Source: Methylobacterium sp.
GTDB taxonomy: Bacteria > Pseudomonadota > Alphaproteobacteria > Rhizobiales > Beijerinckiaceae
DNA: 50,130 bases
Reading direction: 5' to 3'
NCBI RefSeq assembly: GCF_019750675.1
Contig: NZ_JAIEOF010000293.1
Span: forward strand, 1 to 50,130
Part shown: positions 1 to 50,130 of the stretch, in pieces
Numbering within the stretch: position 1 is the first letter of the stretch
How the letters are laid out: each line of letters starts with the position of its first letter
Program-made: the position numbers and the translations under genes
Notes under the pieces: model-generated
Seen by the model: the letters and a program-made list of their open reading frames with translations, nothing else
Database searches by the model: none
What the model was told of the DNA's origin: nothing

Positions 1-105
1 TGGAAGTGCCCTCCCCCCAGGCAAGGGGTATGCCGCGCGGGCCATGCCGCATGCAGCGCCGCCCCCGGGACGATCCCCTCCCCCCGCGCTGCGGCGAGCC
101 GATAC

Positions 106-134
106 GCAAAAAGGCCCGACTTTTCAGCCGGGCC
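106..134 (-). terminator. Rho-independent terminator after the porin gene
   Basis: On the minus strand GGCCCG and CGGGCC (134-129 and 118-113) form a hairpin around an A-rich loop, followed directly by five T (112-108). It lies about 80 bases past the porin stop codon and faces the right way to end that transcript. Confidence 0.8.
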
Positions 135-167
135 AGTCCGCATGTCTCGAAGAAATCGGGCTTTGAA

Positions 168-197
168 CGATCCGGGCTCGAAGGCGAGCCCGGATCG
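168..197. repeat. Perfect 13-bp inverted repeat just after the porin stop
   Basis: Bases 168-180 (CGATCCGGGCTCG) are the exact reverse complement of 185-197, with a four-base loop AAGG. There is no T tract, so this is more likely an mRNA 3'-end stabilising hairpin working with the true terminator at 106-134 than a terminator by itself. Confidence 0.7.
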
Positions 198-213
198 CTC
201 GTGGTGTTTGGGC

Positions 214-1872
214 TTAGAAGTCGCGCTGGACGCGGGCGCGCAGCTGGAAGGTGTCCGAGGCGGTGACCGTCCGGAGGCTGGTGGCCTGGGCCGCCGTGAG
301 GGCGTTCACCTGGGCCGCCGTCAGCGTGCCGTTGTTGAACTGATCGATGACGCGACCGTTCTGGACGCCGACCTTGGTGTAGAAGCCCTCGAGACCGATA
401 TCGAGGTCCTTCACGGGCGACCAGATGATGCTGCCGCCTGCGACGAACTGGTAGTTGTCGCGCAGGGCCGGGCTGAGAGCGAAGGCACGCGAGCCCGGCG
501 CGCCGATGAACGCAGCGGAGTTCACACCCGGCGCGAAGGCCGAGCCGGCATAGGCGGCGGCGTTGGCTTCACGCGCGCCACGAGCGAAGGACATCTCGCC
601 GTAGCTGCCGAACACGGCCGAGCGCCACTCGGGAGCCCAGTAGTGCAGGAACGAACCGACCACCGTCCAGCTGGTGGAGAGGTCGATCTTGCCCGTGATC
701 GGGTTCAGCGTGGCATCCGACATGTAGGGATCGAACGCAGCGCCGTTGATGATGCTGACCGAACGCGCGTAGCTGCCGTTGTACGAGGAGTAGCCGGTGT
801 AGAGGGTCGCGCCCTCGCCGTAGGCGCCCTGCAGGTACAGGGTGTCGCCGGGGGCGATGAAGGGCATGTTGATCTTCACGCCACCCTGGACGGCCCAACC
901 GTACTCGCTGGAGACGCGGGCACCGGGACCGACGATGCCGGGAGCGAAGAAGTTGTTCTGGAGGCCGACGATGCCGGCGACGTTGGCGCTGCCCGTGCCG
1001 ATGACGTTGCTGGTGTTCAGCTCCTTGACGGCGGCGGAGAGCTGGGCCGAACCCCAGGCGGCGTCGTAGCGGAGCACGCCGACGAAGTCGGGCATACGGT
1101 TGCGCTGCGAGACTTCGATCTGCTGGAAGGTCGGAACGCCGAGGGCGTTCGTCGACAGCAGGACGCGGGAGAGGGCACCGGCAGCGGTGGATTCCTGCGA
1201 GTTGATCGTGTTGCGGCGGAAGGACGGATCTTCGAGCGAGACCGTGGCCGACAGGCCGCCGTCGCCGAGCTTGCTCGTGTAGGCGAGCAGGTTGGTCGAC
1301 TGCAGGTCCGAGTTGGCAGTGGCGCCGGCGAACTCGAAGTCGTGGGCGTAGAAGTCGAAGAACGAGGAGGCGCGACCGGCGGTGAGGCCGGCGAACTGGA
1401 TGAACGCCTTGTCGGTGTTCACGAACTGCTGGACGCGTCCGCCCTGGTCCTGGCCGGTGGCGGCGAAGGCGTTGCCGATGCGCTCCTGGGTGCCCGAGCG
1501 CAGACCGCCGGTGGCGCCGGTGCGCGAGGCGAACTGGAGACGCACGAAGGCGCGCAGGGTGCCGTAGCCGGTCTGGGTGCGGGCGTCGACGTTGATGCGG
1601 GCGAGGCCGATGTAGCCGGTGGTGTCACCCGCCGAACCGTTGTTGGAGCGGGCGTCGGTCGGCTGGTAGCCGACGTCGAGGCGGGCGCGGCCCGAGAGAC
1701 GAATGCAGGTATCCGTGCCGGGGATGTAGAAGAAGCCGGCGCCGTAGGCGGAGCAGACGCGGACGTACTCGATCGGCGCAGCCTTCTTGACCGGAAGGTC
1801 GGCTGCCTGTGCTCCGGCGACCGCAGCAAACCCTGCTGCGGAGGCGAGAAGCGAGCTCTTCAAGAGCTTCAT
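214..1872 (-). CDS. Porin, Omp2/Porin_2 family
   Basis: A 552-residue outer-membrane porin of the family typical of Rhizobiales, expected to form trimeric beta-barrel channels for small hydrophilic solutes. Residues 1-24 are a classic signal peptide (MKLLKSS start, hydrophobic core, cleavage after AQAA). The mature protein starts DLPVKKAAP and has the family's two N-terminal cysteines in CSAYGAGFFYIPGTDTC. The rest is alternating-polarity strand sequence rich in Gly, Ser, Asn and Thr. It ends in Phe (QRDF), as outer-membrane proteins recognised by BamA do. The ATG at 1872 is preceded by GGAG six bases upstream; the frame stays open upstream, but only this start gives a signal peptide. The gene is monocistronic, with its own terminator. 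The exact porin type and substrate cannot be read from the sequence. Confidence 0.93.
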   Translation of the reverse strand: MKLLKSSLLASAAGFAAVAGAQAADLPVKKAAPIEYVRVCSAYGAGFFYIPGTDTCIRLSGRARLDVGYQPTDARSNNGSAGDTTGYIGLARINVDARTQTGYGTLRAFVRLQFASRTGATGGLRSGTQERIGNAFAATGQDQGGRVQQFVNTDKAFIQFAGLTAGRASSFFDFYAHDFEFAGATANSDLQSTNLLAYTSKLGDGGLSATVSLEDPSFRRNTINSQESTAAGALSRVLLSTNALGVPTFQQIEVSQRNRMPDFVGVLRYDAAWGSAQLSAAVKELNTSNVIGTGSANVAGIVGLQNNFFAPGIVGPGARVSSEYGWAVQGGVKINMPFIAPGDTLYLQGAYGEGATLYTGYSSYNGSYARSVSIINGAAFDPYMSDATLNPITGKIDLSTSWTVVGSFLHYWAPEWRSAVFGSYGEMSFARGAREANAAAYAGSAFAPGVNSAAFIGAPGSRAFALSPALRDNYQFVAGGSIIWSPVKDLDIGLEGFYTKVGVQNGRVIDQFNNGTLTAAQVNALTAAQATSLRTVTASDTFQLRARVQRDF

Positions 1873-2447
1873 TGATATCTCCAAAAGCTTCGAGACCCGA
1901 GGGAAGGCATACTGCGCCCGAGATCTTCGAGGACCTCGATATCGCGTCACCCTTTGTTTTTGAATGACCGAGCGTTGACCGCTGGAAATTGCATCTCTGC
2001 CCTGGCGTTGCCCCCAGTGCGAAAACACTCTGTGCGAGCGGGTTAACGGCGGCAACTCGGAATCGTGATCGGGGTGGCGGTTCCCCGATGCTGTTGCTGC
2101 CGTGCAACGTTGCACAGGTGGCTAAGTGCCTGTCCGAGAGGCACGTTTCGGCCCGCCGGCCCGATGTCGGCCGCCCTGGCGCGTCGGCCAAGTCATAGGA
2201 AATACGGAATAATCCATGATTCACGACACATTCCTGACCTGTGCTCAGGGAATGAGCCGTGCCGAAGCGTGCCCCATGGACCTGCGCGCACGCCGTCTGA
2301 CGCTGGTATGCCAATCTGTGGAGAACCGCGTCCGCCGACGCGCCGCGTGATCGAATCAGGGGGCCGCCGGGGACATGGGCGGACCTTGCGCGCGCCGGGG
2401 AGGCCGCGTTGCGGCGTCTCGCGGCGGCGCCGTCTCGCGAAGTCCAG

Positions 2448-2699
2448 TCAGTCCTGGAGCCCGATTCTCTGGACGTTGGTGTGGAGATCGTCGGAGATCG
2501 GCACATCCAGCGCAGTTCGCGCGATTCGGCCGGGCGCTGGAAAGTGACGGTGACGAGGCAATTGCGTTGCGGGTCGTCCTCGCGGACCATCAGCCCGCAG
2601 GAGGCGAAGGAAAAGCGGCGTGCTGTAGGCCTCGGCGATGAGCATGACCGCGAAGGCGCAGGGCATCGTCGCGCCGTCGTGCTCGGACGCGTCGTCCAT
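2448..2699 (-). pseudogene. Possible frameshifted small protein gene
   Basis: An 83-codon frame opens at ATG 2699, 59 bases past the eda stop. Codon use looks genuine at both ends, for example MPCAFAVMLIAEAY and DVPISDDLHTNVQRIGLQD. In the middle (about 2640-2505) the high third-position GC moves to the +1 frame, which reads REDDPQRNCLVTVTFQRPAE. This pattern fits either a small gene with two compensating frameshifts or chance open frames in GC-rich DNA. I recognise no family and see no good ribosome site. Confidence 0.25.
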
Positions 2700-2737
2700 C
2701 GCCGGCCACGACCGAACGCGGCGGCGGCCGGCGGGGA

Positions 2738-2753
2738 CCGGGCCTACGCCCGG
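2738..2753 (-). terminator. Possible terminator hairpin after eda
   Basis: A 6-bp GC stem (CCGGGC/GCCCGG) with a four-base loop starts six bases past the eda stop. There is no T tract, so termination is uncertain. Confidence 0.35.
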
Positions 2754-2758
2754 GCGCC

Positions 2759-3376
2759 TCAGGCGGGACGCAGGCGGCTCGCCGCCTCGGCCGCACGCCG
2801 GATCAGCGCCGCGTCCGGCGCGCCGGGCGGGACGACCCAGCTCCCGCCGACGCACAGGACCGGCTTCAGGGCAAGCCAGTCCGGCGCCGTCGCCTCGGAG
2901 ATGCCGCCGGTCGGGCAGAAGCGGACCTGGCCGAAGGGGCCCGCCAGGGCCTTCAGGGCCTTGATGCCGCCGGCCGCCTCGGCGGGAAAGAACTTGAAGC
3001 GGTCGAGGCCGTGGTCGAGGCCGCGCATGATGTCGGCGGCGTTGGCGACCCCCGGCAGGTAGGGGATGCCGCGCGCGATCGCCGCCTTGGTGAGGGGGTC
3101 GGTCAGGCCGGGGCTGACGATGAAGGTCGCCCCCGCCTCCATCGCGGCGTCGAGGTCCCGCGCGTTGAGCACAGTCCCAGCTCCCACCACGGCGCCCTCC
3201 ACCCGCGCCATCGCGCGGATGACGTCGAGGGCGGCCGGCGTGCGCAGGGTGACCTCCAGCGCCGTCAGCCCGCCCGCCACCAGGGCGGCGGCGATGGGCT
3301 CGGCCTGGGCGACGTCCTCCACCACGAGGACGGGAATGACGGGAACGGAGCGCATCAGCGCGTCGATGGAGGTCAT
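2759..3376 (-). CDS. eda: KDPG/KHG aldolase
   Basis: 2-Keto-3-deoxy-6-phosphogluconate aldolase, 205 residues, a class I (Schiff-base) TIM-barrel enzyme. It splits KDPG into pyruvate and glyceraldehyde 3-phosphate in the Entner-Doudoroff pathway. Seen in the sequence: the catalytic Glu in LEVTLRT (E41), the phosphate-binding FCPTGGI, and the Schiff-base Lys in RFKFFPAE (K128). Length matches the family (about 205-215). The ATG at 3376 has AAGGAG seven bases upstream; the longer open frame upstream lacks family similarity. It starts 31 bases after the edd stop, so the two form an edd-eda operon doing consecutive steps. Confidence 0.96.
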
Positions 3377-3407
3377 GGGCAGTCTCCTTCGGATCGGGGG
3401 GCGGATG

Positions 3408-5231
3408 TCAGAGACCGGCGGCTGCCAGCATGGCCGAGGCGCCCTGCTCCGCCCCGTCGGCTCCGTGCCGCATGAAGGCGAAGAGCTCGCGGCCGGTGCC
3501 GAAGGCCGGGGGCGGGGCCGTGGCGTCGTCGCGGCGCGCCCACTCGGCCGCGTCGACCAGGGCCTCCAGGGTCCCCTCCTCGGCGCTGAGGCGAACGACG
3601 TCGCCGTCGCGCAGCTTCGCCAGGGGACCACCACCGAGGGCCTCGGGGCTGAGGTGGATGGCGGCCGGGACCTTGCCGGAGGCGCCCGACATGCGGCCGT
3701 CGGTGACGAGGGCGACGCGGAAGCCGCGATCCTGCAGCACGCCGAGTTGCGGCGTCAGCTTGTGGAGTTCCGGCATCCCGTTGGCCCGCGGCCCCTGGAA
3801 GCGTACCACCACCACCACGTCGCGCTCCAGTTCGCCCGCCTTGAAGGCCGCCATGACGTCGTCCTGGTCGTCGAAGACGCGGGCCGGCGCTTCGACCGTC
3901 CAGCGCGCGGGATCGACAGCGCTGGTCTTGAAGGTGGCGCGCCCGAGATTGCCCTTGACCAGGCGCATGCCGCCATCGGGCTGGAAGGCGTTGGCGGGGG
4001 TGCGCAGGATGCTCTCGTCGTGCGAGCGCTCGGGAGCGTCCTCGAAGACGAGCGCGTCGTCGATCAGCTTCGGGTCGCGGGCGTGGTCGCGCAGGCGCGT
4101 GCCCGCCACGGTGAGGATGTCGTCGTGGAGCAGGCCGGCATCGATCAGGCTGGCGATGACGTAGGACATGCCGCCGGCCGCGTGGAAGTGGTTCACGTCG
4201 CCCGAGCCGTTCGGATAGACCTTGGCCACCTGGGGCACGACGGCCGAGAGCCGGTCGAAATCCGCCCAGTCGAGGACGATGCCGGCCGCCCGCGCGATGG
4301 CCGGCAGGTGGATGGCGTGGTTGGTGGAGCCGCCCGTGGCCAGGAGCCCGACGACCGCGTTCACGATCGCCTTCTCGTCGACGCAGTGGCCCAGCGGCCG
4401 GTAGTCGTTGCCGTTGGCGCCGATCTCGGACAGGCGGTGCACCGCCGCGCGGGTCACGGCCTGGCGCAGCTTCGTGCCCGGATTGATGAAGGAGGCGCCG
4501 GGCATGTGCAGGCCCATCACGTCCATCATCATCTGGTTGGAGTTGGCGGTGCCGTAGAAGGTGCAGGTGCCGGCCCCGTGATAGGAGGCGGATTCCGATT
4601 CCAGAAGCTCGTCGCGCCCGACCTTGCCCTCGGCATAGAGCTGGCGGATGCGCTGCTTCTCCTTGTTGGCCAGCCCCGAGGGCATCGGGCCCGCCGGGAT
4701 CAGGATCATCGGCAGGTGCCCGAAGCGCAGCGCGCCGATGAGCAGGCCCGGCACGATCTTGTCGCAGATGCCGAGGAGCGCCGCGCCGTCGAACATGCCG
4801 TGGCTGAGGGCGACCGCCGTGGAGAGCGCGATGGTGTCGCGGGAGAACAGCGACAACTCCATGCCGCGCTGGCCTTGCGTGACGCCGTCGCACATCGCCG
4901 GCACGCCGCCCGCCACCTGCGCGGTGGCGCCGACCTCGCGGGCGAACAGCTTCATCTGCTCGGGGTAGCGGCCGTAGGGCTGGTGCGCCGAGAGCATGTC
5001 GTTGTAGGCGGTGACGATGGCCATGTTCATGGCCCGGCCGGACTTGATCACGGCCTTGTCCTCGCCGGACGCCGCGAAGCCGTGCGCGAGGTTTCCGCAA
5101 TTCAGCATCGGGCGATGGACGCCGGATTCCTTCTCGCGGGCGATCAGGTCGAGATAGGCCTTTCGCGTCCGCGCCGAGCGCTCGACGATGCGAGCCGTGA
5201 CGGCGGCGATCTCGGGGTGAAGCGCGCTCAT
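3408..5231 (-). CDS. edd: 6-phosphogluconate dehydratase
   Basis: First committed enzyme of the Entner-Doudoroff pathway, converting 6-phosphogluconate to KDPG; 607 residues, the usual length. It belongs to the IlvD/Edd family of iron-sulfur dehydratases. Visible family signatures are [51 protein letters not shown] and [18 protein letters not shown]; the conserved Cys residues in the first three supply the cluster ligands. Identification as Edd rather than IlvD rests on overall sequence character and the adjoining eda. The ATG at 5231 is preceded by GAGGAG, nine bases away. First gene of the edd-eda pair; zwf and pgl are not in the window. Confidence 0.96.
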
Positions 5232-5400
5232 GGCCAATCTCTCCTCGCGTCGGCGCGGCGGCCGCCCGCCCCGATACGGGGCGAGCGCCGGCCGTGCCTC
5301 TCTTTCGTAGCGCAGGCGCATGACGATTGCGCGCCCGAGCCCTGATCTCGGCCGGACACGCGGGCCGTCAATGGCCCCGCGCCCGCAACCCTGGCTCGCA

Positions 5401-5445
5401 GTCCTGCAGATCCGAATCCTGCAGATCCGAGTCCTGCAGATCCCA
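5401..5445. repeat. Three tandem copies of a 15-bp unit
   Basis: Three consecutive 15-base units: GTCCTGCAGATCCGA, ATCCTGCAGATCCGA and GTCCTGCAGATCCCA. They differ at the first and the last base only. The array lies between the SulP gene stop and the edd start, both on the minus strand. Confidence 0.85.
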
Positions 5446-5487
5446 GGCCAGCGGATCGCGGGCCGGATCCGATCCCGCGCCGTTTCC

Positions 5488-6966
5488 CTAATGCCCGCCG
5501 GGCGCCAGGGCCATGCCGGGCTTCTGGTGCGTGCCCAGGCGTTCGACCATCGAGGCGGTGGCGGGGTTCATGCCGGTGATCTCCACCGGGACGCCGTGGT
5601 GGCGGAACTTGAGCACCACCCGGTCGAGGGCGTTCACCCCCGTGATGTCCCAGAAATGGGCCGCGTTCAGGTCGATCACGATGCCGGTCAGCCCCGCCTC
5701 GCGGAAATCGAAGGCGTCGTGGAAGGCCTGCCCCGTGGCGAAGAAGATCTGCCCCGTGATGCGGTAGGTCCGGAGCGTGCCGTCGCGCTGCGATGTCACC
5801 GCGAAGAAGCGCGTCACCTTGTGGGCGAAGAACAAGCCGCTCAGGACGACGCCGAACAGCACGCCCTTGGCCAGATCGTGCGTGGCCACCACCACCGCCA
5901 CCGTGCCGAGCATGACCACGCTCGAACTCTTCGGGTTCGTCAGCAGGGTGCGCACCGAGTTCCACTGGAAGGTGTTGATCGAGACCATGATCATCACCGC
6001 CACCAGGGCCGCCATCGGGATCTGCGCCACGTAGGGCCCGAGCGCGACGATGAGGAACAGCAGGAAGGCGCCCGCCCACAGGGTCGAGAGGCGTCCACGC
6101 CCGCCGGAGGAGACGTTGATCACCGACTGGCCGATCATCGCGCAGCCGGCCATGCCGCCGAAGAGACCCGCGCCGATATTGGCGAGCCCCTGGCCGGCGC
6201 ATTCGCGGTTCTTGTTCGAGCCGGTATCGGTCATCTCGTCGAGGATCGCCGCCGTCATCAGGCTCTCGAGGAGGCCGACCATGGTGAGCGTCAGCGCGTA
6301 GGGCAGGATGATCCGCAGGGTCTCGAGGGTGAGGGGCACCTGCGGCAGGGCGAAGGCCGGCAGTTCGGTGGGCAGCGCGCCCATGTCGCCGACCTTGTGG
6401 ATCGGCAGGCCGAGCGCCATCGAGGCGCCCGTGAGGAGGACGATGGTGACGAGGGGCGAGGGTACCGCCTTCGTGAGGTAGGGCAGCCCGTAGATCAGCA
6501 CGAGGCCGAGCGCCGTCATTCCGTAGACGATGCTCCCCTGCCCGATCAGTTCGGGCATCTGGGCGAGAAAGATGAGGATCGCGAGGGCGTTGACGAAGCC
6601 GGTCACCACCGAGCGCGAAACGAAGCGCATGAGGTTGCCGAGCCGCAGCGCTCCGGCCACGATCTGGAACACGCCCGTCAGCAGGGTCGCGGCGAAGAGG
6701 TAGCCGAGCCCGTGCTCCTTGACCAGGCTGACCATGACGAGGGCCATCGCCCCGGTGGCGGCGGAGATCATTGCGGGCCGCCCACCCGCGAAGGCGGTGA
6801 TCACCGCGATGCAGAAGGAGGCGTAGAGGCCGACCTTCGGATCGACCCCCGCGATGAGGGAGAAGGCGATCGCCTCCGGAATGAGCGCGAGGGCGACCAC
6901 GGTGCCGGCGAGGATCTCGCGCGTGATATCGGGAGCCCACTCGCTCCGCAGATTCGTGACTGTCAT
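5488..6966 (-). CDS. SulP/SLC26 family inorganic anion transporter
   Basis: A 492-residue inner-membrane transporter of the SulP family, members of which carry sulfate, bicarbonate or other anions, often with H+ or Na+. The N-terminal 380 residues are strongly hydrophobic with about 10-14 membrane spans. Near residue 23 it has the family start [19 protein letters not shown], and later [22 protein letters not shown]. The last 100 residues form a STAS domain ([20 protein letters not shown]). The start was chosen at [10 protein letters not shown]; the frame runs 28 codons further, but that extension is Pro/Ala-rich and unlike the family. No clear ribosome site is seen. Substrate is unknown; no cys genes or carbonic anhydrase gene adjoin it. 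Confidence 0.9.
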
Positions 6967-7335
6967 GGGATGTGTCGATCCAGTCGTCCCGGCGCGCGAA
7001 GCGCTGGCGGGGACAGGAATGGGAAGCGGCGGCCGCCGCAACGGCGGCACCGGAATCGGAACGGGGAGTGTCTTCTCGGAGAGCGGCGGCTACGGCGGCG
7101 TCGGCCGTGCGTACAATCTGGCTCGATCCTTCAGCATGCCTTCTCTTAGCAGGATCAGGCGGCCTTGCAACGTCGGGCCGGTCTTCGTGAGACGGCTCGC
7201 GGCTCGATCCGGGTCGGGACGATCAGGGACTTCCGATCCGCGATATGACGCGAAACAGCTCAAAGCCCGCGCGTTTTTACGATCCGAAAAGGATAGATTG
7301 CCTAAAACGAGACCTGTCATCTGGCGAAGGAACCG
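6967..7335. other. Divergent promoter region between the SulP and GGDEF genes
   Basis: These 369 bases separate two genes transcribed away from each other, so both promoters must lie here. The left half is GC-rich with repeated GGCGGC runs; the right third (7240-7320) is richer in A and T and is the likelier place for the GGDEF promoter. I find no gene and no clear -35/-10 pair. Confidence 0.4.
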
Positions 7336-8595
7336 ATGTCCGATCCGAACGAGAGCCTGATCGAGGCCGCCCGGCGCAGACCGTGGTTCCGCCTGCGTCT
7401 CCCGGGTGCCCTCGAGGCCGCGTTCCGTTCCACCACCCGGGTCTCCCCCGGCGGCTACCTCCAATCCTGGCTGCTCGTCTTCATCGCGTTCAACGTCCTC
7501 TCCCTCAAGATGGACTTCGACGTGTTCGGGGCCGAAGGCTTCGTGGTCCCGGCGTTCCTCACACTCGGGGTGTTCACACCGATCACCGTGGCGGGAATCC
7601 TCGCCCTTCACGGCTCGCCCAGCACGGACCGGCAGGCGACGGTGGTGATCGGGACGGCGCTCATCGACATGACGGTGGTGCTGACCAGCGCGCAGACCGC
7701 GCCGGTCGGCCACGCCGATTCGTACCGGATCCTCGCGGTGGTGGTCCCCCTCGTCGTCGGGATGATCGCGCCCCTGTCGTTCCGGCACTGCCTGATCTTC
7801 TGCGGCTCCGCCTTCGCCCTCTACGTGGGCTACGTGACCGCCTTCGTCCTGCCGCAGGATGCACCGACGGGGCTACCGCTGCTGATCGCCAGCCTCGTCC
7901 TCGTGCCGCTCAAACTCGCCTATTCGCGGGAATGGACGATGAAGGAGGCGTTCCTTCTGACCCTCGAGAAGGCACGCCGGGACACGGACCTCGCCGAGGC
8001 GAACGCGCGCCTGACCGTGCTGTCCGAGACCGACGCCCTCACGGGTCTGTCGAACCGGCGCTCCTTCACGGCGAACCTGCGCACGGACTGGCTCGGCGCT
8101 CTCGACGCCGGAGACTGGATCGCGGTGGCGCTGATCGACATCGACGCCTTCAAGCGCCTGAACGACACCGCAGGGCACCTCGAAGGCGACCTTTGCCTGC
8201 AGCGGGTGGCCGACGCCCTGCGGGAGACCGCCGAGGCCGAAGGCGCCCGCATCGCGCGCTATGGCGGGGAGGAATTCGGGGTCCAGATCCCATCCGCTGA
8301 CCTGATTCGGGCTCGCGTGATCGGCGAGCGCCTGCGCGCGGCCGTCGCCGCGCTGGCGTATCCGCATCCGGGCCTGGGCCGGAGCGGGCACGTGACGGTG
8401 AGCGTCGGCATCGCCGCGGCCCACGGAAGCATCGCGGCCTTCGGGATCAGCGAGCGAGATCTCCTGAAGGCCGCCGACGACGCCCTCTACCGGGCCAAGC
8501 GCGGCGGGCGCGACCGCGTCGAGGGTGCCCTGCTCACCCTGGAATCCGCCAATTCCGATGGACGACCGACCCCCCTGCATCAGGACGCCGGCTGA
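7336..8595 (+). CDS. Membrane-bound diguanylate cyclase (GGDEF)
   Basis: A 419-residue protein predicted to make cyclic di-GMP from two GTP at the inner membrane. About six hydrophobic segments span residues 42-195. They form an integral-membrane sensor of no type I can name. A short linker leads into a GGDEF domain from about residue 228. That domain has DALTGLSNRRSF, the metal-binding IDIDAFKRLND and an intact GGEEF at 310-314, so activity is expected. The RxxD product-inhibition site five residues before GGEEF is absent, so feedback inhibition by that route is not expected. The C-terminal RAKRGGRDRV is typical. GAAGG precedes the ATG. Its 3' end overlaps the convergent AraC gene by 16 bases. 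Confidence 0.92.
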   Translation: MSDPNESLIEAARRRPWFRLRLPGALEAAFRSTTRVSPGGYLQSWLLVFIAFNVLSLKMDFDVFGAEGFVVPAFLTLGVFTPITVAGILALHGSPSTDRQATVVIGTALIDMTVVLTSAQTAPVGHADSYRILAVVVPLVVGMIAPLSFRHCLIFCGSAFALYVGYVTAFVLPQDAPTGLPLLIASLVLVPLKLAYSREWTMKEAFLLTLEKARRDTDLAEANARLTVLSETDALTGLSNRRSFTANLRTDWLGALDAGDWIAVALIDIDAFKRLNDTAGHLEGDLCLQRVADALRETAEAEGARIARYGGEEFGVQIPSADLIRARVIGERLRAAVAALAYPHPGLGRSGHVTVSVGIAAAHGSIAAFGISERDLLKAADDALYRAKRGGRDRVEGALLTLESANSDGRPTPLHQDAG

Positions 8596-9539
8596 CCGGC
8601 GGCCTCCCGGTGCTCGCGCGGTGTCGTCGCGTATCGCGCCCGGAAGCGGCGCGAGAAATGGGCAGCACTCGTGAAACCGCAGCCATACGCGACGGTCCCG
8701 ATCGTCAGGTGCCGGGTTCCGGGATCGGTCAGGCGTTCGGCGGCCACCTCCAGGCGGCGCTGCCAGATCCAGTCGGAAATGTGATGTCCCTGGGCGTGGA
8801 ACAATTCCTGAAGGCGCCTCAACGAGACCCCGATCGCTTCGGCGAGCCGGCGCGGATCGAGGGTCGGGTCCCCGAGATGGGCCTCGATATAGGCCTTCGC
8901 CCGCTGGACCACGACCGTCCCGTGGAGCGGGCCGGGAACGTCGCGGGCGAGGCGGTCGGCGATGCTGGCGATGACGAGGTCGGTTGCGATGGTGGCCATC
9001 CGGGCGGCGCAATCCGGATCGAGCTGCCCGCCCAGACGAACGAGATCCCGGATGAACGCCGTCGCCAGCGCCGTCGCCGGCCGGTTCCCCTCGATCGTCA
9101 GGGCGGTGAACAGCCGGCTCGATCCGAGCATCACCTCCAGGCGCTCGCGCGGGACTTCGAGCACCAGCATCGCGTCCCCCCGGCCTGCGACGTGGAGGTT
9201 CGGCCTGCCGCCCAGCACCGTGATGTCGCCGGTCCGCTGGACGGCCTCACGATCGTCCTGTGCCGACATCGAAACGCCGGCCTGCTGGATCAGGACGAAG
9301 AGCGAACCGGGCTCGTCGCGCCGGCGAAGGGTGGCGGGCGTCACCCGACTCTGGACCGCGCTCTCGATAACCCGCGTCAACCGGAGCGGTCCGACGTCGA
9401 GGGCTTCGACCAATCCGTCGAACGGCTCCGCGCTGAGATGCGCCTGTTCGATCGGACCGACGCGCTCCTGGACGAAGTCCTGCCAGAGGCGGAAGCGATC
9501 CTTCCCCCTGAAGGCTGCGGTCGAAAAGATCGTCTGCAC
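8580..9539 (-). CDS. AraC-family transcriptional regulator (FeaR-like)
   Basis: A 319-residue activator-type DNA-binding protein. The N-terminal 200 residues resemble the AraC_binding_2 sensor domain of FeaR-like regulators (FRLWQDFVQERVGPIEQ, later GDITVLGGRPNLHV). The C-terminal 100 residues hold two helix-turn-helix motifs: LAEAIGVSLRRLQELFHAQG and, near the end, TIGTVAYGCGFTSAAHFSRRFR. I chose the GTG at 9539 because AGGAG lies 11 bases upstream; another GTG at 9605 would add 22 residues. The gene is convergent with the diguanylate cyclase and overlaps its end. The effector and target genes are not evident. Confidence 0.88.
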   Translation of the reverse strand: MQTIFSTAAFRGKDRFRLWQDFVQERVGPIEQAHLSAEPFDGLVEALDVGPLRLTRVIESAVQSRVTPATLRRRDEPGSLFVLIQQAGVSMSAQDDREAVQRTGDITVLGGRPNLHVAGRGDAMLVLEVPRERLEVMLGSSRLFTALTIEGNRPATALATAFIRDLVRLGGQLDPDCAARMATIATDLVIASIADRLARDVPGPLHGTVVVQRAKAYIEAHLGDPTLDPRRLAEAIGVSLRRLQELFHAQGHHISDWIWQRRLEVAAERLTDPGTRHLTIGTVAYGCGFTSAAHFSRRFRARYATTPREHREAAGQPAS

Positions 9540-9605
9540 CGCTGGCTTGTCTCCTCGTAGAACGTGTCCTGCTCGATCCGACGTTGGCGCCTCGCCGAGG
9601 ACCAC

Positions 9606-9868
9606 CGCGCGACACGGACACCATCAGAGCGCGAATGTCCGGAATCCCTCGAGCAGAGGTGGCCGGCTGCACGCCTGGTCAACTGTTCGCGCGCTCTTGG
9701 TCAAGACAAGCGCATGGAGTCGGGAAGATCAACGTGTATCTTTTGTTTATCGCTTCCAGCAACCCTTGCACATGCAGCATCGGAAAGAACCCTAGTGCTC
9801 ATATTGCGTCGCTCGGAAACGTCAAGAAATAAACTTAAAGTTGAAAACTTCGATCCTTGCTGGCTGTG
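9606..9868. other. AT-richer divergent promoter region
   Basis: The stretch between the AraC gene and the small HTH gene. Bases about 9720-9870 have clearly lower GC than the rest of the window, with runs such as TTTGTTTATC and AAATAAACTTAAAG. It must hold promoters for both divergent genes. The base composition suggests either a regulatory region or a junction of transferred DNA. No gene is seen in it. Confidence 0.4.
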
Positions 9869-10258
9869 ATGGTTTTTTACCCGAACATTCCGACGTCGGG
9901 ATCCGGACAGACGGGTCGAGCGGTCGAACCGAATGCGCCGCAGAACGCGAAGACGTGCGCTCGGGATCTGCCGCCGGAGCCTTCGCTTCCGACCGACTTC
10001 GAGGGGGTGGTCCTCGGTTGTCATCTGCGCGCCGCGCGCGCGCTCCTCGACTGGCCCATGCAAACCCTGGCCGGGTCCAGCGAACTCTCCATATCGACCG
10101 TCAAGCGCCTGGAGGACGGCGAGGACCCCCATCCCAGCCGCTCGCGCCGCAAGGCCATCGGCGCCCTTCATCGCGCCGGAATTCGCTTCCTCATGCTCAA
10201 CGATGGCTCGGTGGCGGTGGCCAGGATCCCGGCCACCAAAATCCCGACCCTCGGTTGA
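9869..10258 (+). CDS. Small XRE-like helix-turn-helix protein
   Basis: A 129-residue protein. Residues 49-86 (starting LGCHLRAARALLDWPMQTLA, then STVKRLEDGE) match the short XRE/Cro-type DNA-binding domain common in alphaproteobacteria. The first 45 residues are low-complexity, and the C-terminal tail (RAGIRFLMLNDGSVAVAR) is the usual ending of this small regulator group. ATG 9869 is used; an in-frame TTG lies at 9857. There is no clear ribosome site. It sits alone between AT-rich DNA and a tRNA gene on the other strand. Role and targets are unknown; it might be a leftover from an integrated element near the tRNA, but no integrase is seen. Confidence 0.75.
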   Translation: MVFYPNIPTSGSGQTGRAVEPNAPQNAKTCARDLPPEPSLPTDFEGVVLGCHLRAARALLDWPMQTLAGSSELSISTVKRLEDGEDPHPSRSRRKAIGALHRAGIRFLMLNDGSVAVARIPATKIPTLG

Positions 10259-10315
10259 CGCGGCAGCCAATTCCGAGAGGGGTCGAGGAGCAGGCGCGAA
10301 GGTTGGGGAGCGCGC

Positions 10316-10401
10316 TGGTGCGGACGGCGGGACTCGAACCCGCACAGCCAAAGGCCGCAAGATTTTAAGTCTCGTGCGTCTACCGGTTTCGCCACGTCCG
10401 C
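10316..10401 (-). tRNA. tRNA-Leu (anticodon TAA)
   Basis: The minus strand gives an 86-base tRNA with encoded CCA. The acceptor stem is GCGGACG/CGTCCGC with discriminator A. The D arm is GTGGCGAAACCGGTAGACGC. The anticodon stem is CGAGA/TCTTG around the loop CTTAAAA, giving anticodon TAA. A long variable arm of the leucine type follows, then T arm GCGGGTTCGAGTCCCGC. Length and long variable arm fit tRNA-Leu. Confidence 0.97.
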
Positions 10402-10438
10402 TTACCCCGATCAGCGGTAGCGGGACGGGCCAAGGAGA

Positions 10439-11629
10439 TCAAGGCGTCCAGCCGTACAGCCAGGCGTAGCGGCGGTTCATGCCATCCGGCCCGAGGCGGC
10501 GCATCACGGCGTCGCGCACGCGGCCGACGAGGGCGCCCGCGTGGTAGGTGCGTCCGTTGGCGCGGGCGGCCGCGCGCACGCGGGCGACGCGGGCGGTCCG
10601 GGCACGCCGATAGGCTTCCAGCGATGCGGGCAGATCGCGCGCGGAGCCCGCCGGCCCGAGGGCCATCGCCAGGACGGCGCTGTCCTCGATGGCGAGGGCC
10701 GCGCCCTGGGCCAGGAAGGGCAGGATCGGGTGGGCGGCATCGCCCAGGAGGGCGAGGCGCCCGCGCGCCATCACGCGCGCGGCGGGACGGTCCTCGAGCG
10801 ACCAGACGAGCCAGGAGTCCGGCACCGCGAGCAGAGCCGCGAGGGGGGCGGCGGCATCCCGGAATCGGGCGCGCAGCACGGCGGGCTCGCCAAGCTGGCC
10901 CCAGCCCTCGCTTCCCGTACGCTCCGGAACGACCGCCACGACGTTGACGTGCTGGCCCCCGCGCAAGGGGTAGTGCACCACGTGGCGCCCCGGGCCGAGC
11001 CAAAGTCCGGTGGCCTCCGCGTCGAGCTCCGGCGGCATGGCCTCGCGGGGGACGATGGCCCGCCACGCCGCCGCGCGACAGGAGCGCAGCGGCTGTCCGT
11101 CGAGATGGGCGCGCAGGCGCGAACGGACGCCGTCCGCCCCGACGACGAGGTCGGCCGCGAAGGTCTCGGGCCGTCCACCGCTGGTGCTTTCCAGGGTCAG
11201 GTCGGCGCCGTCGGCCCGCTCGGCGTAGCCGGTCACGTCGCGGCCGACGAGGAGGCGGATGTTGGGGCGCCCGCGCACGGCGTCGAGGAGCAGGGTCTGA
11301 AGGTCCGCCCGGTGGATCACGTAGTAGGGCGCGCCGAAGATGTCGCGGTGGCTCTGTCCCAGCGCCACGCCGCCGATCGCCTGGCCGCCGCGCAACGACC
11401 GGACCACCACGCGCGGCGGCTCGCTCGCCGCCCGCCGCAGGGCCGCTCCGAGGCCGAGCCCGATGAGAACCCGGCTCGCGTTCGGCGAGACCTGGATGCC
11501 GGCCCCGACCTCGCTGAAGCCGGTGCGCCGCTCGATCAGCGTGACCGCATGGCCGGCCCCGTCGAGGGCGAGCGCGGCCGTGAGACCGCCGATCCCGGCG
11601 CCCACGATGGCGATGTTCAGCCCCGGCAC
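10439..11629 (-). CDS. FAD-dependent aromatic-ring monooxygenase
   Basis: A 396-residue class A flavoprotein monooxygenase of the salicylate/3-hydroxybenzoate hydroxylase type, expected to use NAD(P)H and O2 to hydroxylate a small aromatic compound. Visible motifs are the Rossmann GAGIGG (residues 10-15), the DG motif GADGVRSRLR (164-173), and the FAD-ribityl GD motif RLALLGDAAHPILPF (291-305). There is no ATG; the GTG at 11629 is the likely start, with a weak GGAG upstream and a TTG at 11647 as alternative. It begins 22 bases after the stop of the zinc-protein gene, so the two are probably co-transcribed. The true substrate cannot be told. Confidence 0.88.
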   Translation of the reverse strand: MPGLNIAIVGAGIGGLTAALALDGAGHAVTLIERRTGFSEVGAGIQVSPNASRVLIGLGLGAALRRAASEPPRVVVRSLRGGQAIGGVALGQSHRDIFGAPYYVIHRADLQTLLLDAVRGRPNIRLLVGRDVTGYAERADGADLTLESTSGGRPETFAADLVVGADGVRSRLRAHLDGQPLRSCRAAAWRAIVPREAMPPELDAEATGLWLGPGRHVVHYPLRGGQHVNVVAVVPERTGSEGWGQLGEPAVLRARFRDAAAPLAALLAVPDSWLVWSLEDRPAARVMARGRLALLGDAAHPILPFLAQGAALAIEDSAVLAMALGPAGSARDLPASLEAYRRARTARVARVRAAARANGRTYHAGALVGRVRDAVMRRLGPDGMNRRYAWLYGWTP

Positions 11630-11651
11630 GGGGACGGTCCGCTCCAAGACG

Positions 11652-11906
11652 TCAGGCGGCGGCCGAGGCCTGGTTGTCCCAGACGCAGATCGCCGGATCC
11701 GCCGTCCCGGCCGCGAGGTTCGGCCGGTAGCGGAACAGCGTGGAGCAGTACTGGCAGATGGTCTCGTCGTCGGTGCCCATGTCGAGGAAGATGTGCGGAT
11801 GGTCGAAGGGCGGCTTCGCGCCGATGCACATGAACTCCTTCGAGCCGACATGGATCACGGCCACGCCGGGGTCGTTGTGGAAATGCGGCACCGCCTTGTC
11901 AGCCAT
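11652..11906 (-). CDS. CHCC zinc-finger protein, NDUFS6-like
   Basis: An 84-residue protein of the zf-CHCC family, which in mitochondria is the complex I accessory subunit NDUFS6. Alphaproteobacteria carry a free-standing homologue linked to the respiratory NADH dehydrogenase. Zinc ligands are visible as C27, H36 or H38, C51 and C54 (in FMCIGAKPPFDHPHIFLDMG and ICQYCSTLFRY). ATG 11906 is preceded by AGGA and GAGG. The upstream partner map is divergent; downstream lies the FAD monooxygenase gene, 22 bases away. No nuo gene is in the window. Confidence 0.88.
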   Translation of the reverse strand: MADKAVPHFHNDPGVAVIHVGSKEFMCIGAKPPFDHPHIFLDMGTDDETICQYCSTLFRYRPNLAAGTADPAICVWDNQASAAA

Positions 11907-12103
11907 CGCCTCGTCCTGCCTGCCGGCCCGGGGGACATGCCGTCCGCGCGGGCTCCATGTGAAGGGTCTGCCGATCCCGTCTCTAGCGGCTCGCACGGCG
12001 CACGCCTAGTGCATCGCGGGAAGGCCGGCCGCAGGGTTGGCCTCATGCCCGCGCCACCGTACATAGGGATCGAGCCGCTCCGGCACCCGCACGAAATCCG
12101 CCC

Positions 12104-12934
12104 ATGACCCAGACCGAACAGGCCGTCTCCGAGAGCGGCCGCCGCACGCCCCAGCCGCCGATCCACGGCCCGGAGGCTTTCGAGGGCATGCGCAAGGCGG
12201 GCCGGCTCACCGCCGAAGCCCTCGACGTCCTGATGGAGGCCACCGCCCCCGGCGTCACCACCGAGCACCTCGACAAGCTCGCCTACACCTTCGCCATGGA
12301 TCACGGCGCCTACCCGGCCTCGCTGCTCTACCGCGGCTACCCGAAGTCGATCTGCACGTCGATCAACCACGTGGTCTGCCACGGCATTCCCAACGACAAG
12401 CCCCTGCGCGAGGGCGACATCGTCAACCTCGACATCTGCCTCATCGTCGACGGCTGGCACGGGGATTCGAGCCGCATGGCCTATGTGGGCGACGTGCCGC
12501 GCAAGGCCCAGCGCCTCTGCGAGATCACCCACGAGTGCCTGATGCGCGGCATCGCGGCGATCAAGCCCGGCGGCTCCACCACGGATATCGGCCGGGCGAT
12601 CCAGGCCTACGCGGAGGCGGAGCGCTGCTCGGTGGTGCGCGACTTCTGCGGCCACGGCCTCGGGCGCAGCTACCACGACGCGCCGACCATCCTGCATTAC
12701 GTCGAGCCGAGCTACGACGTGCGGTTCCAGCCCGGCCAGTTCTTCACCGTGGAGCCGATGATCAACCTCGGCCGTCCGGCGGTGAAGGTGCTCTCCGACG
12801 GCTGGACCGCGGTGACGCGGGACCGCTCGCTCTCGGCCCAGTTCGAGCACACCGTGGCGGTGACGGAGACGGGGGCCGAGATCTTCACCCTGTCGCCCAA
12901 GGGGCTGCACCAGCCGGTTCCCACGGCCGGCTGA
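12104..12934 (+). CDS. map: Methionine aminopeptidase, type I
   Basis: A 276-residue cytosolic metallopeptidase removing the initiator Met from new proteins. All five metal ligands are present: D110, D121, H184, E217 and E248, each exactly 13 positions later than in E. coli Map (D97, D108, H171, E204, E235). That fits a short N-terminal extension. The contexts are NLDICLIVDGWHGDSSR, CGHGLG, TVEPM and AQFEHTV. Only 12 bases separate its stop from radC, so the two look like one transcript. No strong ribosome site precedes the ATG at 12104. Confidence 0.97.
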   Translation: MTQTEQAVSESGRRTPQPPIHGPEAFEGMRKAGRLTAEALDVLMEATAPGVTTEHLDKLAYTFAMDHGAYPASLLYRGYPKSICTSINHVVCHGIPNDKPLREGDIVNLDICLIVDGWHGDSSRMAYVGDVPRKAQRLCEITHECLMRGIAAIKPGGSTTDIGRAIQAYAEAERCSVVRDFCGHGLGRSYHDAPTILHYVEPSYDVRFQPGQFFTVEPMINLGRPAVKVLSDGWTAVTRDRSLSAQFEHTVAVTETGAEIFTLSPKGLHQPVPTAG

Positions 12935-12946
12935 CGTCGCCCCCCC

Positions 12947-13672
12947 GTGAGCGTCCCGCCCCCGCCCCGTCCCGACCCTATCGACGGCGCGAAGGAGGCC
13001 GAGCCGCATTATCTCGGCCACCGCGACCGCCTGCGGGCCCGCTTCGCGCAGGCCGGTGCCGACGCCCTGCCGGACTACGAACTCCTCGAACTCGCGCTGT
13101 TCCGTGCGATTCCGCGCCGGGACGTGAAGCCGCTCGCCAAGGCCCTGATCCGGCGCTTCGGCAGCTTTGCCGAGGTGCTGAGCGCCGAACCCGCCCGACT
13201 TGCTGAAATCGAAGGCATCGGCGCCGGGGTCATCGCCGACCTGAAGCTCATCGAAGCGGCAGGTCACCGCCTGGCGCGGGGCGCCATCGCCGAGCGGCCC
13301 CTGCTCTCCTCCTGGAGCGCCGTGCTGGAATACTGCCGGGCCACCATGGCCTTCGCGCCCCGCGAGCAGTTCCGCGTGCTGTTCCTCGACCGGCGCAACC
13401 ACCTCATCGCCGACGAGATCCAGGGGCGGGGGACCGTGGACCACACGCCCGTCTACCCGCGCGAGGTGGCGCGCCGGGCGCTGGAACTCTCCGCGACCGC
13501 GATCCTGCTCGCCCACAACCACCCGTCGGGCGATCCGACCCCCTCGGCGGCCGACATCCGGATGACCCGCGAGATCATCGGCGTGCTCGATCCCCTCGGG
13601 ATCATCGTCCACGATCACATCATCCTGGGGCGTGAGGGACATGCCAGCTTCAAGGGCTTGAAGTTGATCTGA
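12947..13672 (+). CDS. radC: RadC/JAB-domain protein
   Basis: A 241-residue member of the RadC (YeeS/UPF0758) family. A helix-hairpin-helix region ([12 protein letters not shown] to [14 protein letters not shown], residues 40-100) precedes a JAB1/MPN metalloprotease-like domain. The JAMM metal site is intact: H190 and H192 in [16 protein letters not shown], plus D203. The historical link to DNA repair is not well supported; biochemical function is unsettled. The start is GTG 12947, 12 bases after map. Length is slightly above the usual 220-230, owing to a Pro-rich N terminus. Confidence 0.93.
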
Positions 13673-13773
13673 TCGTGCTACGGTGCACGTCAGGGCGGTA
13701 GGGTTGCGACCGCGGGGCTCGACCGCTGGCGCGCCTCTTGCCTGGATCGTGGCGTTTCAAGGGGGAGGCGCGA

Positions 13774-15213
13774 ATGGCGCTCGCTGCATTCGACGAGATG
13801 ACCGGCCTGCCCGATGGGGCGCTGAACGACCCCGGCGTGCGCGAAGCCTATAACAGCCTCAAGACCTGGCTCGACACGACGCCGCCCGAGCACTTCAACA
13901 CCCGCCGAAGCCAGGCCGAGATGCTGTTCCGGCGCATCGGCATCACCTTCGCGGTCTACGGGGCGAACGAATCGACCGAGCGCCTGATCCCGTTCGACAT
14001 CATCCCCCGGGTCATCACCAAGCCGGAATGGGGTTTCCTCGAGCGGGGCCTGAAGCAGCGCGTCACCGCGATCAACGCCTTCCTGAAGGACATCTACGGC
14101 GCCCAGGAATGCATCAAGGCCGGGGTGATCCCCGCCGACCTCGTCTACCGCAACCCGCATTACCGCATGGAGATGCGCGCCTTCCGGGTGCCGCACGACC
14201 TCTACGTGTACATCGCCGGCATCGACATCGTGCGCACCGGCGAGAACGACTTCTTCGTGCTGGAGGACAATGCCCGCACGCCGTCGGGCGTGTCCTACAT
14301 GCTGGAGAACCGGGAGGTGATGCTGCGCCTCTTCCCCGAGCTGTTCTCGCGCCACCGCGTGGCCCCCGTGGAGAACTACCCGGACGCCCTTCTGGCCACC
14401 CTCCGCAGCCTCGCGCCGTCGACCGCCACCCGCGACCCGACCGTGGCGCTGCTCACCCCCGGCCGCTACAACTCGGCCTTCTACGAGCACTCGTTCCTGG
14501 CGGACAAGCTCGGGGTCGACCTCGTGGAGGCCTCCGACCTCTTCACCAAGGACGACGTGGTCTACATGCGGACCACGGAGGGGCCGCGCCGGGTCGACGT
14601 ACTCTATCGCCGCCTCGACGACGACTTCCTCGACCCCCTGGTGTTCCGGCCCGATTCGGTGCTCGGCGTGCCCGGCATCATGAACGCCTACGAGCGCGGG
14701 ACGGTGACCCTCGCCAACGCCGTCGGGACCGGCATCGCCGACGACAAGGCGGTCTACAGCTACATGCCCGAGATCGTGCGGTTCTTCACCGGCGAGGAGC
14801 CGATCCTGCACAACGTGCCGACCTATCGCTGCCGCGAGAAGGACGCCTTCGCCTACGTCATGGACAACCTCGGCGACCTCGTGGTGAAGGAGGTCAACGG
14901 CTCGGGCGGCTACGGCATGCTGGTGGGCCCCCACGCCACCAAGCGCGAGATCGAGGAGTTCGGGCGCAAGCTCAGGCACGCCCCGGACGGGTTCATCGCA
15001 CAGCCGACGCTGGCGCTCTCAACCTGCCCGACCTTCGTCGCCTCCGGGGTCGCGCCCCGGCACGTGGACCTGCGCCCCTTCGTGCTGTGCGGCTCGGACG
15101 AGATCCGCATCGTGCCCGGCGGCCTCACCCGGGTCGCCCTCAAGGAAGGGTCCCTCGTCGTCAATTCCAGCCAGGGCGGCGGCACCAAGGACACCTGGGT
15201 CCTCGACGCCTGA
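13774..15213 (+). CDS. Circularly permuted ATP-grasp protein (Anbu-linked)
   Basis: A 479-residue member of the circularly permuted ATP-grasp family (COG2308; formerly DUF404/DUF407). It is predicted to activate a carboxylate with ATP and form an amide or peptide bond. Conserved family stretches are seen: LKDIYGAQECIKAGVIPADL, FFVLEDNARTPSGVSYMLEN, YRCREKDAFAYVM and VVKEVNGSGGYGMLVGP. The ATG at 13774 has GGGGGAGG five bases upstream. It is the first gene of the block with the alpha-E protein, transglutaminase-like protease and Anbu. That gene set is a known conserved neighbourhood proposed to make and cut peptides; the product is unknown. The next gene starts 128 bases on. Confidence 0.93.
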   Translation: MALAAFDEMTGLPDGALNDPGVREAYNSLKTWLDTTPPEHFNTRRSQAEMLFRRIGITFAVYGANESTERLIPFDIIPRVITKPEWGFLERGLKQRVTAINAFLKDIYGAQECIKAGVIPADLVYRNPHYRMEMRAFRVPHDLYVYIAGIDIVRTGENDFFVLEDNARTPSGVSYMLENREVMLRLFPELFSRHRVAPVENYPDALLATLRSLAPSTATRDPTVALLTPGRYNSAFYEHSFLADKLGVDLVEASDLFTKDDVVYMRTTEGPRRVDVLYRRLDDDFLDPLVFRPDSVLGVPGIMNAYERGTVTLANAVGTGIADDKAVYSYMPEIVRFFTGEEPILHNVPTYRCREKDAFAYVMDNLGDLVVKEVNGSGGYGMLVGPHATKREIEEFGRKLRHAPDGFIAQPTLALSTCPTFVASGVAPRHVDLRPFVLCGSDEIRIVPGGLTRVALKEGSLVVNSSQGGGTKDTWVLDA

Positions 15214-15341
15214 GACAATGCCGGGTCTCCGCCGCGCGGATCCGCGCCGGGGACCTTCCCAATCGATTGCCGCCCACGGCATAGTCCCTTCAGCCCAGCG
15301 GCCGGCGCTTCCAAGCCCGGCCGGCGTCTCAACGGAACCCC

Positions 15342-16286
15342 ATGCTGTCCCGGACCGCCGACAACCTGTACTGGCTCTCGCGCTACGCCGAGCGGGCTGA
15401 GTTCGTCGCCCGCATCCTCGATGCGGCGCTGCGGCTGGCCGCCCTGCCATCCAGCTACGGCGGCGGCGAGACCAACGAGTGGGCCTCCGCCCTGGCCTCG
15501 GCGGGCGACCCGGAAGTGTTCAAGCCGCTCTACGACAGCGTGACGGAAGCCACCGTCTGCGACTTCCTGGCCTTCAGCCCGCACAACCCCTCCTCGATCC
15601 GCTCGTGCATCGAGACCGCGCGCGAGAACGCCCGCAGCGTGCGCACGGCCCTGACCACCGAGATGTGGGACGCGATCAACGGCGCCTGGCTCGAACTGCG
15701 CAACTACGAGGGGCGCGAACTCAACCGCGACGAGTTCACCCGCTTCCTCGACTGGGTGAAGGGCGTCTCGCTCGCCTTCGACGGATCGGCCTACCGGACC
15801 ATGCTGCGCAACGACGCGTACTGGTTCACGCGCCTCGGCACCGCCATCGAGCGGGCGGACAACACCGCCCGCATCCTCGACGTGAAGTACCGCATCCTGC
15901 TCCCCGCGACGGAGAAGGTCGGGGGCAGCCTCGACTACTTCCAGTGGACCACGATCCTGCGCGAGGTCTCGGCCTTCAACGCGTATCACTGGGTCTACCG
16001 GGAGAGCGTGAAGCCCCTGCTGGTGGCCGACCTCCTCATCCTCAACCGGCAGATGCCGCGCTCCTTCAGCAACTGCTACGGCATGCTGGTGGAACACCTC
16101 GACCTCATCGCCGACGCCTACGGTCGGCGCGGCGCGAGCCAGCGCCTGGCCAGCAACACCCTGGCCCGGCTGGAGGGCGAGAACATCAACCGCATCTTCG
16201 CCTCCGGCCTGCATGAGTTCGTGACGGAGTTCATCGTCGAGAACAATCGCCTCGGCGCAGCGGTGATCGAGCAATATCTGGTATAG
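15342..16286 (+). CDS. Alpha-E domain protein (DUF403)
   Basis: A 314-residue, almost entirely helical protein of the alpha-E family (COG2307). The start MLSRTADNLYWLSRYAERAE is the family hallmark; NDAYWFTRLGTAIERADNTA and ASNTLARLEGENI are other conserved parts. No enzymatic motif is known; the family occurs nearly always beside a permuted ATP-grasp and a transglutaminase-like protease, sometimes fused to the ATP-grasp. It probably acts as a partner or substrate-positioning subunit of the ATP-grasp enzyme. The transglutaminase gene starts 37 bases downstream. Confidence 0.93.
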   Translation: MLSRTADNLYWLSRYAERAEFVARILDAALRLAALPSSYGGGETNEWASALASAGDPEVFKPLYDSVTEATVCDFLAFSPHNPSSIRSCIETARENARSVRTALTTEMWDAINGAWLELRNYEGRELNRDEFTRFLDWVKGVSLAFDGSAYRTMLRNDAYWFTRLGTAIERADNTARILDVKYRILLPATEKVGGSLDYFQWTTILREVSAFNAYHWVYRESVKPLLVADLLILNRQMPRSFSNCYGMLVEHLDLIADAYGRRGASQRLASNTLARLEGENINRIFASGLHEFVTEFIVENNRLGAAVIEQYLV

Positions 16287-16323
16287 GGCCGACCCCAGCC
16301 CGACGCCGCGCAAAGGCCGCCGC

Positions 16324-17151
16324 ATGCGAATCCGCGTCTTCCACGAGACAAACTACACCTACGAGCAGCCGGCCCGTGGCCTGATCCAGGTTCTGCGCCT
16401 GCGCCCGCGCGACCATGACGGCCAATATGTCCGGCGCTGGCGCATCGAACCCTCGGTGGACGGGCGGGTGAGCGAGCGCGAGGACGGCTTCGGCAACGTG
16501 GTGCACTGGTTCACCGCCGACGAGCCGGCCGAGGCCCTCTCCATCCGCGTCACCGGCGAGGTCGACACGATCGAGATGCACGGCATCGTGCGCGGGACCA
16601 TCGAGCGCCTGCCCGAGGTCTTCTACCTGCGCGATTCCGACCTCGCCCTGGCCAACGACGCGATCCAGGTCTTCGCCCGCGAGGTCGCGGCCGCCGGGGA
16701 TCCGGCGCCCCTGCCCTGCCTGCACCGGCTCCTGGCGGCGGTGCACGCGCGGGTCGCCTTCGTGCCGGGGCCGGCCAGTGCCAGCACCAACGCGGCCCAG
16801 GCCTTCGCGCAGGAGAAGGGGGTCTGCCAGGACCTGACCCACCTGTTCATCGCGGCCGCACGGCACCTCGAGATCCCGACCCGCTACGTCTCGGGCTACT
16901 TCCATCATTCCGACGGCGAGACGGACCAGGGGTCCGGCCACGCCTGGGCGGAATCCCTCGTGCCGGGCCTCGGCTGGGTCGGCTTCGACGCCGCCAACGG
17001 GATCGCCACCACGGAGGCGCATATCCGCGTGGCGGTCGCCCTCGACTACCTCGGCGCGGCGCCGATTCGCGGCAGCCGCATGGGCGGCGGAACAGAGACG
17101 CTCGACGTGACGCTGCGCGTCGAGCAGGCACAGGCTACCGTCCAGTCCTGA
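16324..17151 (+). CDS. Transglutaminase-like cysteine protease
   Basis: A 275-residue protein of COG1305 with an N-terminal beta-rich bacterial transglutaminase N domain (MRIRVFHETNYTYEQPARGL) and a papain-like core. The catalytic triad is complete: C168 (EKGVCQDLTHLF), H206 (GSGHAWAE) and D222 (GWVGFDAANG). Bacterial members are thought to hydrolyse rather than cross-link peptide or isopeptide bonds. No signal peptide, so cytosolic. It lies between the alpha-E gene and Anbu, 29 bases before Anbu, in an apparent operon. It probably hydrolyses the bond made by the ATP-grasp partner, but the substrate is unknown. Confidence 0.93.
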   Translation: MRIRVFHETNYTYEQPARGLIQVLRLRPRDHDGQYVRRWRIEPSVDGRVSEREDGFGNVVHWFTADEPAEALSIRVTGEVDTIEMHGIVRGTIERLPEVFYLRDSDLALANDAIQVFAREVAAAGDPAPLPCLHRLLAAVHARVAFVPGPASASTNAAQAFAQEKGVCQDLTHLFIAAARHLEIPTRYVSGYFHHSDGETDQGSGHAWAESLVPGLGWVGFDAANGIATTEAHIRVAVALDYLGAAPIRGSRMGGGTETLDVTLRVEQAQATVQS

Positions 17152-17180
17152 TCGCGGACGGACGCGGGAAAGACGAAGTC

Positions 17181-17936
17181 ATGACTTATTGCGTCGGCGT
17201 CCTCGTGGAAGAGGGCTTGGTGATGATCGCCGACACCCGGACGAATGCCGGGCTCGACGATATCTCGACCTATCGCAAGCTCCACCACTTCAACGTTCCG
17301 GGCGAGCGGGTGATGATGCTGGCCTCGGCCGGCAACCTCTCCATCACCCAGTCGGTCCTCAGCCTCCTGTCCGAGGGTGTCGAGGGCGATGCCGGGGAGC
17401 CCAAGATGAAGCTCGTCGAGGCGCCGACGATGTTCCAGGCGGCGCAGCTCGTGGGCCGCGCCATCCGCCGCGTGCGCGAGATCGAGAAGGCAGGCTTCGA
17501 GGCGGCCAACCTGCGCTTCTCGGTCTCGCTGCTGTTCGGCGGGCAGATCGGCGCGGAGCCGATGAAGCTCTACCTGATCTATTCGGCCGGCAACTTCATC
17601 GAGTGCAGCGGCGACGCGCCCTTCCTGCAGATCGGCGAGCACAAGTACGGCAAGCCGATCCTCGACCGGGCGGTGAAGTACGAGACCGACCTCTACGATG
17701 CCCTCAAGGTCGGCCTCGTCTCGATGGACTCGACCATGCGCTCGAATCTCGGCGTCGGCCTGCCCATCGACATCGCGGTAGCCCGCCGCAACGCCCTCGA
17801 CCTCGAGGTGAACCACCGGATCGAGGCCGGCGAGAGCTACTTCCACGATCTGCGCGAGCGCTGGTCTGCCGCCCTGCGGGCCGCCCACCGGGCGATACCG
17901 CGGCCGCCCTACGGACCGCCGCCGGCCGCGAAGTAG
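17181..17936 (+). CDS. Proteasome-like peptidase Anbu
   Basis: A 251-residue Ntn-hydrolase of the Anbu (bacterial proteasome homologue) family, related to HslV and proteasome beta subunits. The nucleophile is Thr2, exposed after Met removal (MTYCVGVL). D18 in IADTRTNAG and K33 in TYRKLHHF complete the expected Thr/Asp/Lys centre (Thr1, Asp17, Lys33 region in mature numbering). The length (about 245-250) is typical and longer than HslV because of the C-terminal extension. No ATPase partner gene such as hslU adjoins it, as usual for Anbu. It is the last gene of the ATP-grasp/alpha-E/transglutaminase block. Structural work on other Anbu proteins shows open, helical or lock-washer assemblies; the natural substrate is unknown. 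Confidence 0.93.
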   Translation: MTYCVGVLVEEGLVMIADTRTNAGLDDISTYRKLHHFNVPGERVMMLASAGNLSITQSVLSLLSEGVEGDAGEPKMKLVEAPTMFQAAQLVGRAIRRVREIEKAGFEAANLRFSVSLLFGGQIGAEPMKLYLIYSAGNFIECSGDAPFLQIGEHKYGKPILDRAVKYETDLYDALKVGLVSMDSTMRSNLGVGLPIDIAVARRNALDLEVNHRIEAGESYFHDLRERWSAALRAAHRAIPRPPYGPPPAAK

Positions 17937-18179
17937 TCAGGGCCTCAAGGCCTCCCCGAGCGCGATGGCGTCCTCGGCGTGACGAAGCGGCACCCGCCGG
18001 CTCGGCGAGGTGCCGGAAGAGGTTCGGGTTCGAGGGCCGGTCGGTCCGCGCCTGGACGGCTGCCATCCTGGTGCGTACGCCTGCCCGCGTCGGAGCGGCA
18101 CAGGCCGAGGGAGCGGAAGCCGCCCGCCCCGGCGACCGCGACGAGATCGGGAAAACGGTCCCGACCCACATCGACTCAT
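17937..18179 (-). pseudogene. Possible small gene remnant after Anbu
   Basis: Reading the minus strand, protein-like sequence appears in three frames in succession: GRDRFPDLVAVAGAGGFRSL near 18165, RMAAVQARTDRPSNPNLFRH near 18060, and RHAEDAIALGEALRP ending in a stop at 17937. Both switches are in the +1 direction. This fits a short gene broken by two single-base insertions, but GC-rich DNA can mimic it. No family is recognised. The stop abuts the Anbu stop on the other strand. Confidence 0.25.
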
Positions 18180-18189
18180 CCTCTTCTTT

Positions 18190-18843
18190 TCAATCCGAGC
18201 GTGGTGCCGCGTCCAGGCACGCGAGGTAGCGCCGCGCCTCCGACGCGGGGTGTGGGCCGCGCATCAGCGTGCCCATCACGGCGATACCCGCCGCCCCGGC
18301 ACGCATGCAATCGGCGACGTGATCCGGCGTGATGCCCCCCAGCGCGATCACGGGGCAGCCGAATGCGGTCGCGCGGCGCAGGGCAGCTGGACCGAGGGCC
18401 GGACCGTAACCCGGCTTGCTCGCGGTCGGGAAGATCGGGCTCAGGGTGACGTAGTCGGCGCCTGCGGCTGCGGCGGCCCGGACCTCCGCGATCCCGTGTG
18501 CCGAGACGCCGAGCAGCCCCTTCGGCAACAGGAGACGCGCCCGCTCGATCGCGGCGGACGAGGTGCCACCCGGCAGATGCACGCCATCGGCGCCCAGTTC
18601 AGCCGCGAGGGCGGGATCCCCGCCGACGGTGAGGGTCCCGCGATGCGCGCGCACGCGCTCGGCCACCGCCTTACCAAGGACCCGACGCGGCTCGGATGCG
18701 AGGTCCCGCTCGCGGAACCAGACCCAGCGGATGCCGGCCTCCAGGAGGCGATCGAGGGTCCCCAGGAGGGCTTCCCCCGATCCGCTCGCGTCATCGGAAG
18801 GCCGGTCCGTCACGGCGAGCAGGGGCGCCGGCAGCCCGCTCAT
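18190..18843 (-). CDS. thiE: Thiamine phosphate synthase
   Basis: A 217-residue TIM-barrel enzyme joining the pyrimidine diphosphate and thiazole phosphate to give thiamine phosphate. Visible family parts are the early barrel strand LLAVTD, GADGVHLPGGT, GVSAHGIAEV, YVTLSPIFPTASKPGYGP and VIALGGITPDHV. The usual substrate-binding QLR(D/E)K is replaced by VWFRERD, so assignment as a ThiE rather than TenI-like variant is not absolute. The ATG at 18843 was chosen because upstream residues in frame are unlike the family. It is the last gene of thiO-thiS-thiG-thiE, 34 bases after thiG, and should share the TPP riboswitch. Confidence 0.87.
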   Translation of the reverse strand: MSGLPAPLLAVTDRPSDDASGSGEALLGTLDRLLEAGIRWVWFRERDLASEPRRVLGKAVAERVRAHRGTLTVGGDPALAAELGADGVHLPGGTSSAAIERARLLLPKGLLGVSAHGIAEVRAAAAAGADYVTLSPIFPTASKPGYGPALGPAALRRATAFGCPVIALGGITPDHVADCMRAGAAGIAVMGTLMRGPHPASEARRYLACLDAAPRSD

Positions 18844-18877
18844 CCGCGCGTTGCCGGCGCAGGGCGAAAGCGCGACC

Positions 18878-19669
18878 TCACGAGCCCACGAGGCCGAGTT
18901 GCGGGCTCGACGGTTCGGCGCGACCCCGCTTCGGAATGCGTCCGGCGCAGTGGGCGTCGCGGCCCGCCTGGACCGCGGACCGCATGGCCCGGGCCATGCG
19001 CACGGGATCGTCCGCCTTGGCCACGGCGGTGTTGAGGAGGCAGCCGGCGGCACCGAGTTCCATGGCGATCACCGCGTCCGAAGCGGTGCCGATGCCCGCA
19101 TCGACGATGACGGGCACGGGGGAGCGCCGGCAGATCAGTTCGAGGTTGGCCGGATTCGCGACCCCCATACCGGAGCCGATCAGCGAGCCCATCGGCATCA
19201 CGGCCGCGCAGCCGAGATCGGCGAGGCGCTGGCACACGACGGGATCGTCGTTGCAATAGGGCAGCACCGTGAAGCCGTCGTCCACGAGGTGCCGGCAGGC
19301 TTCGAGCAGTTCGGCCACGTCCGGATAGAGCGTCTCGCGGTCGCCGATGACCTCGACCTTGATCCAGGTCGTGTCGAGGGCCTCGCGGGCCAGTTCCGCC
19401 GTCATGATCGCGTCGCGGGCGGTCTCGCAGCCGGCGGTGTTCGGCAGGAAGCGGTGCCCCTTCAGCCGCCGCAGGGTGTCGGAGCCGTGGCCCTGGAGGG
19501 AAACCCGCCGGATCGAGGCCGTGACGACCTCGGCGCCGGAGGCCGCGACCGCGTCGAACAGGATGCTCTGGGTCGGATAACCGGCCGTGCCGATGAACAG
19601 GCGCGAGCGCAGGGGAATACCGGCGATGACGAGGGCATCGCCCGGGATCTCGGTCTGGGTCTCGGTCAT
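18878..19669 (-). CDS. thiG: Thiazole synthase
   Basis: A 263-residue (beta/alpha)8 enzyme that condenses deoxyxylulose 5-phosphate, dehydroglycine and ThiS thiocarboxylate into the thiamine thiazole. The Schiff-base Lys is K104 in [10 protein letters not shown]. Also present are [28 protein letters not shown] and [15 protein letters not shown], the phosphate-binding end of the barrel. The start lies four bases after the thiS stop, implying translational coupling. With ThiO next door, glycine oxidation supplies the dehydroglycine. Confidence 0.97.
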
Positions 19670-19673
19670 GCCT

Positions 19674-19886
19674 TCAGCCTCCCTGCATGGCGCGGACGAT
19701 CTCGACGCGGTCGCCCTCCGCGAGGGGCGTCGCCGCCCAGTCCCGGCGGCGGACGACCGAACCGTTGAGCGCGATGGCGATGCCCTGCGGGCTCTCGATG
19801 CCGGTCTCCTCGGCCTCGGCGCGGAACAGCGCGTCGAGATCGGCGGCCGCGCTCTCGCGGGGCTCTCCGTTGACGGTGAGCTTCAT
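19674..19886 (-). CDS. thiS: Sulfur carrier protein ThiS
   Basis: A 70-residue ubiquitin-fold protein beginning [11 protein letters not shown] and ending in the required Gly-Gly (RAMQGG). The C terminus is adenylated and turned into a thiocarboxylate that donates sulfur to the thiazole. Its start codon overlaps the end of thiO (the thiO stop is at 19883), and thiG follows four bases on, so the three are translationally coupled. The adenylating enzyme ThiF is not in the window. Confidence 0.95.
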
Positions 19887-21097
19887 GCGGAGGCCCTCCG
19901 CTCGGCGGCCTGCCCGAACCGGGCGAGACCGAAGGCCCGGGCATAGCCGGGCAGTTCCCCCGCCCCGATGAGGTCGGCCACCGCGTCGGCGGTGGCGGGT
20001 GCAAGCAGGTAGCCGTTGCGATGGTGCCCCGTGGCCACGACGAGCCCCGGCGCCAGGGTGTCGATGATCGGCGCGTCGTCGTCGGATGTCGGGCGGAAAC
20101 CGCTCCAGAGGGCTTCGACCGCCATCTCCTCGATGCCGGGCAGGACGCGGCGCGCGCCTTCGAGCAGGGCGTAGAGGCCTCCGGCGGTGACGCCGGGGAC
20201 GTAGCCGCAATCCTCCACCGTGGCCCCGACGATGAGGTGGCCGTCGCCCTTGGGCGCCATGTGGACCTGCTCGGTCCAGACCATGTGGTTCAGCGTGCCG
20301 GTCCGCGCCGTGGTGCGCAGGGCGAGCGACTGGCCGCGCAGCGGGCGCACCGGAAGGGCCAGGGATTCCGGCAGGAGGCCGCCCTGCCCGCTCCAGGCCC
20401 CGGAGGCGAGGAGCACGACGTCCGCCCGCACGGCCCCCCGGGCGGTCCGGACGCCGGTGACGCGTCCCCCGCTCCAGTCCAGGGCCTCGACGGGGCAGGC
20501 CTCCACGATGGTGATCCCGGCGCCGAGACAGGCCCGCACGAGGGCGGCCATGACGAGGCTCGGATCGACCTGATGGTCGTGCGCGCAGTGGAGGCCGGCG
20601 CTGATCCCGGGGCGCAGACCCGGCTCGCGGGCACGCACCTCGGGGCCCGAGAGCCAGCGAGCCTCGAGGCCGGAGCGCGTCTGGAGATCGTGGCGGAAGC
20701 GCAGGCGCTCGACCTCGTCGCGGCCGATGGCGAGCACCAGGGTGCCCTCCTCGCGGTAGTCGATGTGGAGGCCGGACGCGGCCTGGAGGTCATCGCGAAA
20801 GCCCGGCCAGCGCGCGAGGCTCTCCAGAGCCAGCGGCAGCAGCGGATCGGAGCCGGGCTCGTGCTCGGCGGCGGGTGCCAGCATGCCGGTGGCGGCCAGG
20901 CTCGCGCCGGCGCCGACGGTCTCGCGTTCCAGCACGGTCACGGTCCGGCCACCCTGCGCGAGGCGCCACGCGGCCGACAATCCGATGAGACCGGCGCCGA
21001 CCACGACCACGTCGCTGCGCGCCGGCAGCGTCGCGGCGGTGAGCGCATCGCCGCGCGTGCGGCGCAGGTTCAGGGGGGAATTCGGGGGCACGTCCAA
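19883..21097 (-). CDS. thiO: Glycine oxidase
   Basis: An FAD-dependent amine oxidase of the DAO family, about 404 residues, oxidising glycine to the imine used in thiazole synthesis. The FAD-binding VVVVGAGLIGLSAAWRLAQGG is near the N terminus. SGFRPTSDDDAPII and GHHRNGYLLAPATADAVADL, typical of ThiO, are near the end. There is no ATG start. I place it at TTG 21097, six bases after GGAG; GTG 21091 is equally possible. The GGAG lies within a hairpin that fits riboswitch control. First gene of the thi operon; its stop overlaps the thiS start. Confidence 0.92.
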   Translation of the reverse strand: MDVPPNSPLNLRRTRGDALTAATLPARSDVVVVGAGLIGLSAAWRLAQGGRTVTVLERETVGAGASLAATGMLAPAAEHEPGSDPLLPLALESLARWPGFRDDLQAASGLHIDYREEGTLVLAIGRDEVERLRFRHDLQTRSGLEARWLSGPEVRAREPGLRPGISAGLHCAHDHQVDPSLVMAALVRACLGAGITIVEACPVEALDWSGGRVTGVRTARGAVRADVVLLASGAWSGQGGLLPESLALPVRPLRGQSLALRTTARTGTLNHMVWTEQVHMAPKGDGHLIVGATVEDCGYVPGVTAGGLYALLEGARRVLPGIEEMAVEALWSGFRPTSDDDAPIIDTLAPGLVVATGHHRNGYLLAPATADAVADLIGAGELPGYARAFGLARFGQAAERRASA

Positions 21098-21099
21098 CA

Positions 21100-21126
21100 C
21101 AATCTCCGCGAGCGGCGCCGAGATTG
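21100..21126 (-). promoter_or_regulatory. Shine-Dalgarno-sequestering hairpin of thiO
   Basis: On the minus strand CAATCTC (21126-21120) pairs perfectly with GAGATTG (21106-21100) across a 13-base loop. The right arm includes most of the GGAG ribosome site (21107-21104) of thiO. The left arm can instead pair over eight bases with GGGATTGG (21191-21184) at the 3' end of the TPP aptamer, giving two exclusive folds. Confidence 0.6.
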
Positions 21127-21188
21127 GTGAGGCTGCAGCTTCATCGTGAGAAGCGTGCCGGGCTCGTGACGGAAACCCGCGGTCCAAT

Positions 21189-21303
21189 CCCTACGCCGGT
21201 ATGAACCGGGTCAGGTTCGAAGGATTTCCGCGCCGCCATCCGCGAACGGAGAGCTATCGGTTTCTCAGCCCCTTGCCGGGGATCTCCCTGGAACGCCCCT
21301 GAT
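21189..21303 (-). promoter_or_regulatory. TPP riboswitch (thi box)
   Basis: The minus strand holds the thi-box signature in order: GGGGCTGAGA in the pyrimidine-sensing arm, then GAACCTGACCCGGTTCATAC and CCGGCGTAGGG in the pyrophosphate-sensing arm and 3' end. It lies about 90 bases ahead of thiO, in the correct orientation. Binding of thiamine diphosphate should turn down the thiOSGE operon, here probably at translation. Confidence 0.95.
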
Positions 21304-21344
21304 GTGGGCCGCCGGCGCGCTCCGGTCAATCCCCGTCGCGACGT

Positions 21345-22595
21345 TCAGGCCGTGGCGGGCGGTCGCCCGGGCCGGTAGACGCCCATCGGCTCCGCGAAAC
21401 CGTCGAGGACGTGGTCGCCGAGGGGTTCGGGCATGTCCCAGAGGAAATCGACGAAGGGCTTCGACATCAGGATGGGCTCGCCGAGCGTCCGGTTCAGGCG
21501 GGCGACGCGGCTCGCGAGGTTCACGTCGCGGCCGATCACCGTGAAGTCGAGCCGCGCGCCGGAGCCGACATTGCCGTAGGCCGCCTCCCCGTGATGCAGG
21601 GCGATGCCGGCCGCCACCGGATTGGCGAAACGCCCCAGGGCATTGGCCTCGGCGAGCGCCGCCATGGCACTCTGAGCGGCGGTCAGGGCCCCCTTGGCGG
21701 CGCCTCCGAGATCGTCCCCCCGCTCGCGGAAGATCGCCAGCAGGCCGTCACCGAGATATTTCAGGACCTCGCCGCCCTCGCGCTCGATCGCCGGCACGAG
21801 GCAGTCAAAGAAGATGTTCAGGAGATCGACGGCCTCCTCCGGCGTCATGTCGGCGGAGATGCGGGTGTAGTCCCGCATGTCGGCGAACAGGATGGCCGAG
21901 CGGATGCGCTGGACGTGACCGCGCCGGATCGAGCCCCCGAGGATCGCCTTGTGGGGCTCGTCGCCCACGTAAATCCGCAGCACGTGGTCGAGCTGCTTGT
22001 TGACGCTGCGCATCTCCATCACGGCGGCGAGCGTCGGCATGACGAAGCGCAGGATCGCCACGTCCTCGTCGCGAAACCCGGCTTCCGCGCGGGTGGCGAA
22101 CGAGATGCCGTTGCGGGTGCCGTTGGTGAAGAACAGCGGCGCGACGATGTAGTGCCGGTAGCCCTCCGCCTTGAGGTCCGGGATCACCGCGAAGGCGTCG
22201 TCCGGCGTCTCGGGCAGATCGAGGAACAGCCACTCGCCGGTCTCGTGGACACGGAAGAACGGGCTCTGGCGATAGGCCTTCTCGGAGGCCTCCCCGTGCG
22301 GGAAGAGCCGCACCGTGGAGCCGGCCTCGCGGGTCCAGAACCGGCCGACGCCGGAATATTCGGAGTGCAGCGCGTCGATGGCGGTGGTGGCGCGATCCAC
22401 CGGAACGTCGAGGGCGATCAGGCGCTCGGCGAGCCCCGAGAGCAGGTCCTCGGCCTTGGGCATCCGCGCGCCTTCGCTGAGCAGCCAGTCCCGCAGGGCG
22501 ACGCATTGCTGAAGCGCGCCGAAGGGAACGTCGGCCGCCTCCGAGCCGTCGGCTTCGGCGGTGGGCTGTGGCTGGGGCGGGCCGCGGTCAAGCAT
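21345..22595 (-). CDS. Class III adenylate/guanylate cyclase
   Basis: A 416-residue protein with a GAF-like or otherwise unclassified N-terminal sensor (about 1-220) and a C-terminal class III cyclase domain (about 235-400). Catalytic metal Asp residues lie in ILFADMRDYTRIS and in KYLGDGLLAIF. The transition-state Asn and Arg are in GRDVNLASRV. The purine-selecting positions look like Lys (EVLKYLGDG) and Thr (DFTVIG), the pair seen in CyaC/soluble-type adenylyl cyclases, so ATP is the likelier substrate. No membrane span is seen. ATG 22595 has no good ribosome site. The gene lies downstream of rpoD, separated by strong hairpins, so it is probably its own transcript. Confidence 0.9.
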   Translation of the reverse strand: MLDRGPPQPQPTAEADGSEAADVPFGALQQCVALRDWLLSEGARMPKAEDLLSGLAERLIALDVPVDRATTAIDALHSEYSGVGRFWTREAGSTVRLFPHGEASEKAYRQSPFFRVHETGEWLFLDLPETPDDAFAVIPDLKAEGYRHYIVAPLFFTNGTRNGISFATRAEAGFRDEDVAILRFVMPTLAAVMEMRSVNKQLDHVLRIYVGDEPHKAILGGSIRRGHVQRIRSAILFADMRDYTRISADMTPEEAVDLLNIFFDCLVPAIEREGGEVLKYLGDGLLAIFRERGDDLGGAAKGALTAAQSAMAALAEANALGRFANPVAAGIALHHGEAAYGNVGSGARLDFTVIGRDVNLASRVARLNRTLGEPILMSKPFVDFLWDMPEPLGDHVLDGFAEPMGVYRPGRPPATA

Positions 22596-22643
22596 ATGGC
22601 CAAGGTGGGTTCGGGCTCGGGATACGACAACCGGTGCGAAACG

Positions 22644-22684
22644 CCCGGCGTGGTCCTTCCCATGACGGAAAGGACCACGCCGGG
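22644..22684. terminator. Strong 15-bp hairpin between rpoD and the cyclase gene
   Basis: Bases 22644-22658 (CCCGGCGTGGTCCTT) are the exact reverse complement of 22670-22684, with an 11-base loop. It lies about 110 bases past the rpoD stop and probably ends the dnaG-rpoD transcript. The following T run on the minus strand is short (GCGTTTCG), so it may act mainly through stem strength. Confidence 0.65.
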
Positions 22685-22696
22685 TTCTCGAACCCG

Positions 22697-22713
22697 CCGG
22701 GCGAAACGCCCGG
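22697..22713. repeat. Second hairpin in the rpoD downstream region
   Basis: CCGGGCG and CGCCCGG form a 7-bp stem with an AAA loop. The sequence GCGAAACGCCCGG also occurs at 22636-22648, beside the larger hairpin, so the two elements are related direct repeats. Confidence 0.55.
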
Positions 22714-22795
22714 GGGCGCCATCATCCGGCTCATCGCGATGATCGCTGGCGTCGCTCCGGGATGAGAACCCGGGCCGGCATCGCCCGCGACAGGC

Positions 22796-24790
<1,995 letters not shown>

Positions 24791-24990
24791 GGTCCGCCTA
24801 TGGTTGTCGTGTCAGTGTCGCGCGGGAGCGTGTCGCTCACTCCGCGTCGTCGACGCCGAAATTCATGTGATGTGCGGACCGTCGAGATGACAGCCGCGTC
24901 GATGTCAGATCCCGGTATGCAAGCGAGACGCTTGACCGATTGTTAACCATGCGCCGCCGATGGCGGCCGAATTCATTCCGGGCGTACGCT

Positions 24991-26922
24991 TCAGGGTGTC
25001 GATGCCTCGTCCGCATCGGGCACCACCTCGTCCGCCTCCGCGCCTGCGATCACGGCCATACGGGCCTTCACGTCGCACAGCCAAGCGAAGTTCGCCTCCG
25101 TCTCGTCCTCGACCAGGGCCCGCTCAGCCAAGCGGAGTTCGCTATTTAGCGCTCCAGCCTTGCGGTGCAAGATCACGGCCTGACGCAATGCGTCTTCGAG
25201 ACGCACAGGATCGGCATGCGCGTCAAGGGTCCAGCGGTCCCCCGGCCGCACATGGCTGGCCAATCGGGCCGCCGCTTCGGTGAGCCCGGCCCGCTTGAGA
25301 CGGCTCTCCAGAACTTCGACGCCGGGCAGATCCGCATCGGCGTGGCTGTCGAGCAACAGAGAGCGCAGGGCCTGCGCGTCCGGGTCGCCGAGTTCGAGCT
25401 CGGCGAGGTCCTCCGCCTCGATCCCGAGGAGTTCGGGGTGGACGAGGAGGCTGCAGACGATCATCGCCTCCCGGTCGCGGAAGGCCACCGGGCCCGATGC
25501 GCTGGTCTCGCCGGCATAGAGCGGGTTGAACTTGGTGGTGATTCGCGGCGAGGGCGGTGGATCGCCCGGACGGGGCTGGCGCTGGAAGGCTGGCCGCTGA
25601 CCGCCGCCACCTCCCCCGCCACGCGGCTCCCAGGCGCGCCGGCCCTGGCTCGCCTGGGGCGACAGCGCCCGCAGCCGCCCCTCGATCTCATCGCGATAAA
25701 AGCCGCGCACGGTCTCGTCGCGGATGGAGGCGACCATCTCGCGCAGGGACTTGGCGAGGCCGGCCCGGCGCTCGGGGGTATCGAGGGGGGCCCCGTCGGT
25801 GGCCCGCGACCACAGCACCTCGACGAGGGGGCGCGCCGCGTCGAGCACCCGGTCGACGGCCGCCTTGCCCTCGGCGCGCAGGAGATCGTCGGGGTCCTGC
25901 CCCTCGGGCAGCATGGCGAAGCGCAGGGATTTGCCCGGCGTCAGGCCGGGCAGCGCCACGTCGAGGGCCTTGAAGGCCGCGCGTTGGCCGGCGCCGTCGC
26001 CGTCGAAGCACAGGATCGGCTCGTCGGCGTTGCGCCAGAGCAGGCCGATCTGCTCCTCGGTGAGCGCCGTGCCGAGGCCCGCCACCGCGTTGGGATGGCC
26101 GGCGAGTGTCATGGCGATGACGTCGACGTAGCCCTCAACCGCGATGATGACGCCGCGGTCATGGGCGGGCTTGCGGGCCTGATGCAGGTTGTAGAGCAGC
26201 TGCCCCTTGTGGAAGAGCGGCGTCTCCGGCGAGTTCATGTACTTCGCCTTGGCGTCCTTCTGCATCGCCCGGCCGCCGAAGGCGATGACGCGCCCGCGCG
26301 AATCGCAGATCGGAAACATCACCCGGTCGCGGAACTTGTCGTAGGGCACGCGGATGTCCTCGCCGGCCACGAGCAGGCCGAGCTCGATCATCAGGTCGCG
26401 GTCGACGTCCTTGGCGGCGAGGTGGTCGCGCAGGGCGTAGCGGTCGCCGGGTGCGTAGCCGAGGCGGAAGCGGGTCCGGGTCTCCAGGCCGAGCTGGCGC
26501 CGGTCGAGATAGGCGCGGGCTTCCGTACCGGCGCGGCCGCGCAGCTGCTCCTCGAAGAAGGCGGCGGCCATCTCCATGACCTCGAAGGCCCCGGCGCGCT
26601 TGGTCTCCTGCTCGCGGGCATCGGCGCTCGGCGCCGGCAGGGACACGCCGGCCTCCGCCGCCAAACGCTCCACCGCTTCCGGAAAGCTCAGGCCCTCCGT
26701 CTCCATCAGGAAGGTGAAGACGTCGCCGTGCTTGCCGGAGGAGAAGCAATGATAGAACTGCTTCTGGTCGTTCACGTAGAAGGACGGCGATTTCTCGGCA
26801 TTGAACGGCGACAGGCCGCGCCACTCGCGGCCCGCTTTCTTCAGCCGCACGCGCCGCCCCACGATGTCGGAGGCGGGCAGGCGCGCGCGGATCTCTTCGA
26901 GGATGTGGGGCGGGTAACGCAC
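24991..26922 (-). CDS. dnaG: DNA primase
   Basis: The 643-residue replicative primase, which lays RNA primers at the fork. The N-terminal CHC2-type zinc domain (residues 1-100), Toprim catalytic domain (IIAVEGYVDVIAM, ILCFDGDGAGQRAA) and C-terminal DnaB-binding region are all recognisable. Odd point: the zinc site is degenerate. Where most primases have Cys-x2-His and Cys-x2-Cys, this reads LSPFNAEKSPSF and YHCFSSGKHGD, leaving one of four ligands. The same change is, as far as I know, shared by some other alphaproteobacteria. A Gly-rich linker lies near residues 440-470. It sits between gatB/yqeY and rpoD, all in one direction. Confidence 0.97.
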   Translation of the reverse strand: MRYPPHILEEIRARLPASDIVGRRVRLKKAGREWRGLSPFNAEKSPSFYVNDQKQFYHCFSSGKHGDVFTFLMETEGLSFPEAVERLAAEAGVSLPAPSADAREQETKRAGAFEVMEMAAAFFEEQLRGRAGTEARAYLDRRQLGLETRTRFRLGYAPGDRYALRDHLAAKDVDRDLMIELGLLVAGEDIRVPYDKFRDRVMFPICDSRGRVIAFGGRAMQKDAKAKYMNSPETPLFHKGQLLYNLHQARKPAHDRGVIIAVEGYVDVIAMTLAGHPNAVAGLGTALTEEQIGLLWRNADEPILCFDGDGAGQRAAFKALDVALPGLTPGKSLRFAMLPEGQDPDDLLRAEGKAAVDRVLDAARPLVEVLWSRATDGAPLDTPERRAGLAKSLREMVASIRDETVRGFYRDEIEGRLRALSPQASQGRRAWEPRGGGGGGGQRPAFQRQPRPGDPPPSPRITTKFNPLYAGETSASGPVAFRDREAMIVCSLLVHPELLGIEAEDLAELELGDPDAQALRSLLLDSHADADLPGVEVLESRLKRAGLTEAAARLASHVRPGDRWTLDAHADPVRLEDALRQAVILHRKAGALNSELRLAERALVEDETEANFAWLCDVKARMAVIAGAEADEVVPDADEASTP

Positions 26923-27008
26923 GGCTGGAACCGGACCTCTGCGGCCGTCGAGACTAGCAGCCCGGGCTTAAGGAGTCCCCAACGCCGATGCGCGGCGCCG
27001 GGACGCCC

Positions 27009-27470
27009 TCAGGCCTTGGCGTTCAGCGCGTCCTTCACGAGGCCGCTCGCCTTGGCGAAGTCCATCCGGCCGGCATAGGCCCCTTTCAGCGCGGCGATGA
27101 CCTTGCCCATGTCCTTGGGGCCGGCCGCGCCCGTCTCCTCCACGGCCTTGTCGATCGCCGCCCGGGTCTCGGCCTCGTCCATCTGCTGGGGCAGGAAGCC
27201 CTGGATGATCGCGACCTCGTTGCGCTCGTTCTCGGCGAGTTCGGGCCGGCCGCCCTGGTCGTACACGGCGGCCGATTCGTTGCGCTGCTTGATCATCTTC
27301 TGGAGGAGCGCGAGGATGTCCTCCTCGGAGGCCGGTTCCTTGCCGAGGCCGCGCGCCTCGATGTCCTTGTCCTTCAGGGCGGCCTGAATCATCCGGACGG
27401 TGGCGAGCTTCGCCTTGTCGCCGGCCTTCATGGCTTCCTTCATCTCGGTGGTGAGACGGGCGCGCAGCAT
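27009..27470 (-). CDS. GatB/YqeY domain protein
   Basis: A 153-residue helical protein of the YqeY family, related to the C-terminal tail of the GatB amidotransferase subunit that contacts tRNA. Family features are LRARLTTEMKEAMKAGDKAK at the start, RMIQAALKDKDIEARG, and GFLPQQMDEAE in the centre. Its own role is not established. The ATG at 27470 has CAGGAG seven bases upstream. It precedes dnaG by 86 bases and is divergent from carA, a conserved order in Rhizobiales. Confidence 0.94.
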   Translation of the reverse strand: MLRARLTTEMKEAMKAGDKAKLATVRMIQAALKDKDIEARGLGKEPASEEDILALLQKMIKQRNESAAVYDQGGRPELAENERNEVAIIQGFLPQQMDEAETRAAIDKAVEETGAAGPKDMGKVIAALKGAYAGRMDFAKASGLVKDALNAKA

Positions 27471-27680
27471 GGTGTGACTCCTGAAAAAGCGGGACCCCGG
27501 AGGGCGGATCGACGGCGTGGTCTGCGAATTGCTGCGCGAACCGGGGTTCTTGAGACGCGCCGACGCCGGGGCCACATTGACCCTGACGCGGCGCGCTCGC
27601 TATGAGCGCCGCACGACAAGCCGCCCGCACGCGCCGCTGAACGGCGCCGGGATCGGCCGGACATAAGCGAGATCACGCCG

Positions 27681-28922
27681 ATGCTGCAAGATGAAGGCGT
27701 CCACACGCCTGCCGTGCCCGCGCCCCCGGCTCCCTGGGCGGAGCCCCTGGTGACCGCCCTCCTCGTCCTGGCGGACGGAACCGTGCTGGAGGGATTCGGC
27801 ATCGGCCAGACCGGTGTCGCCGACGGCGAGGTCTGCTTCAACACCGCGATGACGGGCTATCAGGAGATTCTGACCGACCCGTCCTATGCCGGCCAGATCG
27901 TCACCTTCACCTTCCCGCATATCGGCAACACCGGCACCAACGACGAGGATCTCGAGAGCCTCGACGCGGCCCCGGCCTCGGGCGTGCGCGGCACCGTGAT
28001 CGCCTCCGCCGTCACCAACCCGTCGAACTGGCGCTCGTCGAGCCACCTCGATGCCTGGCTCAAGGCCCGCGGCATCGTCGGCATCACCGGCGTCGACACC
28101 CGCGCCCTGACCGCGCTGATTCGCGACCACGGCATGCCGAACGCGGTCATCGCCAACGATCCGGGCGGCCATTTCGACCGCGAGGCCCTGAAGGCCCGCG
28201 CCGCCGCGCTGGCACCGATGGAAGGCCTCGACCTCGTGCCGCCGGTGACGAGCCGCGCGCGCTCGGAATGGTCGCAGACCACCTGGGGCGTGAAGACCGG
28301 CTACGGCGACCGCAAGCCCGGCACCGGCCTCAAGGTCGTGGCGATCGACTACGGCGTGAAGCGCAACATCCTGCGCTTGCTGGCGGAAGCCGGCTGCGAC
28401 GTCACCGTGGTGCCCGCCACGACGAGCGCCGAGGAGATCATGGCCATGAAGCCGGACGGCGTGTTCCTGTCGAACGGCCCCGGCGATCCGGCCGCCACCG
28501 GAGAATACGCCGTGCCGGTGATCCGGGCGCTTCTCGAAGAGAAGGTCCCGACCTTCGGCATCTGCCTCGGGCACCAACTCATGGGCCTCGCGCTCGGCGG
28601 CCGCACCGTGAAGATGGCCCAGGGGCATCACGGCGCGAATCACCCCGTGAAGGACAAGACCACCGGCAAGGTCGAGATCGTCTCGATGAACCACGGCTTC
28701 GCCGTGGACCCGGCGAGCCTGCCCGAGACCGCGCTGGAGACCCACGTCTCGCTGTTCGACGGCTCGAATTGCGGGCTCACCCTCACCGACCGGCCGGCCT
28801 TCTCGGTGCAGCACCACCCCGAGGCCTCGCCGGGCCCGCGCGACAGCCACTACCTGTTCGAGCGCTTCGTCGCCCTGATGAAGGCCGGCAAGCCCGAGAC
28901 CCTGGTCACCAGCGCCGACTGA
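27681..28922 (+). CDS. carA: Carbamoyl-phosphate synthase small subunit
   Basis: The 413-residue glutamine amidotransferase subunit that releases ammonia for CarB, feeding arginine and pyrimidine synthesis. The N-terminal CPSase domain has DGTVLEGFGIG, CFNTAMTGYQEILTDPSYAG and TGVDTRALT. The class I glutaminase domain has the nucleophile C295 in FGICLGHQLMGLALGG and the His/Glu pair in VQHHPEASPGP. About 20 residues precede the usual start, and the true start may be slightly downstream. carB is 750 bases on, with a small membrane protein between. Confidence 0.97.
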   Translation: MLQDEGVHTPAVPAPPAPWAEPLVTALLVLADGTVLEGFGIGQTGVADGEVCFNTAMTGYQEILTDPSYAGQIVTFTFPHIGNTGTNDEDLESLDAAPASGVRGTVIASAVTNPSNWRSSSHLDAWLKARGIVGITGVDTRALTALIRDHGMPNAVIANDPGGHFDREALKARAAALAPMEGLDLVPPVTSRARSEWSQTTWGVKTGYGDRKPGTGLKVVAIDYGVKRNILRLLAEAGCDVTVVPATTSAEEIMAMKPDGVFLSNGPGDPAATGEYAVPVIRALLEEKVPTFGICLGHQLMGLALGGRTVKMAQGHHGANHPVKDKTTGKVEIVSMNHGFAVDPASLPETALETHVSLFDGSNCGLTLTDRPAFSVQHHPEASPGPRDSHYLFERFVALMKAGKPETLVTSAD

Positions 28923-29135
28923 TCCCGCGAACGCCGGGCGGGCCGTATCGCCGTCCGGCGGCGCTCCGGGCGTAGGCCTGCCCTGCACTCCGAAAATGCC
29001 AACCGCGAAATGGTTCCCGCGCGGTCACAAAAAATCCGGCATTTCCCGGCATCTCCGTCCCCGTCAACGACCCGTTCACCACGACCTCCGAGGATCGTGG
29101 CGGGTTCGCATCCGGATACAGGCGGGGATTTCCAC

Positions 29136-29513
29136 ATGACGTTCGACGACGCGCGCGACGACTTCTCGCGCCTGCATCGCCTCTTCACGTTCCATCTCGG
29201 GGTGGCGGTCGGCCTCGCCTGGATGACCGCCTTGTTCTCGGCTTGCTACGCCCCCTGGGTCCGCAACATCCGGGCGCTGATCGACCCCGCGACCGGCCTC
29301 GACCGCGTGGAGAGCACCTGGTCCTTCCTGTTCGCGATGCCGGTGGTGATGACGCTCGCCTGGATCGGCCTGTATTTCGGCCGCGAGATGCTGCGCCGGA
29401 GCCAGACCCTCTCCAACGCGGCCCTCGAATTCGCCGCCGCCGCGCTCGTCGCCTTCGGAGTGTTCTACCTGTCCATCGACCGCGCGGTCTCGGCCCTCTA
29501 TCTCGGCTTCTGA
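29136..29513 (+). CDS. Small membrane protein of unknown function
   Basis: A 125-residue protein with three likely membrane helices (about residues 17-38, 62-82 and 94-113), short charged loops, and an N-terminal cytoplasmic-type segment MTFDDARDDFSRLHRLF. I recognise no family. The ATG at 29136 has GGGG upstream; the frame is open further upstream, but that part is Pro/Ser-rich and not membrane-like. It sits between carA and carB on the same strand, so it may be co-transcribed, though nothing shows a link with carbamoyl phosphate. Confidence 0.75.
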   Translation: MTFDDARDDFSRLHRLFTFHLGVAVGLAWMTALFSACYAPWVRNIRALIDPATGLDRVESTWSFLFAMPVVMTLAWIGLYFGREMLRRSQTLSNAALEFAAAALVAFGVFYLSIDRAVSALYLGF

Positions 29514-29673
29514 GCCCCGTCGGCGCTCCACCGTCGGCCCACGCCCTTCCAATGGAAGCGGGCTGCGTGTAAGTGCCAAGATCAACGACAATCCACGCCG
29601 CTAGCGCCCCCAGGCCCGTGCCGCTCCGGCACAGTGCCCGGCCGGGCGCGCGTGCTTGCAGCCAAGGCGCCCG

Positions 29674-32600
29674 ATGCCGAAACGCACCGACATCTCCTCG
29701 ATCCTGATCATCGGTGCGGGGCCGATCGTCATCGGTCAGGCCTGCGAGTTCGATTATTCCGGGACCCAGGCCTGCAAGGCCCTCCGCGAGGAGGGCTACC
29801 GGATCGTGCTGGTGAATTCGAATCCGGCCACGATCATGACCGACCCGGACATGGCCGACGCCACCTATGTGGAGCCGATCACGCCCGAGATCGTGGCCAA
29901 GATCATCGAGAAGGAGCGCTACGCCGTTCCGGGCGGGTTCGCCCTGCTGCCCACCATGGGCGGCCAGACCGCGCTGAACTGCGCCCTCTCCCTCAAGAAG
30001 ATGGGCGTGCTCGAGAAGTTCGACGTCCAGATGATCGGCGCCACCACCGAGGCGATCGACAAGGCGGAGGACCGCCACCTCTTCCGCGACGCGATGACGA
30101 AGATCGGCCTGGAGACGCCGAAATCGGCGCTCGCCAACGCCTCCGCCGCCAAGAAGGCCGACCGCGCGAAGTACCTCGCCGAGATCGCCCGCATCGAGGC
30201 CGCGAACGAGGGCGAGGCCCGGACGGCCGCCCTCGCCGCCTTCGAGAAGACCTGGCACCGGGGCGAGTCCGAGCGGCGCAAGCGCTACGGCGAGCACGCC
30301 ATCGGGCAGGCGCTGATCGCGCTGGCCGAGGTCGGCCTGCCGGCGATCATCCGCCCCTCCTTCACGATGGGCGGCACCGGCGGCGGCATCGCCTACAACC
30401 GCGAGGAATTCCTGGACATCGTCGAGCGCGGCATCGACGCCTCGCCGACCAACGAGGTCCTGATCGAGGAGTCGGTCCTCGGCTGGAAGGAATACGAGAT
30501 GGAGGTCGTTCGCGATAAGAACGACAACTGCATCATCGTCTGCTCCATCGAGAACATCGACCCGATGGGCGTCCACACCGGCGATTCCATCACGGTCGCG
30601 CCGGCGCTCACGCTGACCGACAAGGAATACCAGGTGATGCGCGACGCGTCGCTCGCGGTGCTCCGCGAGATCGGCGTCGAGACCGGCGGCTCGAACGTGC
30701 AGTTCGCCATCGACCCGGCCACCGGCCGGATGATCGTCATCGAGATGAACCCGCGCGTCTCGCGCTCGTCGGCGCTGGCCTCCAAGGCCACCGGCTTCCC
30801 GATCGCCAAGGTCGCGGCCAAGCTCGCCGTGGGCTACACCCTCGACGAGATCGCCAACGACATCACGGGCGGCGCGACCCCGGCCTCGTTCGAGCCGTCG
30901 ATCGACTACGTCGTCACCAAGATTCCCCGGTTCGCCTTCGAGAAGTTCCCCGGCGCCGAGCCGACCCTGACCACCGCCATGAAGTCGGTGGGCGAGGCCA
31001 TGGCGATCGGCCGCTGCTTTGCCGAATCGCTCCAGAAGGCCCTGCGCTCCCTGGAGACCGGTCTCACCGGCCTCGACGAGATCGAGATCGAGGGGCTCGG
31101 CAAGGGCGACGACCACAACGCGATCAAGGCGGCCCTCGGCACGCCGACGCCCGACCGTCTGCTCAAGGTCGGCCAGGCGCTGCGCCTCGGCGTCAGCCAC
31201 GAGGAGGTCCATGCCTCCTGCAAGATCGATCCGTGGTTCCTGGAGCAGCTCCAGGCGATCATCGACCTCGAGAACCGGGTCAAGGCGCACGGCATCCCGA
31301 ACACCCCCGGAGCGCTGCGCCATCTCAAGGCCGCCGGCTTCTCCGACGCGCGCCTCGCCGTGCTCGCCAAGACCGACGAGGACAGCGTGCGGGCCGCCCG
31401 GCGGGCGCTCGGCGTCCGCCCCGTCTTCAAGCGCATCGACACCTGCGCGGCCGAGTTCCAGGCCCCCACCGCCTACATGTACTCGACCTACGTGGCGCCC
31501 TTCGCCGGGACCGTCGTGGACGAGGCGCGGCCCACCGACGCCAAGAAGGTCATCATCCTCGGCGGCGGCCCGAACCGGATCGGCCAGGGCATCGAGTTCG
31601 ACTATTGCTGCTGCCACGCCTGCTTCGCGCTCTCGGAGGCCGGCTACGAGACCATCATGGTCAACTGCAACCCGGAGACGGTCTCGACCGACTACGACAC
31701 CTCCGACCGGCTCTATTTCGAGCCGCTCACCCAGGAGGACGTCCTCGAGATCATCGAGACCGAGCGCCAGGCCGGTACCCTCCACGGCGTCATCGTGCAG
31801 TTCGGCGGCCAGACCCCGCTGAAGCTCGCCCGCGCCCTGGAGGCCGCCGGCGTGCCGATCCTCGGCACCTCGCCGGATGCCATCGACCTCGCCGAGGACC
31901 GCGACCAGTTCAAGCGCCTCCTCGACAAGCTCGGGATGAAGCAGCCGAAGAACGGCATCGCCTACTCCGTGGAGCAGAGCCGCCTCATCGCCTCCGATCT
32001 CGGCCTGCCCTTCGTGGTGCGCCCGAGCTACGTGCTCGGCGGCCGCGCGATGGCGATCATCCGCGACGAGACCCAGTTCGCCGACTACCTCCTCGACACC
32101 CTGCCGAGCCTGATCCCCTCCGACGTCAAGGCGCGCTACCCCAACGACAAGACGGGGCAGATCAACACGGTGCTGGGCAAGAACCCGCTGCTGTTCGACC
32201 GCTACCTCTCGGACGCCACCGAGATCGACGTCGATGCGATCTGCGACGGCACCGACGTGTTCATCGCCGGCATCATGGAGCACATCGAGGAGGCGGGCAT
32301 CCACTCGGGCGATTCCGCCTGCTCGCTGCCCTCGCGCTCGCTCTCGCCGGAGATCATTTCGGAATTGGAGCGGCAGACGAAGGCCATGGCCCTGGCGCTC
32401 AAGGTCGGCGGCCTGATGAACGTGCAGTACGCCATCAAGGACGGCACGATCTACGTGCTGGAGGTGAACCCCCGCGCCTCGCGCACGGTGCCGTTCGTGG
32501 CGAAGGTCATCGGCGAGCCCATCGCCAAGATCGCCGCCCGCGTCATGGCCGGCGAGCCCCTCGCGAGCTTCGGCCTCAAGGCCAAGGATCTCGACCACAT

Positions 32601-33159
32601 CGCCGTCAAGGAAGCGGTGTTCCCCTTCGCGCGCTTCCCCGGCGTCGACGTCCTGCTCGGACCGGAGATGCGCTCCACCGGCGAGGTCATCGGCCTCGAT
32701 TCGAGCTTCGGCGTCGCCTTCGCCAAGAGCCAGCTCGGCTCCGGCACCCTGGTGCCGAAGGGCGGCGCGGTCTTCGTCTCGGTGCGCGATGCCGACAAGG
32801 AGCGCATCCTGCCGGCCATCCGGCTGCTGTCGGAGCTCGGCTTCACCATCGTGGCCACCAGCGGCACCCAGCGCTACCTGGCGGATCAGGGGGTCGCGAC
32901 GGAGCGGGTGAACAAGGTGCTGGAGGGCCGGCCGCACGTCGTCGACTCGATCAAGAACGGCGACATCCAGCTGGTGTTCAACACCACCGAGGGCGCCGGC
33001 GCCCTCTCGGACTCGCGTTCACTCCGGCGTGCGGCCCTCTTGCATAAAGTGCCGTACTACACCACTCTTGCCGGAGCGATGGCGGCGGCCGAAGGGATCA
33101 AGGCCTATCTCGGGGGCGATCTCAAGGTCCGCGCCTTGCAGGAATACTTCGCGGCCTGA
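29674..33159 (+). CDS. carB: Carbamoyl-phosphate synthase large subunit
   Basis: The 1161-residue synthetase subunit making carbamoyl phosphate from bicarbonate, ammonia and two ATP. Two homologous ATP-grasp halves are seen. The first starts [20 protein letters not shown] and has [13 protein letters not shown]. The second starts [20 protein letters not shown] and has [13 protein letters not shown]. The C-terminal MGS-like allosteric domain holds [17 protein letters not shown]. It is about 90 residues longer than E. coli CarB; the extra part sits in the first half near residues 150-215 ([20 protein letters not shown]), as in other Rhizobiales. ATG 29674 is chosen over one six codons upstream, which lacks family similarity. 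Confidence 0.98.
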
Positions 33160-33224
33160 ATTTTGGCGCGGCTTCCGACTTGATCGGGGGCCGTGCTGTC
33201 TGCGGTTCAGGAGTTTCTTACTCT

Positions 33225-33258
33225 GGCCCGGAGGGAGCACAGTGCTCCTGGCCGGGCC
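33225..33258 (+). promoter_or_regulatory. Hairpin between carB and greA
   Basis: GGCCCGG (33225-33231) pairs with CCGGGCC (33252-33258), and inside it GGAGC pairs with GCTCC around an ACAGT loop. There is no T tract on the plus strand. It ends 21 bases before the greA start, so it could terminate carB partly, stabilise its 3' end, or affect greA translation. Confidence 0.55.
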
Positions 33259-33279
33259 TATTCATTGTGGCGCGAGACG

Positions 33280-33762
33280 ATGACGATAGACAAGGTTCCG
33301 ATGACGGTGCGCGGTTACGCAGCGCTGGAAGAGGAGTTGAAGCACCGCCAGCAGGTGGAGCGCCAGCGGATCATCCAGGCCATCGCCGAGGCCCGCGCCC
33401 TCGGCGACCTGTCGGAGAATGCCGAGTACCATGCCGCCAAGGAGGCGCAGTCCCACAACGAGGGCCGCGTCCTCGAACTGGAGAGCATGATCTCGCGCGC
33501 CGAGGTGATCGACGTCTCGAAGCTTTCGGGCACGAAGATCAAGTTCGGCGCCACCGTGAAGCTCCTCGACGAGGACACCGAGGAGGAGAAGACCTACCAG
33601 CTCGTCGGCGAGCCGGAGGCGGATGTCCGCTCGGGCCTGGTATCGATCACGTCGCCCATCGCCCGTGCGCTGATCGGCAAGGGCGTCGGCGACACCGTCG
33701 AGGTGACGACGCCGGGCGGCGGCAAGTCCTACGAGGTGGTCGCCGTCCAGTACGGCGGCTGA
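33280..33762 (+). CDS. greA: Transcription elongation factor GreA
   Basis: A 160-residue factor that rescues backtracked RNA polymerase by stimulating cleavage of the nascent RNA in the secondary channel. The N-terminal coiled-coil has the acidic tip within [20 protein letters not shown]. The C-terminal FKBP-like domain has [10 protein letters not shown] and [14 protein letters not shown]. Standard length is about 158. The ATG at 33280 is used; an in-frame ATG seven codons later (VPMTVRGY) is an alternative. It is followed within eight bases by a secreted-protein gene. Confidence 0.97.
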
Positions 33763-33769
33763 TCCGCCG

Positions 33770-34297
33770 ATGCGGCCGGTGACGCTGCGCGCGGCCGGGG
33801 CGACGCTCGGGCTCGCGGTCCTGCTCTGGACCGGCGCCCCGGGGTCGGCACGGGCCGAACCGCCCGCCGGCTTCGCGGCCGCCGGGCTCTCCGGCATCCG
33901 CGTCGACGTCCAGCCCCTGCTCGCCCAGGGCGGCGGTGCGCAAGCCCTGGCCCTGCGCGACGACCTGACGGCGGCCCTGCGCACGGAGTTCGCCGACCGG
34001 CTCGGCGGCGCCGGGCCCGTGCTGGTGGTGCGGATCAAGGGCCTTACGATCAACCCGTACGCGGGTGGCGAGGGCGGGCGCGGACGCTTCGGCGGGGGCG
34101 GACAGACGGACTACCTCGACGGGGACGCCCTTCTCGTCGGGCGGCGCGGCGAGGTTCTGGCGCGCCATCCCCAGCTCTCCGCGACGCCCGCGAGTTCCGG
34201 CGGCGCCTGGTACGACCCCGAATCCGAGCGGCGGCGCGTCGCCGCCATCGCCGGGCACTACGCGGGATGGCTGCGCCGGGCGCTCGCGCGCGATTGA
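33770..34297 (+). CDS. Secreted protein of unknown function
   Basis: A 175-residue protein with a clear signal peptide (MRPVTLRAAGATLGLAVLLW, cleavage likely after SARA). There is no lipobox cysteine, so a soluble periplasmic protein is expected. The mature part has a short beta/alpha-looking segment (GIRVDVQPLLAQ, VLVVRIKGLTINPYAG), then a Gly/Arg-rich loop (GGEGGRGRFGGGGQ). I recognise no family. The start is eight bases after the greA stop and the terminator follows its stop, so it shares the greA transcript. Confidence 0.75.
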   Translation: MRPVTLRAAGATLGLAVLLWTGAPGSARAEPPAGFAAAGLSGIRVDVQPLLAQGGGAQALALRDDLTAALRTEFADRLGGAGPVLVVRIKGLTINPYAGGEGGRGRFGGGGQTDYLDGDALLVGRRGEVLARHPQLSATPASSGGAWYDPESERRRVAAIAGHYAGWLRRALARD

Positions 34298-34309
34298 GCG
34301 CTCACCGAG

Positions 34310-34332
34310 CGACCACCGGGCGGTCGGTTTTT
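34310..34332 (+). terminator. Rho-independent terminator of the greA transcript
   Basis: CGACC (34310-34314) pairs with GGTCG (34322-34326) around a seven-base loop, followed by GTTTTT. Alternative pairing of ACCGA with TCGGT extends the structure. It lies 12 bases past the stop of the secreted-protein gene. Confidence 0.75.
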
Positions 34333-34351
34333 CCAGGAGCGATCCTCCTGG
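34333..34351. repeat. 7-bp hairpin directly after the terminator
   Basis: CCAGGAG and CTCCTGG flank a five-base loop CGATC. It follows the terminator T run and lies 40 bases before the ELM1-family gene, so it could act in that gene's leader. Confidence 0.5.
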
Positions 34352-34390
34352 TGGATTGACCGCTCCTAAAGGATTGACCTGGATCGTCCG

Positions 34391-35422
34391 ATGTCGGCAG
34401 CGTCCGCAATGACCTCCGCTTCCGGCGCGGCCGCGCCGAACTCACTCCCCGACCTCGCCCGGGCCCGAACCTGGATCATCACCGACGGCAAGGCCGGCGA
34501 CGAGAACCAGTGCGTCGCCATCGCGGAAACCCTCGGCGTCGCCTTCGAGCGGCGGCGCGTGACGCCCCGCCCGCCCTTCGGCTGGATGGCGCCCTGGGGG
34601 CCGATCGACCCGCGCGACCAGCCGGGCGGGCGCAAGGGCGCCCTCGCGGGTCCGCTGCCCGACCTGCTGATCGCCTCGGGCCGGCGCGCGGTGCCGTATC
34701 TCCGGGCCGTCCGGCAGGCCTCCGGCGGGCGCACCTTCACGGCCTTCCTCAAGGATCCGCGCACGGGGCACGACACGGCCAATTTCGTCTGGGTGCCCGA
34801 TTACGACGATTTGCGCGGCCCCAACGTCTTCACCACCCTCACCCCCCCGCATCCGGTCTCGGCCGCCCGGATCGAGGCCGCGCGCAATGCGCCCGATCCG
34901 CGCCTCGTCGACCTGCCCTGGCCCCGCGTCGCCGTGCTGGTGGGCGGCGACAGCCGGCACCTGAGCTACCGCGCCGCCGACATGCGCCGCCTGCTGGCCG
35001 AGCTTACGAAGCTCGCGGATGGCGGCTGCTCGCTGATGGTGACGGTGTCCCGGCGCACGCCGGAGAACCTGCGCAAGGCGTTGCGCGACCTCGTGGCGGC
35101 CAAGGGCGGCTTCTTCTGGGACGGAACCGGCGGCAACCCGTATGTGGGGATGCTGGCCTTCGCCGAGCAGATCGTGGTCACCTCCGATTCGGCCAACATG
35201 GTCGGCGAGGCCGTGAGCACGGGGGCGCCCGTCCTCCTGTTCAACCTGCCGAAGACCTATATCCGGCACAGACGGCTCTTCGCGGGGCTCGCGATGGCGG
35301 GCGCCCTGAAGCCCTTCATCGGCCGCCTCGAGGAAATGCACTACCCGCCCATGGATGCGACACCCGCCATCGCCGACGCGATGGCCAAGGCCTACGCGGA
35401 TCACCGCGCGAACTGGGCCTGA
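34391..35422 (+). CDS. ELM1-family protein (mitochondrial fission ELM1 homologue)
   Basis: A 343-residue cytosolic protein of the ELM1 family (formerly DUF1022), widespread in alphaproteobacteria; plant ELM1 recruits the fission dynamin. Typical parts are WIITDGKAGDENQCVAIAET near the start, PDLLIASGRRAVPYLRAV, VLVGGDSRHLSYRAADMRRL and VTSDSANMVGEAVSTGAPVL. The last resembles the nucleotide-sugar site of GT-B glycosyltransferases such as MurG. The bacterial function is not known; a glycosyltransferase-like activity is inferred. It is followed 15 bases later by trxB, so the two are probably co-transcribed. Confidence 0.88.
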   Translation: MSAASAMTSASGAAAPNSLPDLARARTWIITDGKAGDENQCVAIAETLGVAFERRRVTPRPPFGWMAPWGPIDPRDQPGGRKGALAGPLPDLLIASGRRAVPYLRAVRQASGGRTFTAFLKDPRTGHDTANFVWVPDYDDLRGPNVFTTLTPPHPVSAARIEAARNAPDPRLVDLPWPRVAVLVGGDSRHLSYRAADMRRLLAELTKLADGGCSLMVTVSRRTPENLRKALRDLVAAKGGFFWDGTGGNPYVGMLAFAEQIVVTSDSANMVGEAVSTGAPVLLFNLPKTYIRHRRLFAGLAMAGALKPFIGRLEEMHYPPMDATPAIADAMAKAYADHRANWA

Positions 35423-35437
35423 AGGAGGACGGACACG

Positions 35438-36412
35438 ATGGCCCATACGCATGCCAAACTCATCATCATCGGCTCCGGTCCCGCCGGCTACACCGCGGCG
35501 ATCTACGCGGCCCGCGCCATGGTGGAGCCGCTGATGATCTCGGGCTTCCAGCCCGGCGGCCAGCTCATGATAACGACCGACGTCGAGAACTATCCGGGCT
35601 TCGCCGAGGCGATTCAGGGGCCCTGGCTGATGGAGCAGATGCGCGCCCAGGCCGAGCATGTCGGCACCAAGATCGTGTCCGAGTACATCACCAAGGTCGA
35701 TTTTCAGGTCCGGCCGTTCCGGCTCGAGGCCGATTCCGGCGAGACCTACTCGGCCGACGCGGTCATCATCGCCACCGGCGCCCAGGCGAAGTGGCTGGGC
35801 CTGCCGTCCGAAGCCCGGTTCCAGGGCTTCGGCGTCTCCGCCTGCGCCACCTGCGACGGCTTCTTCTTCCGGGGCAAGGAGGTGGTCGTGGTGGGCGGCG
35901 GCAACACCGCCGTGGAGGAGGCGCTCTACCTCGCCAACCTCGCCGCCAAGGTGATCGTCGTCCATCGCCGGGGCGAGTTCCGGGCCGAGCGGATCCTGCA
36001 GGAGCGCCTGTTCAAGCATCCCAACGTCGAGGTGGTCTGGCACCACGCGGTGGAGGAGATCTGCGGCGGCGAGAAGCCCCCGTCCGTGACCCATGTCCGC
36101 CTGAAGGACACCCGCACCGGCGAGATCACCGAGCGCAAGACCGACGGCGTCTTCATCGCCATCGGGCACCAGCCCGCCACCGCGATCTTCGAGGGCCAGC
36201 TCGCCATGCGCGACGGCGGCTACATCGAGACCGCGCCGGGCACCACCCACACGGCGATCCCGGGCGTCTACGCGGCGGGCGACGTCACCGACGACGTCTA
36301 CCGTCAGGCGATCACCGCCGCCGGCATGGGGTGCATGGCTGCCCTCGACGCGGAGAAATACCTCGCCGCCCTCGAAGTCGGCGAAACGCCGCAGCAAGCG
36401 GCCGCCGAATAG
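35438..36412 (+). CDS. trxB: Thioredoxin reductase
   Basis: A 324-residue FAD/NADPH enzyme that reduces thioredoxin. It has the FAD motif GSGPAGYTAAIYAARA (12-27), the redox pair C136-A-T-C139 (SACATCDGFFF), the NADPH Rossmann motif VVVGGGNTAVEEALYLA, and the C-terminal GVYAAGDVTDDVYRQAITAA. It has the usual length. AAGGAGG precedes the ATG strongly. lsrB lies downstream on the same strand, a conserved neighbour pair in Rhizobiales. Its TAG stop is within the first of three tandem 17-bp repeats. Confidence 0.98.
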   Translation: MAHTHAKLIIIGSGPAGYTAAIYAARAMVEPLMISGFQPGGQLMITTDVENYPGFAEAIQGPWLMEQMRAQAEHVGTKIVSEYITKVDFQVRPFRLEADSGETYSADAVIIATGAQAKWLGLPSEARFQGFGVSACATCDGFFFRGKEVVVVGGGNTAVEEALYLANLAAKVIVVHRRGEFRAERILQERLFKHPNVEVVWHHAVEEICGGEKPPSVTHVRLKDTRTGEITERKTDGVFIAIGHQPATAIFEGQLAMRDGGYIETAPGTTHTAIPGVYAAGDVTDDVYRQAITAAGMGCMAALDAEKYLAALEVGETPQQAAAE

Positions 36413-36462
36413 CAAGAATCCGGCGGATGCAAGAATCCTACGGATGCAAGAATCCGGCGGAT
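36412..36462. repeat. Three tandem copies of a 17-bp unit after trxB
   Basis: Units at 36412-36428, 36429-36445 and 36446-36462 read GCAAGAATCCGGCGGAT, with the middle copy changed to ...CCTACGGAT. The first base is the last of the trxB stop codon. There is no inverted symmetry. Confidence 0.85.
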
Positions 36463-36679
36463 GAACGCGGCCTGCGCCTTGCGCGGGACGTCAAGACAAT
36501 CGCAAGGTCGTTCCCCTAACCTAAGCGCTGGCGGCATGAGCCGTCGGCGCTTGCCGCATGACTCTTCCTCCGATTCCCCACCGATGCGCGGGTGACCGGA
36601 GCCGGGTCCGCCGGGACCTGGCCGCGACGTTCATGGTGCGGGGCCAATCGGCGTCGGGTTGCGTACGGGAGTGGTCGCC

Positions 36680-37570
36680 TTGGACTGGGACAAGATCCGC
36701 ATCTTCCTCAACGTCGCGGAGGCCGGCAGCTTCACCCGCGCCGGCGACGACATCGGCCTGAGCCAGTCGGCGGTGAGCCGGCAGATCAGCGCCCTCGAGC
36801 GCGAACTGAAGGCGCCGCTGTTCCACCGCCATGCCCGCGGCCTGATCCTGACCGAGCAGGGCGACCTCCTGTTCCGCGCGGCGCGCGACATGAAGCTGCG
36901 GCTGGAGAACACCAAGGCGCGCCTCGTCGAGACCAGCGAGCGGCCGACCGGCGACCTCAAGGTGACGACCACGGTGGGTCTCGGCACGGCCTGGCTCGCC
37001 CAGCGGATCGCCGAATTCCTCGACCTCTACCCGGATGTCCGCGTCGAGCTCATCCTCACCAACGAGGAGCTCGATCTCGCCATGCGCGAGGCGGACGTGG
37101 CCATCCGGATGCGGCGCCCGGCCCAGCCGGACCTGATCCAGCGCCGCCTGTTCACCGTGCACTACCACGCCTTCGCGTCGCAGGATTACGTGAAGCGCTT
37201 CGGCGAGCCGAAATCGATCGCCGACCTCGACAACCACCGCCTCGTCTCGTTCGGCGGCAACGAGCCGTCCTACCTGCTGGCCACGCACTGGCTCTCGACG
37301 GTGGGCCGCGAGGGCCAGGAGCGCCGGACGATCCATTTCACGGTCAACAACATCACCGCCCTGCAGCAGGCCATCGACACCGGCGCCGGCATCGGCATCC
37401 TGCCCGACTACGCGGCGGAGGGTCAGACCGGGCTCGTGCAGGTCATGCGCGAGACCGAGATGCCCCACATGGAGAGCTATCTCGTCTACGCCGAGGAGAT
37501 GCGCACCGTCGCCCGCGTGCAGGCGTTCCGCGACTTCCTCGTCGCCAAGGCCCAGCGCTGGACCTACTGA
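36680..37570 (+). CDS. lsrB: LysR-family regulator LsrB/VtlR
   Basis: A 296-residue LysR regulator. The N terminus DWDKIRIFLNVAEAGSFTRA and the helix-turn-helix LSQSAVSRQISALERELKAP are followed by HRHARGLILTEQG and DLKVTTTVGLGTAWL. This closely matches my knowledge of LsrB of Sinorhizobium and VtlR of Brucella, which act in oxidative-stress and cell-envelope regulation and in control of small RNAs. Adjacency to trxB supports this. The start is TTG 36680, eight bases after GGGAG; a TTG and a GTG 12-21 bases upstream are alternatives. The protein contains no cysteine, unlike the redox-sensing LsrB proteins as I recall them. Confidence 0.9.
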   Translation: MDWDKIRIFLNVAEAGSFTRAGDDIGLSQSAVSRQISALERELKAPLFHRHARGLILTEQGDLLFRAARDMKLRLENTKARLVETSERPTGDLKVTTTVGLGTAWLAQRIAEFLDLYPDVRVELILTNEELDLAMREADVAIRMRRPAQPDLIQRRLFTVHYHAFASQDYVKRFGEPKSIADLDNHRLVSFGGNEPSYLLATHWLSTVGREGQERRTIHFTVNNITALQQAIDTGAGIGILPDYAAEGQTGLVQVMRETEMPHMESYLVYAEEMRTVARVQAFRDFLVAKAQRWTY

Positions 37571-37581
37571 GGCCAGGGGAC

Positions 37582-37602
37582 GGGGCGGTGGTCCGCCGCC
37601 CC
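37582..37602. terminator. Bidirectional hairpin between lsrB and msrP
   Basis: GGGGCGG (37582-37588) pairs with CCGCCCC (37596-37602) over a seven-base loop, in the 53 bases between two convergent genes. There is no T run on either side. Location suggests a shared terminator. Confidence 0.5.
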
Positions 37603-37623
37603 GGCCCTCCCCGCCCGCGTCGG

Positions 37624-38580
37624 TCAGACGAACAGGCGCTCCTTCTCCAGCCCCTTGTAGAGGCCGGCGACCTGCTCGCCGTAGCCGTTGTAGATCAGCG
37701 TCGGCACGCGCTGGTCGGTGCCGAGCACCCGCTCCGTCGCCTGGCTCCAGCGCGGATGCGACACCGCCGGGTTGACGTTGGCCCAGAAGCCGTACTCGGC
37801 GGCCTGCAGCCCTTCCCAGAAGGTCTTCGGCCGCTCGGCCACGAACGAGATCTTGGTGATCGATTTCACCGACTTGAAGCCGTACTTCCAGGGCACCACG
37901 AGGCGGATCGGCGCGCCGAACTGATTGGCGAGGGGCTTGCCGTAGACGCCGGTGGCGACGAAGGCGAGGTCGTTGGCCGCCTCCTCCAGGGTCAGGCCCT
38001 CGGTGTAGGGCCAGGGATACAGGAACGACTTCTGCCCCGGCGCCATCGCGCGGTCGAGGAAGGTCTGCATCTGGATGTATTTCGCGCCCGCGGTGGGCTT
38101 GGCCAGGGCCACGAGCTTCGCGAGCGGGAAGCCGGTCCAGGGCACCGACATCGACCAGGCCTCGACGCAGCGGTGCCGGTAGAGGCGCTCCTCCAGGGGC
38201 ATCTTGCGGATGAGGTCGTCGATCCCGAGGGTCATCGGCTTCTCGACGAGACCGTCGATCGCCACCGTCCAGGGCCGGGTCTTCAGGGCGTTGGCGGCCG
38301 GAAGGACCGATTTCGAGGTGCCGTACTCATAGAAGTTGTTGTAGTCGGCGCTGAACTTCTCCGGCGTCAGCGGGCGGTCGAGGGTATAGGCCTCGTTGCG
38401 CTTGGCCGGGTAGAGATCGGCGGTGGGGTCGGAGGCCGCCAGAGCGCGCTCCGTCCCGACGAGGGAGGCCGCCGCGAGGCCGGCCGCGCCGCCGAGCAGG
38501 CGTCGCCGGTCGAGGAAGACGCTCTCCGGCGTCGCGAGATGTTCGGGCATCTCCCATGCCCGGTTTCGCCTGATATGCAT
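37624..38580 (-). CDS. msrP: Methionine sulfoxide reductase catalytic subunit MsrP
   Basis: A 318-residue periplasmic molybdenum enzyme (formerly YedY) that repairs oxidised methionine in envelope proteins. A Tat signal is visible (DRRRLLGGAAGLAAASLVG, residues 24-42). The molybdenum-ligand cysteine is C138 in YRHRCVEAWSMSVPWTGFPL. Other family parts are YEYGTSKS and YPWPYTEGLT. ATG 38580 is preceded by GGGAGGG at six bases; the longer frame upstream is unlike the family. The heme-membrane partner MsrQ is not next to it. The gene is convergent with lsrB. Confidence 0.94.
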   Translation of the reverse strand: MHIRRNRAWEMPEHLATPESVFLDRRRLLGGAAGLAAASLVGTERALAASDPTADLYPAKRNEAYTLDRPLTPEKFSADYNNFYEYGTSKSVLPAANALKTRPWTVAIDGLVEKPMTLGIDDLIRKMPLEERLYRHRCVEAWSMSVPWTGFPLAKLVALAKPTAGAKYIQMQTFLDRAMAPGQKSFLYPWPYTEGLTLEEAANDLAFVATGVYGKPLANQFGAPIRLVVPWKYGFKSVKSITKISFVAERPKTFWEGLQAAEYGFWANVNPAVSHPRWSQATERVLGTDQRVPTLIYNGYGEQVAGLYKGLEKERLFV

Positions 38581-38729
38581 GTCGGTCCCTCCCTGCGGCG
38601 CGGATCGCTGCGCGCCGGCCTGTTGCCAGGACATTTCGCCCTCTGACATCGGCCGGACGCGGCAGGCGCGCAAGCCGTCGCGATGTCACCCTTCGCCGGC
38701 GGACCGCCGAAGGTTACGGGACCCGGACA

Positions 38730-40424
38730 TCAGGGAGGGGGGGAATCGTCGCGCAGCGCCCGGCGCAGCACCTTGCCGACATTGGTCTTGGGCAGGGCGT
38801 CGTGGAAGACGACCCGGCGCGGCACCTTGTAGCCGGTGAGCTGCGAGCGCGCGAAGGTCCGCAGCGCGTCGGTGGTCATCGCCTCGTCCTTGCGCACCAC
38901 GTGGGCCACGACCATCTCGCCGGTCTCGTCGTTGACGGCCCCCACCACGGCGCATTCGAGCACGCCCGGATGGCTGGCGAGCACGTCCTCGATCTCGTTC
39001 GGATAGACGTTGAACCCCGAGACCAGGATCATGTCCTTCATCCGGTCGACGATGCGGACTTGCCCATCGGGGTTCAGCACCGCCACGTCGCCGGTGCGGA
39101 AGTAGCCGTCCGCCGTCGTCGCCCGGGCGGTCTCGTCCGGGCGCTTCCAGTAGCCGGCCATGACCTGGGGCCCGCGCACGCAGAGTTCGCCGGGCTCGCC
39201 GATCCCGACCGCCTGCCCGTCGAGCCCGCGCACCGAGACGTCGGTGGAGGGAAGGGGATAGCCGATGGTCCCGCTCCATTCGGGGAGGTCCGGCGGGTTG
39301 ACGCAGACCACCGGCGAGGTCTCGGACAGACCATAGCCCTCCACGATGGCGGAGCCGGTGATCGCCTTCCAGCGTTCGGCGACGGTGGCCTGCACCGCCA
39401 TGCCCCCCGCGATGACGAAGTCGAGGTTCGAGAAGTCGACCTCGTGGATCTTCGGGTGGTTGATGAGCAGGTTGAACAGGGTGTTCACCCCGGAGAAATG
39501 GGTGAAGCGCGTGCCCTTCAGCGTCTTGATGAAGCCGTCCGCGTCGCGCGGGTTGGCGATCAGCAGGCAGCAGCCGCCGACCTTCATGAAGAAGAAGAAG
39601 CAGCAGGTCAGCGCGAAGATGTGGTAGAGCGGCAGCGCCGTGACCATGACGCGCATCCGGCCGTCGTCCGCCGAGACGCGGAACCAGACCCGGCTCTGCT
39701 CGACATTGGCCATGATGTTGCGGTGGGTGAGCATCGCCGCCTTGGCGACCCCCGTCGTACCGCCGGTATATTGCAGGAACGCGAGGTCGTCCTGGCCGAC
39801 GGGCACGCGGACCTTGGGCTTGCCGGTACCCGCGCGGATCACCGCCTCGAAGCGGAGGGCGAGCCCGTCCGGAAACCGATAGGGCGGCACCGCCTTCTTG
39901 ATGTGGCGGGAGACCAGGGTGACCAGCCGCCCCTTCAGGCCGAGGCCGTCGCCGGGTCCGGCCAGGACGATGCGGTCGAGGGCGAGGTCCGGCAGGGCCT
40001 GCATCACCGTATGGGCGAAGTTCTCGAGGACGAAGAGGACGCGCGCGCCCGAATCATTCAGCTGCGCCGTCAGCTCGCGCGGGGTGTAGAGCGGGTTGAC
40101 GTTGACGACGGTGCAGCCGGCGAGCAGCACGCCGAAGATCGTGGCCGGATAGGCCGCCACGTTCGGCATCATGATCGCGACGCGGTCGCCCTTGGCGAGG
40201 CCCTGGCCGGCGAGCCAGGCAGCGACGGCTTCGGCGGATGCGCCGAGGGCCGCGTAGGAAACCTGGACGCCGAAACTCTCCAGGGCGGGACGTGGCGCCG
40301 GGCGCGCCATGCAGTCGTCGAACAGGTCGACCAGCGTGCCCAGGCGGTCGATGTCGAGGTCCGCCGGAATGCCCGGCGGATAAGCGGACAGCCACGGGCG
40401 CGCGGCGCTCCGGGTTTCGGCCAT
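38730..40424 (-). CDS. fadD: Long-chain fatty acid-CoA ligase (FadD type)
   Basis: A 564-residue acyl-CoA synthetase of the ANL superfamily that activates fatty acids with ATP and CoA for beta-oxidation or lipid synthesis. The AMP-binding P-loop-like YTGGTTGVAKAAMLTH, EGYGLSETSPVV, GYFRTGDVAVLNPDGQVRIV and the C-terminal catalytic Lys region (LPKTNVGKVLRR) are all present. The fatty acid-CoA ligase motif DRMKDMILVSGFNVYPNEIE favours medium or long chains. GGGAGG precedes the ATG at 40424. Alone on its transcript as far as seen; msrP lies 149 bases downstream on the same strand. Confidence 0.93.
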   Translation of the reverse strand: MAETRSAARPWLSAYPPGIPADLDIDRLGTLVDLFDDCMARPAPRPALESFGVQVSYAALGASAEAVAAWLAGQGLAKGDRVAIMMPNVAAYPATIFGVLLAGCTVVNVNPLYTPRELTAQLNDSGARVLFVLENFAHTVMQALPDLALDRIVLAGPGDGLGLKGRLVTLVSRHIKKAVPPYRFPDGLALRFEAVIRAGTGKPKVRVPVGQDDLAFLQYTGGTTGVAKAAMLTHRNIMANVEQSRVWFRVSADDGRMRVMVTALPLYHIFALTCCFFFFMKVGGCCLLIANPRDADGFIKTLKGTRFTHFSGVNTLFNLLINHPKIHEVDFSNLDFVIAGGMAVQATVAERWKAITGSAIVEGYGLSETSPVVCVNPPDLPEWSGTIGYPLPSTDVSVRGLDGQAVGIGEPGELCVRGPQVMAGYWKRPDETARATTADGYFRTGDVAVLNPDGQVRIVDRMKDMILVSGFNVYPNEIEDVLASHPGVLECAVVGAVNDETGEMVVAHVVRKDEAMTTDALRTFARSQLTGYKVPRRVVFHDALPKTNVGKVLRRALRDDSPPP

Positions 40425-40508
40425 GTCATCCTCCCTGTGATGTGACCCGGCGGCTTCCTGCCCCCTTAGTTCACATCTAAACCATCCTCGGCCATCCCGG
40501 CGGCCGGA

Positions 40509-41213
40509 TCAAGTCGCGGCGTGGAGACGGCGGGAACGATCCCGCCGCGTCGTCAGTCCGGTGCAACCCAAACGGGTGCAGGCGACGTGCGGCAGAAAGG
40601 CGATGGCCGCCAGGGCCACGGCCAACAGGGCGTCGCCCGCCGTCATCGACCGACGCGGCCAGATCCCGAAGCCCGCCGCATGCGCGAGGCCGAGGACCGC
40701 CAGGGCGAACCAGAGGGCGAGGGTGCGGACGAGCGCCTCGCCGAGGGCGCGCAGCCAGCGCCGGGGGCGCTGCGCCGTCCGGTTGCCGATCAGCAGGGCG
40801 CCGACGCCGAGTGCCGCGGCGAACACCATGGCGGCCAGCGCCGAGCCGAGGGCATAGGCCGCCGGCATCGCCTGCTGCGTGAGGAAGGCGGTGCCGCCGC
40901 TGGCGAAGGCGAGGCGCAGGGTCACGCCGCCGAAGGTGGGGTAGAGGCAGACCGCGAGGAACAGCGCGAGGGCGAGCGCCCCACCGACGAGGCGGCGGGG
41001 CCAGCCGGCCGGTCCCGGCCGGACGATGCGCAGACCGAGACAGGCGAGCCCGTAGACGATCGCGATCGCGAAGAGCGGATAGCGATCGAGGAAGAAGCCG
41101 TAGAACCGGGCGTCCAGTTCGGGCGGTAGGGCCCACCGCTGGTCGAAGCCCGTGGCGAACGCGAGGGCGACCGCCAGGATCGCGGCCGCCAGCGGGATCA
41201 CGGCCGCCAGCAT
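40509..41213 (-). CDS. Integral membrane protein of unknown function
   Basis: A 234-residue protein with about six membrane spans, first MLAAVIPLAAAILAVALAF and then four more hydrophobic stretches to about residue 210. The tail is Arg-rich. I recognise no family. The start lies five bases past the pepA stop, with GAGG upstream inside the pepA end, so it is the second gene of a pepA operon. It is not MsrQ by sequence, although msrP is near. Confidence 0.75.
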   Translation of the reverse strand: MLAAVIPLAAAILAVALAFATGFDQRWALPPELDARFYGFFLDRYPLFAIAIVYGLACLGLRIVRPGPAGWPRRLVGGALALALFLAVCLYPTFGGVTLRLAFASGGTAFLTQQAMPAAYALGSALAAMVFAAALGVGALLIGNRTAQRPRRWLRALGEALVRTLALWFALAVLGLAHAAGFGIWPRRSMTAGDALLAVALAAIAFLPHVACTRLGCTGLTTRRDRSRRLHAAT

Positions 41214-41218
41214 GCGGC

Positions 41219-42715
41219 TCAGGCCTCGTAGTGATCGCGCACCAGGCGGTCGAGCATGCGCACGCCCCAGCCCGCGCCCCAGCTCCGGTTGATCTCGCTC
41301 GCCGAGGAGGACATCGCGACGCCTGCGATGTCGAGGTGGGCCCAGGGCACGTCATTGACGTAGCGCTTCAGGAACGAGGCCGCGGTGGCCGCCCCGCCGT
41401 GACGGCCGCCGGTGTTCTTCATGTCGGCGAACTTCGAATCGATCGCCTTGTCGTAGGCCGGGATCAGCGGCATCCGCCACACGGCCTCGCCGGTCGCCTC
41501 GCCGGCCGCCGTGATCTTGGCCGAGAGGGCGTCGTCGTTGGAGAACATGCCGGCGATGTCCTGGCCCAGGGCCACGATGATGGCGCCCGTCAGGGTGGCG
41601 AGATCGATCATGAACTTCGGCTTGTAGGCGCTCTGGACGTGCCAGAGCACGTCGGCGAGGACGAGGCGCCCTTCCGCGTCGGTGTTGATGATCTCGATGG
41701 TCTGGCCCGACATCGAGGTGACGATGTCGCTCGGCCGCATGGCGTTGCCGTCCGGCATGTTCTCGACGATGCCGATGGCGCCCACCACGTTGACCTTCGC
41801 CTTGCGGCTGGCCAGCGCGTGCAGCGTGCCGACGACGCAGGCCGCGCCGCCCATGTCGCCCTTCATGTCCTCCATGCCGCCGGCCGACTTGATCGAGACG
41901 CCGCCGGAATCGAAGCACACGCCCTTGCCGATGAAGGCGATGGGCGCCTCGTTCGGATCGGTGGCGCCGTTCCAGCGCATCACCACGACGCGGGCCTCGC
42001 GCGTCGAGCCCTGGGCCACGGCCAGCAGCGCGCCCATGCCCAGCGCCTCGAGCTTGCCCGGGCCGAGCACCTCGACCTCGACGCCGAGCGCCGTCAGCGC
42101 CTCGGCGCGGCGGGCGAACTCCTCCGGGTAGAGGACGTTCGGCGGCTCGTTGATGAGTTCGCGGGCCAGGATGACGCCGTCGGCGACGGCCTCGGACACC
42201 TTCGCGGCGGCCTCGGCGGCGGCGACGTCGGCCACCATCAGGGTCAGGGCGGTGCCCTTGGCGTCCTCGCCCTCGGGCTTCTTCTTGGTCTTGTAGCGGT
42301 CGAAGCTGTAGTGGCGCAGGCGGGCGCCGAGGGCGAAGTCGGCCGCGTTCGCGGCGGTGACGTCGAGGCCGGCGGCGATCAGCGCCACTCCGGCGCTGCG
42401 CCCGGAGACCTTGCCGGCGGTGAAGCCGCCCAGCGCCGGCCAGTCGATCTTGGCGCGGTCCTTCTCCGAGCCAAGACCGATGACGAGCAGACGGTCGGCC
42501 TCGAGGCCGGCCGGGGCGGGCAGCGCCAGGGCCGACAGGGACTTGCCCTTGAAGCGCTCGCTGGCCGCCGCGCGGGCCACGAGATCGGCCACCCCGCCGC
42601 CGATGGCCTGGGCGACCGCCGGGGCCAGGGCGAGATCGTCGCCGACGAAGAGGACGACGTCGCCCCGGCCCACCGGCCCCAGGGGCCCGAACGCGATCGT
42701 GATTCCGTCCGCCAT
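41219..42715 (-). CDS. pepA: Leucyl aminopeptidase
   Basis: A 498-residue M17 family zinc or manganese aminopeptidase that trims N-terminal residues of peptides. The N-terminal regulatory domain is followed by the catalytic domain with [26 protein letters not shown] and the signature [14 protein letters not shown]. Active-site residues Lys, Asp and Glu are present in these motifs. The length is normal. It is divergent from lptF, an arrangement conserved in many proteobacteria. PepA can also bind DNA in enteric bacteria; nothing here shows that role. Confidence 0.97.
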
Positions 42716-42786
42716 GACGCTGCTTTCCGAGAATTTGGCTCGAACGATGGAATCCGTTCGATCGATGGTGCGCGAGAAATCGTGTG

Positions 42787-42818
42787 CGGAGCGGCACGCG
42801 CTGGGACGCGCCGCTCCG
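42787..42818. repeat. 9-bp inverted repeat in the pepA/lptF intergenic region
   Basis: CGGAGCGGC (42787-42795) pairs with GCCGCTCCG (42810-42818), and the loop itself contains CGCG pairs. It lies within the 290 bases between two divergent genes, near where both promoters must be, so it may be an operator or part of a leader. Confidence 0.45.
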
Positions 42819-43005
42819 AGGGCTTCTGTGTACCCGTTGAGGCAGAGAACGCAACGCGATCACGATGCCGCGAAACCGCCCGAATTGGCGCGCCCCGGTC
42901 GGAGTCGACCGCCGGGGGGTGGGCGGCTAGAGAGACGGACGGGGCGTCGACGCGCCCTGGCCGATGCGGGGGGCAATTCCGCATGACGCCGATCCACGAG
43001 AACCG

Positions 43006-44175
43006 ATGACGCAGATCGAGCGCTACATCTTCAGAATCGCGCTTGGGGCGTTCCTGGCCTGCCTGGTCGGCCTGACCGGCACGATCTGGGTGACTCAGGC
43101 CCTGCGCGAGCTCGACCTAATCACCGCCAAGGGCCAGACCCTGGTGATCTTCTTCCTGATCACGGGCCTGTCGCTGCCGACCCTGATCACCGTGATCGCG
43201 CCGGTGGCGCTGTTCATCGCGGTGGTCTACGCGCTCAACAAGCTCAACGGCGATTCCGAGCTCATCGTGATGTCGGCCGCCGGCATGCGACCCCGGCAGA
43301 TCCTGCGCCCCTTCCTCAGCCTCGGCCTCGCCGTCAGCCTCGCGGTGGCGTTCCTGACGATCCAGGTCATGCCGTCCTCGTTCCAGGAATTGCGGGACGT
43401 GCTCACCCGCGTGCGCGGCGACTTCATCGCCAACGTGGTCAAGGAAGGCCAGTTCACCAGTCTCGACAGCGGCATCACCTTCCACTTCCGCGAGCGCGGG
43501 CCCGGCGGGGCCCTGCTCGGCCTGTTCATCCAGGACAAGCGCGAGGCGGGCAAGTCGGTGGTCTACCTCGCCGAGCGCGGCCAGGCGATGGAGTATGGCG
43601 GCCAGAGCTACCTCGCCCTGCAGAAGGGCAGCATCCACCGGCAGCAGAAGGGCTCGCGCGACGCCTCGATCATCACCTTCGAGCGCTACACCGTCGATCT
43701 GGCCGCCTTCACGCCGCCGGATGCCGAGCTCGTCTACAAGCCGCGCGAGCGTGCCACGATGCAGCTCCTGTTCCCCGACACCAGCGAGACCTACTACCGG
43801 CAGCAGAAGGGCCGCTTCCGGGCGGAGCTGCACGACCGGCTCTCGTCCTGGCTCTACCCCCTCGCCCTCACCTTCATCGCCTTCGCGGCGCTCGGCGATC
43901 CGCGCACCACGCGCCAGGGACGCGGCCTCGCGGTGGCGGGCGCCGTGCTCGCCGTGGTGGTGGTGCGCATCGGGGGCTTCGCCGCCTCGAGTGCGGCCGC
44001 CCGCAGCCCGGGCGCGGTGGTGGCGGTCTACGCCGTGCCCCTCCTGGCGATCCTGATCTCGGCGGTGATGATCTTCAACGGCGCGGCGGTGCGGGCCTGG
44101 AACGCGCGGGTGGCCCGGGCGATGAGCGGGCTCGCGGGCCGCCTCGGCCGGCGTCCGCGCCTCGGCGTGCAGTGA
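43006..44175 (+). CDS. lptF: LPS export permease subunit LptF
   Basis: A 389-residue inner-membrane half of the LptB2FG transporter, which pulls lipopolysaccharide out of the inner membrane. It has the YjgP/YjgQ fold: transmembrane helices at both ends (RIALGAFLACLVGLTGTIWV, LPTLITVIAPVALFIAVVY at the start and three more at the end) around a periplasmic jellyroll. The coupling-type sequence NGDSELIVMSAAGMRPRQIL is characteristic. ATG 43006 overlaps the TGA of a tiny eight-codon frame that starts at 42983. lptG starts 16 bases after its stop. Confidence 0.95.
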   Translation: MTQIERYIFRIALGAFLACLVGLTGTIWVTQALRELDLITAKGQTLVIFFLITGLSLPTLITVIAPVALFIAVVYALNKLNGDSELIVMSAAGMRPRQILRPFLSLGLAVSLAVAFLTIQVMPSSFQELRDVLTRVRGDFIANVVKEGQFTSLDSGITFHFRERGPGGALLGLFIQDKREAGKSVVYLAERGQAMEYGGQSYLALQKGSIHRQQKGSRDASIITFERYTVDLAAFTPPDAELVYKPRERATMQLLFPDTSETYYRQQKGRFRAELHDRLSSWLYPLALTFIAFAALGDPRTTRQGRGLAVAGAVLAVVVVRIGGFAASSAAARSPGAVVAVYAVPLLAILISAVMIFNGAAVRAWNARVARAMSGLAGRLGRRPRLGVQ

Positions 44176-44191
44176 GGCGGAGCGCGCGGCC

Positions 44192-45280
44192 ATGCTGATC
44201 GGTGCCACCCTCGGCCGCTACTTCGCCATGCGCTTCGTGCGCACGATCCTCGGCGTGTTCCTCACGGTGTTCACCCTCGTCTACACCCTCGATTTCGTCG
44301 AGCTCCTGCGTCGCGCGGGGGATGCCGAGGGTGCGTCCACAGGTTTGATGGCGCAGCTCTCGCTCTACCGCACCCCGGCGGTGGCCGAGGGCGTGCTGCC
44401 CTTCGCGATCCTGTTCGGCTCGATGGCCACCCTGCTGCAGCTGTCGCGCAAGCTCGAACTCGTGGTGGCGCGCGCCGCCGGCATCTCGGCCTGGCAGTTC
44501 CTGCAGCCGGGTGCGTTCGTGGCGCTCGCGATCGGCGCCTTCACGGTGGGGGTCTACAATCCGGTCTCCGCGCTGATGAAGCAGCGCTCCACCGAGATCG
44601 AGGCCAAGATCTTCTCGCGGTCCACCAAGGCCAATTCCGGCAAGGACCTGTGGATCCGCCAGCGCGGCCTCGACGGACAGGCGATCCTGCGGGCCGACAC
44701 CGCCATCGAGGGCACGACCACCCTGGCGGGCGTCTCGGTCTTCACCTTCGACGATGCCGGCACCTTCACGGCGCAGATCGAGGCGGCGCGGGCGACCCTG
44801 CACGACGGCTACTGGGCGCTGAGCCAAGCCCGCGTGATGGCGCTGGGCGAGCCGGCGGAGAGCTACGACACCTACCTCATCGCCTCCACCCTGGTGCCCT
44901 CGCAGGTCCGGCAGCGCTTCACGCCGCCGGATTCCGTGCCTTTCTGGCAACTCCCCGAGACGATCTCGCGGTTCGAGCGGGCCGGCCTCGATGCCACCCG
45001 CTACCGGCTCCAGTACGACGTGCTGCTCGCCCGGCCGGTGCTGTTCCTCGCCATGGTGCTGGTGGCGGCCAGCGTTTCCTTAAGGTTCTTCCGCTTTGGT
45101 GGGGTGGGCAAGCTGGTGCTGGGCGGCGTGGCGGCGGGGTTCGTGCTGTATGTCGCCCGACAGGTGCTGGAAGGCCTCGGTGCCTCGGGAATCGTGACGC
45201 CGACGGTGGCGGCGTGGTTCCCGGCCGTGGTAGGGAGTCTCCTCGGTACGCTCACGCTTCTCTATCAGGAGGACGGCTGA
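44192..45280 (+). CDS. lptG: LPS export permease subunit LptG
   Basis: A 362-residue partner of LptF with the same YjgP/YjgQ topology: helices near residues 12-35, 60-80 and 95-118, a periplasmic domain, and three C-terminal helices. The hallmark QLSRKLELVVARAAGISAWQ, which contacts LptB, is present near residue 90. Its stop codon overlaps the lptD start (TGATG), so it is translationally coupled to the outer-membrane part of the same machine. The ATPase LptB and bridge proteins LptA and LptC are not in the window. Confidence 0.95.
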   Translation: MLIGATLGRYFAMRFVRTILGVFLTVFTLVYTLDFVELLRRAGDAEGASTGLMAQLSLYRTPAVAEGVLPFAILFGSMATLLQLSRKLELVVARAAGISAWQFLQPGAFVALAIGAFTVGVYNPVSALMKQRSTEIEAKIFSRSTKANSGKDLWIRQRGLDGQAILRADTAIEGTTTLAGVSVFTFDDAGTFTAQIEAARATLHDGYWALSQARVMALGEPAESYDTYLIASTLVPSQVRQRFTPPDSVPFWQLPETISRFERAGLDATRYRLQYDVLLARPVLFLAMVLVAASVSLRFFRFGGVGKLVLGGVAAGFVLYVARQVLEGLGASGIVTPTVAAWFPAVVGSLLGTLTLLYQEDG

Positions 45281-47931
45281 TGCCGGACTCCACGGTGGGG
45301 ACGGAGCGGGAACCTTGGCAGGAGTTGGGACTGGCGTTGCGTAGGGTCGCCGACATCGCGTTCGCCACGGGCTTCGTGGCCCTGGTCACGGTCGCCGCCC
45401 CCGCGGCGCTCGGCGGCGGAGCCCTGGCCCAGGGTGCGGCCGGCTCCGGCCAGAAGGCCGGCGCGGCCCAGAAGCCGGCCGAGCGCCTCCTCGTGGAGGC
45501 CGCCGAGCTCATCTACGACAACGACCGCAACACGGTGACGGCGCGGGGCAACGCGGAGCTGCATTACGGCGCCCGCACCCTGCAGGCCGACCGGGTGACC
45601 TACGACCGCAACGCGAGCCGCGTCTTCGCGGAGGGCAACGTGCGGCTGACCGAGGCCACGGGCGCCGTGCTCACCGGCGAGAAGATGGAGCTCACCGACG
45701 ACTTCCGGAGCGGCTTCATCGATGCCCTGCGGGTGCAGCAGACGGTGGAGCTGAACGGCCAGCCCGTGCGCACCCGGTTCTCGGCACCCCGCGCCGAGCG
45801 GATCGAGGGCGACACCACGAGCTTCGAGTACGGCACCTACACGGCCTGCGAGCCGTGCAAGAACAACCCGGAGACGCCGCCCCTCTGGCAGATCCGCGCC
45901 ACCAAGATCGTCCACAACAACGAGACCCACACCGTCGCGTTCGAGGAATCGACCCTCGAGATCGGCGGGATCCCGGTCGCCTACCTGCCGTATTTCGAGA
46001 CCGCCGACCCGACGGTGAAGCGCAAGACCGGCTTCCTGACGCCGCGCTTCCTCACCTCGACGGCGCTGGGCTCGGGAATCGCGACGCCGTTCTTCGTGAA
46101 CCTGGCGCCGAACTACGACCTCACCCTGTCACCGGCCTTCCTGAGCAACCAGGGCGTCCTCGGGCAGGCCGAGTTCCGGCACCGCCTCGAGACCGGCTCC
46201 TACAACCTGCGTCTGTCGGGCATCTTCCAGACCACGCCGAGCGCCTTCCTGCCCGGCCCCCTCGGGGCGGGCGACCGCGACTTTCGCGGCTCGATCGAGT
46301 CGAAGGGCCAGTTCTACATCAACGACCGCTGGCGCACCGGCTGGGACGTGGTCGGGGTGACCGACAAGTGGTTCCTCGACAACTACCGCATCCGCAACCA
46401 GAGCATCACCACGGACTACTTCCGTGAGGCGGTCTCGACGGCCTACCTGATCGGCCAGGGCGACCGCTCGTGGTTCGAGGCCCGGGGCTACTACTTCAAG
46501 GGCCTGTCGAGCTTCGACTGGCAGAAGGAGCAGCCCTTCGTCGCGCCGGTGATCGACTACGACAAGCGGATCAACGGTCCGGGCCAGCTCGGCGGCGAGG
46601 TCCGGTTCGAGGCGAACATCACCAGCCTCACCCGGCAGGCCACCGACTTCCAGGCGGTCCAGAGCCCCACGGGCTACCTGCTCCAGCCCACCATCAACGG
46701 CCGCACCTACAACCTCTACGAGACCTGCACGGTGTTCGAGCGGGGCCGCTGCGTCGTGCGCGGGTTGGCCGGCACCAACACGCGGGCCTCGGCGCAGCTC
46801 TCCTGGCGGCGGTCCTTCATCGACGACATGGGCCAGGTCTTCACGCCCTTCGCCTACCTGCGCACGGATGCGTTCTTCGTCGACCCGCGCAATTCCGGCT
46901 ACCAGAACGCCCTGGTCCAGAACATCGCCCGGCAGGACGCCGACTTCTCCGGCCGCGTGCTGCCGGCCGTCGGCATCGACTACCGCTATCCCTTCGTCAG
47001 CAATTTCGGGCCCTTGGGCGTCCACACGATCGAGCCGATCGCGCAGGTCATCGCGCGCCCGAGCGAGACCCGTATCGGCCGCCTGCCGAACGAGGACGCG
47101 CAGAGCCTGATCTTCGACGACACCTCGCTGTTCGAGTGGGACAAGTTCTCGGGCTACGACCGGGTCGAGGGCGGCGTGCGCACCAATCTCGGTGCCCAGT
47201 ACTCCGTGGTGACGCCGGCCGGCTGGTACGCGAACGCCATGTTCGGCGAGTCGATCCAGATCGCGGGCGTGAACTCGTTCCGCCGGGGCGACATCGCGAA
47301 TGTGGGCCTCGATTCGGGGTTGGAGAACCGCCGGTCGGACTTCGTCGGCCGGGTCCAGGTCTCGCCGAACCAGAACATCACCTTCATCACGCGCGGCCGT
47401 TTCGACCAGGCGGATCTCGGGGTGAACCGGATCGAGACCGGCGTGATCGCGCGGCTCGCGCCCTTCGCGCCGATCGACCTCTCGGCCTTCTATTCCTACT
47501 ACAAGGCGCAGCCGGCCCTCGGCTTCGCCAACCGCCGCGAGGGCCTGACCGCCTCGGCGACCTACCACGTGACGCCGAACTGGTTCGTCACGGGCTCGGC
47601 CCTCATCGACATGTCGCACTACCTCGACGTGCGCGACAATTTCAAAACCGCCTACGCCTCCTACCTCGCCAACCCGGTCGGCGACGCGCCGGTCTATTCC
47701 AACCCCGGGCGCTTCTACCTCTCCGGCATGAGCATCGGCGGCGGCTACCAGGACGAGTGCACCACGGTGTCGGTGAACTACATCGTCTCCCCCACCGCCG
47801 CCGCGCTCGGCACCAGCGAGCGCAACCGCACCGTGCTGCTGCGGCTCGAACTGAAGACCCTCGGCGAAGCCGATTTCCGCCAGAACCTCGGAACCGCGGT
47901 CACGGCCGACGGCATCTCGACCGTCCGTTGA
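45280..47931 (+). CDS. lptD: LPS assembly protein LptD
   Basis: An 883-residue outer-membrane beta-barrel that inserts lipopolysaccharide into the outer leaflet with LptE. An N-terminal segment with a hydrophobic signal (FATGFVALVTVAAPAALGGG) precedes an LptA-like jellyroll domain (LIYDNDRNTVTARGNAELHY). A long C-terminal barrel follows, with conserved LEIGGIPVAYLPYFETADPT and KTGFLTPRF. The signal begins about 30 residues in, after a polar stretch, so the true start might be internal. AGGAGG precedes the ATG, which overlaps the lptG stop. The barrel end lacks a terminal Phe (it reads ADGISTVR), which is unusual for an outer-membrane protein. No surA follows. Confidence 0.94.
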   Translation: MPDSTVGTEREPWQELGLALRRVADIAFATGFVALVTVAAPAALGGGALAQGAAGSGQKAGAAQKPAERLLVEAAELIYDNDRNTVTARGNAELHYGARTLQADRVTYDRNASRVFAEGNVRLTEATGAVLTGEKMELTDDFRSGFIDALRVQQTVELNGQPVRTRFSAPRAERIEGDTTSFEYGTYTACEPCKNNPETPPLWQIRATKIVHNNETHTVAFEESTLEIGGIPVAYLPYFETADPTVKRKTGFLTPRFLTSTALGSGIATPFFVNLAPNYDLTLSPAFLSNQGVLGQAEFRHRLETGSYNLRLSGIFQTTPSAFLPGPLGAGDRDFRGSIESKGQFYINDRWRTGWDVVGVTDKWFLDNYRIRNQSITTDYFREAVSTAYLIGQGDRSWFEARGYYFKGLSSFDWQKEQPFVAPVIDYDKRINGPGQLGGEVRFEANITSLTRQATDFQAVQSPTGYLLQPTINGRTYNLYETCTVFERGRCVVRGLAGTNTRASAQLSWRRSFIDDMGQVFTPFAYLRTDAFFVDPRNSGYQNALVQNIARQDADFSGRVLPAVGIDYRYPFVSNFGPLGVHTIEPIAQVIARPSETRIGRLPNEDAQSLIFDDTSLFEWDKFSGYDRVEGGVRTNLGAQYSVVTPAGWYANAMFGESIQIAGVNSFRRGDIANVGLDSGLENRRSDFVGRVQVSPNQNITFITRGRFDQADLGVNRIETGVIARLAPFAPIDLSAFYSYYKAQPALGFANRREGLTASATYHVTPNWFVTGSALIDMSHYLDVRDNFKTAYASYLANPVGDAPVYSNPGRFYLSGMSIGGGYQDECTTVSVNYIVSPTAAALGTSERNRTVLLRLELKTLGEADFRQNLGTAVTADGISTVR

Positions 47932-47965
47932 GGCGCCTTCGCGTTCCGGGACGAGGAAACCGGCG

Positions 47966-49027
47966 ATGACCCGACGACTGGCACCGATCGCCCTCACCCT
48001 CGGCGATCCCGCCGGGATCGGCCCGGAACTCGCCCTGATGGCGTGGCTTAGGCGCGATGCCGGGCCCGGCCTCCCGACCTTCTTCCTCATCGGCGATCCC
48101 GACTTCATCGAGCGCCGCGCCAGCGCCATGAACCTGCAGGTCCCGGTCGCGGATGTCGGCCCGGACCTCGCCGAGGAGGTCTTTCCCCGCGCCCTGCCGG
48201 TGATGCCGCTGCCCAGCGGCATGCGGGTCGACGCCGAGCCCGGCCGGCCGGACTCGGCCTCCGCCGGGGCGATCCTCGAATCGATCACCGCCGGGGTGGA
48301 CCTCGTCACGCGCGGCGTCGCCGCCGCTTTGGTGACCAACCCGATCGCCAAGTACGTCCTGACCCAGGTGGGCTTCGCCCATCCGGGCCACACCGAGTTC
48401 CTCGCCGCCCTCGCGGTGGCGCCCGGCGAGACGCCGCCGCTCCCCGTGATGCTGCTGTGGAGCGAGACCCTGTCGGTGGTGCCGGTGACCATCCACGTGG
48501 CCCTGCGCCGCGTGCCAGACCTCCTGACCCAGGACCTCGTGGTGCGCACGGCCCGCATCGTCGCCCACGACCTGCGCCATCGCTTCGGCCTGGAGCGCCC
48601 CCGCCTCGTCCTGTCGGGACTCAACCCGCATGCGGGCGAGAACGGCACGATGGGCAGCGAGGACCGCGACGTGCTGGAGCCGGCGGTGATGCAGTTGCAG
48701 GGGGAAGGCATCGACATCCGGGGGCCGCTGCCCGCCGACACCCTGTTCCACGAACGCGCCCGCGCGACCTACGACGTGGCCCTGACGCCGACCCACGACC
48801 AGGCGCTGATCCCGATCAAGACCATCGCGTTCGACGACGGCGTCAACGTCACCCTGGGCCTGCCCTTCATCCGGACCTCGCCCGACCACGGCACCGCCTT
48901 CGACATCGCCGGCCGGGGCATCGCCCGGCCCGACAGCCTGATGGCCGCCCTGCGGCTCGCCGCCCGCCTCGCCAAGGGGTCGAGCCTCGCCAAGGGCACC
49001 CACCTGCGCGAAGGGGCCGGCGCGTGA
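47966..49027 (+). CDS. pdxA: 4-hydroxythreonine-4-phosphate dehydrogenase
   Basis: A 353-residue NAD-dependent enzyme of the DXP-dependent vitamin B6 pathway. Visible features: [17 protein letters not shown] at the start, metal-binding His residues in [23 protein letters not shown] and [12 protein letters not shown]. Length is slightly above the usual 330. It starts 34 bases after lptD and its stop overlaps the rsmA start (GTGA), giving the order lptD-pdxA-rsmA. Confidence 0.96.
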
Positions 49028-49884
49028 GCGAGGAACCCGGCCTCAGCGCGGACGGCCTGCCGCCCCTGCGCGAGGTGGTGCGCCGGCACGGCCTCGAGCC
49101 CAAGAAGGCCCTCGGCCAGAACTTCCTGTTCGACCTGAATCTGACCGGCCGGATCGCCCGCTCCGCCGGCCCCCTCGACGGCGTCACCGTGGTGGAGATC
49201 GGCCCCGGCCCCGGCGGCCTGACCCGGGCGCTGCTGGCCGAGGGCGCGGCCCGGGTCGTCGCCATCGAGCGCGATCCCCGGGCCCTGCCCGCGCTCGCCG
49301 AGATCGCCGCACATTATCCGGGACGCCTGGAGGTGGTGGACGCCGATGCCCTGCACTTCGATCCCGCCCCGCTGATCGGGCCGGGGCCGGTCCGGATCGT
49401 GGCCAACCTGCCCTACAACATCGGCACCCCGCTCCTCGTCGGCTGGCTCGCCGGCGCGGCCTGGCCGCCGTGGTGGGAATCCCTGACGCTGATGTTCCAG
49501 CGCGAGGTCGCCGAGCGCATCGTCGCCGACGAGAACGACCGGGCCAATTACGGGCGCCTCGGCGTCCTCTGCGGCTGGCGCACGCAGGCCGACATCCTGT
49601 TCGACGTCGCCCCTTCGGCCTTCGTACCGCCCCCGAAGGTCACCTCTTCCGTCGTCCGCCTGACGCCGCGGCGCGATCCCCTGCCCTGCTCGGTGCAGGC
49701 CCTGGAGGCCATCACCCGCGCGGCCTTCGGGCAGCGCCGCAAGATGCTGCGCCAGAGCCTGAAGGCCGCCGTTCCGGACCCGGCCCGGCTCCTCGACGCC
49801 GCCGGCATCCCCGAGACCGCGCGGGCCGAGGAGGTCCCGGTCTCGGCCTTCGTGGCGATGGCGCAGGCGCTGAAGGGCATCTGA
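49024..49884 (+). CDS. rsmA: 16S rRNA dimethyladenosine transferase
   Basis: A 286-residue SAM methyltransferase (KsgA) that dimethylates two adjacent adenosines in helix 45 of 16S rRNA late in small-subunit assembly. Seen: [20 protein letters not shown] at the start, SAM-binding [15 protein letters not shown], catalytic [12 protein letters not shown], and [14 protein letters not shown]. Start is GTG 49024, overlapping the pdxA stop, with AAGGGG upstream. Normal length is 270-290. Confidence 0.96.
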
Positions 49885-49922
49885 AACGGTTTCGGGCGGA
49901 ATCGTTCGGTTTCTGGCGCGGG

Positions 49923-50018
49923 TCCCCTCTCCTGGAAGGAGAGGGACAGGGTGAGGTGTGTGACCTTTCCGGAGATGGACCACACCTCAACCCCAACCCT
50001 CTCCTTCCAGGAGAGGGA
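49923..50018. repeat. Nested inverted repeat downstream of rsmA
   Basis: Two 38-base arms (49923-49960 and 49981-50018) are near reverse complements across a 20-base centre. Each arm also holds its own 9-bp hairpin, CCCTCTCCT/AGGAGAGGG. The arms carry the CCCTCTCC...GGAGAGGG motif that recurs as dispersed intergenic palindromes in many proteobacterial genomes. It could be a REP/BIME-like or miniature mobile element. There are no target-site duplications that I can confirm. Confidence 0.8.
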
Positions 50019-50074
50019 GCGCGTCGCGTACAGGATGACCGAAGCCATCAACTGGAAACCGTATGAGATGGAAA

Positions 50075-50106
50075 AGGGGCCGCGCGGATCTGTCCGCGCG
50101 GCCCCT
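50075..50106 (-). terminator. Strong 14-bp hairpin terminator, minus strand
   Basis: AGGGGCCGCGCGGA (50075-50088) is the exact reverse complement of 50093-50106, with a four-base loop TCTG. On the minus strand it is followed by TTTTCC. It therefore probably ends a leftward gene that starts beyond the window's right edge; it could also block rsmA read-through. Confidence 0.75.
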
Positions 50107-50130
50107 CTCGTTCGATCTTGGGTGAACCCT

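Follow-up and report, generated by a model that had tools for sequence, protein, structure and literature searches.

The closest described system is LsrB/VtlR of Agrobacterium tumefaciens (Atu2186, structure 9HH1), a LysR-type regulator that was read as a thiol switch in a 2025 structural paper (PMC11975290). According to that paper, the protein carries four cysteines, each reversibly thiol-modifiable in vitro; the C273S substitution alone increased sensitivity to H2O2 and left paraquat and ampicillin sensitivity unchanged, the single substitutions C144S, C236S and C244S left function intact, and paired or larger sets of cysteine substitutions resembled a deletion (PMC11975290). The same paper compared three species and found C144 and C273 conserved (with three cysteines in S. 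meliloti and two in B. abortus), tied redox sensing by LsrB to its cysteines, citing Tang 2017 for S. meliloti, and described LsrB as unique to Rhizobiales and its gene as sharing an operon with trxB (PMC11975290). The trxB-vtlR gene order has been described as well conserved in Alphaproteobacteria, with abcR1 and abcR2 directly 3' of vtlR in A. tumefaciens and S. meliloti (PMC7486931). Binding and activation of the abcR1 promoter by S. meliloti LsrB have been published, an LsrB box (GCAT-N3-TG-N3-T) has been placed at -61 to -49 of abcR1, and in S. meliloti both LsrB and RpoH1 have been noted to seem constitutively active (PMC8844928). In Mesorhizobium, LsrB was reported to make two-hybrid contact with MsrA and MsrB proteins and was named a HypT orthologue (PMC13272141). 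The synteny of lsrB with trxB and with AbcR is already in print; its extent in lineages whose LsrB is free of cysteine was not seen in these papers.

We compared these systems with an lsrB-like gene in a 50,130-nucleotide stretch of Methylobacterium sp. DNA (hereafter, the window). The relevant features, in window coordinates, are:

35438 to 36412, plus strand: trxB, thioredoxin-disulfide reductase (TIGR01292), the conserved neighbour upstream of lsrB
36413 to 36679, plus strand: trxB-lsrB intergenic gap of 267 nt, with no conserved operator recognised
36680 to 37570, plus strand: lsrB/vtlR orthologue, a LysR-type regulator of 296 residues with no cysteine and a TTG start (alternative starts TTG 36659 and GTG 36671)
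37097 to 37099, plus strand: codon of V140, the equivalent of A. tumefaciens C144 in the alignment with 9HH1
37484 to 37486, plus strand: codon of V269, the equivalent of A. tumefaciens C273 in the same alignment
37624 to 38673, minus strand: msrP, protein-methionine-sulfoxide reductase catalytic subunit (NF003767), the convergent neighbour downstream of lsrB

Translation from TTG 36680 to the stop, which ends at 37570, gave 296 residues without a cysteine, as the original prediction had claimed, and neither in-frame upstream start (TTG 36659, GTG 36671) adds one. The trxB neighbour it had named is also present (TIGR01292, 412.6 bits against a cut-off of 343.45), 267 nt 5' of lsrB on the same strand, and its statement that redox sensing by LsrB has been attributed to cysteines agrees with the published account (PMC11975290). 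On the other side, msrP (NF003767, 430.8 bits against a cut-off of 207) lies convergent to lsrB, 53 nt from its end. The Pfam domains HTH_1 (PF00126) and LysR_substrate (PF03466) together span the full length of the regulator, for which 9HH1 was the top solved relative over residues 1-296 (phmmer E 8.7e-109; next match 5.1e-31). All 26 paralogues in the window genome are at most 38% identical to it (best E 1.6e-31), and of the 58 genomes that gave a match at E<=1e-60, 57 had a single copy and the other had two. The window gene is orthologous to Agrobacterium LsrB. At 99% identity, loci from Methylobacterium sp. Leaf465 and from M. goesingense put the window within the genus Methylobacterium or close to it.

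The two proteins are about 54% identical over their full length and have the same fold, and in A. tumefaciens, as in the window, trxB lies directly upstream on the same strand (PMC7486931; our Agrobacterium locus L136). However, Agrobacterium C144, C236, C244 and C273, in an alignment read by eye, correspond without gaps to V140, I232, I240 and V269 of the window protein, and whereas A. tumefaciens has AbcR1/2 downstream, the window has msrP at 53 nt and no AbcR-type sRNA was found in it; that spacing leaves no room there for one. A predicted model of the window protein (pLDDT 88, pTM 0.65), used together with a fold search for fold confirmation only, superposed its regulatory domain on 9HH1 with a TM score of 0.94 by target length and an rmsd of 1.7. 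Residues 140 and 269 fall in beta strands of the model, where the residues seen at these positions (mostly Val, Ile, Ala and Cys) would be small, buried side chains. Second to 9HH1 among solved structures, in the profile comparison as well as the fold search, came members of the CrgA/AphB branch (about 28% and 24-25% identity), regulators from other bacteria with targets other than those of LsrB.

LsrB was present in 58 of 61 relatives (E<=1e-60), in 370 of 397 genomes of the order (E<=1e-70) and in 141 of 240 genomes of a class-wide draw (E<=1e-60; three of the 141 from the window's family). LsrB was missing, at E<=1e-70, from six genomes that belong to a single genus of the order (f32 g38), which looks like a loss in that lineage. 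For the census of cysteines, 284 loci with an LsrB-like match, own paralogues included, were reduced to 187 rows by leaving out sequences with less than 44% identity, a span below 270 residues, an internal stop, or more than 93% position-by-position identity to a kept row; class-level rows were counted as orthologues by score and synteny only. The original prediction had treated the Cys-free copy as an oddity and had named an alignment across homologues that could overturn this view; that alignment did so, as 100 of the 187 deduplicated Alphaproteobacteria homologues had no cysteine at all, 87 had at least one somewhere, and the Rhizobiaceae-type cysteines were the exception. Position 140 was occupied by V in 129 rows, I in 29 and C in 19, and position 269 by V in 150, A in 15 and C in 15. 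Cysteines at both positions were found in only 10 of 187 rows, so the C144/C273 pair was not treated as defining LsrB. Cysteine at 232 (Agrobacterium C236) was found in 29 rows and at 240 in two. Outside the order, as classified by the tool, 32 of 50 rows were free of cysteine.

Being Cys-free is the usual state of LsrB, and the window copy is thus ordinary. The gene was found in 36 genus-mates and its sequence read in 29, of which 28 had no cysteine (the remaining one has a cysteine at 236 and none at the four positions), implying that the absence of cysteine is a stable trait. Among the 80 best matches to the query, a set that leans towards the window's relatives, 28 loci were Cys-free. The rows from Methylobacterium, Methylorubrum, Microvirga, Bosea, Chelatococcus, Roseibium and Pleomorphomonas were free of cysteine, with the exception of L083, a metagenome-assembled genome (MAG) labelled Methylobacterium, which has two. 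Three genomes, L083, L086 and L102 (MAGs labelled Methylobacterium, or Rhizobium sp. Q54), have an LsrB unlike that of the labelled genera and are probably misnamed. At the cysteine frequency of the window, 2.5 cysteines are expected per 296 residues and none would occur with a probability of about 0.08, so zero cysteines is not rare in itself; 2 of the 28 window ORFs of at least 200 residues, chosen by codon-position GC, had none. The second Cys-free ORF lies at 47966-49027 (plus strand, 353 residues).

The trxB neighbour had also been taken as a pointer to a redox link. Among the 180 rows that had 1300 nt or more of upstream sequence, trxB was adjacent on the same strand in 163: in 141 of 156 rows without C140 or C269 versus 22 of 24 rows with one, and in 41 of 49 rows outside the order (tool's classification). 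The neighbourhood is therefore independent of the cysteines, also outside the order, implying that the trxB link predates them, and because Cys-free LsrB is general, a trxB neighbour does not imply a thiol mechanism. Of the 162 loci whose downstream sequence reached 1400 nt or more, 60 had a convergent msrP 3' of lsrB, in 57 cases no further than 1.5 kb away. This arrangement occurs both in and outside the order, and in Hoeflea L108 and Nitratireductor L105 an sRNA sits between the two genes.

Rfam ar15 (the AbcR family) was matched directly 3' of lsrB in Agrobacterium (two copies), Hoeflea, Nitratireductor, Mesorhizobium and the Cys-free Pleomorphomonas. One Rfam scan found no ar15 match at E 0.05 in eight of nine other loci, and a weak suhB match, of the same clan as ar15, in Bosea L074. 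A broader ar15-like model, built from six sequences (Agrobacterium, Hoeflea, Nitratireductor, Mesorhizobium, Pleomorphomonas), gave 49 matches at E<=0.1 over the 80 best-matching loci. Excluding training sequences, 40 of 43 matches lay on the same strand within 1 kb 3' of lsrB (chance share 8.8%), in a positional test that treated related loci as independent and admitted matches up to E 0.1. A match so placed was present at 44 of the 80 best-matching loci, 16 of the 28 Cys-free ones included; with this distribution, an AbcR-type sRNA was not treated as defining LsrB. All three Microvirga loci had a match 3' of lsrB, none of nine Bradyrhizobium loci did, and outside the order only L181 and L187 of 56 loci matched the model, both weakly. 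Predicted AbcR/ar15-type genes 3' of lsrB (L066-L068, L069, L070, L073, L074, L076, L077, L081, L090, L109, L118, L120, L127) reach well beyond Rhizobiaceae; in an Rfam scan that covered all but nine, only L090 passes the ar15 gathering score. At L066, an Rfam SorX match (3686-3753, 34.6 bits, gathering score 46.6) overlaps the ar15-like match, and SorX and AbcR-type genes may be related.

We searched for the LsrB box anywhere from -140 to +10 of 51 matches (E<=1e-5, some from close relatives) at 45 loci picked from those with ar15-like matches. The box was exact upstream of 25 of the 51 matches and present with at most one mismatch upstream of 42, versus means of 0.4 and 8.4 (largest 2 and 16) in shuffles that keep base composition but not dinucleotides. 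Exact boxes were positioned between -58 and -76, 15 of the 25 at -61 or -62. Among the 22 rows with a Cys-free LsrB, the box was exact in eight (four of them at -61 or -62), not exact in 14, and present with at most one mismatch in 16. In Microvirga and Bosea no box was found even at one mismatch, implying that the operator drifted there or that the sRNA is run differently. A predicted AbcR-type gene is present 3' of many Cys-free lsrB genes in the order, often with a box near the published position.

In the window's own genus, no ar15-type match was found in the window or at 29 genus-mate loci. Rfam ar15 was absent from 37 genus genomes in a search of 61 genomes whose stricter filters would lose weak members, and when 112 first-look candidates per genome were scored with the broader model, the window's own genome gave none and 18 genus-mates gave one weak match (E 0.009). 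The strict LsrB box had no match in the window's own genome and an exact match in 6 of 37 genus genomes (control pattern, 1 of 37), and the window itself contained one match at three mismatches versus 2.44 expected. No conserved operator was recognised in the trxB-lsrB gap when 19 gaps from Methylobacteriaceae and near families were aligned and the last 240 columns viewed; only the start region formed a conserved block. Other groups are also without the sRNA, Bradyrhizobium among them, and the family-mate Microvirga has a match; for Methylobacterium, loss and divergence beyond detection are indistinguishable. A limited literature search for AbcR1 together with Methylobacterium returned nothing. 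Since the sRNA was not found in the genus and the strict box is absent from the window's own genome, conservation elsewhere is no proof of the same function here.

Taken together, we consider it likely that the window gene is an ordinary LsrB/VtlR that descends from an ancestral LsrB without C144 and C273, already linked to trxB, and that it responds to a non-thiol input, likely a metabolite. The original prediction had offered two outcomes for this copy, that it senses differently or is a constitutive activator. With no cysteine in its sequence, the protein can have no thiol switch of its own, though a partner protein might relay such a signal, and a constitutive activator gained no direct support. 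A Cys-free LsrB would work as LysR-type oligomers usually do, with the non-thiol input acting on its regulatory domain; the likeliest such input would be a small metabolite in the pocket between the lobes; by analogy, the window LsrB is probably gated by a small ligand because this is the general LysR mechanism. We think it unlikely, if conceivable, that Cys-free LsrB is instead a constitutive activator without sensory input, controlled only through its own level. Both the seemingly constitutive activity in S. meliloti (PMC8844928) and the intact function of the single C144S, C236S and C244S variants in Agrobacterium (PMC11975290) agree with such an activator, but its regulatory domain might be expected to drift more. 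The mean frequency of the top residue was 0.63 in the regulatory domain, about that of the linker (0.61), and 0.84 in the DNA-binding domain, and invariant columns across 188 rows include W105, Y170 and G237, although assembly alone could account for conservation of the regulatory domain.

OxyR shares the LysR-type architecture with the window LsrB, but the window protein, having no cysteine, lacks those of the C199/C208 type. The window's own genome encodes an OxyR-like protein on another contig (L303; 250.5 bits to NF008361, which we take to be the OxyR family, below its cut-off of 329). This protein carries a cysteine pair, nine residues apart and within an NCLRDQ context, that presumably is the C199/C208 motif. 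Thiol-based peroxide sensing in this organism would fall to the OxyR-like protein rather than to LsrB. A search for OxyR by DNA pattern gave one match, as did the control, with no LysR-type ORF recognised by eye around it, and was superseded by the NCBIfam family search.

The reverse history, in which LsrB was ancestrally a thiol sensor, Methylobacterium lost the cysteines and the window copy is degenerate or rewired, appears very unlikely from the tree of 188 rows (FastTree, midpoint rooting, the four cysteine columns masked, states by parsimony). The root state was no cysteine, C140 and C269 changed six times each, outside the order C269 was found in 0 of 50 rows and C140 in only three, and the C144/C273 pair is missing from Methylobacterium, Microvirga, Bosea and Chelatococcus. 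The main cysteine clade comprised 16 rows (support 99) from Agrobacterium, Hoeflea, Mesorhizobium, Nitratireductor, Aquibium, Roseitalea, Aureimonas, Jiella and relatives. Nine of the ten rows with both cysteines fell inside this clade (Rhizobiaceae, Phyllobacteriaceae, Aurantimonadaceae, Roseitalea); outside it were L088, an unclassified Hyphomicrobiales MAG with both, four rows with C140 alone (L196, L247, L269, L274) and three with C269 alone (L053, L128, L255). In favour of the reverse history, the cysteines vary inside the clade: residue 269 is Ala in most Mesorhizobium and in Roseitalea, and residue 140 is Ala in Aurantimonadaceae. These alanines are read as losses, although C144 was perhaps never gained in Aurantimonadaceae (the node implying loss at 140 has a support of 57 in the unmasked tree). 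Ala at the C273 position with C144 kept was seen in Mesorhizobium (four of five) and relatives (L130, L133, L135, L137, L204, L206-L213). C232 arises separately, for example in Bradyrhizobium and Pseudolabrys (29 of 188 rows, 10 changes), and given these repeated changes and the 87 of 187 rows with at least one cysteine, some lineages could use other thiols. The distribution suggests, from sequence comparison, that the redox cysteines belong mainly to one branch of LsrB, and the cysteine switch looks like a late addition there.

HypT (YjiE) is a LysR-type regulator of the oxidant response that is switched by oxidation of methionines 123, 206 and 230, all three of them present in the E. coli sequence. 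MsrP works in the periplasm. Least probable of all is a window LsrB that senses oxidants by methionine oxidation in the manner of HypT, with trxB and msrP as repair neighbours: the HypT-type switch was rejected because its three methionines are replaced by F113, L199 and N224 (28.6% identity over 259 columns), the LsrB profile matched 5ydw, which we take to be a HypT chain, at 3.9e-15, far below 9HH1 (7.5e-153) and CrgA (6.4e-50), a periplasmic MsrP could not repair a cytoplasmic regulator, and M135, though Met in 175 of 188 rows, is kept also in the Cys-bearing Agrobacterium LsrB. The frequent Met at position 135, the convergent msrP at 60 of 162 loci and the contacts with MsrA and MsrB of Mesorhizobium LsrB, named the HypT orthologue in that work (PMC13272141), are the observations in its favour.

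Returning to the ordinary, trxB-linked LsrB that we prefer, its ancestor would have had no cysteine at the two Agrobacterium positions and the trxB link already in place, and the lineage that comprises Rhizobiaceae, Phyllobacteriaceae, Aurantimonadaceae and Roseitalea would have gained the C144/C273 pair afterwards. We give roughly even chances to a broader proposal, that the redox-sensing LsrB cysteines were grafted late, in one lineage, onto an older regulator of non-thiol type. The deep partners of this regulator would be trxB and, within the order, an AbcR-type sRNA whose operator is fixed; the Agrobacterium and Sinorhizobium systems would then be derived, and Methylobacterium LsrB would have outlived its sRNA partner. 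We know of no experiment on a Cys-free LsrB, and none surfaced in a small literature search.

The occurrence of LsrB beside trxB also outside the order (tool's classification) differs from the statement that it is unique to Rhizobiales (PMC11975290). What is of interest here is that the thiol switch appears derived, while neither the synteny with trxB nor, in the order, the placement of the sRNA depends on it. Cysteines limited mainly to one branch, together with an older trxB link, point to an ancestral signal for LsrB, and Cys-free species offer natural controls for how much of LsrB function needs thiols. If the broader proposal is true, Methylobacterium would be a natural system in which LsrB acts without cysteines or AbcR.
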